This document shows positions 1-64,000 of a stretch of 64,000 nt of DNA, piece by piece. How positions within the stretch are numbered: position 1 is the stretch's first letter; each line of letters starts with the position of its first letter. The DNA is taken from the NCBI GenBank assembly GCA_016214855.1, contig JACRMT010000018.1:62001-126000 (forward strand). The letters are read 5' to 3'. The DNA is from Nitrospirota bacterium. Its GTDB lineage: Bacteria > Nitrospirota > Thermodesulfovibrionia > Thermodesulfovibrionales > UBA6898. The position numbers and the translations under genes were made by a program. A model generated the notes under the pieces. That model saw only the letters and a program-made list of their open reading frames with translations. It ran no database searches and was not told the origin of the DNA.

Positions 1-833
<833 letters not shown>

Positions 834-849
834 AGGGTGATTACTTTGG

Positions 850-1146
850 ATGACATTCAATGAATCGGACCTTGAGCAGTCTATCATCGGAAAACTGCAG
901 GCGTTTATGCTGGAACTGGGCAAGGGGTTTGCCTTTGTGGCCCGGCAGCAACGGATCTCAACCGAGACCTCAGATTTCTTTATTGATCTGGTCTTCTACA
1001 ACTACATCCTCAAATGCTTTGTTCTGATTGACCTGAAGACCGGCAAGCTCACCCATCAGGACATCGGCCAGTATCCAGATTCTCAAGTTCAGTTGAAAAT
1101 AAATCGTTGCCAACATGGCCAGCTTGAGAATATAATTAGCTTATAA
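850..1146 (+). pseudogene. YhcG/DUF1016 nuclease remnant
   Basis: About 75 codons match the C-terminal PD-(D/E)XK nuclease domain of the DUF1016 (YhcG) family. The typical blocks GKGFAFVARQ, DLVFYN and LIDLKTGKLTHQDIGQ are present. The normal protein is about 350 residues; here the N-terminal winged-helix part is absent. Homology stops after DIGQ and the frame runs on into unrelated sequence until 1146. Both ends are therefore missing and a working nuclease is unlikely. The family occurs near restriction, defence and toxin-antitoxin genes, and a decayed hicBA pair follows directly. Confidence 0.8.
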
Positions 1147-1161
1147 CAAAAGGAGAGTGTG

Positions 1162-1380
1162 ATGACAAACTCTTATACGGCCGTATACAGTAAAATACCG
1201 TCGGGCTATATGGGGCAACTTGTGGAGTGGCCTGAAGTCGTCACAGAAGGCAAAACAATTGAGGCTTGCAGAGCAATGCTTGAAGACGCGCTAAAAGAAA
1301 TGATTCAGGCATACAGGCAGCAAGACAAGGCCATCCCATCCGGCCACACGCTTTTTGAGCAGATACCTGTTGAAGTCTAA
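1162..1380 (+). CDS. hicB: HicB-family antitoxin
   Basis: This 72-residue protein has the partial RNase H-like fold of HicB antitoxins: a beta-hairpin start (YTAVYSKIPSGYMGQLVEWPEVVTEGKT) and the helix EACRAMLEDALKEMI. It would bind and neutralise the HicA mRNA interferase and repress its own operon. ATG 1162 is preferred over GTG 1159 because the AGGAG at 1151-1155 then sits six bases upstream. It is followed two bases later by a hicA reading frame that looks frameshifted, so this antitoxin may have lost its toxin. Confidence 0.85.
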   Translation: MTNSYTAVYSKIPSGYMGQLVEWPEVVTEGKTIEACRAMLEDALKEMIQAYRQQDKAIPSGHTLFEQIPVEV

Positions 1381-1382
1381 TA

Positions 1383-1569
1383 ATGTCAGTAAAACGGCGT
1401 GAGTATACAATACATGGAAGAACAAGGCTTCTATATCCTGCGCGAAGGTAGTAACCATTCCATTTATACCAACAATCTTAAGACAATTCCGGTCAAAAGA
1501 AACCGGGTCATAGACCGGATTGTAGCAAATGAACTTTGCAAGCAGGCAGGTCTAAAGCCTAAATTCTAA
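1383..1569 (+). pseudogene. hicA: HicA-family toxin, frameshifted
   Basis: The first codons from ATG 1383 read MSVKRRE, the usual HicA start. The frame then breaks. From 1405 a frame two bases out of step reads IQYMEEQGFYILREG and NHSIYTNN, ending KQAGLKPKF at 1569, which is the rest of a HicA double-stranded-RNA-binding-fold toxin including the active-site histidine in GSNHS. Only a single T (1404) lies where one leucine codon is expected, so a 2-base deletion (or 1-base insertion) explains the break. Initiation at internal ATG 1414 could still give a 51-residue product without the first strand. Probably inactive, or a sequencing error. Confidence 0.75.
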
Positions 1570-1641
1570 ACGAGGGGACATGGTCAGCACCTGTCAGAAA
1601 GAGGGGGCTTACCTTAGGAGTTTTGAAAACACTGACAGTTA

Positions 1642-2139
1642 CTACGAGACGCCCAGCGCCTTCAGGACTTCGTTCAGGTGGTCGATATGAAATTTCAGGT
1701 GCCAGCCGCCGAGCCCTCCGATAAACATGGCCAGGGTCGGATATTCTCCCAGCGCAGTATCCTTGAAGAGCGGAATATGGGCCTTGCGGTCCAGTTGATC
1801 CGCTGAAAGGGTGAGCAGCAGTTCCGCGATTTTCGCATATTCCTTGCCAGCCTCGGCAAGAAGCTCCTTCATCGTAAGTTTTGTCCGCCTCTCTGTGTAG
1901 AAGGGGTCCTCTGCAATAATGTCGATCCGCGGTGTATCCTGTTTCAGGATGAGTTCAAAGGCAGGCATGTACCCGATGCCGTCCTGGCCTGCTATATGCG
2001 AAATGATCTGTTTGGGAGACCATCTGCCAACAGGAGCGCGGGATGCCGTCTCCTCATCAATATTTACACAGATCTTCTCAAGTTCTTCTATGTTGGTGCG
2101 GATGGTGCGGGCCAGTTCTGTTCCTTCAGCGGTTGCCAT
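1642..2139 (-). CDS. DinB-like domain protein
   Basis: This 165-residue protein resembles the DinB/DfsB four-helix-bundle superfamily. Such proteins often bind a metal through three histidines and act as thiol-dependent transferases or are uncharacterised. Visible features are the RWSPKQIISHIAGQDG segment (typical W-S-x-x-x-x-x-x-H block) and the C-terminal GGWHLKFHIDHLNEVL, giving three candidate metal-ligand histidines. Start ATG at 2139 is chosen because AGGAGA lies about nine bases upstream. An open frame continues further upstream, but it overlaps the neighbouring pseudouridine synthase and lacks family similarity. Substrate unknown. Confidence 0.75.
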   Translation of the reverse strand: MATAEGTELARTIRTNIEELEKICVNIDEETASRAPVGRWSPKQIISHIAGQDGIGYMPAFELILKQDTPRIDIIAEDPFYTERRTKLTMKELLAEAGKEYAKIAELLLTLSADQLDRKAHIPLFKDTALGEYPTLAMFIGGLGGWHLKFHIDHLNEVLKALGVS

Positions 2140-2233
2140 GGCAGTTCTCTCCTTTATCTGTTCAGTGGTAGGATCTCTTTTTTCAGTATAGCACTGCCCC
2201 CTGTCAAAGCAAGAAAAAAAGCGTGAAGGCCTG

Positions 2234-3166
2234 TCAGCGGGCGGCACCTCTGAGAACGCCGATCTTTTCCTCCATATCCTGCGGCGGCGGGCTGATAAAT
2301 TCAAGATATTCTTTTGTGATAGGGTGGGTGAAGCCGAGGAGTCCGGCATGGAGCATCTGGCGGGGAAAGGTTATCTTCCTTCTTCCGAGGTCTATTGAGG
2401 TCTTCGAGCCATAGGTTCGGTCGCCCAGGACAGGATGACCGATGGAGGTGAAATGAACGCGGATCTGATGGGTCCTTCCTGTGCCGAGCTTTGCCTCGAT
2501 CAACGTAACTCCATGAAATCTTTCGACCACCCTCCATGTCGTGACCGCCTCCTTGCTCCTGACAGACGTTGTAGACATCTTCTTTCTGTCAGCTGCTGAC
2601 CTGCCTATCCTGAGGGAGATCTCACCCGTCTCTTCCTTCAGATTGCCGAAGACAAGAGCCCGGTATTTCCTGTTCATGGTCCGTTCCCTGAACTGCTCAA
2701 CCAGGTCATAGTACGCCTTGTCATCAAGCGCCACTACCATGACCCCTGAAGTGTCCTTGTCCAGTCTGTGCACAACGCCCGGTCTGAGCGGGCCGCCGAT
2801 GGTCGCAAGCTTCTTTGCATGGAAGGCGATCGCATTCATCAGCGTGCCGCTGCTGTGGCCTGCTGCCGGATAAACGACCATGCCTGCCGGCTTATTCACC
2901 ACGATCAGAAAATCATCGCAATAAAGAACCTCGATCGGCAGGTCTTCAGACAAAAGCTCTTCGTTGTCCTTGGCAACCGAAAAGCGGACCACATCGTTGG
3001 CATGGGCCTTATAGTTGGCCCTGGACGGATTTTCGTTGACAGTCATCAGACCCTTTTCGAGAAGCCTCTGTACCTGTGAACGGGTCAGCCCTGAAAGCTC
3101 TGACACGAGCAGATCAAGACGCTTCCCTGCCTGTTCCGGATCAATATGAAACGTGGTCTCAGTCAT
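2234..3166 (-). CDS. rluD: RluD-family 23S rRNA pseudouridine synthase
   Basis: This 310-residue protein converts uridine to pseudouridine in RNA; RluD acts on helix 69 of 23S rRNA. Residues about 15-65 form an S4 RNA-binding domain (KRLDLLVSEL, SRSQVQ-like helix). The catalytic domain follows, with the family signature HRLDKDTSG at 133-141 holding the catalytic aspartate (D136), and GTGRTHQIRVH further on. Length fits RluC/RluD proteins. Assignment to RluD rather than RluC or another paralogue is by overall resemblance only. It is divergent from the gene at 3283. Confidence 0.9.
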   Translation of the reverse strand: MTETTFHIDPEQAGKRLDLLVSELSGLTRSQVQRLLEKGLMTVNENPSRANYKAHANDVVRFSVAKDNEELLSEDLPIEVLYCDDFLIVVNKPAGMVVYPAAGHSSGTLMNAIAFHAKKLATIGGPLRPGVVHRLDKDTSGVMVVALDDKAYYDLVEQFRERTMNRKYRALVFGNLKEETGEISLRIGRSAADRKKMSTTSVRSKEAVTTWRVVERFHGVTLIEAKLGTGRTHQIRVHFTSIGHPVLGDRTYGSKTSIDLGRRKITFPRQMLHAGLLGFTHPITKEYLEFISPPPQDMEEKIGVLRGAAR

Positions 3167-3282
3167 GATCGTAATTTTACAGGAAAAGGCAGGGCTTTGG
3201 CTCTTTTCTGCATTTTTTATCGAGCATGAATGGGTGGCAGGTGATAAAATATATAAGAGAGTTGTAACGGAGGTAACGAGCC

Positions 3283-3822
3283 ATGACAGAAGATAGAATT
3301 ATCGAGGAAATCCCCGGCCTGTATAAGATCCTTCCCCTCAAGTTATTCCGAAAGACCCAGAAAGTGACGTTTGACTTTGTGCCGATCGACCTTCTCCCGA
3401 GGATCGATGCTATTGACCGCGTGATCCACGAAAGCAATGCAACCTCTCCAGCTTCTGTAGGCACGATCGAGAGGCCCTGGTACATGCATCCGTATCAGGA
3501 AGACAATCTGATCGTGCTCTACGGCACTCGCCATGTGGAGATCTATACCCCGCAGCACGGCCGGATCGAGAAGTTTACCGTAACGCCCCATGAGGTTCTG
3601 AAAGACGGCAAGGTGATCCACGTAGGAGGCGCCATGCTCTGCTGGCCTACGGGCGTATTCCATCGCATACAGTCAGGCACTGAGGGTTCGGCATCCCTGA
3701 ACCTTGCTATCCATTATGAGGGTTTTGATATCAGGACGAACTTCAGTGTGTACAACCTGAATGTCACGACCGGCGAATATAAAGTGATACGCGAGGGTCA
3801 CCTCGACCAGCCGACTGCATAG
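3283..3822 (+). CDS. cupin-like protein of unknown function
   Basis: A 179-residue cytoplasmic protein without signal peptide. The central part (about 60-150) is rich in short beta strands and has spaced histidines and a glutamate (YMHPYQEDN, GTRHVEIYTP, WPTGVFHRIQSG) in the style of a cupin metal-binding barrel, but no exact cupin motif can be claimed. A good ribosome-binding site (GGAGG) precedes ATG 3283. It is followed nine bases after its stop by an NTF2-like protein, so the two are probably co-transcribed and may share a small-molecule substrate. No reaction can be named. Confidence 0.6.
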   Translation: MTEDRIIEEIPGLYKILPLKLFRKTQKVTFDFVPIDLLPRIDAIDRVIHESNATSPASVGTIERPWYMHPYQEDNLIVLYGTRHVEIYTPQHGRIEKFTVTPHEVLKDGKVIHVGGAMLCWPTGVFHRIQSGTEGSASLNLAIHYEGFDIRTNFSVYNLNVTTGEYKVIREGHLDQPTA

Positions 3823-3831
3823 AAATTTAAT

Positions 3832-4302
3832 ATGGACCCCATACAGACACCGATAACAGGCGAGGAAGGGCAGGGAAAGCTGGCAGACCCGTTCGAGGCG
3901 CTTGTGCAGTTCTACCATGCCTTCAATCACCGGGACATAAAAGAGATGGCTGACAACTGGGCGCAGAGCGATGACAGTGCGATGGACAATCCCCTGGGCG
4001 GGATCAAGAGGGGCTGGTCAGAGATCGGGCCGGTGTATGAAAGGATATTCAGCGGGCCTGCGAGGGTTTACGTCGAATATTACGACTATACGATCTGCGA
4101 AACGCCTGAAATGTTCTGCGCAGTCGGCAGGGAGCGTGGTTATTTCCGGCTTGGAGATAAGGAGTTGAAGCTTGCGATCCGCACGAGCCGTATCTTCAGG
4201 AAGATCGCCGGCAGATGGAGACAGGTCCATCATCACGGCTCGATCGATGACCCTGAACTGCTTGCACGATACCAGGCCGCAGTCCCTAACTCAGCACCGT
4301 AG
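3832..4302 (+). CDS. SnoaL/NTF2-like protein (DUF4440 type)
   Basis: A 156-residue protein with the cone-shaped NTF2/SnoaL fold seen in YybH-type proteins. The N-terminal helix FEALVQFYHAFNHRDIKEMADNWAQ is followed by the pocket block DNPLGGIKRGWSEIGPVYERIF. A C-terminal strand ends in GRWRQVHHHGSI, where such proteins carry polar pocket residues. Members include ketosteroid-isomerase-like enzymes and ligand-binding proteins; substrate here unknown. Coupled closely to the cupin-like gene upstream. Confidence 0.75.
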   Translation: MDPIQTPITGEEGQGKLADPFEALVQFYHAFNHRDIKEMADNWAQSDDSAMDNPLGGIKRGWSEIGPVYERIFSGPARVYVEYYDYTICETPEMFCAVGRERGYFRLGDKELKLAIRTSRIFRKIAGRWRQVHHHGSIDDPELLARYQAAVPNSAP

Positions 4303-4424
4303 CTGCGCTGTACTTCGCGGCTGATCCACAATTGTCTTTCGACTTATCTATCGAAACCCCCTGTTTTGTCGTTTCTGCTCCGTGCCGGTTTCTATCCTAG
4401 TGAGTTGCGTGGTTGCGAAAACGC

Positions 4425-4464
4425 TTGACTAACATATTAACGTATGTTTAAATATGCATATGTT
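4425..4464 (+). promoter_or_regulatory. arsR promoter with overlapping operator
   Basis: TTGACT at 4425-4430 and TTAAAT at 4448-4453 are spaced by 17 bases, giving a sigma-70-type promoter. A perfect inverted repeat, AACATAT (4431-4437) and ATATGTT (4458-4464), brackets the -10 element, and a second one (ACATA/TATGT) lies inside the spacer. This is where an autoregulating ArsR/SmtB-type dimer would bind to block transcription. The predicted transcription start falls on the ATG at about 4460, so the message may be leaderless. Confidence 0.65.
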
Positions 4465-4879
4465 AAGCACGGTAAAATTGTTAAAGCTTTTTTCTGATGA
4501 GACCCGCCTGAGGATATTGATGCTCATGGCACGAAAAGAACTCTGCGTCTGCCAGATCATGGGCGTCCTCGGCATAGCCCAACCTCTTGTATCGCATAAC
4601 CTTGCCCTGCTGAACAATGCCGGTCTTCTTGAAGAACGCAGGGACGGCAAGCTGGTCTTTTATTCCCTGAATAAGGAGATGCAGCAGTCCCACAAGAAGG
4701 TGATCGATCTTCTGCAGGAGCTGACCAGGGCTGATAAGGCGTTCTCGGGTGATCAGCTTTCCCTGAAGGACTGCGAGGAATTTCAGAAGAAGGCCGGGAA
4801 GTGCGATATGAAGACGCTGAAGGAGTTCATGCAGAGGAAGCCAAATAAGACCGTAAACAAATCCGGGAGGAAAAACTGA
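4454..4879 (+). CDS. arsR: ArsR-family metalloregulator
   Basis: A 141-residue winged-helix repressor that leaves DNA on binding thiophilic metal or metalloid. The N-terminal domain shows KLFSDETRLRILMLM and the metal-sensing ELCVCQIMG motif with two cysteines (CxC) of the alpha-3 type, then recognition helix QPLVSHNLALLNNAGLL and wing RRDGKLVFYSL. The C-terminal 50 residues are a lysine-rich tail with two more cysteines (DCEEF and KCDMK). ATG 4454 and 4460 are both possible and no ribosome-binding site is seen; the promoter position favours a leaderless start at 4460. It heads the efflux operon downstream (2 bases to tolC-like gene) and probably represses it. Confidence 0.88.
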   Translation: MHMLSTVKLLKLFSDETRLRILMLMARKELCVCQIMGVLGIAQPLVSHNLALLNNAGLLEERRDGKLVFYSLNKEMQQSHKKVIDLLQELTRADKAFSGDQLSLKDCEEFQKKAGKCDMKTLKEFMQRKPNKTVNKSGRKN

Positions 4880-4880
4880 T

Positions 4881-6230
4881 ATGCGCATGAATATTCAATG
4901 GACAGGGATGCTGATATCGCTGCTTCTTCTGCTGACAGACAGTGCAGCATATGCCGAAGCGCAGGTGCTCTCTCTCCATGATGCCCTGACGCAGGCAATG
5001 AAAGGCAATCCTGAGATACGGGCAAATGAGCATGCGCTGCTTGCGGTTAAAGAGGAGATAGGCATTGCAAAAAGCTTTCTGCTGCCGAGGGTCACTTTTG
5101 AAGAGCGGTTCATGCGGACGAATAATCCGACCTATGCGTTCATGGCAAAGCTGAATCAGGAGCGGTTTGCGATGACGGACTTTGCCATACCTTCTCTTAA
5201 CAACCCCGGACCTGTATCTGATTTTCAGACAGGCGTTTCATTTGAGCAGGCTGTCTTTGCCCCAAAGGTATATATCGGCATGAAGATGGCCCAAAAGGAA
5301 TTCGAGGCCAAAGGCGATGACGTACAGCGCAAAAAAGAAGAGATTGCCTTCTCGGTCTTCAGGACCTATCTTGACTCCCAGACCGCACGCGCTTTTGTAT
5401 CTGTTACGGAAAAAGGAGTTGAAGACGCCAGGGAACATCTCCGGATAGCCGAAAGCAGAAACAAGGTCGGTCTTGGCCTGTACTCCGACATGCTCAGGGC
5501 CGAGGTAGCCCTCAGGACTGCAGAAGAGCGGAAGGTCTCTGCTGAAAAGAATTTGATGGTTTCACGGCGAGCACTCGGCCTTATGCTTGGGTCATCTGAA
5601 GCCGTAGATGTGCAGGAGCAGAGCCTGCCCCTCACTCTGAAAAGTCTTGCGTATTACAGCGGGATGGCAGAAGCAAGAAATGACGTCAAGGCTATGGAAA
5701 CACGGCAAAAAAACGCAGAGAATAACCTGACAATGGCTCATGCAGCGTATCTTCCTGTTATCGGTCTCGGCGGGACATACCAACTGAACAGTCATAGGAC
5801 TATCTTTGGGGAAGAAGGGCAAAGCTGGCAGGTGATGGCATTTCTGCGGTGGGAACTCTTTGACGGTCTGAAACGCGAAGCAGAGCGGAATAAGGCAAAG
5901 CATAAAATCGCAGAGGCAGGAGAATATCTCGACGGCATGAAAAAGCAGATATCCTTTGCCGTGTACGAAGCGTATCTCTCTGTTGAGGAGGCAGGCAAGG
6001 GACTTGAACTTGCAAAGACAAACCTTGCCTCGGCAGAGGAGAGCAGGCGACTGGTAAAGACTCGTTATGAAAACAATCTGTCGGCCGCAGTGGATATGCT
6101 TGATGTGCAGAGCAGCCTTGATGCTGTCAGGGCTGATGTTGTGGCAAAAGAGGCTGCATATCTTATTGCAATTGCAAGGCTCAGCTACTTGAGCGGAACG
6201 ATTATGAAAGACCTGGATCTGGACAGATGA
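4881..6230 (+). CDS. TolC-family outer-membrane efflux protein
   Basis: A 449-residue outer-membrane channel of the TolC/OEP family. It has a signal peptide (NIQWTGMLISLLLLLTDSA ending AYAEA). Two repeats of long alpha-helical hairpins follow, with the usual openings (SLHDALTQAMKGNPEIRANE; ARNDVKAMETRQKNAENNL) and the conserved ELFDGLKREAERNKA segment. It forms the exit duct for the adaptor and RND pump encoded next in the same operon. A GGGAGG ribosome-binding site lies ten bases before ATG 4881; its stop overlaps the upstream edge of the adaptor gene. Confidence 0.9.
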   Translation: MRMNIQWTGMLISLLLLLTDSAAYAEAQVLSLHDALTQAMKGNPEIRANEHALLAVKEEIGIAKSFLLPRVTFEERFMRTNNPTYAFMAKLNQERFAMTDFAIPSLNNPGPVSDFQTGVSFEQAVFAPKVYIGMKMAQKEFEAKGDDVQRKKEEIAFSVFRTYLDSQTARAFVSVTEKGVEDAREHLRIAESRNKVGLGLYSDMLRAEVALRTAEERKVSAEKNLMVSRRALGLMLGSSEAVDVQEQSLPLTLKSLAYYSGMAEARNDVKAMETRQKNAENNLTMAHAAYLPVIGLGGTYQLNSHRTIFGEEGQSWQVMAFLRWELFDGLKREAERNKAKHKIAEAGEYLDGMKKQISFAVYEAYLSVEEAGKGLELAKTNLASAEESRRLVKTRYENNLSAAVDMLDVQSSLDAVRADVVAKEAAYLIAIARLSYLSGTIMKDLDLDR

Positions 6231-6241
6231 GGAGAGATGAT

Positions 6242-7312
6242 ATGAAGCGTATCGGATTTATCACAATATTACTGCTGGTTTCGGTTATGGTTTTTTCTGG
6301 CTGCAGAGGCAAGGACGCTCACGAGACAAAGGAGATCAGGCGACAGCAGGTTGAGGGTGTAACCATTGAGACAATGCAGCTGTCGCAGGCTGATGAATAT
6401 ATCGAGACGTCGGCAACGGTGAAGGCAAAGACCACGAGTGTTGTGGCCAGCCGCATGATGGGCACTATTATCGCTGTTAACGTGAAAGAGGGCGACAGGG
6501 TGCGGGCGGGACAGGTGCTGGCGACTATTGATGACAGAGATATTGTGCAGAGGGTCAAGGCTGCAGAGAAGGGTGTCGAGGTGGCAAAACAGCAGGGAAT
6601 GCTGGCAGACGTGACGTACCAGCGGTACAAAAAGCTCCACGATGACAGGGCGCTGACCGGCCAGGAGCTTGACCAGGTCGAGACGCAGAAGAAGGTCGCT
6701 GATATGGAATATGACAGGGCGCAGGCAATGCATCAGGAGGCCAGAATATATCATGGCTTTACACGCCTTACCGCTCCGGTGGCCGGTGTTGTTACTGCCA
6801 GGACTACAGACCCCGGAAGCATGGCAGTGCCGGGAGTACCGCTTTTTACCATAGAGGACACCTCAGGGTACAGGCTCGAGGCGAACCTTGACGAAAAGCA
6901 TGCGGGAAAGGTCAGGCAGGGCGTTGAGGCAAGGATATCGATCGACGCCCTGGGTAGAGATATAAAGGGAGTTATAACAGAGACAGTTCCCTCTGTTGAC
7001 CCGCTCACAAGGACATTTCCTGTGAAGATCTCTGTCAGCGGAGAAGGCCTGAGGAACGGCTCGTACGGAAAGGTTTCTATTCCGACAGGCAAGAAAGAGG
7101 CTTTGCTGGTGAGCAAAAAGGCGATTGTCGAAAAGGGACAGCTTACCGGTGTCTATGTTGTGGATGCCACTTCAGTCGTGACCTACCGGCTGGTCCGGAC
7201 TGGCAGGATATATGGTGATAGGGTCGAGGTCCTCTCCGGCCTGAACCCCAATGAAAGAATAATCGTCGACCATGTCGAAAAGGCTGTCGATGGCGGCATT
7301 GTTAAACAATAA
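6242..7312 (+). CDS. RND efflux periplasmic adaptor lipoprotein
   Basis: A 356-residue membrane-fusion protein linking the RND pump to the TolC-like channel. A lipoprotein signal (MVFSGC, cysteine about residue 21) anchors it in the membrane. The order is typical: lipoyl-like barrel-sandwich (VVASRMMGTIIAVNVKEGDRVRAGQVLATIDD), alpha hairpin, second lipoyl half (YHGFTRLTAPVAGVVTARTTDPG), then beta-barrel and membrane-proximal domain. ATG 6242 is favoured over 6227 because AGGAGA at 6230 gives correct spacing. No histidine- or methionine-rich metal-binding tail is evident, so substrate cannot be read from it. Confidence 0.9.
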   Translation: MKRIGFITILLLVSVMVFSGCRGKDAHETKEIRRQQVEGVTIETMQLSQADEYIETSATVKAKTTSVVASRMMGTIIAVNVKEGDRVRAGQVLATIDDRDIVQRVKAAEKGVEVAKQQGMLADVTYQRYKKLHDDRALTGQELDQVETQKKVADMEYDRAQAMHQEARIYHGFTRLTAPVAGVVTARTTDPGSMAVPGVPLFTIEDTSGYRLEANLDEKHAGKVRQGVEARISIDALGRDIKGVITETVPSVDPLTRTFPVKISVSGEGLRNGSYGKVSIPTGKKEALLVSKKAIVEKGQLTGVYVVDATSVVTYRLVRTGRIYGDRVEVLSGLNPNERIIVDHVEKAVDGGIVKQ

Positions 7313-7321
7313 GGAACGAAA

Positions 7322-10300
7322 ATGAAGGCTATAGGAATATCAGGGAAGATCGCAAAGGCGTTCATACAGTCAAAGCTGACGCCGTTGATCGTGATGGCCT
7401 CGCTGCTGCTGGGTATTTTTGCTGTGGTGGTAACGCCCCGCGAGGAAGAACCCCAGATCGTTGTGCCTATGATCGATGTGATGGTCACCTATCCCGGCGC
7501 CTCGGCAAAAGAGGTTGAGGAGCGGGTCACCAAGCCTATGGAGAAATTCCTCTGGGAGATCAAGGGCGTCGAGTATGTCTATTCCATTGCAAGGCCCGGT
7601 ATGAACCTTACCATCGTGCGGTTCTATGTCGGCGAGGACATGGAAGCAAGTCTGGTTAAGCTCTACAACAAGCTGATGTCAAACTTTGACAAGATACCGC
7701 CGGGAGTATCCCAGCCTCTGGTAAGACCCAAGTCCATTGACGATGTGCCGATCACTACCTTCACGCTCTGGTCTGAACGTTATAACGGCTATGAGTTGAG
7801 AAGGGTCGCCCAGGAGCTCTGCAACGAGATCAAGAAAGACAAGGACGTATCTGAAACATCGATCATCGGCGGCCAGAAGCGGCAGGTAAGGATCGGTCTC
7901 GACCCTGCCCGTCTGCGCGCATATTCCCTCTCTGCCGGACAGATCATCGGAACACTTCAGAAGGCGAATTTTCTGATGCCTTCCGGCGCCTTTTCGTCAG
8001 GTAACAGGGAATATCTGATCGATACCGGTACATTTCTGAAGAATGCGGAAGAGGTCGGTTCAGTCGTGGTGGGTATGAGCAGCAACAGGCCAGTGTACCT
8101 CAGGGAGGTAGCTGCATTATCTGACGGGCCGGAAGAGCCTGCAGCGTATGTCTTCATGGGGCTTGGGCCTGCTGCCCGGTCCCGTGGTATTGCAGCTTCT
8201 CATTCCAGTGCCGGACAGTATGAGGCGGTCACGCTGACGGTCTCAAAGAAGAGAGGCGCCAATGCAAGTGTGGTTGCCGAAAACGCCATACGCAAAATAG
8301 AAGCGCTGAAAGGCAAGGCGATACCTTCTGAGGTCGAGACAACAATTACAAGGAACTACGGCGAGACAGCAAAGGAAAAATCCAACGAACTTCTCGAACA
8401 CCTGCTCATAGCGTCCCTGTCGGTCGTCATACTCATAGCCCTTGCCCTTGGCTGGAAGGAGTCTCTGGTGGTCGGCGTGGCAGTGCCTGTCACGCTGTCT
8501 CTGACCCTGCTTATCAACTACCTCTATGGCTATACCCTGAACAGAGTTACGCTTTTCGCCCTGATCTTCTCTATCGGCATACTTGTTGACGACGCGATTG
8601 TTGTTGTCGAAAATATCCACCGTCATTTCAGGATGCACAGGATCGATCCGCTTACTGCTGCCTATGCGGTGGATGAGGTCGGCAATCCGACGATCCTCGC
8701 AACCTTTGCGGTCATTGCTGCGCTTCTGCCCATGGCCTTTGTGACAGGCCTGATGGGGCCGTACATGCGGCCGATACCGGTCGGTGCCTCTGCTGCCATG
8801 ATCTTCTCGCTTCTTATTGCCTTTATCGTCAGCCCATGGATGAGCTACAAGGTGCTGAAGAATATCAGGAGCAATGACGACCATGGCCGAGGGCATGAGG
8901 ACAATGGAAGATTCGCTTCTTTGTATGACCGCATGCTCAGACCGCTGATCGAGCGGAAGCATAAACGGATCATTGCCCTGACCGTCGTTCTTCTGCTCCT
9001 CGCCCTTTCGCTGATGCTGGTCCCGCTGAAAGCCGTGACGCTCAAGATGCTGCCCTTTGACAACAAGAGCGAACTGCAGGTGATCGTGGACATGCCCGAG
9101 GGAGTCACGCTCGAAGAAAGCGCAGCGCTTGGCCGGGAGATGGGAGAGTATCTCAAGACCGTGGCTGAGGTGACAGACTTCCAGACCTATATCGGTACTG
9201 CAGCGCCCTATAACTTTAATGGTCTGGTCAGGCACTATTTCATGAGATCCGGAAGCAATGTTGCCGATATTCAGGTCAATTTTGTTCCCAAGTCTGAGCG
9301 CAAGGCGCAGAGCCATGAGATCGCGAAGCGGCTTCGGCCCGGGCTGAAAAGGATCGCTGACCGATACCATGCGCGGCTCAAGGTTGCAGAGATACCTCCG
9401 GGTCCTCCTGTTTTGAGCACGCTTGTGGCAGAGGTGTACGGACCTGATCTGCAGCGCCAGACCGTGATAGCCGGAAGCGTTCGTGATATCTTTGAAAAGA
9501 CCGACGGTGTGGTTGATGTGGACTGGTATGTTGAGGATGACCAGCAGAAGATCACCTTTGATGTTGATCGTGACAAAGCCGGCCAACACGGCATCTCAAC
9601 AGAGGCAGTATCTCAGGCACTCAGAATAGCATTGAGCGGCATGTCGGCCGGTCTCGTTCATATGGAAAAAGAGAAAGAGCCTGTTGAGCTTGTCCTGAGG
9701 ATGCCAATAAGCGAACGGTCAACGATTGCCTCACTCAGCGGAATTACGGTACCTTCTGCAGACGGCCGGCCAATATCCCTTTCAGAACTGGTGAAGATGC
9801 GGGAAGGGGTGGAAGACAAAACCATTTACCATAAGAACCTCAAGAGGGTCCTTTATGTTACCGGCGATGTGGCCGGCATCGCGGAAAGCCCGGCATACGC
9901 GATCCTCAAGATGAAGGAAAAGATCAGGGACCTCCAGCTTGCGGAAGGGTATGAGCTGAAGCAGTATTCATCCGAGCAGCCCTGGCTTGAAGACCGCTAT
10001 GCCATAAAATGGGACGGCGAATGGCATATCACCTACGAGGTCTTCCGTGATCTCGGCATTGCGTTTGGCGCGGTGCTGATCCTTATTTATGTTCTCGTTG
10101 TAGCCTGGTTCAGGAATTTCGTGACGCCGCTCATTATCATGGCTCCCATACCCCTGACGCTTGTCGGCATATTGCCCGGTCATTGGATATTTGGTGCGTT
10201 CTTTACCGCAACATCCATGATAGGATTCATAGCCCTTGCAGGCATAATCGTAAGGAACTCAATTCTGCTGATCGATTTTGTGCAGATGGAGTGGAGGGAC

Positions 10301-10573
10301 AGCGGCGACCTCAAGGCGGCTCTGATCAGGGCCGGGGCAGTCAGGTTCCGGCCGATTGCGCTTACCGCAGCTGCCGTGGTCGTGGGCTCGTTCGTGATGC
10401 TCTTTGACCCCATCTTTCAGGGGCTTGCCATTGCGATGATGTTCGGTGCTTTGGCCGCTACTGCCCTGACCCTTGTCGCCGTGCCCCTGCTTTATTATGA
10501 ATATTTTAAGAGCAGGCCGTGCCCTCTCGGCTCCGGTCACAGCATTGAAAAGACCGGCCCTGAAGAGTTATAA
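7322..10573 (+). CDS. RND efflux transporter permease
   Basis: A 1083-residue inner-membrane RND proton antiporter with the AcrB/CzcA layout: 12 membrane helices in two halves and two large periplasmic loops. The N-terminus has the PREEEPQI block common in a distinct RND branch, then [19 protein letters not shown]4 holds [20 protein letters not shown] with the paired aspartates used for proton relay. Family membership is secure. The ArsR-type regulator, and thiol-redox genes after the pump, suggest thiophilic metal or metalloid efflux, but the substrate is inferred only. A proline-rich, methionine-containing loop (about 280) is an odd insertion. Confidence 0.92.
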
Positions 10574-10587
10574 TGTGCATATGCACA
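10574..10587. promoter_or_regulatory. perfect 14-bp palindrome after the RND gene
   Basis: TGTGCATATGCACA is perfectly self-complementary and begins on the base after the pump stop codon. A related GCATATGC element follows at about 10593-10600. It shares the ATGCATAT core seen in the arsR control region at about 4453-4460. It may be a second binding site for the operon regulator, controlling the thioredoxin-like and CcdA-like genes separately. A simple hairpin is also possible. Confidence 0.4.
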
Positions 10588-10658
10588 AAATAGCATATGC
10601 TTTGTTGAATGATGTCAGCAACGGATATATCAATAACATCACGGTAAGGAGAACAGGT

Positions 10659-11063
10659 ATGAGGAGAAGAGGTCTTATTGTTTCTTTTGTTGGTCTTTGT
10701 CTCACTGTCTTTCTGATACAGATCAGCGCAGCGGCAAACGCTGCTCCCAAGAGCACCCCTGAACTGAAGCAGCTTATCGGAGCAGGCAAGAAGACGGTTG
10801 TTTTTTTCCAGAATCCCAATGGCGGCCCCTGCAGAGCCCAGAATGAGATCCTCCAGAAGCTCCTGAAGGACAGGAAGGGAAATTTCGCTGTTGCCTATGT
10901 GAACTCCATGAAGCCTGAGGATCAGAAGGCCTTTTACGAATACGGGATCAGGAATCTGCCGTCGCTGGTGCTTGTTGACGGAAGCGGCAATATCAGCCGC
11001 GTCTTCCCTCCGGGGATCCAGAGCTATGAGACCCTGGCACAGTCTCTCGACAGTATCAAGTGA
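10659..11063 (+). CDS. exported thioredoxin-fold protein with single cysteine
   Basis: A 134-residue protein with an N-terminal signal/anchor helix (LIVSFVGLCLTVFLIQISAAANA) followed by a thioredoxin fold: TVVFFQNPNGGPCRAQNEILQKLL, a central strand FAVAYVNS, the cis-proline region RNLPSLVLVDGSG. The usual CxxC is reduced to GGPC, leaving one active-site cysteine, so it cannot form the standard intramolecular disulfide. ATG 10659 is preceded by AAGGAG. It overlaps the next, CcdA-like gene, which normally feeds electrons to periplasmic thioredoxin-fold proteins, so the two likely form a redox pair attached to the efflux operon. Confidence 0.8.
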   Translation: MRRRGLIVSFVGLCLTVFLIQISAAANAAPKSTPELKQLIGAGKKTVVFFQNPNGGPCRAQNEILQKLLKDRKGNFAVAYVNSMKPEDQKAFYEYGIRNLPSLVLVDGSGNISRVFPPGIQSYETLAQSLDSIK

Positions 11064-11707
11064 TGGAGATCAGCATCGCCAATATCCTGCTTTCAGCGGG
11101 AGCCGGCCTTGCCAGCGTACTCTCCCCCTGCGTGCTGCCGGTGATCCCGGTCATTGCGGTCGGCAGCGCTGAAAAGAAGGATTGGCTGCGGCCACTCCTC
11201 GTGGTCTTAGGGCTCTCGATAACTTTCATGAGCATGGGCGCTGTTTCGTCTCTATTCGGTGCGCTGCTGGTCGGCCGTACCCGGTTCATTGAACAGATAG
11301 GAGGAGCGGTCATACTCGTCATGGGCCTGATGGTCTTTTTCAATGTCAGCATCTTCAAGCGAATGTACCGTCTTTCCAATATTCAGGTAAAGTCTGAGGG
11401 CAGGTTCAGCGGGCTGGTTCTCGGTATGGCGTTAGGCATCGTCTGGGTGCCCTGTATCGGACCGATGCTTTCGAGCATTCTTACGATGGTCGGCACCAGC
11501 GGCGAACTGGCAAAAGGAGTCATTCTCCTCGGGTTTTATTCCCTGGGTCTGGCAATACCACTGCTGACCATAGCCTATTCATCGCATATTCTGCAGCGCA
11601 GGCTTACCGCTCTTGCGAGGCATGAAGCTGTTGTGCGGTATATAACAGGCACCGTGCTCATTGCCTTTGGCCTGTACATCCTCGTCATCGGCAATTTTGC
11701 CTTTTAA
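11063..11707 (+). CDS. CcdA/DsbD-like transmembrane thiol-disulfide protein
   Basis: A 214-residue integral membrane protein with about six hydrophobic helices. It moves reducing equivalents across the inner membrane. The two redox-active cysteines are visible in the conserved settings LSPCVLPVIPV (near residue 23) and GIVWVPCIGPMLSS. Length fits CcdA rather than full DsbD (no periplasmic domains). ATG 11063 overlaps the preceding stop codon (TGATG), so translation is probably coupled to the thioredoxin-like protein; GTG 11060 is an alternative start. The neighbour is its likely substrate. Confidence 0.85.
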   Translation: MEISIANILLSAGAGLASVLSPCVLPVIPVIAVGSAEKKDWLRPLLVVLGLSITFMSMGAVSSLFGALLVGRTRFIEQIGGAVILVMGLMVFFNVSIFKRMYRLSNIQVKSEGRFSGLVLGMALGIVWVPCIGPMLSSILTMVGTSGELAKGVILLGFYSLGLAIPLLTIAYSSHILQRRLTALARHEAVVRYITGTVLIAFGLYILVIGNFAF

Positions 11708-11807
11708 AAAAAGGTGCATGACGAAAATCATGGATTAAATTGTGTGCATCGTGTATAATCAATATATATTGCAACTACGAAACAATCTTAAACGGAGGTG
11801 AATGATC

Positions 11808-11996
11808 ATGGAAACAAGTGGACCAACCTATAATAGATGCTCATGCCAGAAGTGCGGGAGTCATTATGCAACAATCATCAATTCTGATGAGGAACTGCAG
11901 AAGGAAGCCTGCCCGAGCTGCGGCGAGAAGAAGCTGAAGATAGAAGGCCCGTTAAGCGCTGCCGAGATGAGCGGTATGTTCTCCGGCGGTGGTTGA
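11808..11996 (+). CDS. small zinc-ribbon protein
   Basis: A 62-residue protein with two CxxC knuckles (CSCQKCGSHY and ACPSCGEKK), the pattern of FmdB-like or rubredoxin-like zinc ribbons, and a flexible tail ending FSGGG. GGAGG at 11794-11798 fits ATG 11808 with nine-base spacing; ATG 11802 is too close. It is followed by a strong terminator, so it closes the efflux/redox transcription unit or is its own short unit. Function unknown; probably metal binding or a regulatory partner. Confidence 0.7.
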   Translation: METSGPTYNRCSCQKCGSHYATIINSDEELQKEACPSCGEKKLKIEGPLSAAEMSGMFSGGG

Positions 11997-12046
11997 AGCC
12001 CCAGAGGGTGCTAAGACCGGTTCGGTCTTAAAGGAATAGCAAAAAA

Positions 12047-12077
12047 GGGCGGATGCCGAAGGGCATCCGCCCTTTTT
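12047..12077 (+). terminator. rho-independent terminator
   Basis: An 11-bp perfect stem (GGGCGGATGCC with GGCATCCGCCC), loop GAAG, followed by TTTTT. A run of A before the stem means it could also work on the other strand. A smaller AAGACC/GGTCTT hairpin lies just before it. Confidence 0.92.
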
Positions 12078-12237
12078 CTATGCGTTATAGCACTTGAAGA
12101 TCTCATTGATAATGTCTGTTAGACCGATCTGCCCGTCCCGCCGGATTTGAGGTATACTACAGTTATTGAAGGGACATGATAGCGTCGCGTGTCTGCTCAC
12201 TGATCGCAGAATTTGATGCCGTGTGTGAAGGGGTATT

Positions 12238-12966
12238 GTGGGCCAGGATTCAGCGCTGGAATTGAAACAAAAACAGTTTAACGCAGCAATGGAGCGTTAT
12301 GAAAAGGCCGGTGTTTACAAAGCAATTTACCGGACAGTATCTCTGGTCAATGTTTCGCTGCAGTGTTATCTGCTCTATCTGGTCCTTCCCCTTTCCATAG
12401 GACTGCCTTTACAGATACTCTCTTTTTCCGCGGCATATCTGGCTGCAGACTTTATCAATGGACTGGTCCATATGTTCATGGACGGCAATGACGACTATGA
12501 TTCATTGGCAGGGCCGTTGATCGCAGCATTCCATCTTCACCATAAGACCCCGCTCTACAAAAAAAGCAACCTCCTGCTGGTTTATTTCAATGAATCGGGT
12601 GCGAAGAACTGGCTTGCGGTATATCTTCTGCTGGCTGCCGTGTTGGTCAGGACCGCGTCCATCCATCCAGTCCTTTCCTATATCATGGTGTGTATCGGGA
12701 TCTTGTCATCCGTTGCGGAGGTCTCTCATTATTGCTGCCATCTGTCGGATTCGGGAGCAGCACGGTATTTGAGATATCCCGGCCTCTTTTTATCGAAAAA
12801 ACATCACGCACAGCATCATATTGGCGACAATGTCAATTATGCGTTCTTGAATGGTTTTACGGACCCGTTATTGAATCTCATTGCCCGAAAATATTCCCGC
12901 GGGTACAAAAACACGACAGACAGACATTATGCTGCGTACACCGGCAGCGGCACAGCGAACAGATGA
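12238..12966 (+). CDS. plasmanylethanolamine desaturase-like (CarF/TMEM189) membrane protein
   Basis: A 242-residue membrane protein of the Kua/lipid-desaturase family (PF10520 type). That family includes CarF of Myxococcus and the human desaturase that makes the vinyl-ether bond of plasmalogens. The histidine boxes are visible: FINGLVHMF, AAFHLHHKTP, EVSHYCCHL and KKHHAQHHIGDNVNYAF followed by NGFTDPLLN. These would hold a di-iron centre at the membrane face. Four hydrophobic segments are present. Start is GTG 12238 with a GAAGGGG site before it. No ether-lipid synthesis gene lies beside it, so the exact lipid substrate is uncertain. Confidence 0.82.
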   Translation: MGQDSALELKQKQFNAAMERYEKAGVYKAIYRTVSLVNVSLQCYLLYLVLPLSIGLPLQILSFSAAYLAADFINGLVHMFMDGNDDYDSLAGPLIAAFHLHHKTPLYKKSNLLLVYFNESGAKNWLAVYLLLAAVLVRTASIHPVLSYIMVCIGILSSVAEVSHYCCHLSDSGAARYLRYPGLFLSKKHHAQHHIGDNVNYAFLNGFTDPLLNLIARKYSRGYKNTTDRHYAAYTGSGTANR

Positions 12967-13132
12967 CTTTTAGATGGCTCATCTTTTATCCACCCGCGGA
13001 TGACCGGATAGGTCTTGACTTGATGTCTCTGTGCAGAAGGATCTTTCATCTCTGGTTGAGAATAAGAAGATCACATGGTCCTTGCGTTACGCTCGATGAC
13101 GCAGTAATATTGCCATTATCATAAGGAGAAGA

Positions 13133-13963
13133 ATGCATAATAATTATTCATCCTATTATTGTAATTCAAGGGAAGTGTCCTTGCTCAAACGGTCATTATC
13201 GAGCTCAATGCTGCTGTTAGCTTTGGTTTTGTCCGCTTGTGGCAGCTCATCCACATCCAGCCCCCAGTCTCCCGCATCCGACCCCCAGTCTCTCCCAAGA
13301 ACATTTCAGACCAGCTTTGAATCAGTTGACGATTTTCAGGGCTTTTACATAGTCCCACAAAATCACATGAAGTCTGCTTCGCATGCCCTATCGTCTGAAA
13401 AGACTCGCATGGGCAACAATTCTCACAAAGGCTGGATTTATGCCGCAAATCCGCCCAGCACACTAACGCAAAATAATAACCATCGCGCCTATCCCACTAT
13501 TCAGCTTTATAAAACGGCCGGCGGCGCTTATAAAACCCCTGTATTAATCGAATTCTGGGTCTGGCTGGATGTGAATCTCTCACCTGGCGAATGGTTCAGT
13601 TTTGCGACCCTGGATCATACGACTTCTGACAGTTGGGATGCCGTATTAGTGAATTTGAGCGATCAGGGCTTTGTTCATCTTATGCATGTGCCCTATAGCG
13701 GCCAAGGGGAACGTACCTTCCAAACGTCAACTCTTAAGTTCCCCATGAAGCAGTGGGTGAAACTTACCGTGTCTCTTCATTTCGACAGCGACCGTGGATA
13801 TGCCAAAGTGTGGCAAGACGATCAGTTAGTGTCCCAGGCGGACGTAAAGAGAGGAGCCGGCTTTCTTACTCAGGCACATTTTGGGCTCTATGCGCCCCCA
13901 TCATTGTCCAGCGGTGTAATATACAATGATGATCTACTGATTAAAGAGGAGAATGATAAATAA
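13133..13963 (+). CDS. lipoprotein with jelly-roll-like domain
   Basis: A 276-residue putative lipoprotein. The signal peptide ends in a lipobox (VLSACGSSS), then a serine/proline linker (about 37-55), then a beta-rich region with alternating aromatics such as IEFWVWLDVNLSPGEWFSFATL and KQWVKLTVSLHFDSDRGYAKVWQDDQ. This resembles the concanavalin/LamG-like fold of polysaccharide-binding or lyase proteins, but no catalytic motif can be named. AAGGAG supports ATG 13133; GTG 13175 is an alternative that still keeps the signal. The gene is richer in A and T than its neighbours and sits in the accessory region. Confidence 0.65.
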   Translation: MHNNYSSYYCNSREVSLLKRSLSSSMLLLALVLSACGSSSTSSPQSPASDPQSLPRTFQTSFESVDDFQGFYIVPQNHMKSASHALSSEKTRMGNNSHKGWIYAANPPSTLTQNNNHRAYPTIQLYKTAGGAYKTPVLIEFWVWLDVNLSPGEWFSFATLDHTTSDSWDAVLVNLSDQGFVHLMHVPYSGQGERTFQTSTLKFPMKQWVKLTVSLHFDSDRGYAKVWQDDQLVSQADVKRGAGFLTQAHFGLYAPPSLSSGVIYNDDLLIKEENDK

Positions 13964-14078
13964 TCTCTCAAGTTGCCGAGTTATACCTGAGGAGGTATTA
14001 TTGATTCCTGCATCATGAATGGCCCTGTCACTCCCGCTTGCCGGGAGTCCTTCCCACAGAAAGATTCCGGAGGAGCCG

Positions 14079-14237
14079 GAGATCAAACCGGAATCTAAGC
14101 ACAAAATTGCTGAAATGGCTGAAATGTTAAAACAGAGCTCAAAACTAAAGCTTTTTGTTGTTGGGTATACTGATAACGATGGTTCTCTGGAATCAAATAC
14201 AAAAATTATCATCAGTCCGCTCAGCTTCGGTCGTTAA
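14079..14237 (+). pseudogene. OmpA-like peptidoglycan-binding domain remnant
   Basis: The reading EIKPESKHKIAEMAEML then KLKLFVVGYTDNDGSLESN matches the start of the OmpA C-terminal domain, including the TDN diaminopimelate-binding block. The frame then ends in unrelated residues and a stop at 14237, and no signal peptide or upstream half exists. A decayed fragment, not a working gene. Confidence 0.65.
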
Positions 14238-14301
14238 CGCTTCTAACAATAATCTGATATAATGGAATCCAATATGCAAAAAAAGATGTTGGAGGATGGA
14301 G

Positions 14302-14439
14302 ATGAAACAGATAGTTCTTATCATTCTCATGCTTGTTTTGGTGTCAGTTATGAGTTTATCGGGATGTTCTTCAATAGGGTATAAAGCGGAACCCGCACCG
14401 GGTCAGCATCCCGGACATATTGGACACGAACAGCATTAA
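14302..14439 (+). CDS. small lipoprotein, 45 residues
   Basis: A short frame starts at ATG 14302 with GGAGG at 14291-14295. It encodes a hydrophobic signal (KQIVLIILMLVLVSVMSL) and a lipobox SGC at residues 20-22. The mature tail of about 24 residues is rich in histidine, proline and glycine. It looks like an entericidin-like or other very small outer-membrane lipoprotein; no family is recognised. It directly follows the OmpA remnant. A 7-bp inverted repeat (AGTGCCA/TGGCACT, 14443-14469) follows the stop. Confidence 0.6.
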   Translation: MKQIVLIILMLVLVSVMSLSGCSSIGYKAEPAPGQHPGHIGHEQH

Positions 14440-14606
14440 GACAGTGCCATTACGCAAGAAACTGGCACTATATGCTGCCTTTGCACTTTCCGACCAGGAG
14501 AAGATCGGTTCTGAACGAGATCCCGGAACACCCCATGTCTCCTGAAAAAAACATCACACTGTCGTGAAAGTGTCGGAATCTCAGATTTGCCCGGTCCAGC
14601 CAGAAT

Positions 14607-15203
14607 TTAGCGTATAAGCTCGTCAGCCCGCCGTAAAATTTCTTCGGGGATATTGATACCAAGTTCGCCGGCGACCGCCATATTTATCTTGAGAAAAAAC
14701 TCGGCCTGTTCGATCGGAATGTCACCCGGCTTTATCCCTTTCAGGATCTTTCCCACTGGCCTGCTGGCTTGTTTACCCATTGCTTCGAGGTCAGGGCCGT
14801 ACGACAGAAACGGATTTATGCTTGAGAAGACTGCTGTCGAAGTGGACACCGGGAGCTTATGAGTTTTGGACGCTTCCACGAATAGTTGATATTGGGAATC
14901 AAGAAAATTGGAGGGGAGGAGCCAGATGGCGCCCGTACCAGGGGGGATATCGGCAAACGCTGTCCTGAGTTCCTCCGGGCTTTCGACTCTTCTGGTCACG
15001 AGCATTATCCCTCATTTATCAGCCGCCTTCTCAAGTTCATCAAGGCCGCCGGACGCACTCAGATCGCTTTGATTATAGGGAACCAGTATCTTTTTGACGG
15101 TAGGCAAAGCCAGGGTGTGCCATTCGAGCGCCTTTTCGATGCTGCCGATCGTCTGGATGCCGGTCATATTGCCCCCGGGATTGCGGAGATTCGTGGCAAT
15201 CAT
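14607..15203 (-). pseudogene. ABC transporter substrate-binding protein remnant (PF04392-like)
   Basis: Read on the minus strand, the frame opens NLRNPGGNMTGIQTIGSIEKAL, the characteristic NPGGNxTG block of this binding-protein family. It runs through the C-terminal lobe to EILRRADELIR. An in-frame TGA at 15012-15014 splits it (EKAADK stop GIMLVTRR), and the first 130 or so residues including the signal peptide are missing. A broken gene. The TGA is not at a cysteine position, so readthrough is not implied. Confidence 0.7.
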
Positions 15204-15339
15204 TTAGGCTGATTTGTTCTTTGCTCAGTCCTAAACAATAGCAGGCTTTAAGCACAGACCCTGGTCTAAACAACCTGATTTACTTTACCCATACGCCTTA
15301 TCCCGATTGCTAAGTGCAATGACCGTGATATATTATCTC

Positions 15340-15368
15340 TTGACGATAATATCCAGCTAAGATAACAT
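15340..15368 (+). promoter_or_regulatory. higBA promoter
   Basis: TTGACG (15340-15345) and TAACAT (15363-15368) are 17 bases apart. The inverted repeat TTATCT (15333-15338) and AGATAA (15360-15365) flanks the promoter and is a plausible HigA operator. The start of transcription is predicted at the higB ATG itself, so the toxin message may be leaderless. Confidence 0.5.
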
Positions 15369-15374
15369 AAAGCA

Positions 15375-15656
15375 ATGATCAAATCATTCAAGAGCAGAGA
15401 GGCGGAAAAATTGTTTCAGGGCCACTTCTCCTCGAAATTGCCGCAGGCAATTCAACGCGCCGCTGCAATTAAACTTGAAGTGATTAATGCTGCAACTGTC
15501 CTCGAAACACTGCGAATCCCGCCTTCCAATTATCTGGAGGAGTTTAAGGGAGCCAGAAAGGGGCAGCACAGCATTCGTATCAATAAGCAGTGGAGAATTT
15601 GCTTTATATGGAAAGGCAGCGATGCCTTTGATGTTGAAATCGTCGATTATCATTAG
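15375..15656 (+). CDS. higB: HigB/RelE-family mRNA interferase toxin
   Basis: A 93-residue toxin of the RelE fold, HigB branch, which cuts mRNA on the ribosome. Conserved blocks: MIKSFKSREAEKLF, the LRIPPSNYLEEFKGARKGQHSIRINKQWRICF core with the basic residues, and the end DVEIVDYH. Toxin first, antitoxin second is the usual HigBA order. Fifteen bases separate it from higA. No ribosome-binding site is seen before ATG 15375. Confidence 0.93.
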   Translation: MIKSFKSREAEKLFQGHFSSKLPQAIQRAAAIKLEVINAATVLETLRIPPSNYLEEFKGARKGQHSIRINKQWRICFIWKGSDAFDVEIVDYH

Positions 15657-15671
15657 AGAGGAGAGAGCAAT

Positions 15672-15977
15672 ATGAAAAAACGTGATTTCCCACCGATTCA
15701 TCCCGGAGAAATTCTGGTTGAGGAGTTTTTGGGTCCTTTAGGAGTCAGCCAGTACAGACTTGCCAAGGATATCGGCGTTACGCCGCGACGGATTAATGAG
15801 ATCGTGCATGGCCGCCGCGCCATTACGGCTGACACAGCGCTGCGTCTTGGTCAGTTCTTTGGCATGGAAGCCCAGTTTTGGATGAACCTGCAGTCCCGCT
15901 ATGATATGGAAGTCACCCGCGACCAAATGCAGGATAAGATCAAGAAGGACGTTCGTCCATTTTCGCATGCGGCATGA
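15672..15977 (+). CDS. higA: HigA-family antitoxin (XRE type)
   Basis: A 101-residue antitoxin and autorepressor with the family start PIHPGEILVEEFLGPLGVSQYRLA. A helix-turn-helix (DIGVTPRRINEIVHGRRAITADTALRLG) and the FGMEAQFWMNLQSRYDME tail follow. It neutralises HigB and represses the operon. GGAGAG precedes its ATG. Confidence 0.93.
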   Translation: MKKRDFPPIHPGEILVEEFLGPLGVSQYRLAKDIGVTPRRINEIVHGRRAITADTALRLGQFFGMEAQFWMNLQSRYDMEVTRDQMQDKIKKDVRPFSHAA

Positions 15978-15998
15978 GGCCAATTACGGAGCACGATA

Positions 15999-16160
15999 TT
16001 TGTATTGACGCTGCCAGAGCCTGCTTCATATATTAGGCCAAATTCTTAGGGGAGGGGATGAAGTGCAAGGGGAATGCAGAAGACCTTTCAGAAGCGAAAC
16101 TCTGTCTCCCCACACATTCATCTCATTCTGATTGCTAAGTGCATATTGCTCCGGAATTTC
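15999..16160 (+). repeat. accessory-region repeat, copy 1
   Basis: First of five same-strand copies. It starts TTTGTATTGACGC and carries TTGACG (16005-16010) and TATATT (16029-16034) 18 bases apart. GGGGAGGGG, ATG (16058) and GTG (16063) follow. From GTG the frame reads VQGECRRPFRSE and ends at 16131. It lies between higA and vapB. Its 3' part (ATTGCTAAGTGCATATTGC) resembles copy 4. Confidence 0.75.
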
Positions 16161-16201
16161 TTTTCCTTCAAGTTGATTTCCATGAAGATAAGATGTATTT
16201 T

Positions 16202-16231
16202 ATATGCATAAGTTGTCAAAATAATGCATAT
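16202..16231. promoter_or_regulatory. inverted repeat before vapB
   Basis: ATATGCAT (16202-16209) and ATGCATAT (16224-16231) form a perfect inverted repeat with a 14-base spacer, ending just before the vapB ribosome-binding site. This is the expected position for a VapBC autoregulatory operator. Confidence 0.6.
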
Positions 16232-16241
16232 GGAGGATTAC

Positions 16242-16436
16242 GTGAGAACAACAATAGATCTGCCGCAACGGCTTGTTGAGGAAGCAATGAAAGTGTCACA
16301 CCAGAGAACCAAAACGGCTGTGATTGTGACAGCACTTGAAGATTTTGTCAGGAAGAACAGAATACAAGGATTGAAGAAGTTCAGAGGACGGGTTAATCTG
16401 GATATTGACCTCGATAAACTGCGAAAACGTCCATGA
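16242..16436 (+). CDS. vapB: VapB-family antitoxin
   Basis: A 64-residue ribbon-helix-helix type antitoxin: the strand RTTIDLPQRLVEEAM, the helix KTAVIVTALEDFVRKN, and a toxin-wrapping tail GLKKFRGRVNLDIDLDKLRKR. The GTG at 16242 is chosen as start because GGAGG at 16232-16236 is five bases upstream; ATG 16224 would include that site within the gene. It overlaps vapC by four bases (ATGA). Confidence 0.9.
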   Translation: MRTTIDLPQRLVEEAMKVSHQRTKTAVIVTALEDFVRKNRIQGLKKFRGRVNLDIDLDKLRKRP

Positions 16437-16813
16437 GTGTTCTTGTTGACTCATCTGTCTGGATAGAATACTTTCGGAATGCGGGACAATCGGATGTACT
16501 GGAGATGCTTATTGAAGAAAACCTCGTGGTCACAAATGAATTGATTCTGGCGGAACTTATTCCAGCTCTTCGATTGCGGAAATTAAGAGAACTTATCACC
16601 CTCCTCCGGGAGATCAAGCGGCAGCCTATGAATATTGACTGGGATGATATCGTCAGAATGCAGACGTTATGCCTGCAGCATGGAAATAATGGGGTTGGCA
16701 TTCCGGATCTGATCATTGCGCAAAACGCAATTCAAGGGGGCTTACGGTTATTGTCAAATGACAGGCACTTTCGTGTAATTTCAAAGTTCCTGTCCCTCGA
16801 CATGTATCGTTAA
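16433..16813 (+). CDS. vapC: VapC-family PIN-domain toxin
   Basis: A 126-residue PIN-domain ribonuclease toxin. Acidic catalytic residues are in place: VDSSVWIEYF (D6), NELILAELIPAL (E), and GIPDLIIAQNA (D near residue 97), then LLSNDRHFRVI with the last acidic residue. Activity is Mg-dependent RNA cleavage; known targets of the family are tRNA or rRNA. Translationally coupled to vapB. Confidence 0.94.
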   Translation: MSVLVDSSVWIEYFRNAGQSDVLEMLIEENLVVTNELILAELIPALRLRKLRELITLLREIKRQPMNIDWDDIVRMQTLCLQHGNNGVGIPDLIIAQNAIQGGLRLLSNDRHFRVISKFLSLDMYR

Positions 16814-16864
16814 TTACCTGCATCAAGCGTGTCAAGAGGGGCTGGGCACGAACCCAGCCGGCAA

Positions 16865-17032
16865 TTTGTATTGACGCTGCCAGAGCCTGCTTGATATATT
16901 AGGCTCAATTCGTAGGTGAGGGGATGAAGTGCAAGGGGAAAACAGAAGGCCTTTCAGAAGCAAAGCCGGTTTCAGCATCATGAATAAGTTCACTAATTCA
17001 TCAACGTCCCCAAAATGCCTGCCTGGAAATAC
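16865..17032 (+). repeat. accessory-region repeat, copy 2
   Basis: TTGACG 16871-16876 and TATATT 16895-16900 (18-base spacer), then GTG 16929 with the reading VQGENRRPFRSKAGFS. From about 16893 to the end it is nearly identical to copy 5, including the 3' block TTCACTAATTCATCAACGTC. It lies after vapC. Confidence 0.8.
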
Positions 17033-17074
17033 TGGATGCATCGCGACGTATGGAAAACCCTCGGGTTGTCGAAT

Positions 17075-17215
17075 ATGCTGTAGCAGGCTGATTCAATTTC
17101 GTAGGGGAGGGGATGAAGTGCAAGGGGAAATCAGAAGACCTTTCAGCAGTAAAATCAAACAGTGTCATTATTTCTCTGCCTCAGTCTCCACACATCCGTC
17201 TTTGAAACAGCTGAG
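17075..17215 (+). repeat. accessory-region repeat, copy 3 (5' truncated)
   Basis: The promoter half is missing or diverged; similarity begins near GCTGATTCAATTTCGTAGG. GTG 17118 reads VQGEIRRPFSSKIKQ. Its 3' half resembles copies 1 and 4 (CAGTCTCCACACATCCGTC). It stands in tandem with copy 2, before the parD-like gene. Confidence 0.65.
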
Positions 17216-17266
17216 CATTGTTGCCGAGTTATGCATGATAAAATTAAATCCAAGAAGAACTTAAAT

Positions 17267-17287
17267 CTGATAAAATATGCATATCAG
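17267..17287. promoter_or_regulatory. inverted repeat before parD-like gene
   Basis: CTGATA (17267-17272) and TATCAG (17282-17287) form an inverted repeat around AAATATGCA, 26 bases before the antitoxin start. A plausible autoregulatory operator of the toxin-antitoxin pair. Confidence 0.45.
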
Positions 17288-17312
17288 TAATAAAACAAAA
17301 CAGGGGGCTGAG

Positions 17313-17501
17313 ATGCAGACAGCGAAGCAAGAGGTAAGCAAACTCCTTACTCGTTTACCGGATGATTGCACTTTTGAGGATGTTCAATATCATCTTTATG
17401 TCCTGCAAAAAATTGAGCGTGGTTTGAAAGATGCTGAAGAAGGGCGTGTGTACTCACAGGAAGAAGTCGAGAAGATGATGTCGAAATGGCTCGGAAAATA
17501 G
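17313..17501 (+). CDS. ParD/RelB-like antitoxin
   Basis: A 62-residue, highly charged helical protein (VSKLLTRLPDDCTFEDVQYHLYVLQKIERGLKDAEEGRVYSQEEVEKMMSKWL) typical of short antitoxins paired with ParE/RelE toxins; the DAEEGRVYSQEEVE segment is common to them. ATG 17313 is chosen because AGGGGG lies just upstream. The gene overlaps its toxin by 16 bases. Confidence 0.82.
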   Translation: MQTAKQEVSKLLTRLPDDCTFEDVQYHLYVLQKIERGLKDAEEGRVYSQEEVEKMMSKWLGK

Positions 17502-17800
17502 TTTGGTCGTTTGAAGCGACAGCTGACCTTGGCACAATTGCCGATTATATTGCGAAAGATTCCGCTTTTTATGCAGCTTCCTTTGTTCAGGAAGTTCGTG
17601 AAGCGAGCCGCTCCCTTAATGTCTTTTCTGAAAGAGGTCGCATAGTTCCCGAACTTTCCAATCAGAATATTCGTGAACTGTTTATAAAAGAATATCGTCT
17701 TGTCTATAGCATAGAAGAAATGCGTGTCGTTATCATAGGTCTGATTCATGGGAGAAGAGATCTGAAAGCATTATGGGAAGAGGAACAAAGAGAAAATTAG
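17486..17800 (+). CDS. parE: ParE/RelE-family toxin
   Basis: A 104-residue RelE-superfamily toxin. Features include KIVWSFEATADLGTIADYIAKDS, the central GRIVPELSNQNIRELFIKEYRLVYSI, and the end VVIIGLIHGRRDLKAL, all standard for the ParE branch, which poisons gyrase or cuts mRNA. Which activity applies cannot be told from sequence. Overlaps the antitoxin gene. Confidence 0.92.
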   Translation: MARKIVWSFEATADLGTIADYIAKDSAFYAASFVQEVREASRSLNVFSERGRIVPELSNQNIRELFIKEYRLVYSIEEMRVVIIGLIHGRRDLKALWEEEQREN

Positions 17801-17842
17801 CCGTGCGTGCGTAGGCGCGACGACTTGGAAAACAACACTATA

Positions 17843-18020
17843 TTTGTATTGACGCAGGAAGAAGGTGCTTGATATATTCGGCTCAGTTTTAAGGGAAGGG
17901 ATGAATTGCAAGGGGAAAACAGAAGGCCTTTCAGAAGCAAAATCGATCAATCTCCAACTGCCTCTGTCTCGACACAACCACCTCATCCTGATACCGACGG
18001 CATATTGCACTGGAATATCT
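17843..18020 (+). repeat. accessory-region repeat, copy 4
   Basis: TTGACG 17849-17854 and TATATT 17873-17878 with an 18-base spacer of different sequence from copies 1 and 2. The start codon in the second frame is TTG 17906, reading LQGENRRPFRSKIDQ. It lies between parE and the cupredoxin gene. Confidence 0.75.
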
Positions 18021-18114
18021 ATCCATCTATTGGAGGTTGTTGAGCGCGGACTTTCAGCTTGGCCGTCAACCCGCTAAAACGGGTTGCGTCTGCTGTTAAA
18101 AGGAGGATCATGAT

Positions 18115-18573
18115 ATGAAGACAGCACATCTCATTTTGACGCTTGTGGTAATCGTTGGCCTGTTCGGTTCCGGCACGGCGCTCGCCGCAGGCGACCTGAC
18201 GGCACAGACTCCGGTCGAGATAAAGGTCCAGATGGGGGACAAGGCGAATGCCCTGCGCTTTTTCCCGGACAAGATCGAGATGGAAACAGGAAAGCTCTAC
18301 AAGCTCGTTCTGAGCAATCCCAGCACCATGGCGCACTACTTCAGTTCGGAGGCGTTGTCGCGTGCAGTGTTTACGAGGAAAGTCCAGGTCCTGGGCGCAG
18401 ACGGAAAGGCTATCGCCGAGGTGAAGGGCGCAATTTCGGAGATCGAGGTCCATCCCGGCGGCACAGCGGAATGGTGGTTCGTGCCGGTCAAAACGGCAAC
18501 GGTGAACGATTTGAAATGCACGATCAAAGACCATTCCGAAGGCGGCATGGTCGGGACCATTGTTATCAGGTAG
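18115..18573 (+). CDS. secreted cupredoxin-like copper protein
   Basis: A 152-residue periplasmic protein with a clear signal peptide (HLILTLVVIVGLFGSGTALAAG). The mature part is a beta-sandwich that ends LKCTIKDHSEGGMVGTIVIR. The C-x4-H-x4-M spacing there, with the earlier histidine in STMAHYFSS, supplies the Cys, His, His and Met ligands of a type 1 copper site. It would carry single electrons or bind copper. AAGGAGG precedes ATG 18115. No partner oxidase or reductase is adjacent; it stands alone in the accessory region. Confidence 0.75.
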   Translation: MKTAHLILTLVVIVGLFGSGTALAAGDLTAQTPVEIKVQMGDKANALRFFPDKIEMETGKLYKLVLSNPSTMAHYFSSEALSRAVFTRKVQVLGADGKAIAEVKGAISEIEVHPGGTAEWWFVPVKTATVNDLKCTIKDHSEGGMVGTIVIR

Positions 18574-18737
18574 ATTGGTCTTGAGTCAAAGAGCACGAAT
18601 ACCTGACATTAAAAGTACCATTGCCGACAGTCTCAAATTCCCCCATTCCATGTCTTTGGCAAGCCCCATGTGCTTATGCGGAAATGTACTGCGATTCACC
18701 TTTGACGCGATAGTTGTAATATGAATGTTAAACTTGC

Positions 18738-18917
18738 AAATTGCAAGATGCATTTCAAGGGGCTGAATAATTTCATGAAGTTCTATCCCTTGCCCCATGG
18801 GGAGACGCAGTGGTCTATGGAGGCGATGACCTCCAGTCAAGAAGCGGTTACAGGGTTTATCCGGCGACACAAGTCCTGGAATTGTTAGCTGCTGTTGACA
18901 GAAAGCAAAAGAAATAA
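18738..18917 (+). pseudogene. unidentified gene remnant
   Basis: A frame of protein-like quality reads KLQDAFQGAE, a stop at 18768-18770, then FHEVLSLAPWGDAVVYGGDD and GYRVYPATQVLELLAAVDRKQKK to 18917. The YGGDDxQxRSGYRV style recalls the C-terminal end of some AAA-family ATPases, but the family is not certain. No start or upstream half is present. A minus-strand open frame over this area looks like a shadow. Confidence 0.35.
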
Positions 18918-18988
18918 ATCTATGCTTGGCACTGACAAGAGTGCTTCTGACAACTTCGAGCAGATCAGATCTGCAGACAGAAATAACA

Positions 18989-19142
18989 TTTGCATTGACG
19001 CAGGGAGAAGCTGATTGATATATTAGGCTCAATTCTTAGGGAGGGGATGACGTGCAAGGGGAAAACAGAAGGCCTTTCAGAAGCAAAGCCGGTTTCAGCA
19101 TCATGAATAAGTTCACTAATTCATCAACGTCCCCAAAATGCC
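18989..19142 (+). repeat. accessory-region repeat, copy 5
   Basis: TTGACG 18995-19000 and TATATT 19019-19024 (18-base spacer). GTG 19052 gives a 32-codon frame VQGENRRPFRSKAGF ending in TAA at 19148-19150. Almost identical to copy 2 from the -10 element to the end. It lies directly before the AIPR gene, 36 bases upstream of its ATG. Confidence 0.8.
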
Positions 19143-19178
19143 CAGCTTAACGCAAACTGAGAGAAGAAAGGTAATTCG

Positions 19179-20822
19179 ATGGCTAACTTAAGTTCTTTTA
19201 GTATGATTCATCAGAAAGTTAAAAAAATTCAAAACGACTATGACCTTGAATCTCCTGGCGTGGCCTTTGCTTGGGTAGTTCTCGGTTCAATTTATCAGAT
19301 TGGTCCTGATGAAATCGAAAACGTAATTACGGATGGCGGTAACGATGGGGGCATTGACGCTATATTCGTCGAAGGACAGACTGTTCATGCGTTTAATTTT
19401 AAATATACCGAGAGTTTTGACAACTCCAAAAAGAATTTTCCAGAAAGCGAATTCGACAAAGTAGTTAACACTTTTGTTCGTATTTTTGACAAAAATCTGG
19501 CCGAAACAGAAGTCAACGATCTTTTGTGGACGAAGGTTGAGGAAATTTGGTCACTCTTCGATAATGGACCAGTAAATTTTAAGTTGTATTTTTGTACTAA
19601 CAAGGAAAAACCCCTTGCTGCTGCCTCTGACAAATTTGAAAAAAGTCTTGAAAAATACCGTTCTTTTGAATTTCATTATTTCGACCAAGAAACAATTTCC
19701 AGCAAAATTATAGAAAAGAAATTTAATAAGGTAACAGGCGATATTACGTTTATTGATAAGCAATATTTCGCGAGAACTGATGGTACGCTTAAAGGCATTG
19801 TTGCAACCGTTTCAGCGAATGACATAATTGAATTATTAAAAGATCCTCAAAATCCAGCGAAGGTAAATGAGGATGTCTTTAATGAAAATATCCGCCTTTA
19901 CAAAAAAAATCACAGAATCAATCATAATATTATTGCAACTGCTCTTTCTGAAGAAAATTACGAGTTTTGGTATCTTAACAATGGTATTACGATCGTTTGC
20001 GATGAATGTATCTATCAACCAACTCGATCTCCTAAAGCGAAGCTTCTCAATTTTCAGATTGTAAACGGAGGCCAAACATCGCATTCACTCTTTGAAGCTT
20101 ACTTAATGGATCCAACTAAAGTGGATACGATCGACCTATTGGTGAGGATTTGTGAGATCAGAACAAATCAAACAATTTCCAGTAAAATCGGAGAGACAAC
20201 AAACTCTCAAATCCCGGTGAAAAGCAGAGATCTTCACTCAAATGACTCAATTCAAAAGAAACTTGAGGAAGAGTTTAGGGCATTGGGGTACTTTTATGAG
20301 CGAAAGATCAATTACTATGCGGACGAACCCAAAGAAAGAAGACTTGATAATGAGCTCTTGGGACAACTATCTCTTGCATATAATTATGGATTGCCATCCA
20401 AGGCAAAGGGAGAAAAATACATCGTCTTTGGGGAGAAATACGAGGAAATCTTCGATGAATATTCTACTACTGCCGGCAAACTTCTAATTCCTTTTCAGTT
20501 GTATTCCAAGATTGATGTGAAAAAGAGGGTGGTTCAAAAAAAGCGGAGAAGTAAGGAGCCAATAAGCCTTGAAGAATACTGCTTTTCAATCGCGCCATTT
20601 CATATTCTATATGCCGCTAAATTGAAGTTAGACAGCGAGAATGTTGATTTGGATAATGAGAGTGCGGTAATGAAGTTAATTGACTTCGGCGCGCATATTA
20701 TTCATGAGGTAATTAATGATCAAATGAAGGAAAACCGGCTTTCAATTTATAATCTTGAAAAATTTCTCAAGGATTCAAGGAGCGACAATAAGATTCTTGA
20801 AAAAGTAAAAAGCACTACATGA
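19179..20822 (+). CDS. AIPR-family abortive infection protein
   Basis: A 547-residue protein of the AIPR (abortive phage infection) family. The N-terminal 150 residues hold a nuclease-like block GGNDGGIDAIFVEGQTVHAF followed by a lysine strand (NFKYTES), reminiscent of PD-(D/E)XK restriction endonucleases. The central AIPR core is clear: YEFWYLNNGITIVCDE, NFQIVNGGQTSHSLFEAY, then a helical C-terminus. GAGAAGAAAGG precedes ATG 19179. The gene is visibly AT-rich with codon use unlike its neighbours, pointing to recent acquisition. Family members are thought to block phage growth; the mechanism here is unproven. It has no obvious partner gene. Confidence 0.85.
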   Translation: MANLSSFSMIHQKVKKIQNDYDLESPGVAFAWVVLGSIYQIGPDEIENVITDGGNDGGIDAIFVEGQTVHAFNFKYTESFDNSKKNFPESEFDKVVNTFVRIFDKNLAETEVNDLLWTKVEEIWSLFDNGPVNFKLYFCTNKEKPLAAASDKFEKSLEKYRSFEFHYFDQETISSKIIEKKFNKVTGDITFIDKQYFARTDGTLKGIVATVSANDIIELLKDPQNPAKVNEDVFNENIRLYKKNHRINHNIIATALSEENYEFWYLNNGITIVCDECIYQPTRSPKAKLLNFQIVNGGQTSHSLFEAYLMDPTKVDTIDLLVRICEIRTNQTISSKIGETTNSQIPVKSRDLHSNDSIQKKLEEEFRALGYFYERKINYYADEPKERRLDNELLGQLSLAYNYGLPSKAKGEKYIVFGEKYEEIFDEYSTTAGKLLIPFQLYSKIDVKKRVVQKKRRSKEPISLEEYCFSIAPFHILYAAKLKLDSENVDLDNESAVMKLIDFGAHIIHEVINDQMKENRLSIYNLEKFLKDSRSDNKILEKVKSTT

Positions 20823-21349
20823 CTCTTGATGAAGACAGAATTAGCGTAATGGAGTCTATAGGACCAGGACCCTGGTGGTAGAGGCTGTATACGAAAATTC
20901 TGTTGAGGTCATCCTGAGCGTTGGCGCGAACGCCCTTGGCGGGATCTCTCCCCAGGACACCTTTTCCTTTGTGCGCGGCGAGAGAATAAACAATAAGTCA
21001 TTTGGATGGAGTTCAGCCAATATCAACCGCTTTGTCTTTGAGATGCAGGATGGGGTTAAAGATATTAAGGGGTCATTCTTTAGCTCCCGCTGGGCCGGGA
21101 ATCTCGTCGGCTGACAGGATGTTGACACCTCTGTTCTGGTGCTTGAATTGACTAAGCCTATGCTCACCGGTAACATATCGTTATCAAATAGAAATCTGGT
21201 GCTTCAAGTCAAACAGCGGAGCTGCCAGAATGTGTGAAATAAAGGATAAATGGGGGTCCTCTGTATCAAACTCCAAGATGGAATTAGGATGGTGACATAA
21301 CGTTTGTGGTATCATATTTTTATGCTGCTGAAACAAATGAGGTGAAAAA
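20823..21349. other. 527 bp without a convincing gene
   Basis: No supported gene, RNA or clean repeat. A short open frame at 20875-21114 has no ribosome-binding site or recognisable similarity and its sequence looks like degenerate intergenic material. The tail contains the promoter region of the following hicB. Confidence 0.6.
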
Positions 21350-21547
21350 ATGAAAACGAAATTGAAAATGATTTATTGGAAAAGCGAGAAATTCTGGGTA
21401 GGGAAATTGCTCAACCACCCTGAAATAATGACTCAAGGCGAGACATTAGAAGAACTTGAGGAAAACATGAAAGAGGCTTACACGCTTATGACTATGGACG
21501 ATGTTCCACCGAAACATAAGATTAAAGAACTCGTCCTGTCAGTTTGA
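21350..21547 (+). CDS. hicB: HicB-family antitoxin
   Basis: A 65-residue HicB-type antitoxin: strands KLKMIYWKSEKFWVGKLLNHPEIMTQGET and helix LEELEENMKEAYTLM. Preceded by GAGGTG. Here antitoxin comes first and the toxin frame begins on its last bases, so translation is probably coupled. Intact, unlike the pair at 1.2 kb. Confidence 0.85.
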   Translation: MKTKLKMIYWKSEKFWVGKLLNHPEIMTQGETLEELEENMKEAYTLMTMDDVPPKHKIKELVLSV

Positions 21548-21717
21548 AAAGAAAAGAGTTAATCAAAAGAATCACCTCCTCCGGCTGTGTGTTGCTGAGG
21601 CATGGTCAACGGCACGATCTCTACCTCAATCCTAAAACCGGCAAGAAACAGCCAATTCCCCGTCATAACGAAATAGACGAAAACCTTTCACGGCACATAA
21701 TCAAAGAATTGTCATAA
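21544..21717 (+). CDS. hicA: HicA-family toxin with TTG start
   Basis: A 57-residue HicA toxin that is easily missed because it is short and starts with TTG at 21544, overlapping the hicB stop (TTGA). The reading KRKELIKRITSSGCVLLRHG and QRHDLYLNPKTGKKQPIPRH contains the active-site histidine (RHGQRHD) and the usual basic C-terminal half to IIKELS. It would cut mRNA when free of HicB. The complete domain and overlap make it a convincing pair. Confidence 0.82.
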   Translation: MKRKELIKRITSSGCVLLRHGQRHDLYLNPKTGKKQPIPRHNEIDENLSRHIIKELS

Positions 21718-21819
21718 CAATAGGTGCCTTGAGCTTCTTCTTTAGACAACGAAGCCATCGTGTTTGCAGCCTCGTAATGGTATGATAGAGGCATTATCAT
21801 ATGCCGATGAAACAGATCT

Positions 21820-24800
21820 ATGGCTGACATTAACAACACCGTTTCCAACGAACACACATTCCCGCATTCCATTGTCCTGAAGGCCTCTGCAGGCTCTGGC
21901 AAGACCCATGCACTGACCCTGCGATTCGTCGCATTTCTGCTCTCGAAGACCATAAAAAAGAACGGGCTCCGCAATATCCTTGCGATCACCTTTTCAAATA
22001 ATGCTGCAGCTGAAATGCGGTCGCGCATCCTCCTTTGGCTGAAGGCCCTTTCGCTTGGTCAGGACGCGGCAATCAAGGATCTTAAGGCTGAAACCGGCCT
22101 TGACAGGGATGAGCTTATGACCCGGGCCACGGCCACGCTATCGCTCGTGCTCGACCATTATGCTGATCTGCAGGTAAAGACGATCGACAGTTTTATGACC
22201 GGCATATTCAAGGCCTCTGCAATTGATCTGGGTTACAACCCTGACTTTGACGTAGTGCTCCAAAATGATGCGCTGATGGAATATGCCTTTGACATGTTTT
22301 TGAAGAATGTCAGGGAGAAGAGCGAGGCAAGCCGGTTTCTTGAGGCAATGATAGGGCGGATCATGGAGTCAAAGCTCCAGACATCCGGTTTTCCCTGGGA
22401 CCCCTCTGCCCCGATCCTCGATGAGGTAAAGAGCATCTACCGGAAGACTGCCTCAACATGGAAAACGATCAGGACGAGGGACCATACGCCTGAAATAGCT
22501 GAGCAGAAGGCGAAGATCAGGACTGCTGCAGAAGAGCTCGAGGCGCTCATTGAGCGATCAGCATTCGAACGCAACAGCAAGAGTACGTTTCCGGCAGTTC
22601 TCGATCTGGTGAGGCAGGACCGTTTCCCTGATATCCTGAGCAAAGGTATGAAGACCCAGCCAATAAAATCGTATAAAGGAAAGGATGCAGAGAAAAAACT
22701 GTCTTATGACGAGATAATTGGCAAATGGGAGACGGTTGTCTGCGAGCTTGCAACTTATATCTGCCTCCATGCAGAGTCCTACTATTTTCCGTATCTCAGG
22801 GTCTATGAGGCAATCAGGGAGACGATCGAGCGGGTCAAGAGAAAGGAAGAGACCGTATTCATAGAGGACATTAACCATAACCTTGCAGAATATATACAAA
22901 AGGATATTGTCCCTGATGTGTACTTCAGGATCGGCGAGACGGTGTACCATTATCTTATTGACGAGTTTCAGGACACATCTCCGGTACAGTGGAAGAACCT
23001 CTTCCCGTTGGTCGAGAATTCCCTTGCCGAGTTCGGCAGCCTCTTCGTTGTGGGCGACACAAAACAGGCGATCTACGGGTTCAGAGATGCTGACTACCGG
23101 ATCATGAGGGAGATGGAAAATCCCGACAAGCGTCCCTTCCCCTCAGCGCACCATCAGGTAAAAGAGCTCGATACGAACTACCGGAGCCTACAGGAGATCA
23201 TTGATTTTAATGCAAGGGTCTTTAAGCAGAAGGTGGCTGCTGATGAGGAATACGGCTGTATTGCTGCTCGGAGCGGGCTGACAGACTATATCCAGAAGGT
23301 GAAGGCGGGCAATGAGGGAAAAGGTCATGTGCAGATCAGGATAATTGAGCAAGAGGGTGATGAGACCCCTGAACGTGCAGAGGTTCAGGACCTGCTAACA
23401 GGGTTGACATCCCGTGGATACGGCCTTCGTGATATCGCGATCCTGACTTTTGATAATGACGATGTGGTGAATATCACGGCATGGCTTAATGAACAGGGCA
23501 TTGATTTTGTCTCGTACAGCAGCCTCGACATCAGGAGAAGAAAGGTCATTGTCGAGATCGTCTCACTCCTGAGGTTCCTCGACTCACCGCTTGATGACCT
23601 TTCGTTTTCGATCGTGCTGCTCGGCGATATCTTCAGCCCCATGCTCAGGGACGCTGGCATTGGACTTGAACAGATGCAGGAGTTCATCTTCAGCCACCGG
23701 CGGAACAGGCCGCTGTATAAGAGTTTTCAGCCCGCATTTCCTGCCCTCTGGGAGCGATGCTTTAACGGGCTCTTCAGGTCTGCGGGTTATCTTCCGCTGT
23801 ATGACCTGGTGACCGAGGTCTTCAGAATCTTCGGGATATTCCCTGCCTTCAGGGAAGAAGAGGCTGCACTTGCCAAGATGCTTGAGGTGGTGAAGACCTA
23901 TGAGCAGTCCGGAAAGAACAGTCTCAGGGACTTTATAGAGTTTGTGACGGATGAAGAGAGAAACGAGGCTGACTGGAACATAGATCTGCCGAAGGAAATG
24001 GAGGCTGTAAAGGTGATGACCGTGCATAAGGCAAAAGGCATGGAATTCCCTGTTGTCATCCTTCTTATATACGGCAAGACATCAAAAGGTTTTTCCCATG
24101 TGCTCAAAGAGATCAGCAAGACAGAGGACCTCTGTTTTACGCGGCTGAATAAAAACATCGCCGATAAAGTTGAGGAATTGGGTTGTCTGTACGACGAGCT
24201 TTCGGCAAAGGAAACGGTCAATAGCTTAAACAGTCTTTATGTTGCGCTTACGAGGGCAGGGGCTGAGATGTATGTGCTCTGCGTGCAGAACAAGACGAGA
24301 AAAGAGAGTTATCATGCCTGCAGGTTTCTGCCTGACGAGGAATATCCGGCCCTGGACATGCCGGCAGAGATCTTTCCGGGGGAGAAGCGACAGTCGAGGA
24401 AGATCGCATTGGAGCATGGCAATATCCGCGCACTTGCTGCAGTGAGCGCCGAGAAGTCCATGAATGTTGCGGAGAAGCAATGGGGGGAATTCATTCACCA
24501 GGTCCTTTCGCATATCGATATATGGGAGACTGGCAGGGAATCTTTTGTCAGCGAGATCATAAAGAAGGTGAACCGGGAATTCATGACCTCATATCCTGAT
24601 GAGCCGGTCTGCAGTCTTATCCACGGGTTCCTTGATTGTCCTGCAGTGAAGGACCTCTTCAGCGAACGGGCCGGAAGGATTGTACAGAAGGAGACAGAGA
24701 TCGCTGACAGCAAGGGGAACCTCTTCAGGCTCGACCGGCTGATTATCGACCCTGAATGCGTTACGGTCATTGATTTCAAGACCGGCAGGGACCAGGAAAA

Positions 24801-24924
24801 GGAATCCGGTTATCTTCGTCAGATCAGGAATTACATGAATATCCTGGCCGCTCTCTATGCTGACAAAAAAATCATAGGCATGATCGCCTATGTAGAACTG
24901 ATGCAGGTCAGGATGGTCTCATGA
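21820..24924 (+). CDS. addA: AddA/RecB-like UvrD-family helicase-nuclease
   Basis: A 1034-residue double-strand-break repair subunit. Superfamily 1 helicase motifs appear in order: LKASAGSGKTHALTLRF (Walker A), YLIDEFQDTSPVQW (DExx), VGDTKQAIYGFRDAD, NYRSLQEII, VMTVHKAKGMEFPVVIL and YVALTRAGAEMYVL. The C-terminal 150 residues carry a RecB-type nuclease with FIHQVLSHI and the catalytic VIDFKTGRD. It works with the next gene to unwind and resect DNA ends before RecA loading. Start ATG 21820 lacks a clear ribosome-binding site. The two genes overlap by four bases. Confidence 0.9.
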   Translation: MADINNTVSNEHTFPHSIVLKASAGSGKTHALTLRFVAFLLSKTIKKNGLRNILAITFSNNAAAEMRSRILLWLKALSLGQDAAIKDLKAETGLDRDELMTRATATLSLVLDHYADLQVKTIDSFMTGIFKASAIDLGYNPDFDVVLQNDALMEYAFDMFLKNVREKSEASRFLEAMIGRIMESKLQTSGFPWDPSAPILDEVKSIYRKTASTWKTIRTRDHTPEIAEQKAKIRTAAEELEALIERSAFERNSKSTFPAVLDLVRQDRFPDILSKGMKTQPIKSYKGKDAEKKLSYDEIIGKWETVVCELATYICLHAESYYFPYLRVYEAIRETIERVKRKEETVFIEDINHNLAEYIQKDIVPDVYFRIGETVYHYLIDEFQDTSPVQWKNLFPLVENSLAEFGSLFVVGDTKQAIYGFRDADYRIMREMENPDKRPFPSAHHQVKELDTNYRSLQEIIDFNARVFKQKVAADEEYGCIAARSGLTDYIQKVKAGNEGKGHVQIRIIEQEGDETPERAEVQDLLTGLTSRGYGLRDIAILTFDNDDVVNITAWLNEQGIDFVSYSSLDIRRRKVIVEIVSLLRFLDSPLDDLSFSIVLLGDIFSPMLRDAGIGLEQMQEFIFSHRRNRPLYKSFQPAFPALWERCFNGLFRSAGYLPLYDLVTEVFRIFGIFPAFREEEAALAKMLEVVKTYEQSGKNSLRDFIEFVTDEERNEADWNIDLPKEMEAVKVMTVHKAKGMEFPVVILLIYGKTSKGFSHVLKEISKTEDLCFTRLNKNIADKVEELGCLYDELSAKETVNSLNSLYVALTRAGAEMYVLCVQNKTRKESYHACRFLPDEEYPALDMPAEIFPGEKRQSRKIALEHGNIRALAAVSAEKSMNVAEKQWGEFIHQVLSHIDIWETGRESFVSEIIKKVNREFMTSYPDEPVCSLIHGFLDCPAVKDLFSERAGRIVQKETEIADSKGNLFRLDRLIIDPECVTVIDFKTGRDQEKESGYLRQIRNYMNILAALYADKKIIGMIAYVELMQVRMVS

Positions 24925-27761
24925 AGGCATATCTTCTGAGAGGAAATGCAGACCTGATCAGCCATGTTTCGGCATGCCTGGACTGCAGGGACAATGACTA
25001 TTCCGGCAGTATTGTGGTATTCCCCGGTAAAAGGCCTGCGCATTTTCTGAGAAGGCATATTGGAGAAACACAGGGACAGGCCTTTATCCCGCCCAGGATC
25101 TGTTCCATGGATGAGTTCATTGATCTGCTCTGCGTGCAGCAGGAGGCTGTCCGCAGGATTGACAGCATTGACGCTGCAGCAATACTTTTCGGCCTTCACC
25201 GGAAGGCCCCCAAGCCTCTCGGCAAAAAAGGATTCCTTTCCCTTGACAGCTTTTTCCCGATCAGCCTGAAGCTCGGCAGGGACCTGGAGGAACTCTATAT
25301 TGAGGGCGTGAGTATCGATGATCTGAAGCAGACCGACAGTCTGGTGCAGGAAGTCATCCCTCGGGGCTCTCTCGAAAGGCTCCAGTCAATCTCCTGGTTC
25401 TATGAGCATTTTTATCAGGAAGTCAGGGAACAGGGTCTTTCGACACGGTCAATGCGGTACTGCTCTGCTGCCGAGGCATTTGATGCAGGCAGCCTGTCTC
25501 AATTTTCGCATATCGTGCTTGCCGGTTTTTTTGGACTCACCACAGCGGAGAAGGCCCTGTTCAGAAAACTTGCTGTGCGCGAAAACGTGTGCCTCTTTTT
25601 TCAGGACGGTCCGGGCATGCAGGAGCTGCTGGCATCTCTTGATATGGAGCCTGAAGTGATCGAGGGGCTGGGGACTGCTCCTGCTGTCTCCCTGTATCAG
25701 AGTCCTGATACGCATGGCCAGACCTTCGGGCTGAACAGGGTGATCAGAGGGATCGAAAACAGAGGAGAGGCCCTTGATGAGAGGACGGTGATCGTGCTTC
25801 CGTCTGCAGATACGCTTTTCCCTCTTCTGCATCACGGCATCGCAACGATCCCTGAGGACCGTTTTAACATATCCATGGGGTATCCCCTGAACAGGACGCC
25901 TATCTTCGGTTTTTTCAATAATCTCAGCCAGATGATGCTTTCGATGGAGGGGCAACGGCTCTATCTTCCTGATTATCTGAAATTTGTACTTCACCCATAT
26001 GTTAAGAATATGCTGTTCCATGAGCGGGCTGATGTCACCCGGATCATCTTTCATACGCTTGAGGATGAGATGACAGAGAACAGGACCCGTTCCTTCCTGA
26101 CGCTCGACGAGATCGAAAAGGACAGGAAGATGCTGGAGAGCATCACCAAAAAGGTTGTCCAGGTAGAGCCGGGCATAACTGCCGGGCAGGTCCAAGATCA
26201 TCTCAAAAAGATCCATGACAGGCTCATAAGGGGCTTTTTCACGCTCAGTTCCTTCTCTGATTTTGCGCTGAAGACTGCTGCTGTCCTTGAATATATCTAT
26301 GAGAAGAGCACGGCAAAGTTCCATCCCTATTTCCATCCCTTTGCCGAGGCATTCATCTCCTCCATGCAGGCCATTTCCGTTTCCCTGATGAAAGACCTGG
26401 CCTTTGACGAGACAGGCAGCTATTTCCATTTCTTCAGGAAATACCTCGGCACATGCCACGTGCCTTTTCCGGGCACGCCGCTGAAAGGGTTTCAGGTGCT
26501 CGGCTTCCTCGAAACCAGAAACCTTTCCTTTGACCGTGTCGTGATACTCGACATGAACGAGGATGTGATGCCTGCCACAGACAGGGACGAGTCTCTTCTG
26601 CCGTTTCAGGCGCGCATGGCGCTGCATCTGCCGACATACCTTGATCGTGACCGGATGACCGCCTATTACTTTGAGACGCTCCTCAGGTCTTCCCGCGAAG
26701 CACATCTTTTTTTTGTCGAGAACAGCAGAAAAGAGAGGAGCCGGTTTGTCGAAAAGCTCCTCTGGGACATGCAGAAAAAAGATGGGGAGATAAAGCCCGA
26801 CAATTATCTGCAGGCAGTCTTCTATGACGTGAAGCTCGACAGCAGAAAACCTGCAGCCGTCCCGAAGACCGCTGCGGTTACAGACCTTCTGCGCGGGTTC
26901 GAATACAGCGCCTCGTCACTCGACTCGTATCTGAACTGCCCGCTGCAGTTCTATTACCGGTATGTGCTCAGGATCAGCGAACGGGAAGGCATCAGCGGGG
27001 AGATCGAGAGGGCTGACATCGGCAGGTTCGTGCATGATCTGCTGCATGACTTTTTTGCGGATAAGCAGGGAAGACCTCTTACGTTAGAGGACTTAAGCGA
27101 AGAGGTCATGCATGCGATGATAGCAGTGAAGTTCAGGAAGGAATACGGACCGGATGCAGTCGGTTCTCTGCATCTGCTGAAGATGCAGATCCTCCGTCAT
27201 CTCAGGGATTTTCTGAAAGGCTATCAGGCAGCAATGCTTGAGCAGGGGCAAATCGAGCTCCTCGAACTTGAGAGCGACCTGAAGATCACCTGGAATGACT
27301 TTGTCCTGAAGGGTCGGCTCGACAGGGTGGAAAAGAGAGGGGAGAGGCTTTATATCATTGACTATAAGACCCAGGCAGGTGACAGCTATCTCAGGATCAG
27401 GCATGACAGGCTCGATCCTGATGATCGCACAACCTGGAATCAGGCGATCGGCTCTCTTCAGCTTCCTCTCTATCTGCTTCTGCTGTCAGAGGCGAAAAGC
27501 ATAGCGCCTGATCAGATCACACCGCTTTTTCTGTTTTTAGGCAGGATGCGCATGGACAGGGACATAGAATCCCCGCTTTTTAAGGAGGGTGAACCGATGC
27601 AGGAGCAGTTTGAGGCGCTGAAGCAGGTTATACAGGGCCTGCTCAAAGAAATCACGGACCCTGCTGAACCCTTTTCTCCTGCGCATGACCTGAAGACTGC
27701 ATGTCCGCTCTGTGATTTCCGGTTCATCTGCGGCACGCAGTGGATCGTAAAGAAGCGATAG
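24921..27761 (+). CDS. addB: AddB-like PD-(D/E)XK nuclease subunit
   Basis: A 946-residue partner of the upstream helicase. The N-terminus is a degenerate helicase domain lacking an intact Walker A (VVFPGKRPAHFLRRH). The C-terminus has the nuclease core (RLDRVEKRGERLYIIDYKTQ) framed by cysteines: LNCPLQFYYRYVL before and TACPLCDFRFICG at the end, the four-cysteine iron-sulfur staple of AddB. Translation is coupled through the ATGA overlap. Identity as AddB of the Bacteroidetes/delta type is likely. Confidence 0.85.
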   Translation: MKAYLLRGNADLISHVSACLDCRDNDYSGSIVVFPGKRPAHFLRRHIGETQGQAFIPPRICSMDEFIDLLCVQQEAVRRIDSIDAAAILFGLHRKAPKPLGKKGFLSLDSFFPISLKLGRDLEELYIEGVSIDDLKQTDSLVQEVIPRGSLERLQSISWFYEHFYQEVREQGLSTRSMRYCSAAEAFDAGSLSQFSHIVLAGFFGLTTAEKALFRKLAVRENVCLFFQDGPGMQELLASLDMEPEVIEGLGTAPAVSLYQSPDTHGQTFGLNRVIRGIENRGEALDERTVIVLPSADTLFPLLHHGIATIPEDRFNISMGYPLNRTPIFGFFNNLSQMMLSMEGQRLYLPDYLKFVLHPYVKNMLFHERADVTRIIFHTLEDEMTENRTRSFLTLDEIEKDRKMLESITKKVVQVEPGITAGQVQDHLKKIHDRLIRGFFTLSSFSDFALKTAAVLEYIYEKSTAKFHPYFHPFAEAFISSMQAISVSLMKDLAFDETGSYFHFFRKYLGTCHVPFPGTPLKGFQVLGFLETRNLSFDRVVILDMNEDVMPATDRDESLLPFQARMALHLPTYLDRDRMTAYYFETLLRSSREAHLFFVENSRKERSRFVEKLLWDMQKKDGEIKPDNYLQAVFYDVKLDSRKPAAVPKTAAVTDLLRGFEYSASSLDSYLNCPLQFYYRYVLRISEREGISGEIERADIGRFVHDLLHDFFADKQGRPLTLEDLSEEVMHAMIAVKFRKEYGPDAVGSLHLLKMQILRHLRDFLKGYQAAMLEQGQIELLELESDLKITWNDFVLKGRLDRVEKRGERLYIIDYKTQAGDSYLRIRHDRLDPDDRTTWNQAIGSLQLPLYLLLLSEAKSIAPDQITPLFLFLGRMRMDRDIESPLFKEGEPMQEQFEALKQVIQGLLKEITDPAEPFSPAHDLKTACPLCDFRFICGTQWIVKKR

Positions 27762-27868
27762 CCGTTAAGTGAGATTCGGATGAAATACGGCCCCCTTATG
27801 CGGCGTATTTATGATAATCTTTATCGTATCCTGATTGTGCTATTTTGGCAAAAAAGGAGATGCTCAAC

Positions 27869-29848
27869 ATGGATCATAGCGCTACCAGCGATTTCATGGC
27901 TCACGGCTTCTGTTTCCTCTGGGAACCCCGGCTGGTATGGCTGCATGTACTATCAGATATCCTTACCGGCATAACCTATTATTCCATTACCATTGCCCTG
28001 TTCTTTTTTGCGTACAAAAGACGTGATATCCCTTTCCTGAGAATATTTATTCTCTTCGGTGTTTTTATATTCGCCTGCGGAACGACACATCTGTTTGCCG
28101 CATATACGATATATGTCCCTGCATACTGGTATGAAGGCATGGTTAAAGCCACCACAGCGGTTGTCTCGATCATTTCTGCATTTCTTTTCATCCCCCTTAT
28201 ACCCAGGGCTATTGCCATGCCGAGCCTGACAAAGGCATTTGAAGAAATAAAAGGATTGAATGAACGATTATCCAAGGAATTGGAAGAGCGCAGGGCTACA
28301 GAAAAGGCCCTGTTCACCGCAGAGAAGAAATACAAAACATTGTTGGAAGATGTTCATATGCTGGCGATAATGCTTGATAATGATGGCAATATCACCTTCT
28401 GCAACGACTATCTTTTGAGACTGACCGGGTGGACAAGAGACGAAGTAATCAACAGAAACTGGTTCGATCTATTTCTCCCCAATGATGTCAGGGAAACCGT
28501 TTATGCGGTGTTCAGCTCCGGGATTAAGGATAACGCCCTTGCTCTCCACTATGAGAATCCTATTATGACCCGGGAGGGGATACCAAAGCTTATTGTCTGG
28601 GATAACTCTATTCTGCGGGATACGGAAGGCAACATAATCGGCATGGCCAGTCTCGGGACCGATGTCACGGAGCACAGAAAGCTTGAGGAGCAGCTCCGTC
28701 AGTCCCAGAAGATGGAAGGGATCGGACAGCTTGCCGGAGGAATTGCCCACGATTTCAACAATATCCTTTCATCCATAGTAGGCTATGGCCACCTTACCCT
28801 TATGAAGATGGCAGACGATGATCCCAACCGCCTGAACGTAGAGAACATACTTGAGGCCTCAGACAAGGCAGCGCATCTTACCAAGGACCTGCTTCTGTTC
28901 AGCAGGAAGCAGGCAATAGACAGGAAACCCCTCGACCTTAATGAGACGATCAGACGGCTGCAGAAGTTTCTGATACGGGTCATTGGGGAAGACATTATCT
29001 GCGATGCGAGGCTTTCTGAAGGAAGACTTATGCTATCGGCTGACACACACCAGCTTGAGCAGGTCCTTATGAACCTGGCCACAAACGCGCGTGACGCCAT
29101 GCCGAAGGGCGGCACCTTCACGATCACAACAAAAGAGATCCAGCTGGATGAAGAGTTCACCTCTACGTGCGGGCTCTGTAAGGCCGGAAGGTATGCCCTG
29201 ATCAGTATCTCGGATACAGGCTATGGCATGGACAATGAAACCAGTCAGAAGATCTTCGAGCCTTTTTTTACCACAAAAGAGGTTGGCAAAGGCACAGGGC
29301 TTGGACTTGCCGTTGCGTACGGCATTATCAGGCAGCATGAGGGGAATATCATGGTGAACAGCACAAAGGGAAAAGGTACGACAATCCGGATATACCTGCC
29401 GCTCATGAGCGCTGTGCAAGAAGATGGCGGATCGGCCATTGCAGGTGCAGAGGAACAGCCTGTTGCGGGAGGCACGGAAACGATCCTGGTGGCTGAGGAC
29501 GAGGAATCGCTCCGGAAACTTAACCATAGCGTATTGACGCAATATGGGTATACGGTCATCGATGCTGTAGATGGCGTGGATGCCGTAAACAGGTTCAAGG
29601 AGCACAAAGACAGTATTCAGCTCCTTCTGTTCGATCTCATAATGCCGAAGATGAACGGCAGTGAGGCCTTTGATAAGATACGGAAGATAAATCCGGACAT
29701 AAAGGTCATATTTGCCAGCGGCTACTCTCCTGACATTGTCCGGCAGAAGGTGCTGCTCGATGAGGATGCAGAGTTGATCTATAAACCCATTTCACCCTTT
29801 GAACTTCTGAGAAAAGTGAGGGAAGTGCTGGATAAAGGCAAGAGGTAG
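27869..29848 (+). CDS. hybrid histidine kinase with ethylene-receptor-like domain
   Basis: A 659-residue membrane sensor kinase. Residues 20-115 are three hydrophobic helices that match the ethylene-binding domain of plant ETR1 and cyanobacterial Etr1: HVLSDILTGITYYSI (D30) and FGVFIFACGTTHLFAAY (C70 and H74), the aspartate, cysteine and histidine of the copper site. A coiled coil, a PAS domain (about 155-270), HisKA (GGIAHDFNNILSSI), HATPase (DTGYGMD, GTGLGLAVAYG) and a receiver domain (FDLIMPKMNG) follow. ATG 27869 is chosen with AAGGAG nine bases upstream; TTG 27845 and ATG 27860 fit worse. It could sense ethylene or copper; no output regulator is adjacent. Confidence 0.88.
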   Translation: MDHSATSDFMAHGFCFLWEPRLVWLHVLSDILTGITYYSITIALFFFAYKRRDIPFLRIFILFGVFIFACGTTHLFAAYTIYVPAYWYEGMVKATTAVVSIISAFLFIPLIPRAIAMPSLTKAFEEIKGLNERLSKELEERRATEKALFTAEKKYKTLLEDVHMLAIMLDNDGNITFCNDYLLRLTGWTRDEVINRNWFDLFLPNDVRETVYAVFSSGIKDNALALHYENPIMTREGIPKLIVWDNSILRDTEGNIIGMASLGTDVTEHRKLEEQLRQSQKMEGIGQLAGGIAHDFNNILSSIVGYGHLTLMKMADDDPNRLNVENILEASDKAAHLTKDLLLFSRKQAIDRKPLDLNETIRRLQKFLIRVIGEDIICDARLSEGRLMLSADTHQLEQVLMNLATNARDAMPKGGTFTITTKEIQLDEEFTSTCGLCKAGRYALISISDTGYGMDNETSQKIFEPFFTTKEVGKGTGLGLAVAYGIIRQHEGNIMVNSTKGKGTTIRIYLPLMSAVQEDGGSAIAGAEEQPVAGGTETILVAEDEESLRKLNHSVLTQYGYTVIDAVDGVDAVNRFKEHKDSIQLLLFDLIMPKMNGSEAFDKIRKINPDIKVIFASGYSPDIVRQKVLLDEDAELIYKPISPFELLRKVREVLDKGKR

Positions 29849-29896
29849 CTTCTTGAGGCCAGGACGGTATCGTGATCATAACAGCTGGAGGTTTTT

Positions 29897-31453
29897 GTGA
29901 GGCTAATGAGTATCTTTACTCTTGTGCGTATTTTTTCTCTTGTTCTGATCTTGTTGTTCTTTGCAGTCTTGCCCGCTAATGCAGAACAGGCCATTCTGCG
30001 CATCCTGCATGTCAACGACTTTCACGGTTTTGCAGAGCCGTACAAGCCTTACGCCTCTGACGGGCTGCTGGGCGGTATGGCATGGCTTGCCACAGCTGCC
30101 GACGAACTCAGAAAGGAAAGGCCGGCGCTGCTTCTCTCTGCCGGCGACATGATCCAGGGCAATAACTGGGCTAATCTTTTTCAGGGCGCATCAGTGATCG
30201 AATTGATGAATGCCATGCAGTTCGATGCCATGGTGACCGGAAATCATGAATTTGATTTTGGTCAGGATGTTCTGAAGAGACGATTGAGCGAGGCAGCGTT
30301 TCCGATCCTTGCAGCTAATGTCGAAGGCATGGAAGGCCTGAAGCCCTATCTGCTGAAAGAGATCAACAGCATAAAGATCGCAATCATCGGCGTTGTGACC
30401 GAAGAGACGCCTCTTAGCACCCATCCCCGGAATGTGACAGGCCTGAAGTTCATTGCGCCTGAAGATGCCCTGAACCGCTATCTCAGGGAGCTGAGACCGG
30501 GGGTCGATCTGGTGGTCGTTCTTTCCCATCTCGGCCACAATGCTGATCGTCTGCTTGCAGAGAAGGTGAGCGGTATCGACGTTATTGTCGGCGGCCATTC
30601 ACATACAAAGGTGCTACAGCCGGTTGTGATCAACAAGACCGTGGTGCTTCAGGCATGGGAGCATGGAAAGGCACTGGGTGTCCTTGACCTTACCTTTGAT
30701 GACAGGAAGATCGTGAAGGCAGAGGGAAGACTTGTGGATATCAGGCCTCTGCCGGGCAGGGAGAATAAAGAGATCGCAGCGATCGTCGAAAAATACCGAT
30801 TCAGGGTTGACGCGGTGCTCGATGAGACGATCGGCGGGGCAGGGCTTGAGCTTGACGGCCAGAATACGAGAAAGCGCGAGACGAACCTCGGTAACTTTCT
30901 TGCGGACATCGTGCGTTCTACAGCAGGAGCAGATGCGGCGATCATCGGCGGGGGCAGTATCAGGACGAGCATGAAGAAGGGGGATATAAAGATCAAGCAT
31001 GTGTACGCGGTCTCTCCCTTTAATAATTATATTGTCGGCATCAGGCTTACCGGCCGGCAGATCCGCGAGGCGCTCGAACATGGCGTCTCTGCCATTGCTG
31101 ACGATGCCGGACGGTTTCCGCAGGTATCTGGCATCAGATTTACGTACAGCCGCTCTAAGCCTGTGGGGCAGAAGGTGAAGGAGGTATCTGTCAACAACAG
31201 TCCCCTTGTCATGGAGAAGGAATACATTGTGGCGACCGACGACTTTCTGGCTGCAGGCGGGGACGGGTACAAGGCTTTCGGAGATGCAGTCAGGTCTTCA
31301 AGAGATTTTGCGATCGTGGGCGGAGCAGTGATGGGCGAGAAGCTCGTATATAACAATTCGGGCAAGTGGCTGCGCGACGTGGTCATTGACCATATAAAAG
31401 AAAGGAAGATGGTCTCGCCGGTCGTTGAAGGAAGGATAATCGAGGTTGAGTAA
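29897..31453 (+). CDS. secreted 5'-nucleotidase/metallophosphatase (UshA family)
   Basis: A 518-residue periplasmic enzyme that removes phosphate from nucleotides. A signal peptide (LVRIFSLVLILLFFAVLPANA) precedes the metallophosphatase domain with its two-metal motifs: ILHVNDFHG, SAGDMIQGN, TGNHEFDFG, VVLSHLGHN and GGHSHTK. The C-terminal substrate domain has ETNLGNFLADIVR and AVSPFNNYIV. Start is GTG 29897 with GGAGG four to five bases upstream. A short hydrophobic-free gene follows after a hairpin repeat. Confidence 0.9.
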   Translation: MRLMSIFTLVRIFSLVLILLFFAVLPANAEQAILRILHVNDFHGFAEPYKPYASDGLLGGMAWLATAADELRKERPALLLSAGDMIQGNNWANLFQGASVIELMNAMQFDAMVTGNHEFDFGQDVLKRRLSEAAFPILAANVEGMEGLKPYLLKEINSIKIAIIGVVTEETPLSTHPRNVTGLKFIAPEDALNRYLRELRPGVDLVVVLSHLGHNADRLLAEKVSGIDVIVGGHSHTKVLQPVVINKTVVLQAWEHGKALGVLDLTFDDRKIVKAEGRLVDIRPLPGRENKEIAAIVEKYRFRVDAVLDETIGGAGLELDGQNTRKRETNLGNFLADIVRSTAGADAAIIGGGSIRTSMKKGDIKIKHVYAVSPFNNYIVGIRLTGRQIREALEHGVSAIADDAGRFPQVSGIRFTYSRSKPVGQKVKEVSVNNSPLVMEKEYIVATDDFLAAGGDGYKAFGDAVRSSRDFAIVGGAVMGEKLVYNNSGKWLRDVVIDHIKERKMVSPVVEGRIIEVE

Positions 31454-31489
31454 GGTTTCTGTTCATATCATTTCAGACCTCCCCTTTCT

Positions 31490-31510
31490 CCCCTCCCTGG
31501 CAAGGAGGGG
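31490..31510. repeat. GGAGGGG hairpin repeat
   Basis: CCCCTCC (31490-31496) pairs with GGAGGGG (31504-31510). It belongs to the same loose family as the hairpins at 42732-42752 and 45809-45857. The right arm contains the AAGGAGG that would serve as ribosome-binding site for the next gene. Confidence 0.6.
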
Positions 31511-31702
31511 ATGGGGGCGGTGAAGATATGCGTTAATGAAAAAGAGATCGAACTCGCCGCAGGCATGACCGTGCGCCATGCGCTGATCCATGCCGGCCTG
31601 CTGAAAGAGATCGAAAAGGAAAAGAAGGTCTATGACCAGTGGGGCAATGAACTGGGCCTGGACGGTTCCCTGTGCGAAGGGATGCTGATCCTGGTGAAGT
31701 AA
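31511..31702 (+). CDS. small conserved protein, beta-grasp-like
   Basis: A 63-residue protein, start ATG 31511 or, with better spacing from AAGGAGG, GTG 31520. The pattern VKICVNEKEIELAAGMTVRHALIHAGLL, a short strand-helix start, then YDQWGNELGLDGSLCEGMLILV, recalls MoaD/ThiS or 2Fe-2S-type beta-grasp folds, but the C-terminal GG of sulfur carriers is absent. Function unknown. The ribosome-binding site sits in the arm of a hairpin repeat. Confidence 0.6.
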   Translation: MGAVKICVNEKEIELAAGMTVRHALIHAGLLKEIEKEKKVYDQWGNELGLDGSLCEGMLILVK

Positions 31703-31753
31703 GGTCCCGGCAGTTTCAGTTGACCGGCATAACGATGGATGGTATTAAAAACA

Positions 31754-34633
31754 TCAGTTCCGAACCCTGACCATTGCTTCTTTCAGCATCCAGGCAGCTA
31801 TCTCGGGTGCGGCCTTTGGCCGCGAGAAGAAAAACCCCTGCGCAAAATGGCAATCCATGGTGTCGATCTCGTCAAGGTGGGAAGACAGTTCTATGCCTTC
31901 GGCTATGACCTCAAGTTTAAGATTTTGGGCGAGAGTTACTATAGCCTTCACGATCTCGCGATTTTCATCGTTCAGTGACATGTTTGCGATGAAGCTCCGA
32001 TCGATCTTCAAGGCGGTAACAGGAAATTTGTTCAGATAGCTCAGCGAAGAATATCCGGTGCCGAAGTCGTCGATATGGATCTTGATCCCGCTGTCGCGCA
32101 GCCTGTTCATGGCGATCACCGCGACCTCGAGATTCTCCATAATAATGCTCTCCGTGATCTCTATGGCAAGCGTTTCTGGAGCGATGCCGGTCTCCCCGAT
32201 GATCCCGAGCAGGACATCCACGAAATTATCGTTGAGGAATTGCCTGCCGGACACGTTAGCGCTCATCTTGAGCGGCTCGGCAGTATGGTATTCCCTCTGC
32301 CACCGGTTCAGCTGCCTGCAGGCTTCGCGCAGGACCCATTCTCCCAGCGGCTGGATCAGGCCTGTCTCTTCGGCAAGAGGTATGAATTCCATGGGAGGGA
32401 TCAGGCCGCGCACAGGATGCTGCCAGCGCACGAGGGCCTCAAACCCGCTCAGTTTTCGCGTTGCGACATCAAGGATCGGCTGATAGTGCAGGACGAATTC
32501 ATCAAGGTGTTCTACCGCGACCCTGAGATCCGCCTCAAGCTGCAGCCGCTCAACCATATAACTGTGCATGCTGTCATCGAAGATCTCGTACCGGGCCTTG
32601 CCCTTTGCTTTAGCCGCATACATCGCGATGTCCGCATCGCTCAGGATCTGATCCGGCTGTTCATAGCGGTCCTGCTCCAGGGCAATGCCGATGCTCTGGG
32701 TCACATAGAGCTCATTGCCGTCGATCAGGAAGGGGGCCGCCATTTCGGTCTGGATGCGTTCGACAACAGTCCTGACATCCGTAACATCAGAAACATTTTC
32801 AAGCAGTACCGCGAACTCATCTCCGCCGAGACGCGCAACCGTATCGCCCGGCCTGACACAGTCTGCCATGCGACGGCTTACCCCGATCAGCAGTTTGTCG
32901 CCTGCGGCATGCCCTAAACTGTCATTGATCACCTTGAACCGGTCGACATCAAAGAACATTACGGCATAAAGATATTGTTTCAGCCTCTTTGACCGGTTGA
33001 TCGCATTGTGGAGCCTGTCCCGGAACAGGGCCCTGTTGGCGAGTCCGGTCAGGGCGTCATGAAACGCATCATGGAGGAGCTGTTCCTCGGCCTTCTTGCG
33101 CGCGGTGATATCGGTCTGTGATCCCGCCATGCGGGAAGAGTTGCCCTTGCCATCCCTGACGGCCAGTCCCCTGCAGAGCATCCAGCGGAAGTTCCCGTCC
33201 TTGTGCATGATGCGGTATTCGATCTCAAGATGCTGGTTCCCCTGCAGCACATAACCATGGATCCGTGACCAGACCTTCTCACGGTCATCGATATGCAGAC
33301 GGCTGAGCCACTCGTCAGGGCTGTCTCCAACCTCTCTGTCGCTGTATCCCAGCATGGACTTCCAGCGGATGGAATAGTAGATCCGGTTATCCGTCAGGTT
33401 CCAGTCCCATAGCCCGTCATTTGCCCCCTGTGCTGCAAGCGCATACCGCTGTTCACTCTCCCTGAGGGCGGCCTCGGTCTTCTTGCGTTCCGTGATATCT
33501 CTGGTGTATTCGATGACATGGGTTATGGTGTTGTCACGGTCAACGATCGGATAGGTGTAGATCTCCTGCCAGGACTCATGTCCGTGCAGGTCCATGACGG
33601 TCTTTTCTTTTGCGCATGCATCGCCGGAAAGGAACGTTGCGCTGACAATGCAGTCCTCGCACACGGCATCTCTGCCATGCAGCAATGCATAGCATACCGG
33701 CGGAGCCTCAGGATCAATGGTCCTGGATTTCATGGCAGTGTAAGCGTCATTGGACCGGACGATCCTGAATTCGCGGTCAAAGATACAGAAGGGGTCGTGG
33801 ATGCTGTCGAATATGGTGCTGAGAAAGGCCTCTGATTTGGTGAGAGCGGCCTCGGTCTGTCTCCTCTCGGCGATCTCTTTTTCGAGCTTGTCATATCCTT
33901 CCCTGAGCCCCGTGCTCATCAGGCTGATATTATCAGCCAGTTCGCCGAATTCCGTTTTGTCCTGATAAGGGACCTTGTGCCCAAGATCTCCCGCTGCAAT
34001 GGTCCTTACCGCGCTGAGCAGAACGCCGATGGGTCCGGTAATAGAGGATGTCAGCCGGATCGCGATAATAATGCCTACCAGGAAGGCGAGGATGATCGTG
34101 ATCAGAAGAATGCTCCTTGCTTCCTTGATCTTTCCGACTGCATCTGCTGTCATTGAGGCGAGTTTCCTGCTTGCATCCATGGACATCTCTTCAGTGGTGA
34201 GGAGAAGGCTGTTGCCGATAGCTGCAGCCTCTGTTTTCAGACGGTCGATATTCTTCTTGTCCGCTGAAGCGGTCATATAAAAACTGAGAGCGTTCTGATA
34301 ATCGTTAATGGAGGTCTGCATCTGCAGCAGTTTCTTCTCCAGGGCCGGCTGATGATGACATTTTGTGCAGCCGCCTGCATTCTTCTCAAGACGGCTTACG
34401 TTCTCGGTAATAGTGTCTATCTTGTGCCCGAGATCAGTCCCTACGGTATAGAGTTCCGACTGTACCGTCTGGATCGACATGATAAGATCCTGGCGGAGGT
34501 TTTCGACCTGATGCAGACTGATCAGTCTTTCAAGGGAAGAAGTCGTTGTCCTGATAGACAGCGACGATATGACCGTCCCGGCCGCAAAGAAGAGAAAGAG
34601 GAGAAGCAGGGATATGACGATCTTTCGTTTCAC
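31754..34633 (-). CDS. heme-motif sensor GGDEF-EAL protein
   Basis: A 959-residue inner-membrane c-di-GMP enzyme. Layout: TM helix (4-24), periplasmic helical domain with a c-type heme motif CTKCH at 89-93, second TM (about 172-195), HAMP, two PAS domains, then GGDEF (RLGGDEFAVLL, intact catalytic site) and EAL (GFEALVRWQHP, with DDFGTGYSSLSYL and the later EGIE). Both cyclase and phosphodiesterase motifs look complete, so either or both could be active. The heme could sense redox, oxygen or NO outside the membrane. It follows the PhnD-like gene by 57 bases in a riboswitch-controlled operon. Confidence 0.9.
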   Translation of the reverse strand: MKRKIVISLLLLFLFFAAGTVISSLSIRTTTSSLERLISLHQVENLRQDLIMSIQTVQSELYTVGTDLGHKIDTITENVSRLEKNAGGCTKCHHQPALEKKLLQMQTSINDYQNALSFYMTASADKKNIDRLKTEAAAIGNSLLLTTEEMSMDASRKLASMTADAVGKIKEARSILLITIILAFLVGIIIAIRLTSSITGPIGVLLSAVRTIAAGDLGHKVPYQDKTEFGELADNISLMSTGLREGYDKLEKEIAERRQTEAALTKSEAFLSTIFDSIHDPFCIFDREFRIVRSNDAYTAMKSRTIDPEAPPVCYALLHGRDAVCEDCIVSATFLSGDACAKEKTVMDLHGHESWQEIYTYPIVDRDNTITHVIEYTRDITERKKTEAALRESEQRYALAAQGANDGLWDWNLTDNRIYYSIRWKSMLGYSDREVGDSPDEWLSRLHIDDREKVWSRIHGYVLQGNQHLEIEYRIMHKDGNFRWMLCRGLAVRDGKGNSSRMAGSQTDITARKKAEEQLLHDAFHDALTGLANRALFRDRLHNAINRSKRLKQYLYAVMFFDVDRFKVINDSLGHAAGDKLLIGVSRRMADCVRPGDTVARLGGDEFAVLLENVSDVTDVRTVVERIQTEMAAPFLIDGNELYVTQSIGIALEQDRYEQPDQILSDADIAMYAAKAKGKARYEIFDDSMHSYMVERLQLEADLRVAVEHLDEFVLHYQPILDVATRKLSGFEALVRWQHPVRGLIPPMEFIPLAEETGLIQPLGEWVLREACRQLNRWQREYHTAEPLKMSANVSGRQFLNDNFVDVLLGIIGETGIAPETLAIEITESIIMENLEVAVIAMNRLRDSGIKIHIDDFGTGYSSLSYLNKFPVTALKIDRSFIANMSLNDENREIVKAIVTLAQNLKLEVIAEGIELSSHLDEIDTMDCHFAQGFFFSRPKAAPEIAAWMLKEAMVRVRN

Positions 34634-34690
34634 GGTCTTTGGTTGTCCTGAAGATCTGCCGCTTCCGGTTGACGCCGATAGTGACCGGCG

Positions 34691-35584
34691 CTATTCATTC
34701 ATTTTACCGCTGTATTTCATGAGATCAATACCGGCTTTCCTGGCGAGGTCATGAACAGGATCATAATCCTTTTCGGTCGTCTCGATGAATTTCAGCGCTC
34801 CGAACTGACTGAGAACGGTCTTCCCATTCGGATCGTTGTGCATTGCAAGCAGGGTCTCCCGGAGTTTCTTCTTAAGGGATTCATCGAGACCTTTTCGGAC
34901 ACAGAGACCGTTGGACGGTACCGCAGGTGAACGCGCAATGATGCGAAGTTCTTTTTCCAAAGAGGGATTGTTCGCGCTCATCATATCATAGATCGTGTTC
35001 TTGGCTGCGCCGGCATCCGCTTTCTTCCTGAGCACCGCGTCAATTGCAGCATCGTGACTGCCGGCGAAATAAAAGCTGCGGAAGTATCCTTCAGGAGAAG
35101 AGATGCCGTTTTCCCTGAGAAGCGCAAGAGGGAATACGTAGCCGGCTGTTGTCGCCTTTTCGACAAATGCAAAGGTCCTGCCTTTCAGGCCTTTGATATT
35201 CGTAATGCCGCTGTCATTTCGGACAAAGACATATCCCTTATACGCTGAATTGTTATCAGGGGTTACAGGACGGACAAGCGGCACTACCCCATGCTTGCGG
35301 ATCGCAACAGCACCCGTGAAGGAACCGAAAAAGGCAGCGTCCAGTTTTTCCTTGTTGAAACTGTCGATGAGGTTGCCGTATTTGCTCAGGATCGTGAATC
35401 TGACACGAACGCCGGTCTTCTTTGAAAGGTAATCTCCGAGCAACATATACCGCTGCTTTTGTTTGAAAATATTCATCTCGGGGCTGAGGCCGATCAGAAG
35501 CTGTTTTTCATCTGCTGCGGAACAGGATGGCTGCGGGATACCAAGGAAGAGGATCAGGAAGAGAGCCCAAGCCATTTTTTTCAT
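34691..35584 (-). CDS. PhnD-like periplasmic binding protein
   Basis: A 297-residue exported protein of the phosphate/phosphite/phosphonate binding family. A signal peptide (MAWALFLILFLGIPQPSCSA) precedes the two-lobed domain with KLDAAFFGSFTGAV, KGYVFVRNDSGI, KGLKGRTFAFVEKATTAGY and the DAAIDAVLRKKADAGAAKNTIYD segment. ATG 35584 follows AAAGGAA. No ABC permease or ATPase lies beside it. Instead it sits with a membrane GGDEF-EAL protein, so it may act as its ligand-presenting partner rather than in uptake. Transcribed from a riboswitch leader. Confidence 0.85.
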   Translation of the reverse strand: MKKMAWALFLILFLGIPQPSCSAADEKQLLIGLSPEMNIFKQKQRYMLLGDYLSKKTGVRVRFTILSKYGNLIDSFNKEKLDAAFFGSFTGAVAIRKHGVVPLVRPVTPDNNSAYKGYVFVRNDSGITNIKGLKGRTFAFVEKATTAGYVFPLALLRENGISSPEGYFRSFYFAGSHDAAIDAVLRKKADAGAAKNTIYDMMSANNPSLEKELRIIARSPAVPSNGLCVRKGLDESLKKKLRETLLAMHNDPNGKTVLSQFGALKFIETTEKDYDPVHDLARKAGIDLMKYSGKMNE

Positions 35585-35591
35585 TGCAATT

Positions 35592-35623
35592 CCTTTTTGC
35601 AAATCTTCCTGAGGAGCAAAAGG
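35592..35623 (-). promoter_or_regulatory. hairpin hiding the ribosome-binding site
   Basis: In the transcript, CCUUUUGC pairs with GCAAAAAGG (8 pairs, one bulged A), burying the AAGGA ribosome-binding site of the PhnD-like gene. It follows the c-di-GMP riboswitch directly and is the likely expression platform, switching translation. Confidence 0.6.
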
Positions 35624-35639
35624 GGGCAGTATGATGCTA

Positions 35640-35722
35640 TTTCGATAACCCTGCCGTCCTCTTTATTAGGACCAGTGGCTTTGCGTCCTACCCTCTCAGG
35701 CAGTTTGCCGTTTCGATAACAT
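35640..35722 (-). promoter_or_regulatory. c-di-GMP-I (GEMM-I) riboswitch
   Basis: On the minus strand the leader contains the class I c-di-GMP aptamer in order: GGCAAACUGCC, a P2 hairpin capped by GAGA, GGACGCAAAGCC, the tetraloop receptor CCUAAUAAAGAGG, and the closing GGGUUAUCG. A base-paired P1 can be drawn with GUUAUCG against CGAAAUAGC. These are the conserved ligand-contact and tertiary-contact elements. It lies 56 bases upstream of the PhnD-like gene and the GGDEF-EAL gene, so the operon responds to the second messenger it makes or breaks. Confidence 0.9.
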
Positions 35723-35739
35723 ATTCGCTACCTGAGAAT

Positions 35740-35767
35740 TTTATATAATGTCAGCCATAATAATCAA
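35740..35767 (-). promoter_or_regulatory. promoter of the riboswitch operon
   Basis: On the minus strand TTGATT (-35) and TATAAA (-10) are 16 bases apart, and the predicted start lies about 10 bases before the riboswitch P1 stem. Confidence 0.55.
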
Positions 35768-35875
35768 CCTTAGACATCGTCCTGTCTTATTTTTCCGGAA
35801 TATACGTGTATGGAGAGGGAATCGGCCGGCACTGTTCTGCGTCTCTCCGCACATTTATGGTATTATTAATGCCTT

Positions 35876-36607
35876 ATGGAACAGCGCTTACAGAAGATCA
35901 TTGCAGAGATGGGTATTGCCTCCCGCAGAAAGGCAGAGGAACTGATCCTCGAAGGGTTGGTGACCGTGAACGGCAAGGTAGCGGAGATCGGCATGAAGGC
36001 TGACCTTATGCGCGACCATATCAAGGTCAGGGGAAAACTCCTCACCAGCCCGGAAAAAAAGGTCTATTATGTCTTCAACAAGCCGCGCGGCGTCATGACC
36101 TCCATGAGCGACCCGGAGGGAAGACCGACGGTGAATGAATTTTTCGGACGCATCAAACAACGGGTTTTTCCGGTCGGCAGGCTTGATTACGACTCAGAGG
36201 GCCTGCTTCTGCTCACCAATGACGGAGATTTCGCATACGCCATTATCCATCCTTCCCGGAAGATCCCCAAGACATACCTCGTGAAGGTAAAGGGCGTGCT
36301 TGAGGAAGAGGATCTTGAGAAGCTCAGGAAGGGCGTCAAGATCGACGGAAAGCTGACCGCGCCTGCAAAGGTGAAGAAGCTCAAAAAGACGGAGAGCAAC
36401 TCATGGATAGAGATGACTATCCACGAAGGCAGGAACCGCCAGATCAGGAAGATGCTCGAGCGCGTGGGTCACGATGTGCTCAGGCTTATGAGGATACGGA
36501 TCAACGGCATAGAGATGGGGCCTCTTGAGCCCGGAGCATACCGGAAGCTGACAACACAGGAAATGGATTCGATCATACGAGAAATAGGAACAGGAGAGGG
36601 CGCATGA
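35876..36607 (+). CDS. rluB: RluB/RsuA-family rRNA pseudouridine synthase
   Basis: A 243-residue enzyme making pseudouridine in rRNA. It has an S4 domain at 1-60 ([28 protein letters not shown]), the catalytic [17 protein letters not shown] with D104, and [18 protein letters not shown] near the C-terminus. RluB (23S U2605) is the likeliest member by length and S4 domain. The stop overlaps the aspS start by four bases. Confidence 0.9.
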
Positions 36608-38394
36608 ATCGCGATAAAGTCTGCGGAGCAATCCGTGAATCTGATATCAGTTCAACGATCACTATAGCCGGATGGGTATTCAGAAGGCGCGACCACGGCG
36701 GTCTTATCTTTATCGACCTCAGGGACCGGTCAGGCATATGCCAGGTCGTTTTCAGCCCGGATGTATCGGGCGATGCCCACGAAAAGGCGCACGATCTGCG
36801 TGCTGAATATGTTATTGCAGTAACGGGCGAGATCAGACGGAGGCCTGCAGGCACGGAGAACCCGAACCTCCCGACCGGCATGACCGAGATGTACGTCAAG
36901 GAGCTTGTCGTGCTGAACGAGGCCGCACCGCTGCCCTACAGCATGGAAGAAGCTGCCGAGGCCGGCGAGGCCCTGCGGCTGAAGCATCGTTACCTTGACC
37001 TGAGAAGGCCCGAGATGCAACAGAACATGATCACCCGCCACAGGGCAAGCAAACTGATGCGCGATTATCTGGACGACAACGGGTTCCTTGAGATAGAGAC
37101 GCCCATGCTCACCAAGTCCACGCCGGAGGGCGCGCGGGACTATCTGGTGCCGTCCAGGCTCAACCCCGGTTATTTTTATGCGCTGCCGCAGTCGCCACAG
37201 CTTTTTAAGCAGATCCTGATGGTTGCAGGTATGGAGAAATATTTTCAGATCGTCAAATGCTTCCGTGATGAGGACCTGAGGGCAGACCGCCAGCCGGAAT
37301 TCACGCAAGTCGACCTTGAGATGTCCTTTGTCGACCGCAAGGACATCATAGAACTGATCGAAGGCATGATGAAGAAACTCTTTAGCGGGGTTCTGAACCT
37401 TGATATCCGGACCCCGTTTGAGATGCTGAGCTATCAGGAGTCTATGGAGCGTTTCGGCAATGACAAGCCTGACATGCGCTTCGGTCTTGAGCTGAAGGAC
37501 ATGGCAGACCTTGCGGCAAAGGGAACGTTCAAGGTATTTCTTGATGCGATCCAGTCCGGTGGCCTGGTCAAGGCCATTAACGGCAAGGGCATGGCAGGCA
37601 TCTCCAGAAAAGATATTGACCTTCTCACCCAGGAGGCGCAGTCCTTTGGAGCAAAGGGCCTTGCCTGGATCAAGGTGAAGAGCGGCTTTGAATCACCGAT
37701 CGCGAAGTTTTTCCCTGAAGATGTGCTGAAGGCAATGGCAGAAAGGCTTGGTGCAGAAGACGGGGACATGATGCTCTTTGTGGCTGACAAGGTGAAGGTG
37801 ACCTATGATGTGCTGAGCAGGTTGAGGCTTGAATTAGGCAAGAGGCTGAACCTTATTCAGCCCGGGTTCAAGTTCGTCTGGATCACCGACTTCCCGCTGC
37901 TTGAATGGGATGACGACGAAGGCAGGTTCCAGGCCATGCACCATCCGTTCACCTCGCCGCTTGATGAGGATATCGGGAAGATGATGTCCGGCGATATGAC
38001 TGACCGGAATATGCTCGGCTCTCTCAAGGCCAAGGCGTATGATATTGTGCTGAACGGTTTTGAGATCGGCGGCGGAAGCATACGAATCCATAACCAGAAG
38101 CTCCAGAAAAAGATGTTCGAGCTGCTCAATATCAGCGAGGAAGACGCCCACACCAAATTCGGATTCCTGCTCGATGCCCTTCAGTATGGCGCTCCGCCCC
38201 ATGGCGGCCTTGCACTCGGCCTTGACAGGCTTGTGATGCTTATGGTCGGCGCGACCTCGATCAGGGACGTTATAGCCTTCCCCAAGACACAGAAGGCCTT
38301 CTGCATGATGTCCGGCGCTCCTTCAGCGGTCGAGACAAAACAGCTCAGGGACCTGCATATCAGAACGGACGTGGTGGTAGAAGAGAAGGCCTAG
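36604..38394 (+). CDS. aspS: aspartyl-tRNA synthetase, probably non-discriminating
   Basis: A 596-residue class II synthetase charging tRNA-Asp. OB-fold domain at 1-110; class II motifs [13 protein letters not shown] (region of motif 1), [19 protein letters not shown] (motif 2) and [14 protein letters not shown] (motif 3); a GAD-type insertion at about 300-400. The OB fold has RRDHGGLIF and [10 protein letters not shown]. The histidine and glycine correspond to H31 and G83 of the Pseudomonas enzyme that also charges tRNA-Asn. If so, the cell would need GatCAB to amidate Asp-tRNA-Asn. Confidence 0.95.
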
Positions 38395-38990
38395 CGTTCC
38401 AGTTCTTCGTAGAACTTTTTTGAGCAGTCTTCGCAGATGCCGTGTGAGAAGGTGATGTCCATGTGTGTGCCAAAATAATTTTCCACGCTCTGCCAGTAGT
38501 TGTCGTCATCCCGGATCTTCTTGCACCATGCGCAAATCGGCAGCAGGCTGCGGAGCTGCAGGAGCTCTGAAATATCCTCGATGATCAGCAGGGAAAAGTC
38601 CCTGTTGTCGAACCGGAAGGGTGATGTGGTGACGAGAACGTGTACGTTCCTGATCCCCTGTTCCGTAGAAAGCTCCATCATGGTCTTTTTCCGGTAGACC
38701 TTTTCGCCTGAGATGGCTTCATTGACAGAGTTTCTGATGACACAGTCTGCACATGCCGATGCATGCCCGCATCCTTCCGGGGTTTCCCCTGCATGCATGC
38801 AGTGAAGGGCATCGCCGCCGCGTTTAAGATATATGCTCTCGCTGCCTTTGCCGGCCGGCATAAGCCCTGCTGCCGCGCTGTTCAGATGCAGTATCCTTAC
38901 ATCATTATCGACAACCAAAACAGGGGACGGGATCGCATTAAAGAGGTTCAGGAAGAACGCTGAATCGTCAAAAAGCGATGCCATAGCCAT
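38391..38990 (-). CDS. cysteine-rich PAS-domain protein
   Basis: A 199-residue soluble protein. The PAS domain (about 12-130) starts [26 protein letters not shown] and contains [28 protein letters not shown], a conserved four-cysteine block that may bind a metal or cluster. The C-terminal module [25 protein letters not shown] with [10 protein letters not shown] carries four further cysteines; it is commonly attached to signalling PAS proteins. No output enzyme domain is present. Convergent with aspS, overlapping four bases. Confidence 0.8.
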
Positions 38991-39092
38991 AACCCTTTTC
39001 TCTCCCGTTCTTCATGATTTAGTATATTCGCTTTCAGATCACGGATACAAGGCAAGGCCCTCAGATCAATGAAATATGGCGGCTTTTCGCGC

Positions 39093-39121
39093 TTGACATT
39101 GATCTGAACTGCTCCTAAACT
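39093..39121 (+). promoter_or_regulatory. promoter of the duplicated-domain protein
   Basis: TTGACA (39093-39098) and TAAACT (39116-39121) with a 17-base spacer, about 60 bases before ATG 39185. Confidence 0.5.
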
Positions 39122-39184
39122 CTTTATAAGAACAGGAAACATGTTTTCTGCTTCAGGGTTTCACCAACAAAGGAGGATTTGATC

Positions 39185-39943
39185 ATGAAAAGAGGATTCT
39201 TGCTGCTTCTGACCCTGGGTTTGCTGTTTGGGTTTGTTGCCTGTGTTGAGGCGGAGCGAAGGCCGTATGGTAACGATGGTTATGGGCCATACGACCGGGC
39301 TGACCGGTATGATATCGGTGCCCGCATCGATAATCAGCAGCGAAGGATCGATCAGGGTATATCTTCCGGCGAGTTGACACGGTATGAGGCGGATGTTCTG
39401 ATCGATAATCTTAACTGGATCAGGGATGAGTATTCCCGGGCCAGGAGAGACGGCAGGCTGAGTCAGTCCGAAATCGAACGGCTGTCCGAACATCTCAATC
39501 AGAACAACCGCATGATAATGGATAAAAGGAATAATGCGATACGGAGAGTCTATACGCCAGCGCCGCCACCGCCTCCTTTTGCTCCGGCCCCTGCACCGCG
39601 CCATGAACAGCCAAGGAACGATATGCGTGACCGGAACGATCACCAGTACAGGAGGATCGACCCCGGAGCTTCATCCGATGAACAGCCCAGAATGGATCTG
39701 CGTGAGATCCGGATGGAGAACCAGCAGAACAGGATCAACCAGGCAGCTTCCAAGGGAGAACTGACGAGGAGAGAGGCAGCAATTGTCCAGGAGAACCTGG
39801 ACAGGATCAGGGCTGCATATTCGCGCATGAAGGCTGACGGCAGACAGACAGTGCCCGAGCTGGACAGGATCGACAAGAGGCTGGATCGGAACGACCATAT
39901 GATCAGTGACAAAAGGCGCAATGTCATAGAGCGTCTCGACTGA
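39185..39943 (+). CDS. exported protein with two internal repeats
   Basis: A 252-residue periplasmic or lipoprotein-like protein. The signal ends LLFGFVACVEA, possibly a lipobox at AC. Two copies of a charged helical unit of about 75 residues follow, at about 45-118 and 175-250. Each shows the order NQQxRIxQ, S-x-GELTRxEA, NLxxIRxxYSR, DGR and NxxMIxDKRxN. A proline-rich linker (PAPPPPPFAPAPAPR) separates them. ATG 39185 follows AGGAGG by eight bases. No family is recognised; the helical repeats could bind the cell wall or act as periplasmic chaperone units. Confidence 0.65.
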   Translation: MKRGFLLLLTLGLLFGFVACVEAERRPYGNDGYGPYDRADRYDIGARIDNQQRRIDQGISSGELTRYEADVLIDNLNWIRDEYSRARRDGRLSQSEIERLSEHLNQNNRMIMDKRNNAIRRVYTPAPPPPPFAPAPAPRHEQPRNDMRDRNDHQYRRIDPGASSDEQPRMDLREIRMENQQNRINQAASKGELTRREAAIVQENLDRIRAAYSRMKADGRQTVPELDRIDKRLDRNDHMISDKRRNVIERLD

Positions 39944-39982
39944 TAAGCGTTAACGCAGGCAGTTAGGGTAAAATAATTCTTC

Positions 39983-42352
39983 ATGATCGCTAAGAACACC
40001 CTTCAACTGCTCGAATTCGACCGGCTTCTGGAAATCATCTCCCGGGCCGGCCATAGTGAAATATCGAAACAGGCGGTTCTGGATATTGCGCCTTTCCCCT
40101 TTGGGGAGGCTATTCTGAGCCGCTTTATTTTGATCGGTGATATTCGCCGGATATCCTGTCAGGGGCCTCCTCTCAGCCTGCATGTCTTTCAGGACATTAC
40201 CTATCTTCTTGCTCGTGTAAGGCCGCAGGGTGCGGTGCTTGAGGCATCCGAGATATCAGCCTTTGTGCCGGTGCTCGAGATGGCACTCGGGATATCAACG
40301 CAGATCTCTGAATTCGAAGGGCTTAGGGCGCTTCCTGAACTGTGCAGCCAGTTGTCCGGTCAGCCCGATCTTCTCAAGACCATACAGAGATCGATCGATG
40401 CTGACGGCCATATCAAGGACAGCGCATCGCCGGCTCTTGCCAATATCCGCAGGGAACTGAGAAAGCTTGAACTGGGTATCCAGAAAAAACTTGAGGAGAT
40501 GACGCGGGATGTCTCTCTTTCCGTCTTTCTTCAGGACGATTTCATTACCAAGAGGGCAAGCAGGTGGGTCATTCCGGTGCGCATGGACTCAAAGGGCATG
40601 GTGCCCGGCGTTGTTCATGACATTTCAAAGTCCGGCGAGACGGCTTTCATCGAGCCCCTTGCAGTCATTCACCTGTCGAATGAATTAGAGAATGTATCTG
40701 CAGAAGAGAGAGCGGAAGAACTGCGCATCCTTCGCGCGATCTCTGCTCAGATCAGGGAGCATGCAGACGAGATAGCAGCCGAGTTTGCGGTCATAGTCCA
40801 TCTCGATATGCTGAACTGTATTGCGCGGTTTGCTGACCAGCTGCATATGGAAGTGCCGGAGATCAGCGCATCAAATACGATCAGGCTTGTCAATGCGCGC
40901 CATCCTCTTCTGGCACTATCTCTTGAAAAGACGGACGGTAACAGGAAGGTTGTTCCCCTGGATCTTCAGCTTGGCAATGAGGAGACCTGCATGGTCATTA
41001 CCGGATCGAATGCCGGCGGAAAGACCATATCCATTAAAACGGTCGGTCTCCTGCTCTGCATGGCCCTGTCAGGCATGCCGGTGCCAGCCAATGCGTCTTC
41101 AAGCTTCCCTCTTGTCAGTTCGTTGCTTGTAGATATGGGTGACGAGCAGTCGATCGAGAGCAACCTTTCGACCTTTTCTGCACATGTCAGGAATATCGCG
41201 CAGGTCCTTGAGACGGCTGATGCAAAGGCAATGGTCCTGATCGACGAACTCGGCACAGGCACAGATCCTGATGAAGGCACAGCGCTTGCCTGCGCAGTCC
41301 TGAAGGAACTGCAGCAGAAGGGGGCACTGGTATTTGCAACGACCCATCTGATGGGCATTAAGGGTTTTGTGCACAGAGCCCCTGGCATGGCGAACGCATC
41401 CATGGAGTTTGATAAGAAAACGCTTTCTCCCCTGTACCGTCTCAGGACCGGCGAGCCGGGCCAGTCTCACGCCCTTGAGATAGCTCGGAAGTACGGATTG
41501 CCTGCCCATGTTGTTGATGCAGCAAAGGAGCTGTTAGGCGGCGGCAAGGTTGAACTTGATGACCTCATGGCTGATCTGAACGAGAAGAGGGCGACGTACG
41601 AAGCACTGCTCAGTGAACTGCAGATAAAGAAGGAAGAGGCAGAGGTAAAGATCAGAGAGGCGGGAAAGAGAATAACAGAGGCAGAGGCAAAGAAGAGGGA
41701 AATGCTTGCGAGTGCCCACAGGGAAGCGCTTGATATTGTGTCAGACATCAAGCGGCAGATGCGGGCCGAACTTGATGAAATAAAGAAGAAGGAAAAGAAG
41801 GATCTTCAGGACAAAATCAAGGAAGTTGAGCAGAAGCAGCGGCAGATAACGGAAACGCTGGCCCGGTATGCCATGGATGAGACCGGAACGCTCAGCATTG
41901 AAGATATTCATATCGGTGATGAGGTCTTTGTGAAGTCACTGGGGTATGACGGCGCAGTTTCCGGGATAATGGCAAAGGCTGAACGGGTGAAGGTTATCTC
42001 CGGCTCAAAGGAGATACTTGTGCCGATGTCTGATATACGAATAAAGAAAGGCAGGCTGCTTGCCGAAAAGAAGGATAAGATTCTTCGGCAGGATACGCCT
42101 GATGAGATGGTGCCTTCGAGGATCAACCTTGTCGGTATGCGTGTTGAGGAGGCACTCTCAAGGCTTGAACCGTTCCTGAACCACGCATCCCTTGCCGGTT
42201 TTCGCGAGGTTACGATCATCCATGGCTATGGCACAGGCATCCTTGCCAAGGCAGTGCGTGAGCATGTCACCCGCCATCCGCTGATCAAAAAGTTCAGGCA
42301 CGGGGAACCGTCCGAAGGCGCAGGAGGGGTGACGGTTGTTACCCTGGTTTAG
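39983..42352 (+). CDS. mutS2: MutS2-family ATPase/nuclease
   Basis: A 789-residue protein with MutS core and clamp domains, ATPase (ITGSNAGGKTISIKT Walker A; VLIDELGTGTDPDEGTAL Walker B; THLMGIKGF), a long coiled coil (about 515-620) and a C-terminal Smr nuclease domain (NLVGMRVEEALSRLEPF and IIHGYGTGILAKAVREH). It lacks the mismatch-recognition domain of MutS1. The family acts on branched DNA or rescues collided ribosomes. No ribosome-binding site is clear before ATG 39983. Its end overlaps the convergent ferredoxin gene by four bases. Confidence 0.93.
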   Translation: MIAKNTLQLLEFDRLLEIISRAGHSEISKQAVLDIAPFPFGEAILSRFILIGDIRRISCQGPPLSLHVFQDITYLLARVRPQGAVLEASEISAFVPVLEMALGISTQISEFEGLRALPELCSQLSGQPDLLKTIQRSIDADGHIKDSASPALANIRRELRKLELGIQKKLEEMTRDVSLSVFLQDDFITKRASRWVIPVRMDSKGMVPGVVHDISKSGETAFIEPLAVIHLSNELENVSAEERAEELRILRAISAQIREHADEIAAEFAVIVHLDMLNCIARFADQLHMEVPEISASNTIRLVNARHPLLALSLEKTDGNRKVVPLDLQLGNEETCMVITGSNAGGKTISIKTVGLLLCMALSGMPVPANASSSFPLVSSLLVDMGDEQSIESNLSTFSAHVRNIAQVLETADAKAMVLIDELGTGTDPDEGTALACAVLKELQQKGALVFATTHLMGIKGFVHRAPGMANASMEFDKKTLSPLYRLRTGEPGQSHALEIARKYGLPAHVVDAAKELLGGGKVELDDLMADLNEKRATYEALLSELQIKKEEAEVKIREAGKRITEAEAKKREMLASAHREALDIVSDIKRQMRAELDEIKKKEKKDLQDKIKEVEQKQRQITETLARYAMDETGTLSIEDIHIGDEVFVKSLGYDGAVSGIMAKAERVKVISGSKEILVPMSDIRIKKGRLLAEKKDKILRQDTPDEMVPSRINLVGMRVEEALSRLEPFLNHASLAGFREVTIIHGYGTGILAKAVREHVTRHPLIKKFRHGEPSEGAGGVTVVTLV

Positions 42353-42543
42353 CCTCCCCAGCCGATGCTGATTATTATGGCGTCAGCAGGACAGACCTCT
42401 TTGCAGGTGCCGCAGTCGATGCAATAGGACGATCGGGAAGGCAGGCTCTTGCCGTCTGACATCTCAAAGCAGTTGACCGGGCAGGCGTTTATGCAGGCCC
42501 CGCACCCCGTACATTTCTCCCAATCCACGATAGATATAAACAC
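42349..42543 (-). CDS. 2[4Fe-4S] ferredoxin
   Basis: A 64-residue ferredoxin with two complete cluster motifs, CTGCGACINACP and CIDCGTCKEVCP, each with the C-x2-C-x2-C-x3-CP spacing. A low-potential soluble electron carrier. The AGAGGTGAG before ATG 42543 is a fair ribosome-binding site. It stands alone with no partner oxidoreductase nearby, so its redox partners cannot be named. Confidence 0.92.
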   Translation of the reverse strand: MFISIVDWEKCTGCGACINACPVNCFEMSDGKSLPSRSSYCIDCGTCKEVCPADAIIISIGWGG

Positions 42544-42923
42544 CGGCTCTCACCTCTCCAATAAGATTTTTTAACCTTAATTGTACGGTAGTAAGCTGCC
42601 CGGCGATATGACATGCATCATATTCTATGTATATAGCTTGAAGAAAAATCCTCCCCTTTCCAAGGGCCAAAAGTAGGTGCTTTAAGCAGAGGTATGGAGG
42701 GGTATCGATAAAATTACCAAAACCTCCCCAACCCCTCCTTGGTAAGGAGGGGACTCAATCCGCAACTGCAAGTTTATCGAGCAAAGTCTCGATGAACTTG
42801 ATATATCGGTCATTTTTCTTATATTCTAAATACCTGCATTAGCGGCAGCGATCAGAGGTATTCTTCAGACACACCGCAGCAGAAACACATTTTATATATT
42901 CACGGAATAACAAGAAGGGGTTT
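42544..42923. other. intergenic region with hairpin repeat
   Basis: No gene. CCCCTCCTT (42732-42740) pairs with AAGGAGGGG (42744-42752), a member of the GGAGGGG hairpin family; related CCTCCCC/GGAGGGG pieces lie at 42650-42735. The last part is AT-rich and presumably holds the promoter of the ABC-F gene. Confidence 0.6.
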
Positions 42924-44777
42924 ATGTTACAGATCAATAATCTCAGCAAGGTATTTGGCAAGCAGACCATATTCGACGGCGTCACGGCGACGATCAACAG
43001 CGGGGAGCGCGTCGGTTTTGTCGGCAGGAACGGCTCAGGAAAGACTACACTCTTCAGGATGATCCTTGACGAGGAGCATCCTGACTCGGGAAATATCAGC
43101 GTGCCGCAGGGCTATCGGATCGGCCATCTTTCACAGCATATCCATTTCACCAAAAAGACCGTTCTCAAGGAGGCGAGCCTCAGCCTCAGGCCGAACGAGG
43201 ACGGTATCGATGAGACATACAAGGTGAAGAAGATCCTCAGCGGACTCGGCTTCACTGAAGAGGACCTCGAAAAATCTCCCCAGTCTCTATCGGGCGGATA
43301 CCAGATTCGTCTGAATCTTGCAAAGGTGCTGGTATCAGAACCGAACCTCCTTCTCCTTGACGAACCGACGAACTATCTTGATATTGTCTCGATCCGCTGG
43401 CTTGGCCAGGAACTAAGGGCCTGGCAGGGTGAATTGATCCTTATCACGCATGACCGCGATTTCATGGACAGCGTAACGACCCATACCATGGTCGTTCATC
43501 GCTGCAAATTGCGGAAGATACCGGGGCCCACGCAGAAGCTCTTTGAACAGATACTGCTTGAAGAAGAGGTCCATGAGAAGACACGGATGAATGATGAGAA
43601 GAAGCGGAAGGATGTGGAGCAGTTCATCAACCGCTTCAGGGCCCAGGCAAATAAGGCAAAGGCAGTGCAGTCTAGGATCAAGGCGCTCCAGAGGCATGAG
43701 CGGCTCGAAAAGTTGACCGATCTCAGGACGCTTGATTTTTCGTTTAATGCTGCGCCGTTCACCGGCAAGCAGCTTATGGTTGCCGAGACCGTATCGTTCG
43801 GCTTTGACAAACATGAGCAGCTGATCAAGGACCTCAATCTGGTTATCGGGAAGAGAGACCGCATCGCGATCGTAGGAAAGAACGGCAAGGGCAAGACAAC
43901 GCTCCTGAACCTCCTTGCCGGTGAACTGAAACCGCAGCATGGTGTGATCACACCCCATCCTGCCACAAAGCTTGCATACTTCGGCCAGACAAATATCAGC
44001 AGACTGAATACGGCAAATACGGTGGAAGAAGAGATCATGGATGTCCACCCGGACCACAGCCGCGGCGTCAGCCGGAAGATCTGCGGGTTAATGATGTTCA
44101 CCGGGGACCATGCGCTCAAGAAGATATCCGTGCTTTCCGGCGGTGAAAAGAGCCGTGTCCTGTTAGGCAAGATCCTGGTCAGCCCTGCCAATCTGCTCTT
44201 TCTTGACGAGCCGACAAATCATCTCGATATGGAGTCCATAGATTCTCTTGTTGAGGCGATCGAGGCCTTTGCGGGTGCTGTTGTGATCGTTACGCACAGT
44301 GAGATGATCCTCCATGCAATAGCTGAAAAGCTGGTGATCTTCGATGACAATAAGGTGAGCGTCTTTGAAGGCACGTATCAGGATTTCCTTGACCGGGTCG
44401 GGTGGAAGGATGAAGCATCGGTTGAGAACGGAGCTGAAAAGAAGCCGAAGGCTGAAAAGGGCATCAACAGAAAGGACCTGAGAAAGATGCGTGCAGAGAT
44501 CGTCACGAACAAGTCGAAGGTGCTGAACCCGATCCAGAAGCGGATAACAGAGATAGAACATGCTATTGTAAAACTTGAAAAGAAAATAGAGCATGATACA
44601 AAGGCGCTCCATGACGCGACGCAGAAGGGCCATGGAGATCAGATCCAGAGTCTGTCAAAGGATATCCACGACATGCAGAAAAAGATCGAACCCCTGTTCA
44701 ATGAACTTGCGACATTGACCGAAGAGTTCGAGAGGAAAAGCAGGGAGTTCGAGGAGCAGCTGAAAGAGGTTGCATAA
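42924..44777 (+). CDS. ABC-F family ATPase
   Basis: A 617-residue soluble tandem ATPase with no membrane segment. Domain 1: GRNGSGKTTLF, SLSGGYQIRLNLAKVL, LLLDEPTNYLD. A basic linker at about 215-270 (NRFRAQANKAKAVQSRIKAL) fits the P-site tRNA-interaction motif. Domain 2: GKNGKGKTTLL, VLSGGEKSRVLLGKIL, FLDEPTNHLDM. The C-terminal 90 residues are a coiled coil as in Uup. Such proteins act on the ribosome. GAAGGGG precedes ATG 42924. Confidence 0.92.
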   Translation: MLQINNLSKVFGKQTIFDGVTATINSGERVGFVGRNGSGKTTLFRMILDEEHPDSGNISVPQGYRIGHLSQHIHFTKKTVLKEASLSLRPNEDGIDETYKVKKILSGLGFTEEDLEKSPQSLSGGYQIRLNLAKVLVSEPNLLLLDEPTNYLDIVSIRWLGQELRAWQGELILITHDRDFMDSVTTHTMVVHRCKLRKIPGPTQKLFEQILLEEEVHEKTRMNDEKKRKDVEQFINRFRAQANKAKAVQSRIKALQRHERLEKLTDLRTLDFSFNAAPFTGKQLMVAETVSFGFDKHEQLIKDLNLVIGKRDRIAIVGKNGKGKTTLLNLLAGELKPQHGVITPHPATKLAYFGQTNISRLNTANTVEEEIMDVHPDHSRGVSRKICGLMMFTGDHALKKISVLSGGEKSRVLLGKILVSPANLLFLDEPTNHLDMESIDSLVEAIEAFAGAVVIVTHSEMILHAIAEKLVIFDDNKVSVFEGTYQDFLDRVGWKDEASVENGAEKKPKAEKGINRKDLRKMRAEIVTNKSKVLNPIQKRITEIEHAIVKLEKKIEHDTKALHDATQKGHGDQIQSLSKDIHDMQKKIEPLFNELATLTEEFERKSREFEEQLKEVA

Positions 44778-44924
44778 AGCAGGTAAAAAGTCAGTAGATT
44801 GTTAGGTGCTTAGGGCGAACAGATCTGCGGGATCACAAAGCTTGCTGTAGCAATATTCTCTATAGTCCTGAAAGACTATAGACTAATCAACCTAATATGC
44901 TTTTGTCTTATTGAGGAGAACATT

Positions 44925-45746
44925 ATGGCATTGCTTGATTATTTCAAACCTGTTGTCTCGATGACCGCTGAAGAGGTGCGGGAATTCATGAAGGGAAAGA
45001 ACCCTGATGAGTTTAATCTGATCGATGTCCGTCAGCCGATCGAATATGAGCTCAGCCATCTTGCCGGTGCGAGGCTCATGCCGGTGGGTGAGCTCCAGGC
45101 TCATCTCAATGAGGTGGACAAGGCCAAGCCGACAATAGCCTATTGAGGATCAGGCGTTCGCAGCCGGGCGGCTGCGGCAATCCTTAATGACTCCGGTTTT
45201 AATAATGTATTCAACATGCAGGGAGGCATCAGGGCCTGGGAGGGACTGCTCGCTCAAGGACCTCCCGAGGCGGGCATGGCCTTTTTCGGCGATGCTGTAA
45301 AGCCGGACGAACTTGCAATGCTCGCCTGGATGCTGGAGGACGGTTCACGGCAGTTCTATAGCCGGCTCGATGAATTTCTGAAGGACGAGGATGCCCGGCA
45401 TCTGTTCCAGAGCCTTGCCAAAGCAGAAGAAAGCCATGAAAAGACGCTTGCTGAACTCTACAAGACCTATTCGGGCGGCAGTGCTATCGGGGATAAGCCT
45501 GCGACAGAAAAGGGAGAGATCATGGAAGGCGGCGTCAGGGTTGATGAATCGCTTCTCTGGGCGAGGGATAAGGATGTCACAGCGATCCTTGAATTCGCCA
45601 TATCTCTTGAGACGAATTCCTATGACCTGTATATCAAGATGGGACGGAGATTCGAGGGAGATGCAAGCAGGGTCTTTTCACTGTTGGGTGAAGAAGAGAA
45701 AAAACATCTCGAACGCCTTGCAAAACTGCTCGAAAAGAAAGTCTGA
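44925..45746 (+). CDS. selenocysteine rhodanese-ferritin fusion (predicted)
   Basis: A 273-residue product if the TGA at 45144-45146 is read as selenocysteine. The N-terminal rhodanese domain runs MTAEEVREFM, FNLIDVRQPIEYELSHLAGA, then PTIAY-TGA-GSGVRSRAAAAIL, where TGA stands exactly at the catalytic cysteine of the YCxSGxRS loop. The frame then stays open for 200 codons through FNMQGGIRAWEG into a ferritin-like helical domain (DGSRQFYSRLDEFL, KAEESHEKTLAEL, AISLETNSYDLYIKMGRRF, LGEEEKKHLERL) with E and H metal ligands. A SECIS-like hairpin follows the TGA. GAGGAG precedes ATG 44925. Sulfur or selenium transfer near an iron site is likely. Confidence 0.8.
45144..45176 (+). promoter_or_regulatory. 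UGA codon with bacterial SECIS-like hairpin
   Basis: TGA (45144-45146) is followed after 12 bases by a perfect 7-bp stem CGCAGCC (45159-45165) and GGCTGCG (45170-45176) with apical loop GGGC. The loop begins 19 bases after the UGA and starts with GG, meeting the published bacterial SECIS rule (loop 16-37 bases from UGA with a G in its first two positions). Confidence 0.75.
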
Positions 45747-45808
45747 ATTGCAGAAGCAGTAGCATGTTACCAATAAGTATTCTGACAAATTTCAAAAATC
45801 TCCTCACA

Positions 45809-45857
45809 CCCCTCTTTGCCAAAGAGGGGTAGAATACCTCCCTTTGACAAGGGGAGG
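45809..45857. repeat. pair of GGAGGGG-type hairpins
   Basis: CCCCTCTTTG (45809-45818) pairs perfectly with CAAAGAGGGG (45820-45829). A second hairpin joins CCTCCCTT (45837-45844) and AAGGGGAGG (45849-45857). Same loose family as 31490-31510 and 42732-42752. It may also end transcription of the preceding gene, though no U-run is directly attached. Confidence 0.6.
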
Positions 45858-45972
45858 ATAGGAGGGATTTTTCAGTTAATGACTTCACGCGTTTTATTTT
45901 TTCCTGCTTGACAACCATTTCGACATTTCATTAATCTTCATACGCTGAACACCATATTAAGAAGGAGATGCT

Positions 45973-46740
45973 ATGGCTGGGATCAAGATAGGCATTATCG
46001 GTGGATCGGGTATGGATGACCCGAAGCTGCTGCAGAACAAGAAAGAGAAGAAGGTAAAAACTCCGTATGGCAGCCCGTCGTCAGCACTCACGACCGGCAA
46101 GATCACCGGCATTGACGTTGTGATCCTCGCGCGTCACGGCAAGGACCATTCGATCTATCCGACGGGCGTGAATTTCAGGGCGAACGTGCATAGCCTCAAG
46201 CAGGAAGGCTGCACCCATATCCTGGCTACTACTGCGGTGGGATCGCTGCGGGAGAAGATCAGGCCCGGCGATCTGGTCTTTGTTGACCAGTTTATCGATT
46301 TTACAAAGCATCGCAACCTGACGTTTCATACCGAGAATAAGGTTGTCCATACGCCCATGGCAGACCCTTTTTGTTCTGATCTGCGGTCGCTGCTGGTCAG
46401 ATCAGCGAAAGAGCTGAAGCTGCGCCACCACACGAAAGGCACGGTCGTGGTGATCGAGGGGCCCCGGTTTTCGACCAGGGCAGAATCGCATATGTTCAGG
46501 ATGCTCGGCGCTGATGTGATCAATATGTCAACGGTCCCTGAGGTGATCCTTGCGAGGGAGCTTGGCCTCTGCTACCAGGCGATTGCCATGTCAACCGACT
46601 ATGACTGCTGGAAAGAGGATGAGGAGCCTGTTACCTGGGAGATGATCCTGGCGACCATGCATAAGAATGCAGAAAATGTTAAGCAGCTGCTTCTGAAAGC
46701 TATATCGAAGATAACGGCTGTGCACAGCCACTGCGGATAA
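45973..46740 (+). CDS. mtnP: S-methyl-5'-thioadenosine phosphorylase
   Basis: A 255-residue purine-nucleoside-phosphorylase-family enzyme splitting methylthioadenosine into adenine and methylthioribose-1-phosphate. Signatures: IGIIGGSGMDD, the phosphate site ARHGKDHSIYPTGVNFRAN, TAVGSL, VVIEGPRFSTRAES, and INMSTVPEVILARELGLCYQAIAMSTDYDCW. It is followed 11 bases later by apt, which recycles the adenine released, so the two form a salvage operon. AAGGAG precedes ATG 45973. Confidence 0.93.
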   Translation: MAGIKIGIIGGSGMDDPKLLQNKKEKKVKTPYGSPSSALTTGKITGIDVVILARHGKDHSIYPTGVNFRANVHSLKQEGCTHILATTAVGSLREKIRPGDLVFVDQFIDFTKHRNLTFHTENKVVHTPMADPFCSDLRSLLVRSAKELKLRHHTKGTVVVIEGPRFSTRAESHMFRMLGADVINMSTVPEVILARELGLCYQAIAMSTDYDCWKEDEEPVTWEMILATMHKNAENVKQLLLKAISKITAVHSHCG

Positions 46741-46751
46741 AGGAGGAGACC

Positions 46752-47285
46752 ATGTCGATCAAATCAAGAATCAGGACCATACCCGATCACCCGAAGAAGG
46801 GGATCATGTTCAGGGACATTACGACGCTTATCAAGGACCCTGTCGGCTTCAGGCTGGTGATCGATAACTTTACCCAGCGGTATATTACCGATGAGATCGA
46901 CTTCGACATCATCGTCGGTATTGAAGCCCGGGGATTTATCATTGGCGGCGCACTTGCCTATACGCTCGGCAAGGGATTTGTCCCTGTGCGCAAAACGGGC
47001 AAGCTGCCCGGAGAAAAGATCAGCCATGAATATGCGCTTGAATACGGCACAGACAAGATAGAGATGCATGTCGATTCTATCAGCAAGGGGACGAGAGTGC
47101 TTCTGGTCGATGACCTGCTTGCAACCGGAGGGACTGCGCTTGCAGCTGCAGCGCTTATCGAGAAACTGGGCGGTGTTGTTGCCGAGATGGCCTTTATCGT
47201 GAACCTGCCGGATGTGGGTGGCGCAAAAAAGCTTGCTGAAAAGGGTTATAAGTCATACTGCCAGACCGAGTTCGAAGGGGATTAG
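46752..47285 (+). CDS. apt: adenine phosphoribosyltransferase
   Basis: A 177-residue enzyme that makes AMP from adenine and PRPP. The start SRIRTIPDHPKKGIMFRDITTLI and the PRPP motif VLLVDDLLATGGTALAAA, with IEARGFIIGGALAY and FVPVRKTGKLP between, are complete. Length is normal. Co-transcribed with mtnP. AGGAGG precedes ATG 46752. Confidence 0.95.
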   Translation: MSIKSRIRTIPDHPKKGIMFRDITTLIKDPVGFRLVIDNFTQRYITDEIDFDIIVGIEARGFIIGGALAYTLGKGFVPVRKTGKLPGEKISHEYALEYGTDKIEMHVDSISKGTRVLLVDDLLATGGTALAAAALIEKLGGVVAEMAFIVNLPDVGGAKKLAEKGYKSYCQTEFEGD

Positions 47286-47315
47286 TTTATTGCAGCATAG
47301 ACAAGTGAGGTGCTG

Positions 47316-47993
47316 ATGATCCCCTGGAAGTTCCTTGATAGTGCTCAGGCGCCCGGAGACGGCGGAGAGCTCAGGCTTTACCAGCGCGGGACCGAGTTCT
47401 CGATCAGGATCGATAAATGCGAGCTCATGAACAGCCGTCATTACGGGTCTGAAGATGCGCTGGCAGAACTCTCCTGCAAGAGGATTGCTAACCGTCCCCA
47501 TCCCCGCGTCCTGATCGGCGGCCTGGGCATGGGCTATACCCTGAGGGCAGCGCTGAACAGTCTGACTCGTGATAGCAGCGTGGTAATTGCCGAACTCGTC
47601 CCTGCAGTCGTTGTGTGGAACCGCGGCCCGCTGGCTGAGCTTGCCGGCAATCCTCTTAAGGACCCTCGTGTGATTGTGCGTGAGAATGATGTTGGAGAGG
47701 TGATGCGTGAGAAGCAGCATGCATACGACGCCATTATGCTGGACGTTGATAACGGGCCCGAGGGCCTGACCCGGAAGAGCAATGACCTGCTTTACGGAGC
47801 GGCAGGCCTGAAGATCGCCTATGATGCCCTGCGGCCCGGAGGAGTGCTTGCAGTCTGGTCAGCCGGCACGAATGATGCGTTTGTGAAGCGGCTTCGCAAG
47901 GCCGGCTTCACGGTTGACGAGGTCCCTGTGCGTTCACGCGGTGCGCGCGGAGGGGCGAGGTACACGGTCTGGCTTGCCCAGCGGGGAGACTGA
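47316..47993 (+). CDS. spermidine-synthase-like methyltransferase-fold protein
   Basis: A 225-residue protein with a Rossmann-type S-adenosyl-binding core: PRVLIGGLGMGYTLRAALN (glycine loop), SVVIAELVPAVVVWN (acidic end of strand 2), YDAIMLDVDNGPEGL, and LRPGGVLAVWSAG. This matches spermidine-synthase-like proteins that lack the N-terminal strands of true SpeE. The substrate is unknown. ATG 47316 is chosen with GAGGTG upstream; GTG 47310 is possible. Next to mtnP, whose substrate MTA is the by-product of spermidine synthesis, which hints at a polyamine link. Confidence 0.75.
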   Translation: MIPWKFLDSAQAPGDGGELRLYQRGTEFSIRIDKCELMNSRHYGSEDALAELSCKRIANRPHPRVLIGGLGMGYTLRAALNSLTRDSSVVIAELVPAVVVWNRGPLAELAGNPLKDPRVIVRENDVGEVMREKQHAYDAIMLDVDNGPEGLTRKSNDLLYGAAGLKIAYDALRPGGVLAVWSAGTNDAFVKRLRKAGFTVDEVPVRSRGARGGARYTVWLAQRGD

Positions 47994-48031
47994 TTGATAC
48001 ATACAACTGCCGGGACGATAGTCATCCTGTT

Positions 48032-48313
48032 TCATCGTTTTTTCAGATAGTGCTTTAACTCTCGATAATAGTTTTCGTGTGGTCCGATCATGACCAGTTC
48101 CAGATCGACACCAGCTTTGCGATAAGCGAGAAGATATTGGGTTGTCTTAATTTTGAATTTATGTACAAATACGCCTCTGAGGGCGCCTTTTTTTTCCTCT
48201 CCAATAGATGGGTTTTTCGCAATTGTTCGTATCTCCAGGTCTAATGCCATTTTTTCCTGCTTCGGCATTTTCTTAACTTTTTGTTCAAAAGACCTTGATT
48301 GGTATATTGTCAT
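48032..48313 (-). CDS. RelE/ParE-family toxin
   Basis: A 93-residue RelE-superfamily toxin (MTIYQSRSFEQKVKKMPKQEKMALDLEI, GALRGVFVHKFKIKTTQYLLAYRKAGVDLELVMIGPHENYYRELKHYL). The C-terminal GPHENYYR block is typical of this branch, which usually cuts ribosome-bound mRNA. It is preceded, five bases upstream on the same strand, by its antitoxin. Confidence 0.87.
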   Translation of the reverse strand: MTIYQSRSFEQKVKKMPKQEKMALDLEIRTIAKNPSIGEEKKGALRGVFVHKFKIKTTQYLLAYRKAGVDLELVMIGPHENYYRELKHYLKKR

Positions 48314-48318
48314 GGGGA

Positions 48319-48537
48319 TTATTCAAATGAGTATTCGGTTCTCTCGCCTTGCTCCAATTCCTCCAATCCCATCAAGATCTCTTTAATAAGAGAGTATGTC
48401 AGATCAGGGTTCTCCTCAACACACTTGCCCATACGGGCCCAATGTTCAATCTGGCCGGCCAGGGACCTATGATCAATGCGGCTGAATTTCTTTGCCTCAA
48501 CAAGAAGCTCTTCAGATACTCTTACTGCTGTTGCCAT
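48319..48537 (-). CDS. ParD-like antitoxin
   Basis: A 72-residue antitoxin of the ParD-like family (TAVRVSEELLVEAKKFSRIDHRSLAGQIEHWARMGKCVEENPDLTY). The ribbon-helix-helix start VRVSEELLVEAKKFS and HRSLAGQIEHWARMG are characteristic. Acts with the toxin at 48032. GGAGGAA precedes ATG 48537. The pair is isolated between conserved genes. Confidence 0.85.
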   Translation of the reverse strand: MATAVRVSEELLVEAKKFSRIDHRSLAGQIEHWARMGKCVEENPDLTYSLIKEILMGLEELEQGERTEYSFE

Positions 48538-48638
48538 AGTTCATTCCTCCGTTTACATCTGTTGCATTATGTTTCATTATATGTCTATTGATTGCATAAT
48601 GCAACTAAGTATGGACACGGCATATTGGGGGTATGCTA

Positions 48639-49226
48639 TCAATCTAAAACGCTTATCCCGAACTTCTTCAGGGTCGCTGAAAGGCTTGCAACCGGCAGGC
48701 CGATAACATTGAAATAATCGCCTTCGATCTTTTTCACGATAAGGGAACCGATGCCCTGGATCGCGTACGCGCCTGCCTTGTCCAGAGGTTCGCCTGTTTC
48801 GACGTATGCGTGCAGCTCTTCATTCGCCATCTTCCTGAACCAGACCTTTGTCTCTACTGCGGAGGAAGACTTCTTGCCGTTACTGGTGTCCAGCACCGTA
48901 TATCCTGTTATGACCGAATGCAGTTTGCCGTTCAGCAGGGTGAGCATCCGCATGGCCTCTTTATCTGTATGCGGCTTGCCTAACAGTTTGCCCTTAAAGA
49001 CGATGAAGGTGTCTGCTGCGATGATGAGAGCATCCTTATGCTTACCTGCAACCGCACGTGCTTTTTCGAAGGAAAGATGTTTGGCGAGTTCGTGCGGCTT
49101 GAGCTTAAGGTTGAGATCTTCTTCATAGTCGCTTACATCGACCCTGAATTTCAGGCCGATGAGCGACAGGAGTTCCTTGCGCCGGGGCGATGCTGATGCC
49201 AGGATTATCGTTCTCTGCTCAGACAT
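48639..49226 (-). CDS. maf: Maf-family nucleotide pyrophosphatase
   Basis: A 195-residue enzyme of the Maf/YhdE family, which hydrolyses non-canonical or modified nucleoside triphosphates. Motifs: ILASASPRRKELLSLIGL, EKARAVAG, IIAADTFIVFKGKLLGKP, and the late YAIQGIGSLIVKKIEGDYFNVIGLP. ATG 49226 gives the normal start MSEQRT; ATG 49241 is possible. It overlaps the end of the flavoprotein gene. Confidence 0.92.
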   Translation of the reverse strand: MSEQRTIILASASPRRKELLSLIGLKFRVDVSDYEEDLNLKLKPHELAKHLSFEKARAVAGKHKDALIIAADTFIVFKGKLLGKPHTDKEAMRMLTLLNGKLHSVITGYTVLDTSNGKKSSSAVETKVWFRKMANEELHAYVETGEPLDKAGAYAIQGIGSLIVKKIEGDYFNVIGLPVASLSATLKKFGISVLD

Positions 49227-50385
49227 ACTGCCCTGCCGCATGACCCGATGCCCAGGCCCAATGAAGATTGAATCCGCCCAACTGCCCTGTCACATCTAAT
49301 ACCTCTCCGATAACATACAGTCCCGGCACTTTTTTCGTTTCCATGGTCTTGGAGGATACTTCATCTGTATCTATTCCGCCAACCGTCACCTCAGCCGCGC
49401 CATACCCTTCAGTGCCGGATGGTTTGACCTGCCATGCATGGAGCTTATCAGCTGCCTCCCGCAGTTCCCTTTCAATGAACTGGCAGACAGGTTTGGTCTG
49501 AAGATAATTGCTGCACCAGGCCTGAGTGAAGCGCGAAGGCAGATATTGAGAGAGCAGGGTCTTGATCTCTTTTCTGCTCTGTCTGTTGGCAAGAAGGAGC
49601 TCATACGCATTGACCCCGGGCAGAAGATCGATCGAAAGCAGATCGCCCTTGTTCCAGTATGAGGATATCTGGAGTATGGCCGGACCGCTCAGTCCGCGAT
49701 GCGTGAAAAGGAGGCTGCCGCGAAAGGATGTCCTGTTCACGGTGACCTCTGCATTGATCGAAACACCGCTCAGGTCTCTGAATATCTCCAGCTCCTTCCC
49801 TGAAAGAGTGAGGGGCACAAGACCGGGCCTTGGTGATATGACATTGATCTTGAATTGCTCTGCGATCTTAATGCCGAAGTCAGTAGCACCGAGTTTGGGA
49901 TACGACAGTCCGCCGGTCGCGATGACCAGTGATTCCGCCTGAAAAGTCCCTCTGTCTGTTGCGACGGAGAACAGTCCATCATGCTTAATGCTTTTGACAC
50001 TGCATCCAAGGTGAATGTCTGCGCCTGCTTTTTCGCATTCAGCCCTGAGCATCACGATGATCTCAGCAGAGGTCGCATCGCAGAAGAGCTGCCCTGCTTC
50101 TTTTTCGTGAAACGTTATTCTGTATTTTCTGAGCAGGGAGATGAAGTCTTCCGGGGTGTACCGGGAAAGTGCAGATCTGCAGAAATGCGGGTTCTGCGAA
50201 ATATAGTGTTCTGCAGAGACATGCAGGTTCGTAAAATTGCATCTGCCGCCGCCTGATATCCTTATCTTGCTGCCGATCTTCTGGCTATGGTCCAGCACAA
50301 GAACAGACCTCCCCCGCTTTCCTGCCTCGATCGCGCAGATGAGGCCGGATGCCCCGGCGCCGATTATGATAACGTCTTTTTGCAT
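49219..50385 (-). CDS. YhiN/HI0933-family flavoprotein
   Basis: A 388-residue NAD(P)/FAD-dependent oxidoreductase. The start DVIIIGAGASGLICAIEAGKRG is the FAD dinucleotide fold; KIRISGGGRCNFTN is the family's hallmark; VIATGGLSYPKLGATDFG and the C-terminal GQLGGFNLHWAWASGHAAG complete it. Substrate not established for the family. Likely co-transcribed with maf. Confidence 0.9.
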   Translation of the reverse strand: MQKDVIIIGAGASGLICAIEAGKRGRSVLVLDHSQKIGSKIRISGGGRCNFTNLHVSAEHYISQNPHFCRSALSRYTPEDFISLLRKYRITFHEKEAGQLFCDATSAEIIVMLRAECEKAGADIHLGCSVKSIKHDGLFSVATDRGTFQAESLVIATGGLSYPKLGATDFGIKIAEQFKINVISPRPGLVPLTLSGKELEIFRDLSGVSINAEVTVNRTSFRGSLLFTHRGLSGPAILQISSYWNKGDLLSIDLLPGVNAYELLLANRQSRKEIKTLLSQYLPSRFTQAWCSNYLQTKPVCQFIERELREAADKLHAWQVKPSGTEGYGAAEVTVGGIDTDEVSSKTMETKKVPGLYVIGEVLDVTGQLGGFNLHWAWASGHAAGQYV

Positions 50386-50452
50386 CAGGGTTTAATCATA
50401 CCCCTCTTCGGAAAAAGGGGGCAAGGGGATAGTTGAGGATATTCCCTGAACG

Positions 50453-51535
50453 CTACCTTACCTGGAGATATTCACGGGCAAGGGCAGGGTACAGACGCGG
50501 ATTAAAGAGGATGTTGGTCATAAAATAACATTCATGGGTGCAGTAGCATTGACTGTCCCTGATGCTGTTCAATATTGCCTTTGCCCGGTCCGATCTCAGG
50601 AGCTTCTGAATATCATATCCATGATCCCCGACGTTTCCCAGACTTCTTCTCAGGATCTCGCAGGGGAAAACCTCTCCGTTCTCCTCAAGCACAACGTTCA
50701 GCGCCCCGGCATAACAGGGGATCAAACGCATCTGCGCATCGTCAGTGCGGGATATGAGCCTGCGTTGCAAGATGTCCTGCGCTGCCTTGATGCGCGCACC
50801 GCGGAAACGATATGTCCTGGCTGATCCCTTGTTCTTCAGGTTCTGCTCAAGCCTCCCGATCGCATGTTGATATTTTTGGTGGTCAACGTTCTTAAAACTT
50901 TTGTCCGAAAGGTTCCCCCTGATCAGGGAGATGGTATGGGTCTTTACGCTTTCCATGTTGTTCACAAAATCTATGATCTCATCCATCCGGTCCTGATTTT
51001 CCGAGCAGAAGACCGTGTTCACGCCTAATTCAAAATTGGAGTATACCGCAAGAAGATCCCTGAGCAGGTGATAGGACTCTATGGTCTTTGAAAAACTGCC
51101 GGGGGTATTGCGCAGCCTGTCATGAGCCTCATTCAGCCCGTCGAGCGACAGTTTTACGGCTATCGTACTTTTTGAACAGTCTTTAAGTATCTGTTCGGTC
51201 ATCTCCCTGATGCGGCCTGGCATCAGGCCATTGGTCGGAAGGAGTATGATCGCCGGCTTATTGTTTCTGTAAAAGATCCTGCTGATCTCGGACAGATCAT
51301 CCCTGAGAAAGATCTCGCCGCCTGAAAATGACAGCCAGAGCAGGTTGCCCAGCGATGAGGATACCTTCCTGATCTCATCAAGGGAAAGCTCCCGGTCAGA
51401 AATCTGATCATCGTCTGATCTGAGATAAAAGCAGAAGGGGCATCTGGCATTGCACCTGTGTGTTATGAAGAAGGTCAGATGGATCGGCCGGCTCTTGCTG
51501 AAGATGGAACTGACATGACGGAAAGGGGAATACAT
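50453..51535 (-). CDS. radical SAM/SPASM-type enzyme
   Basis: A 360-residue radical S-adenosylmethionine enzyme. The cluster motif CNARCPFC is near residue 28, with FSGGEIFLRDD (SAM contact) and ILLPTNGL after it. The C-terminal SPASM-like region has cysteines at RLIPCYAGALN, VFPCEILR and QCYCTHECYF, able to hold auxiliary iron-sulfur clusters. The product is unknown. It shares an ATG/stop overlap with the glycosyltransferase gene, so the two probably work on the same envelope or natural-product pathway. Confidence 0.87.
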   Translation of the reverse strand: MYSPFRHVSSIFSKSRPIHLTFFITHRCNARCPFCFYLRSDDDQISDRELSLDEIRKVSSSLGNLLWLSFSGGEIFLRDDLSEISRIFYRNNKPAIILLPTNGLMPGRIREMTEQILKDCSKSTIAVKLSLDGLNEAHDRLRNTPGSFSKTIESYHLLRDLLAVYSNFELGVNTVFCSENQDRMDEIIDFVNNMESVKTHTISLIRGNLSDKSFKNVDHQKYQHAIGRLEQNLKNKGSARTYRFRGARIKAAQDILQRRLISRTDDAQMRLIPCYAGALNVVLEENGEVFPCEILRRSLGNVGDHGYDIQKLLRSDRAKAILNSIRDSQCYCTHECYFMTNILFNPRLYPALAREYLQVR

Positions 51536-52524
51536 TATGCCGCTTTCCTCTGGGATTGAACATAAAAAGCCATGCCCGCTGCTCCGCCTGCTGCAACTGC
51601 AAGGGGATAGATCATTGAATAGTAGAGCGTTGCCTTGATGCCGAAGGCCGGGCCCTTTTCTCTGAAAAAGGCACTGATAAGCGCCCTGTTAAGTGCAAGA
51701 TCAACAATGAAGACGATGATCATACAGAGCAGGAAAATGATATCAGGGGAGATGACGAGGCAGAGGAAAAAGAACCATACGAGGGAAGAGCAGAGCACAT
51801 TGATCTTCAGTTGCACTGACGCTGTTCCTGAATCTGCCGTCAAATCCCGGTTGCCCATAGAGTATGCGATCCAGTATTTTGCCTTCCTGAAGGCATTTCC
51901 GAGTGATTTGCCGAGATCGTAGTTGAAGATGTGCCTCACAAGGATAGAGCTGTCCATGATGAGCCGTTGTCCCGACCTCCGCAGTCTGTGGCTGAATTCC
52001 ACATCCTCTATGATCGGTGTAAAGTCCTCGGGAAAACCGCCGCTCTTTTCGAAGATGTCCCGGCCTATCACCATTGCATGGCCGGCAATATAGTCAGGCT
52101 CGGCTGTCCTGAGTTCCGAATAATTGATGAATATGGACTGAAAGGTGCTGAAAAAAGTGTCGTCAAAGGCAACAGGCGTATAGCTGCCGCCTATGACACG
52201 GTCCTGGTTCTTTTCATAGGCATTGCCGGCATGCAGGATCGTATCGTCCTGGACAATGCAGTCCGCATCGATGAAGAAGAGGGCGTTGCCGAGGCTGTTC
52301 TTTGCCCCCATGTTTCTCGCCCTGGACGCGCCTTCCTGCTGTTCGAGTCTGATGAGCCTGCAGGGGAACCTGCTTATAATTTCAACAGAGTTGTCAGTCG
52401 AGCCGTCATCGACAACGATCACCTCAAAGGGCTGGTGTCTGGCAGAGAATAACGCCTTCAGGCAGGTGCCGACAAAGGCACTGCCGTTATGGTTCGGGAT
52501 GATCACCGACAGCCGCGTATTCAT
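51535..52524 (-). CDS. family 2 glycosyltransferase, membrane-anchored
   Basis: A 329-residue glycosyltransferase: LSVIIPNHNGSAFVGTCL, EVIVVDDGSTDNSVEI, ALFFIDADCIVQDD (DxD-like metal site) and EDVEFSHRLRRSGQRL (base region). The C-terminal third has two to three hydrophobic segments ([28 protein letters not shown]), so it sits on the inner membrane. ATG 52524 starts the conserved domain; an upstream ATG at 52560 adds 12 residues without similarity. The last base of its stop overlaps the radical SAM start. Confidence 0.88.
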   Translation of the reverse strand: MNTRLSVIIPNHNGSAFVGTCLKALFSARHQPFEVIVVDDGSTDNSVEIISRFPCRLIRLEQQEGASRARNMGAKNSLGNALFFIDADCIVQDDTILHAGNAYEKNQDRVIGGSYTPVAFDDTFFSTFQSIFINYSELRTAEPDYIAGHAMVIGRDIFEKSGGFPEDFTPIIEDVEFSHRLRRSGQRLIMDSSILVRHIFNYDLGKSLGNAFRKAKYWIAYSMGNRDLTADSGTASVQLKINVLCSSLVWFFFLCLVISPDIIFLLCMIIVFIVDLALNRALISAFFREKGPAFGIKATLYYSMIYPLAVAAGGAAGMAFYVQSQRKAA

Positions 52525-52672
52525 CGGCTTATTATGAAGTAAGCCCCCTGCATATGCCAATTAAATATTTCTCATATTTTGCGGCGTATCCTTTACATGT
52601 CAGGAATTCTCACCTGCATCAGGCTGCATTAGCAGGAAAACTTATAGGTCTGATTTGCCGACGTTATAGTTC

Positions 52673-52700
52673 TTGACTTCTCTGCTGAACGCGCTACAAT
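52673..52700 (+). promoter_or_regulatory. sigma-70 promoter of the RNA gene
   Basis: TTGACT (52673-52678) and TACAAT (52695-52700), 16 bases apart, close to consensus. The start of transcription is predicted at about 52707, just before the first hairpin of the RNA. Confidence 0.75.
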
Positions 52701-52706
52701 AAAATC

Positions 52707-53042
52707 AGGAAAAGGGTTTGCGGTTCTCCGGACCGGGTGAAACCAAAGGATCAAGCAACTCGGTTAGGGAGCGGGAGTGAGATGCGGTGAGCAAGCCTCC
52801 TGCAGTGAGGAGGAAGCCTGAAGCATCTTTCGAAGCCCCCAATTAGAAACAGCTTTTGGTTTCCCGGATCTGGGGCATCGCATTTATCATACTGGAGCCG
52901 CTGTAGGGTAATTGGTCATCCCCATAGTGGTTTGGCTGTAAGCTGAGAAGCCAGCGGGTGTATTAGGTCACGCTGACCCGAGGACGGCTCCATAAATGTA
53001 TTAAAAGGCCTGAGGTATTTTATGATGCCTCCGGCCTTTTTT
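52707..53042 (+). ncRNA. structured non-coding RNA, possibly HEARO/omega-RNA-like
   Basis: A transcription unit of about 335 bases with its own promoter and terminator and no convincing protein frame. Helices visible: GGTTT/AAACC (52715/52740) enclosing CGGTTC/GGACCG; AUGCGGUG (52782-52789) with CAUCGCAU (52876-52883); CCTCCT/AGGAGG (52796/52808); GAAAC/GTTTC (52846/52859); GGAGCCG (52894-52900) with CGGCTCC (52985-52991). It does not match tmRNA, RNase P, SRP or 6S RNA as I know them. The order and sequence style resemble, from memory, HEARO RNAs, the guide RNAs of IscB, but no iscB gene is nearby. The identity is tentative; that it is a structured RNA is much firmer. Confidence 0.7.
53003..53042 (+). 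terminator. rho-independent terminator of the RNA gene
   Basis: GGCC-T-GAGG (53007-53015) pairs with CCTC-C-GGCC (53028-53036) around one mismatch, extended by AAAA against TTTT, and runs into TTTTTT at 53037-53042. Confidence 0.85.
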
Positions 53043-53374
53043 CTTTGTATCCTTATAGGATTTCCTCAATATTGTGAGAGCATCAGTCAGACCTATACTT
53101 TCCAGCCGAAAAAGCACTCCATAACAACAGTTCTGCTCCCACCAGGATCATATCTTCATCAGGTCAAGGAAGTATTTGAATTAGAAGGCATCTCAAAAAC
53201 AGATCCGAAAAGATAAGAACTCGTCATTCCCGCAAGTGAAATGGGAGTCCCTCTTTTTCTGAAAGATTCCGGATACCCAAGCATAAGCACAAGCAGGAAT
53301 GACAATTCGACAATCCTTCTACGAATAACGTCTTTTCATATAGCACAGGCCTTTTTGAGATGGCTTCTAAGAAA
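53043..53374. repeat. intergenic region with degenerate dispersed repeat
   Basis: No supported gene; a 64-codon frame at 53022-53216 overlaps the terminator and looks accidental. GTCATTCC (53223-53230) and GGAATGAC (53296-53303) are the ends of a degenerate inverted element about 80 bp long, of the kind often scattered between genes, with TCTTTTTCTGAAAGATTCCGG inside it. Confidence 0.5.
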
Positions 53375-53492
53375 ATGAATCGGGCAATAGTCATGATACT
53401 AAAAGGCAAAATGCCTGATAGTAGTTCAATGTATTTTTATTATTCAGCAAAATCAATACATTACATCCAGGCATACAACTTGCCAAATATAT
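53375..53492 (+). repeat. chemotaxis leader repeat, copy A
   Basis: A stretch of about 118 bases, repeated at 54559-54672. It opens ATG-AATCGGGCAATAGTC and includes GGCA-AAA-TGCC and, about 75 bases later, GGCATACAACTTGCC. Its frame reads MNRAIVMILKGKMPD. It lies upstream of the PstS-like gene. Confidence 0.6.
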
Positions 53493-53570
53493 GGAGACAA
53501 CAAGCCAGGATATTTGTAGGCTGGAATAGCAATATGAAACTACTGATTTGTTAAAGAGGAGGTTATGGAA

Positions 53571-54419
53571 ATGAAGAGAATGGTCTTTATGGCTGCGATC
53601 ACGTTTCTTATTATCGGGGCAATTGCTGCAGAAATTGCCGCTGCTGCTGAACTGAAGTGGGTGGGGTGCGATGTCCTTGAACTCTCGGTAATGCAGTCCA
53701 TATCAAAGGAGTATGAAAAAAAGACGGGCGTGAAGATAAGTCTCGATGAAGCGGGGGCGACCAGAGGGATCGTGGACGTGGTGTCCGGAAAAGCCGACAT
53801 CGGCGGCACGTGCAGGCACGCAATTGCGCGGACTGAAGAGCGTGGAGCAAAGCTTATCGTGGTGGCCTGGGACGCCATTGTAGTAGTTACGCATAAATCA
53901 AACCCTGTGGACAACCTGACTCTTGAGCAGATACGGAATATTTTTACCGGCAAGTTGTCCAATTGGAAGAGTGTTGGAGGCCCGGACCGGCCTGTCCAGG
54001 TTGTTGCACGGGAAGGAAAGCTCTCAGGGGTAGGCCGGATGGTGCGTGAGCTTCTGTTCAAGAACCCGGAGCAGGATTTTACTCCGAAGGCACTTCTTTT
54101 TAAATCCACAGGCCCAGTTGAAGAGACGGTGGAGAAGACCCCTTGGACTATTGCCTTCACAGGGGTAAGCAGCGCTGCGAAGCGGTCTTTCAAGATGCTG
54201 AAAATCGAAGGCAAGGCCCCTTCGTATAACACCATTGCCCGCGGTGAGTATATGTTGTACCGTCCGCTTTATCTTGTCACGAGACAGGACGCAAGTCCGG
54301 AGGTTAAAGGGTTTATCGCCTTCGTGCTTAGCGATGAAGGGCAGGCCATTATCAAGAAAGAGGGTACCGTAACCCTCAAGGACGGTCAGGTGCTTTGGCA
54401 GAAATACGGTGACCATTGA
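53571..54419 (+). CDS. PstS-like periplasmic binding protein
   Basis: A 282-residue exported binding protein of the PstS-like type II fold. A signal peptide (MAAITFLIIGAIAAEIAAAA) is followed by LKWVGCDVLELSVMQSISKEYEKKTGVKI, VVSGKADIGGTCRHA, VVVTHKSNPVDNLTLEQIRNIFTGKLSNW and GFIAFVLSDEGQAIIKKEG. ATG 53571 is eight bases from GAGGAGG; ATG 53565 is too near. No transporter genes adjoin it; it opens the chemotaxis block, so it may deliver a ligand (phosphate or another oxyanion) to the chemoreceptor. Confidence 0.82.
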   Translation: MKRMVFMAAITFLIIGAIAAEIAAAAELKWVGCDVLELSVMQSISKEYEKKTGVKISLDEAGATRGIVDVVSGKADIGGTCRHAIARTEERGAKLIVVAWDAIVVVTHKSNPVDNLTLEQIRNIFTGKLSNWKSVGGPDRPVQVVAREGKLSGVGRMVRELLFKNPEQDFTPKALLFKSTGPVEETVEKTPWTIAFTGVSSAAKRSFKMLKIEGKAPSYNTIARGEYMLYRPLYLVTRQDASPEVKGFIAFVLSDEGQAIIKKEGTVTLKDGQVLWQKYGDH

Positions 54420-54558
54420 AAGAGCCCGGATAGTCCGGCTAAAAAGCGCCCTGTTAAGGCTGTATTGTGTCGCGTTTTTTGAGAACCTGAGGATTGAAAC
54501 GACTGAAGGTCTCATGCCGCGCATGCTTTCCCTGCAGGAGGATGCAAATAAGCAACAA

Positions 54559-54672
54559 ATGTATCGGGCAATAGTCGTAATAATAAAAGGCAAAATGCCC
54601 GAACATTATCGCTATTACAACAAATTAATCTATAAAATCAATATGTTACATCTAGGCATGCAAATTGCCAAT
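54559..54672 (+). repeat. chemotaxis leader repeat, copy B
   Basis: Second copy of the 53375-53492 element. Its frame reads MYRAIVVIIKGKMPE, with conservative changes from copy A (N/Y, M/V, L/I, D/E). Both mini-palindromes GGCA-N3-TGCC and GGCA-N7-TGCC are kept. It lies about 50 bases upstream of cheW. GGAGG occurs about 18 bases before the ATG. Confidence 0.6.
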
Positions 54673-54720
54673 AAGACTCAGACGTAGATGGAATTTAATT
54701 CTGCAAAAGGGGGGAGCCGT

Positions 54721-55200
54721 ATGGCAAAGAATCTTCAGCTCGTTGTGTTCGGTATCTGCAAAGAACTCTATGGTGTTTCTATTGAATCTGTCAAAGAGAT
54801 AGTCAGGGTGCCCTATATAACAGAAGTGCCGGATGCGCCTGCCTACCTTGAAGGTGTAATTAATCTGAGAGGCAAGGTAGTTCCGATCATCGATTTGAGA
54901 AAGCGGCTGCGTCTCGTTGGCGGAGAAAGGACCAAGTCGACCAGGATCCTTATTGTCGAGGGCGAGAACGGCCTCATCGGTCTGCTTGTTGATTCGGTTG
55001 CCGAGGTCAAGAAGGTGACCGTTGACTCCATAGAAGCGCCGCCTGAAATGATCTCTGCTATCGGGATTGAATATATCACCGGAGTAGTGAAGACAGAGGA
55101 AAAACTGGTCATACTCCTCGACCTAAAGGAGATTTTGGGGGTTGAATCCATAAGAAAAATTGAACATGCTGCCGGTCTTGTAGCCGAGCAGGCAGCATAA
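54721..55200 (+). CDS. cheW: CheW chemotaxis coupling protein
   Basis: A 159-residue CheW scaffold linking receptors to CheA. Family blocks: LQLVVFGICKELYGVSIESVKEIVRVPYITEVPDAPAYLEGVINLRGKVVPIIDLRKRL, then LIVEGENGLIGLLVDSVAEVKKV and IEYITGVVKTEEKLVILLDLKEIL. ATG 54721 with GGGGGAG upstream is the start; the frame is open from 54688 but adds no similarity. First cytoplasmic member of the chemosensory operon. Confidence 0.94.
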   Translation: MAKNLQLVVFGICKELYGVSIESVKEIVRVPYITEVPDAPAYLEGVINLRGKVVPIIDLRKRLRLVGGERTKSTRILIVEGENGLIGLLVDSVAEVKKVTVDSIEAPPEMISAIGIEYITGVVKTEEKLVILLDLKEILGVESIRKIEHAAGLVAEQAA

Positions 55201-55214
55201 CAAGGAGGAATGTA

Positions 55215-56492
55215 ATGAGAAGATGGATGGTCGTTTTGCTTGCAGGGGTTTTTTTTCTGGTCGGAGCAATGCCTGCACTTTCAGCAGAGGTGGTCAAGAT
55301 CGGATTGAACTACCCGAGGACCGGACCGTATTTTGTGCAGGGGCTTGACCAGTTGAGGGCGGCAGAGATGGCAAGGGATGAAATAAACGCGGCAGGCGGC
55401 ATTATGGGAAAAAAGATCGAGATTGTCTGGCGTGATTCTCAGTCAAAGGTTGATGTGACGAAGAAGAACGTAACCGAACTGATAGACAAGGAAGGCGTCA
55501 GGATGGTCTTTGGCGGTTCAGCCAGCAGTGTAGCTATTGCTGCCGGAGAGATCGCACAGGAAAAGGGGGTGCTTTTCTTCGGAACGCTCACCTATTCAAC
55601 GGACACAACAGGCAAGGACGGCCACCGGCATACCTTCCGCGAGTGCTATGACTCATGGATGGGTGCCAAGGCGCTGGCGCCGTATCTGAAAAAGAACTTC
55701 CCCGGAAAGAAATACTTCTATATCACTTCAGACTACACATGGGGGTGGACAACGGAAGAAGCACTGCGCAAGCTGACCGGAACTGCGGATAAGGCCCAGC
55801 ATCCTGGCGCTCTTACCCCGTTTCCTACTGCAGCAGAGAAAGATTTTAAGGCTGCGCTTGAAAAGGCAAAGGCAGCCAACCCGGATGTCCTTGTGATCGT
55901 TCTTTTCGGGACTGACATGAGCAATGCCGTCAGCATGGCACGGCATATGGGTCTGAAGGACAAGATGCAGATCGTGGTGCCGAACCTTACCCTTGGCATG
56001 GCAGAAAGCGCCGGGCCTCAGGCCATGGAGGGCGTCATAGGAGCGCTTCCGTGGGCCTGGAATATCCCCTATCAGAAGAATTATGCGCGCGGTAAAGAGT
56101 TCGTCGAAAAATTTGCTTCAAAGTATAACCGGTATCCTGATACTTCAGGAGGTTCAGCCTACGCAATTATGCATGAGTACAAGGCTGCGGTGGAACGAGC
56201 CGGCACGTTTGATACCCCGGCAGTCATCAAGGCCCTTGAGGGTCATGAATATCAGCTTCTGAAGGACAAGCAGGTATGGCGCAAGTTCGACCACCAGTCA
56301 GTGCAGACGGTCTATGCGGTAAAGATCAAACCGGCAGCCCAGATCATGAAGGATAAATACAAGCTCGACTATTTCGAGATCATTGACAGCATGGCTGGCA
56401 GCGAGGCTGCGGTAACACTGAAAGAATGGCAGGCAAACCGTACCGCTGCAGGCAAACCCGCCCAGCTGGAAAAGCTTCCCGGTGAGAAATAG
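55215..56492 (+). CDS. LivJ-like periplasmic binding protein
   Basis: A 425-residue type I periplasmic binding protein of the branched-chain-amino-acid/amide family. The signal peptide ends GAMPALSAEV; the first lobe starts VVKIGLNYPRTGPYFVQGLDQLRAAEMARDEINAAGGIMGKKIEIVWRDSQSKVD. It lies between cheW and a chemoreceptor, with 14 bases to cheW, and no permease genes follow. A ligand-sensing role feeding the chemoreceptor is likely. The ligand is not readable. Confidence 0.85.
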   Translation: MRRWMVVLLAGVFFLVGAMPALSAEVVKIGLNYPRTGPYFVQGLDQLRAAEMARDEINAAGGIMGKKIEIVWRDSQSKVDVTKKNVTELIDKEGVRMVFGGSASSVAIAAGEIAQEKGVLFFGTLTYSTDTTGKDGHRHTFRECYDSWMGAKALAPYLKKNFPGKKYFYITSDYTWGWTTEEALRKLTGTADKAQHPGALTPFPTAAEKDFKAALEKAKAANPDVLVIVLFGTDMSNAVSMARHMGLKDKMQIVVPNLTLGMAESAGPQAMEGVIGALPWAWNIPYQKNYARGKEFVEKFASKYNRYPDTSGGSAYAIMHEYKAAVERAGTFDTPAVIKALEGHEYQLLKDKQVWRKFDHQSVQTVYAVKIKPAAQIMKDKYKLDYFEIIDSMAGSEAAVTLKEWQANRTAAGKPAQLEKLPGEK

Positions 56493-56524
56493 CATCCAAT
56501 AATGACAAGAAAGGAGAACATATC

Positions 56525-58336
56525 GTGAACATTCTGTCACTCGTAAAAGTAAGGACGATCGGAGCCAAGCTTCTGATATTTACCATAGTATTTACCGTAG
56601 TACTCCTCGGCGGACTCGGCATGTACATGGTCAGGACAAACTATAGTTTTGCCCTTTCGATGATGAATACCCGCGGAGAATCAATGGCGAACTTCCTCGA
56701 CAGGATCGGCGTGAACTATATCAGTTACTACAACCTGGTGGCCATCGACAGTTTTGTGGAGCAGGCGGTAAAAGACCCTGATATCAAGTTTGCCGCATTC
56801 TATGATGACCAGAAACGGCCTCTCAGCCAGCATGTAGAAAAGGTCAAGGAGCCTGAGAACACGGCCGGCCTTCTGGCGTACCCCCGCGAGATCAAGGACC
56901 CTGACGGCAAGACGCTCGGATACCTGAAGCTCTATTACAGTCAGGAGAGCCTGGTAAAGAATCTGCATCAGGGATATCTGACGGTCATTATCGGCGTAGG
57001 CGTCACCCTTGTGCTTTTTATCGCCGGCATATTCATGATCTCCCGTCTTGTGATCTCCCGTCCGCTCGGCCATCTTTCGAGGGTTGTCGAGCGTGTTGCC
57101 TCGGGTGATCTGTCGAGTCGTGTTGCGGTCAAGAGAAAGGACGAGATCGGCATCCTGGGTCATCATATCAATCAGATGATTGACTCCCTTGCAAAGCTGA
57201 TAGGCCAGGTCAAGGTATCTTCAGAAAAGCTTGCGTCCGAGTCTTCGCAGATGGCCCTTACCTCGGATCAGGCGGCACGGAACAACGAGGCATCAGCTAC
57301 TGCTGTCGAGCAGACAACAGCAACCATGCATGAAATGGCGACGAATATTCAGAATGTCTCAAGGAATGCCCAGAGACAGTCGATCACGGTGTCCGAGACA
57401 TCGTCATCAATTGAACAGATGGTGACCTCCATCCAGAGAATAGCGACAACAGCCCAGCAGCTTGTCGAACTCTCCCAGAAGGCACGAAATGCCGTTCAGC
57501 TTGGGCTTGAAGCTGTCGATAAATCAGAAAAGGGAACGGATGAGATCAGCAGGGCGATAGTCAGGTCCTCTGATACGATCTCTGCCCTCGGATCGCGGGC
57601 TGAGGATATAGGCAAGATCGTTGATGTTATCGACGACATTGCAGAGCAGACGAACCTGCTTGCCCTCAATGCTGCCATTGAGGCTGCGCGGGCCGGAGAG
57701 CAGGGTCTTGGTTTTGCTGTTGTTGCCGAGGAAGTAAGAAAACTTGCAGAGCGGTCGGCAAAGTCCACAAAAGAGATCGCAGAGCTGATCACCGGCATCC
57801 AGAAGGAGGCCCAGGGGGCAATAAAACTGATGGAGAAATCCACGGATATTGTAGAAAAAGGAGTGGAACAGAGCCGGCAGGTGAGCGGCGCGCTGCACGC
57901 TATCGAAGGCGGTGTTATTGAAGTGGACCGGTTCTCCCGTGAGATAGGAGCTGCAACCCAGGAACAGAGCAAGGAAAGCACCCATATCGGGAAGGCTGCA
58001 GAGAACCTCAGGGATGTGACCCAGGAGATCCTGTCTGCTACGGAAGAGCAGGCCTCGGCCTCAGAGCAGATCGTCAGAACCATGGAGAAGATGCGCGAGA
58101 TGATCCACCAGAACGCTTCAGGCACCACAGAGCTCGCAGCCACTGCAGACAAGCTGAATCTGCAGGCTGACAAGTTCCAGAAGATCATCAGGACATTTGT
58201 GGTCAGCAGCATTGACAAAGCGGACAAGGGAGATGCATACGACCGGGACGCGGACGATGGCAGCAATGCTGATACGTCAGATGATGACAGACGGGGAAAC
58301 GGCAAATATCGCGGAGACCTGGTTGAGGTCGCATAA
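56525..58336 (+). CDS. methyl-accepting chemotaxis protein
   Basis: A 603-residue membrane chemoreceptor. TM1 (about 12-35), periplasmic sensor of about 120 residues, TM2 (LTVIIGVGVTLVLFIAGIFMISRL), HAMP (RPLGHLSRVVERVASGDLSSRV), then a long coiled coil with the signalling tip DIAEQTNLLALNAAIEAARAGEQGLGFAVVAEEVRKLAERS. No C-terminal NWETF-type tether is present. Start is GTG 56525 after AAAGGAGA. It probably signals to the CheW/CheA of this operon. Confidence 0.94.
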   Translation: MNILSLVKVRTIGAKLLIFTIVFTVVLLGGLGMYMVRTNYSFALSMMNTRGESMANFLDRIGVNYISYYNLVAIDSFVEQAVKDPDIKFAAFYDDQKRPLSQHVEKVKEPENTAGLLAYPREIKDPDGKTLGYLKLYYSQESLVKNLHQGYLTVIIGVGVTLVLFIAGIFMISRLVISRPLGHLSRVVERVASGDLSSRVAVKRKDEIGILGHHINQMIDSLAKLIGQVKVSSEKLASESSQMALTSDQAARNNEASATAVEQTTATMHEMATNIQNVSRNAQRQSITVSETSSSIEQMVTSIQRIATTAQQLVELSQKARNAVQLGLEAVDKSEKGTDEISRAIVRSSDTISALGSRAEDIGKIVDVIDDIAEQTNLLALNAAIEAARAGEQGLGFAVVAEEVRKLAERSAKSTKEIAELITGIQKEAQGAIKLMEKSTDIVEKGVEQSRQVSGALHAIEGGVIEVDRFSREIGAATQEQSKESTHIGKAAENLRDVTQEILSATEEQASASEQIVRTMEKMREMIHQNASGTTELAATADKLNLQADKFQKIIRTFVVSSIDKADKGDAYDRDADDGSNADTSDDDRRGNGKYRGDLVEVA

Positions 58337-58338
58337 TT

Positions 58339-59232
58339 ATGCTGACTGACGAGGAGTTCAGACTCTTCCGCAACCTCATCCATGAGGAGGCAGGCATCTA
58401 CCTGAAGGAGTCCCGAAAGGACTATCTTGAGAGCCGCCTCCTCAGGAGGATGCAGATGATCGGCTCCACCAGTCCCTACCGCTATTACATGCATGTCTCG
58501 AACGGCGGCAGGCAGGAGTTGATGAACCTGCTGGATCTTCTTACGATCAACGAGACGTCGTTTTTCAGGAATCGTCCCCAGATCGAACTCTTCAGGAATA
58601 TGATCCTGCCTCAGCTGGTCAAGGCGAAGGCTCAGCATGGGAGGAAGACCCTGAGGATCTGGTCTGCCGGATGTTCCACCGGTGAGGAGCCCTACACCAT
58701 CGCCATTGTTCTTGCCGAGACCATCCGTGACCTGCAGAACTGGGATGTGCGGATCTATGCCTCTGATCTGAGCCTGTCGGTTCTGGATACGGCGAGCCAG
58801 GCAATGTATGATGCGGACAAGGTGCAGGCCACGATCGAGGACAGCCTGATCACAAGATATTTTGACAAGGTCTTTATCGAGGACAGGCGGAAGAAATCCC
58901 GCGACGGCGGCAATGCGGCAATACCCCAGACCCCGGCAGTATTTCGGTACCGGGTCAAGGATGCCTTGCGGCGTCTGGTCATCTTCGACTTTCACAATCT
59001 GCAGCATGAGAACAGTCTTGCAGAGCTGGATGTCATCTTCTGCAGAAATGTGATGATCTATTTTGACGAACAGGGGCAGCGGCGTCTGATCGACCGCTTC
59101 TGCAAGATCCTGAACCCTGAGGGTTATCTTCTGCTCGGCCATTCTGAAAGTCTCCACGGCTGGATGAGCGGATTCGACTTTGTCTTTGAAAACAGAGGCA
59201 CAGCATACCGGAAGAAAGGAAAGGAAGGCTGA
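58339..59232 (+). CDS. cheR: CheR chemotaxis methyltransferase
   Basis: A 297-residue enzyme that methylates receptor glutamates using S-adenosylmethionine. The N-terminal domain (FRLFRNLIHEEAGIYLKESRKDYLESRL) precedes the catalytic part: LTINETSFFRN, IWSAGCSTGEEPYTIAI (SAM site), YASDLSLSVLDTA, and LDVIFCRNVMIYFDE. Two bases after the receptor gene; its stop overlaps the next start. Confidence 0.95.
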   Translation: MLTDEEFRLFRNLIHEEAGIYLKESRKDYLESRLLRRMQMIGSTSPYRYYMHVSNGGRQELMNLLDLLTINETSFFRNRPQIELFRNMILPQLVKAKAQHGRKTLRIWSAGCSTGEEPYTIAIVLAETIRDLQNWDVRIYASDLSLSVLDTASQAMYDADKVQATIEDSLITRYFDKVFIEDRRKKSRDGGNAAIPQTPAVFRYRVKDALRRLVIFDFHNLQHENSLAELDVIFCRNVMIYFDEQGQRRLIDRFCKILNPEGYLLLGHSESLHGWMSGFDFVFENRGTAYRKKGKEG

Positions 59233-59588
59233 TGAATATTTTGCTGGCTGACGATGACAGGAATTTTGGCAGTATCCTGAAACGCGAACTTGAAGATGAG
59301 GGTTACGACGTCGATCTGGTGACAGATGGCGTTGAGGCCGTACTGCGCTTCATGGACAACAGCTATGACTTTATCCTGCTTGATATCAAGATGCCGAAGC
59401 TCGACGGGATCAATGCGCTCAGGATCATGAAGAGGGTGCGTTCCGAGACCCCGGCCATCACCATCTCCGGCAATGCCGGCAGCGGTGAGATGGCGGAATC
59501 GGTACGGGCAGGAGCGATCAGGTGTTTTACCAAACCCTTTGAGATCCAGCAGCTCAAAAGCGACATCAGGCGTTACGTCGGACGTTGA
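59232..59588 (+). CDS. single-domain response regulator
   Basis: A 118-residue CheY-like receiver. Acidic pocket DDD at residues 7-9, phosphorylation site D51 in FILLDIKMPKLDG, conserved threonine/serine in ITISGNAGSG, and lysine in CFTKPFE. The ATG overlaps the cheR stop (TGATG). It could be the motor-binding CheY or a phosphate sink for CheA; three receivers in the operon make the division of labour unclear. Confidence 0.9.
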   Translation: MNILLADDDRNFGSILKRELEDEGYDVDLVTDGVEAVLRFMDNSYDFILLDIKMPKLDGINALRIMKRVRSETPAITISGNAGSGEMAESVRAGAIRCFTKPFEIQQLKSDIRRYVGR

Positions 59589-59600
59589 TGAGGACATGAC

Positions 59601-61622
59601 ATGATCGACAACACAGACTTTTTCAGCGCAAGCGAGATCGAAGAGCTCAGGAAGGCTTTCTTTGCCCAGGCTCACGAGATCCTTGAGAATCTCCAGGATG
59701 CCCTGCTGCAGCTCGAAAAGGTCCCGGAGGATGCGGAAACGCTCAAAGCGGTGAAACGCTTTGTGCATACGCTGAAGGGTGATGCGAACTCCATCGGTTT
59801 GACAGAGGTCGGAACTCTCTGTCACAGCCTTGAAGATCTTCTGATCAGATATGCTGAACCTGCTTCCCGGGCAGGCAGCGGCATGATAGAGGTCTTCCTT
59901 TCTGCTGTTGATGTCATGCAGCGGATCGTCTCAGAAAACGAGCGCGGCACAAACGGCACCAGCATTCAGGAGGTCATGGCGCGGATCGCTGCACATGTCA
60001 GGAATACTGCTGCCGAAGCGGAAGGCAGCCGGACCGGGCAGGAGGAGCAGGCTCATCTCAGGCTGACGGAATATCAGTCGCTGCAGGCTGCCGAGGTCTT
60101 GCAGGGTGACGGTGCTGTTTTTGATATCGAGGTCGATTTTCATGCTCTCTGCCGTGAGAGGAGCATTGCGATCTTTATGGTGCGTCATCAACTGAGCAGC
60201 ATAGGCCGTGTTATTGCAACAGTTCCTGAACCGGAGGACACGGCGGCCGATACCGCAGATAACGTTTCGTTTGTGCTCGCCTCAGAAGCGGCTTCTGATG
60301 TTATCCGTACGCAGGCATCGGTGGCCGGCATTACTGCGGGAATAAGGATCAGGGCAAGGGAGTATCGTGCAGAAAGGAGGTCCGGCACCGGAGCAGAGGC
60401 ATCTGCAGTGCAGACTGCCGGCGAAACACTCCGCATCGATGCCTCAAAGATCGATCGCGTGATGAACCTTGTCGGTGAGCTGATCATCGGACGCTCGATG
60501 ATCGAGCAGATTTCCCACGATGCCGGCGAGTCAGAGGTCATGGGAGATGTGGCCAGGCGGCTTGCCTCTGCCAATGCTTACCTGGGCCGTACGGTCTCGG
60601 ACCTTCAGATGGTTGCCATGAAGATGCGGATGGTTCCGGTGAATCAGGTCTTCAGAAAGTTCCCCAAGATCGTCCGCGATCTCTCTGCTGAAAAGAACAA
60701 GTCCGTACAACTCGTGATACGCGGCAAGGAGACGGAACTTGACAAGAGCATTGTGGACGCGCTGGGTGAGCCGCTGTCCCATATCATCAGGAACTCTATC
60801 GATCACGGTATTGAGGACATTCAGACCAGAAAAGAGCTCGGCAAGAGCGAAGAAGCAACGATCGGCCTCAGCGCCTATCATGAGGCTGCCCGCATCGTCA
60901 TCGAGATCTCGGACGATGGCCGCGGGATCGACGCGGTGAAATTAAGAGAAAAGGCGATAGCGCAGGGTTTCATAACCCAGGCCGATGCAGAAAAGCTCTC
61001 AGACCAGGAAGCGATGAATCTGATCTTCTATGCCGGGTTGAGCACCGCTGAAGTGGTGAGTGAGACCTCGGGCCGCGGGGTCGGCATGGATGCGGTGAAG
61101 GCTGCGGTTGAAGGAATGAAGGGCACCATAGAGGTAGAATCCGCAAGGGGAACCGGCACAACGTTCAGACTGCGGCTCCCGCTCACCCTTGCCGTTATCA
61201 AAGCCCTGCTGGTAGAGGTGAGCGAGCGGAGCTATGCCATTCCGGTCCCGATGGTCAGCGAGGTCATACGCGTTTCTGATGATACCCTCCTGACTGTCGA
61301 CGGCAGGGAGGTCATCCGGTTGCGGGACCGCATTATATCGGTTGTCCGTCTCAACGATCTGTTCGGGTACAACGATATTGGGGAGCGCAGGAAGACACTG
61401 GTCATACTGAGCGTCAGGGGCGGCCATCTGGGCCTGCTTGTTGACCGCCTGACCTGTCAGCAGGAGCTTGTGATAAAGGCGATAAATACCAGCTATACGA
61501 GGTCGGAGCTTGTATCAGGAGCATCGATCCTCGGAAACGGCAGGGTTGTTCTGATACTCGATGTTGCCGCCCTTTTCAAAAAGGCGGTCGAAAACGAAAA
61601 GAAAAGGATGGCTGTTGTCTGA
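59601..61622 (+). CDS. cheA: CheA chemotaxis histidine kinase
   Basis: A 673-residue kinase. P1 Hpt domain with H56 (RFVHTLKGDANSIGL), a middle P2-like domain (about 150-250), P3 dimerisation (SKIDRVMNLVGELIIGRSM), P4 ATPase (LSHIIRNSIDHGIED; SDDGRGID; GRGVGMDAVK; GTTFRLRLPLTLAVIKALLV) and P5 CheW-like domain. All catalytic boxes are present. It phosphorylates the receivers and CheB of this operon. Confidence 0.96.
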   Translation: MIDNTDFFSASEIEELRKAFFAQAHEILENLQDALLQLEKVPEDAETLKAVKRFVHTLKGDANSIGLTEVGTLCHSLEDLLIRYAEPASRAGSGMIEVFLSAVDVMQRIVSENERGTNGTSIQEVMARIAAHVRNTAAEAEGSRTGQEEQAHLRLTEYQSLQAAEVLQGDGAVFDIEVDFHALCRERSIAIFMVRHQLSSIGRVIATVPEPEDTAADTADNVSFVLASEAASDVIRTQASVAGITAGIRIRAREYRAERRSGTGAEASAVQTAGETLRIDASKIDRVMNLVGELIIGRSMIEQISHDAGESEVMGDVARRLASANAYLGRTVSDLQMVAMKMRMVPVNQVFRKFPKIVRDLSAEKNKSVQLVIRGKETELDKSIVDALGEPLSHIIRNSIDHGIEDIQTRKELGKSEEATIGLSAYHEAARIVIEISDDGRGIDAVKLREKAIAQGFITQADAEKLSDQEAMNLIFYAGLSTAEVVSETSGRGVGMDAVKAAVEGMKGTIEVESARGTGTTFRLRLPLTLAVIKALLVEVSERSYAIPVPMVSEVIRVSDDTLLTVDGREVIRLRDRIISVVRLNDLFGYNDIGERRKTLVILSVRGGHLGLLVDRLTCQQELVIKAINTSYTRSELVSGASILGNGRVVLILDVAALFKKAVENEKKRMAVV

Positions 61623-61624
61623 TC

Positions 61625-62701
61625 ATGATACGGGTCCTTGTGGTTGACGATTCGGCGCTTATGCGTAAAATGCTTTCCCAGATCCTCAGATCAGATCCGG
61701 GGATCGAGGTCATTGATACGGCAATGGACGGAGTTTTTGCCCTGACAAAGATCGAGAAACTGCGGCCTGACGTTATCACGCTTGATATTGATATGCCCCG
61801 CATGAATGGCATCGAGGCGCTCAAACATATTGTCGAAGAGTTCGGGATCCCCACGATCATCGTCAGCTCCATGGCAAGCAGGAATGCAGAGATGACCCTG
61901 AAGGCGCTTGAGATCGGGGCGTTCGATTTTATCCTGAAGCCGCAGAACGCCATATCGGTCCATATACAGGATATCGCTGCCGAGATCATCAGCAAGGTGC
62001 GGGCCGCATCGGAGAACCCTATTGCCAGGCTGAAGATGAAGAAGATCCCTGAGCCAGGGAGCAGGGAGCAGAAGAAACCGCTGGAGCAGGGAGTGTCGCC
62101 CGAGAGCCTCCTTGCGATAGGCATATCCACGGGAGGACCGAATGCCCTGAGCTATCTGCTCCCCCTTCTGCCCAGGAAATTTCCGGCAGGAGTAGTGATC
62201 GTCCAGCATATGCCGGAAGGATTCACCGGGATGTTTGCCTCGCGTCTGAACGCGATCTGCGAAATTGAGGTGAAAGAGGCAAGGGACGGAGATCTCGTTC
62301 TTCCGGGCAGGGTGTTGATCGCTCCCGGCAATCAGCATCTGAAGATCAAGCGTCTGCCGCTCGGCGCCATTGCCGTACTCAGTGCAGCAGCGCCGGTAAA
62401 CGGCCATAAACCGTCGGCAGATGTACTCTTTTGCTCGGCAGCCCGGGAATATGGTCCCATGGTCACGGGCATGATCATGACCGGGATGGGAAATGACGGG
62501 GCTCAGGGCATGGCCGAGATCCACCGCAGCGGAGGGTTTACGGTTGCCCAGGAGGAGAAGAGCTGCGTTGTCTTCGGCATGCCCAAGGCGGCGATAGAAC
62601 TGGGCGTGATCGATCGGGTCATAGCTCTTGAAGAGATATCAGAATTCTTACTAAAACGGTTTTGCCATAAGGAGGAACACTATGGGACAGTCAGGTGCTG
62701 A
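61625..62701 (+). CDS. cheB: CheB methylesterase
   Basis: A 358-residue receptor methylesterase. Receiver domain with D54 (VITLDIDMPRMNG) controls a C-terminal hydrolase with the serine in GISTGGPNAL, histidine in VQHMPEGFTGMF and aspartate in GMGNDGAQGM. The linker is about 30 residues, rich in Q, K and E. Its last 20 bases overlap the following cheY. Confidence 0.95.
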   Translation: MIRVLVVDDSALMRKMLSQILRSDPGIEVIDTAMDGVFALTKIEKLRPDVITLDIDMPRMNGIEALKHIVEEFGIPTIIVSSMASRNAEMTLKALEIGAFDFILKPQNAISVHIQDIAAEIISKVRAASENPIARLKMKKIPEPGSREQKKPLEQGVSPESLLAIGISTGGPNALSYLLPLLPRKFPAGVVIVQHMPEGFTGMFASRLNAICEIEVKEARDGDLVLPGRVLIAPGNQHLKIKRLPLGAIAVLSAAAPVNGHKPSADVLFCSAAREYGPMVTGMIMTGMGNDGAQGMAEIHRSGGFTVAQEEKSCVVFGMPKAAIELGVIDRVIALEEISEFLLKRFCHKEEHYGTVRC

Positions 62702-63089
62702 AAAAGGAATAAAGCAATTCACCTGTCTTATTGCGGACGATTCCGAGTTCGCACGCCGGACCATAACCAAGGTCCTGGCAGCGATCGGCGGAAATGTCAT
62801 TGCTGAGGCCTCAAACGGTCAGGAGGCGGTGGATCTGTACACCAAACTGCATCCCGATCTGGTCCTGCTCGACGTGACCATGCCGGTCCTTGACGGCGTG
62901 GATACGCTTCGCAAGATACTGGAGAACGACAGTTCGGCACGGGTGATCATGGTGAGCGCGGTCGGCCATCGGGAGATGATATGGAAGGCCATCTGCATCG
63001 GAGCAAAGCATTATGTGACCAAACCCTATTCGCCTGATTATGTCAGCACGATCATCAGGTCAGTCGTAAGCAGCGGGGGTGCACAATGA
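62682..63089 (+). CDS. cheY: CheY-like response regulator
   Basis: A 135-residue receiver: CLIADDSEFARRTI (acidic pair), D64 in VLLDVTMPVLDG, VMVSAVGHREM, and KHYVTKPYSP. GGAGG precedes ATG 62682, which lies inside the end of cheB. Linked by overlap to a CheX-type phosphatase, so it is the best candidate for the phosphatase's substrate. Confidence 0.93.
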   Translation: MGQSGAEKGIKQFTCLIADDSEFARRTITKVLAAIGGNVIAEASNGQEAVDLYTKLHPDLVLLDVTMPVLDGVDTLRKILENDSSARVIMVSAVGHREMIWKAICIGAKHYVTKPYSPDYVSTIIRSVVSSGGAQ

Positions 63090-63547
63090 GATATGAGTTC
63101 ATCGGGCCTTTTGTTTCATCGACCATGCAGGTACTCGATAAAGTAGTGCAATGTGACATAACCAAGGGCAATCTCAGCCTCATAAACAGCAGGGATATGA
63201 GCGGCGAGATAGCGGTTATGATAGAAGTGCAGGATCATGCCCGCGGCAGCATTATCGTGAACATGGACCGTTCGACCGCTGTCCGCATAAGCAACGTAAT
63301 GAATGGCGAGCAGGCTGACTCTCTCTCTGCGCTGGCCATGGATTCGATAGCGGAACTGGCGAATATGATCGCCGGCAATGCGGTCAGCACCCTCAATGAC
63401 CTGGGGTTTGACTTCAAGCTGCGGGCTCCCCGGTTCCTGACACGGGAAAATATTGACGAAGACAAGTCGGGCCTGGAGATCTTCCAGGTGCCGCTTTTTA
63501 CTGAATGCGGCGAGGTAACGGTCAATGCCCTGCTGGAGGGACACTGA
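63086..63547 (+). CDS. cheX: CheX-type CheY-P phosphatase
   Basis: A 153-residue protein of the CheC/CheX/FliY phosphatase family. The catalytic helix MDSIAELANMIAGNAVSTL has the glutamate and asparagine used to hydrolyse CheY-phosphate. Single motif and dimer-type length fit CheX rather than CheC. ATGA overlap with the upstream cheY and overlap with the next receiver. Confidence 0.85.
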   Translation: MRYEFIGPFVSSTMQVLDKVVQCDITKGNLSLINSRDMSGEIAVMIEVQDHARGSIIVNMDRSTAVRISNVMNGEQADSLSALAMDSIAELANMIAGNAVSTLNDLGFDFKLRAPRFLTRENIDEDKSGLEIFQVPLFTECGEVTVNALLEGH

Positions 63548-63918
63548 TGGCACAGCGCAATATACTTGTTGTGGATGACTCGGCGATGATGCGTCAGCTC
63601 ATCTCGATGGCCGTCAGAAAGGTAGTTCTGGGCGTCTCTGTTTCGGAGGCGGCCAATGGCCGTGATGCGCTTGCCATGCTCAGGGCCCGGCATTTTGACC
63701 TGGTGCTGACCGATATGCAGATGCCGGAAATGGACGGAGGAGAACTGATAAAGAATGTCAGGAGGGATATGGGCAACACGCTCCCGATCATCGTGGTCAC
63801 GACCAAGGGAGAAGAGCTGGACAGGGAGAGCGGGATCGCAAGCGGGGCAGACAGTTATCTTACCAAGCCGGTGAATCCGCAGGAACTGAGAGAGACCGTA
63901 AACAGGTACCTGAAATAA
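63547..63918 (+). CDS. CheY-like response regulator
   Basis: A 123-residue receiver with ILVVDDSAMMRQLISMAV, D56 in LVLTDMQMPEMDGGEL, VVTTKGEELDRE (threonine switch) and YLTKPVNPQELR. ATG 63547 overlaps the cheX stop; an upstream frame to 63505 is out of the gene. Its DDSAMMR and MQMPEMDG style matches motor-binding CheY proteins. Confidence 0.92.
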   Translation: MAQRNILVVDDSAMMRQLISMAVRKVVLGVSVSEAANGRDALAMLRARHFDLVLTDMQMPEMDGGELIKNVRRDMGNTLPIIVVTTKGEELDRESGIASGADSYLTKPVNPQELRETVNRYLK

Positions 63919-64000
63919 ATGGCGACAGCAGGCGTTATACGATCGGAACTGAATCTCCTTTTTGTTGACGATGAGAAGGGGATCCTCGATTCTTTCAGCC
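63919..64000 (+). CDS. response regulator, N-terminal part
   Basis: ATG 63919 follows the previous stop directly. The 27 visible codons read MATAGVIRSELNLLFVDDEKGILDSFS, with the FVDDE acidic pair of a receiver domain. The gene runs off the window, so its output domain is unknown. Confidence 0.8.
   Translation, partial: MATAGVIRSELNLLFVDDEKGILDSFS

Follow-up and report, generated by a model that had tools for sequence, protein, structure and literature searches.

The gene at positions 44925 to 45746 of the window (the whole 64,000-nucleotide stretch of DNA that was analysed) encodes a rhodanese domain fused to a ferritin-like domain. The comparison with its relatives makes it almost certain that this is a genuine selenoprotein gene in which the UGA at position 45144 is read as selenocysteine (Sec), a conclusion drawn from sequence data.

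A rhodanese/ferritin-like fusion gene with one in-frame TGA

The coding sequence starts with the ATG at 44925 and ends with the stop codon at 45744-45746; the TGA at 45144-45146 (codon 74) is its only internal stop. The features of the locus are as follows.

44913..44918, + strand: putative Shine-Dalgarno-like GAGGAG, read from the sequence
44925..45746, + strand: coding sequence of the predicted Sec-rhodanese/ferritin-like fusion, 273 amino acids, one internal TGA and a terminal TGA stop; homologues stay in one frame across the TGA
44964..45242, + strand: rhodanese domain, residues 14-106, active-site loop Y-U-GSGVR-S (PF00581; matches to PDB rhodaneses with Z 16-18)
45144..45146, + strand: UGA codon predicted to specify Sec, residue 74, at the catalytic Cys position (TGA or TGT/TGC in the aligned column)
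45159..45176, + strand: bacterial SECIS-like hairpin, 7-bp stem and GGGC loop (fold, comparison of Sec and Cys sequences, fixation of the Arg codon CGC)
45303..45740, + strand: ferritin-like (rubrerythrin-type) four-helix domain, residues 127-272 (PF02915, helices of the AlphaFold model, structural matches)

The original prediction had placed the TGA exactly at the catalytic Cys position of the rhodanese loop, and codon 74 indeed lies in the loop Y-x-GSGVR-S, in a column occupied by Sec or Cys in the relatives. The frame, which had been described as intact for about 200 codons behind the TGA, was found to contain 199 open codons before the terminal stop, a run with a chance probability of ~5e-5 at the local base composition. 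As foreseen, gene callers split the gene: in a standard list of open reading frames it appears in two pieces, and only the one at 45216-45746 (176 amino acids) reaches the minimal length of 80 amino acids. The window protein contains no Cys residue along its full length. At 45800-45870, 3′ of the gene, there is an inverted repeat (cctctttgccaaagagg) with a purine-rich repeat after it, an arrangement that appeared REP-like by eye.

Sec and Cys forms occur in two phyla

In 90 aligned relatives, the catalytic column held 51 TGA and 39 TGT/TGC codons and nothing else, a ratio that is not a frequency estimate because the 40 sequences from the Geobacter phylum were picked with a preference for TGA. 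Those 40 comprised 29 TGA and 11 Cys forms, and the Nitrospirota sequences comprised 22 TGA and 28 TGC/TGT forms, again with no other codon. The phylum names Nitrospirota and Desulfobacterota (the latter for the Geobacter-phylum set) were deduced from two records that carry names, L017 and L018. The alignment of homologues proposed with the original prediction thus showed both residues in this column, and since the TGA was kept in 51 genomes, the suspicion that resequencing might turn it into a Cys codon can be set aside and a sequencing error is excluded.

The fused protein was present in 51 of 396 genomes of the window's phylum (about 13%) and in 104 of 395 genomes around a Geobacter relative (26%). 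The earlier impression that a fusion to a ferritin-like domain is unusual did not hold, and Cys versions were widespread too. The nearest named relative came from a Nitrospirae groundwater MAG (85% identity), and no full-length relative was found in the viral and plasmid collections searched.

Purifying selection was equally strong on both sides of the TGA. In three close pairs, the dN/dS values upstream and downstream were 0.122/0.111, 0.116/0.123, and 0.117/0.140, which argues that the region after the TGA is translated without a change of frame and is equally constrained. On the combined tree, Sec and Cys were exchanged at least six times on supported branches and 13 times on the best tree, and two Sec sequences (L052 and L054) were located within a well-supported, otherwise Cys-containing clade. 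One relative (L023, G280:C97) carried, in addition to the Sec TGA, an in-frame TAG that replaces a conserved Lys near the C-terminus and reflects either an error or decay.

A SECIS-like hairpin accompanies the TGA form

Bacterial SECIS elements are hairpins located directly downstream of the UGA with a G in a small apical loop (PMC1088965). The original prediction had described a perfect 7-bp hairpin with the loop GGGC 12 bases downstream of the TGA, and this was borne out. The stem (CGCAGCC at 45159-45165 paired with GGCTGCG at 45170-45176) begins 12 nt and the loop (45166-45169) 19 nt 3′ of the TGA, and the 47-nt fold had a free energy of -21.3 kcal/mol (z -2.46 versus dinucleotide shuffles). 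Hairpins were counted if the stem had 5 bp or more, a G stood near the start of the loop, and the spacing was of the bacterial type. They were found in 49 of the 51 Sec sequences, but in only 12 of the 39 Cys sequences; with at least 6 bp, the counts were 42/51 and 6/39, respectively.

Compensatory base changes in the stem were not found across the relatives, so the support for the hairpin comes from codon fixation instead. All 22 Nitrospirota Sec sequences use CGC for Arg at position +5 and AGC for Ser at position +6, whereas the Nitrospirota Cys sequences use AGG, CGA, AGA, and others for this Arg, with CGC in 4 of 28. Over all sequences, the Arg codon was CGC in 45 of 51 Sec forms versus 8 of 39 Cys forms, and the full CGCAGC was present in 45/51 versus 5/39. 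By inspection, a shifted hairpin (GAGCC...GGCTC) was recognized in the six Sec sequences lacking CGCAGC. Synonymous recoding gave a z of -1.27 for the Sec sequences versus -0.17 for the Cys sequences, and in an independent-pairs test of hairpin against Sec, with fewer pairs than formal significance requires, 5.0 of 6 pairs pointed in the same direction at 6 bp. Two Cys (TGT) sequences, L029 and L093, which are close to Sec sequences in the trees, possess a near or full hairpin; these are likely relics of a recent Sec-to-Cys change.

The host genome encodes the Sec machinery

The genome containing the window (3.3 Mb, rated 100% complete) was searched for selA, selB, selC, and selD, and all four are present: selA (616 bits) adjoins selB (375 bits, cut-off 242), tRNA-Sec (selC) scored 70.9 bits (gathering threshold 47), and selD (343 bits) has a single in-frame TGA of its own in the motif GCAG-TGA. 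The objection that the genome might lack selB or selC therefore falls away. Among the 22 Nitrospirota genomes with the TGA form, selB over the cut-off was not found in five drafts (G215, G140, G350, G041, and G084); the five absences are probably draft gaps, although G140 is rated 99% complete. The Desulfobacterota TGA genomes tested all had selB.

Within the Geobacter phylum, selB was present in 79 of 80 genomes carrying the fusion versus 67 of 80 non-carriers (Fisher p 0.001, from raw counts across lineages and completeness). In the order and class to which the window belongs, selB was also present in nearly all genomes without the fusion. Co-occurrence of fusion and selB was rejected as proof of Sec; for the most part it says little, since these lineages commonly have selB with or without the fusion.

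The most plausible course of events is that the downstream hairpin would recruit SelB with Sec-tRNA-Sec, that UGA 45144 would be decoded as Sec at the rhodanese active site, and that translation would then run on into the C-terminal ferritin-like domain. An ordinary stop, be it due to a pseudogene, two separate genes, or a sequencing error, would fit the two pieces seen by the gene caller and the TAG of L023, but is highly improbable, since 51 genomes from two phyla share this TGA, purifying selection is equal on both sides of it, and the genome has the Sec machinery.

Properties of the two domains

The rhodanese domain (residues 14-106) matched PF00581 with 67.8 bits (cut-off 22.2), and the AlphaFold (AF2) model of the protein matched the rhodanese structure 3tp9 with a Z of 18.3. 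The active-site loop consists of six residues, U-GSGVR, with the chalcogen residue first, and R79 is invariant in the 90 sequences. The Arg that usually, though not universally, follows the catalytic residue (CRxGxR) is absent and the window protein has a Gly there; this Arg is present in 6 of 51 Sec sequences versus 24 of 39 Cys sequences, counts that ignore phylogeny. Its scarcity in the Sec forms suggests that they may act on a different substrate. Most Sec sequences have no or one Cys in the protein.

The C-terminal domain matched PF02915 (Rubrerythrin) with 42.6 bits (cut-off 22.8). Two ExxH motifs and two further Glu residues provide six candidate di-iron ligands (E138, E168, H171, E229, E258, and H261), by which the domain should bind two iron atoms. 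All six positions are kept in 50 of 51 Sec and 31 of 39 Cys sequences. A link of Sec to intact ligands was considered and rejected for want of statistical support, because the eight Cys sequences with lost ligands form one clade. The genome G150 has two copies (L042, L050), of which the Sec copy retains all six ligands and the Cys copy has lost several. Lacking a rubredoxin FeS4 domain, and indeed any Cys, the window protein is not a strict rubrerythrin.

The AF2 model (mean pLDDT 89, pTM 0.59) showed two domains with a linker of lower certainty between them (residues ~111-125); with this pTM, the model does not fix how the domains are arranged relative to each other. The structural matches of the ferritin-like domain (Z 16.8-17.9) included the Dps-like 8w1d/8w1e, a mini-bacterioferritin, and nigerythrin (Z 16.8).

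A flavoprotein gene is the commonest neighbour

At 11 of 42 loci, a flavoprotein gene was directly adjacent to the fusion gene on the same strand, compared to ~0.03 expected. This commonest neighbour was found in both phyla, at eight Sec and three Cys loci. The five of these 11 flavoproteins that were scored reached 266-280 bits over the full length against TIGR03169 (cut-off 310). The family TIGR03169 (Nterm_to_SelD) takes its name from a fusion to SelD, and the neighbour flavoproteins are relatives, not members, of it.

In the window genome, the TIGR03169-like gene is not at the fusion locus, but on another contig (L166, 5619-6740 on the minus strand of C13). There it lies beside two glycosyltransferase-like genes, away from both selD and the fusion gene. 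The window neighbours of the fusion gene, assigned by eye, are of the housekeeping type (mutS2-like, ABC-F, MTAP-like, and APRT-like). A conserved operon for the window gene was rejected, as these neighbours are common to close relatives only. Elsewhere in the window, a c-di-GMP-I riboswitch was detected at 35641-35719 on the minus strand (64 bits, gathering threshold 35).

Possible functions of the fusion protein

We infer that the rhodanese and di-iron domains may be coupled and that the flavoprotein may be their partner. In the proposed reaction, the selenolate would take up sulfane sulfur (or a Se atom), giving an Se-S (or Se-Se) intermediate in the six-residue rhodanese loop. The tethered di-iron centre, with its irons bound via E138, E168/H171, E229, and E258/H261, would run a redox half-reaction, most likely the reduction of peroxide or oxygen. 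As the window protein has no Cys, resolution of the Sec intermediate would depend on a thiol from outside or on a partner protein. The TIGR03169-like flavoprotein, the next-door gene in many relatives, would be a likely partner of the fusion protein. Sec-based chalcogen transfer tied to di-iron redox chemistry is put forward tentatively as the exact chemistry. It is rather doubtful, though conceivable, that these proteins represent a new enzyme class in which a Sec chalcogen carrier feeds a tethered di-iron centre together with a SelD-associated flavoprotein, serves sulfide/selenide or peroxide handling in anaerobes, and switches repeatedly between Sec and Cys.

Three other readings were weighed, which bear on function alone and leave the selenoprotein assignment untouched. 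It is possible that the protein is a Sec-dependent peroxidase whose selenol would take over the part of a rubredoxin domain and reduce the di-iron centre. The rubrerythrin-type ligands are conserved together with Sec, the loss of several of them is confined to one clade of eight Cys sequences, and the rubredoxin domain is absent; however, these ligands were lost only once, the independent-pairs test gave no information here, and the model is not confident in how the two domains are arranged.

A role in selenium trafficking appears rather unlikely. Here, the selenol would take Se from selenite or selenide as a perselenide and pass it to SelD, with the ferritin-like domain being structural or protecting against peroxide. 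The adjacency to a relative of the SelD-fusion flavoprotein family at 11 of 42 loci agrees with such a role, as does the selB excess among carriers in the Geobacter phylum (79/80 versus 67/80), and a rhodanese perselenide was reported as a selenium donor (Ogasawara 2001, as cited in PMC5877670). This neighbourhood is, however, absent at the locus of the window genome, the selB background is high, with selB in most non-carriers of the window's class, and the di-iron ligands are strongly constrained in the Sec sequences. A Sec enzyme for making Sec would also be circular, although Cys forms exist.

Sulfane-sulfur handling as in persulfide dioxygenase-rhodanese fusions, in which the rhodanese would load a persulfide and the iron domain oxidise it, is unlikely. 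A sulfide pathway is known that combines a rhodanese and an iron oxygenase with an SQR-like flavoprotein, and PDB matches to the rhodanese domain of BpPRF were obtained. The iron domain is, however, ferritin-like and not of the metallo-beta-lactamase fold, the hosts presumably belong to largely anaerobic lineages, and the Arg that usually follows the catalytic residue (CRxGxR) is missing from 45 of 51 Sec sequences.

The gene neighbourhood provides a way of testing for a connection with selenium or sulfide metabolism. 

Implications

The bacterial selenoproteome gains a widespread, apparently uncatalogued architecture, in which a large share of the carriers have Sec. None of the NCBIfam selenoprotein models reached its cut-off with the window protein, so public annotation probably contains truncated versions of the Sec members. 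With its many Sec/Cys switches and the hairpin relics in Cys genes, the family is a good natural system for studying what drives selenium gain or loss.

Comparison with known systems

That Sec-containing rhodaneses are known in principle, as the original prediction had stated, agrees with an inventory of prokaryotic selenoproteins from 2026, which covers 119 families and lists five rhodanese forms (PMC13188914, Table 1) with the motifs UxxS, UxxG, CxU, UxxG, and UxxxxU for forms 1 to 5. In all five, Sec is located in the PF00581 domain, as in the window protein, and forms 2 and 4 (MBM9537886.1 and MCY3690685.1) share its UxxG motif. The five forms are inventoried with the rhodanese domain only, form 5 being a rhodanese/DsbD fusion, and neither "ferritin" nor "rubrerythrin" occurs in the text of the inventory. 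In the open-licence literature, no paper combining rhodanese, selenocysteine, and a ferritin-like domain was found. The fused architecture is thus apparently uncatalogued; it is set apart from forms 2 and 4 by their descriptions, and either form may include it.

TsoB (NF045694), which is rhodanese/DsbD fusion-like, resembles the window protein as a rhodanese selenoprotein with a fused redox domain, but has another partner domain and two Sec residues; the window protein matched its model weakly (25 bits, cut-off 805). Rubrerythrin and nigerythrin share the four-helix ferritin-like domain with the ligand pattern E..ExxH..E..ExxH, whereas the window protein has a fused Sec-rhodanese in place of their rubredoxin domain. 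The persulfide dioxygenase-rhodanese fusion BpPRF (5ve3) likewise joins a rhodanese to an iron enzyme, but its iron domain is unrelated and its rhodanese uses Cys.
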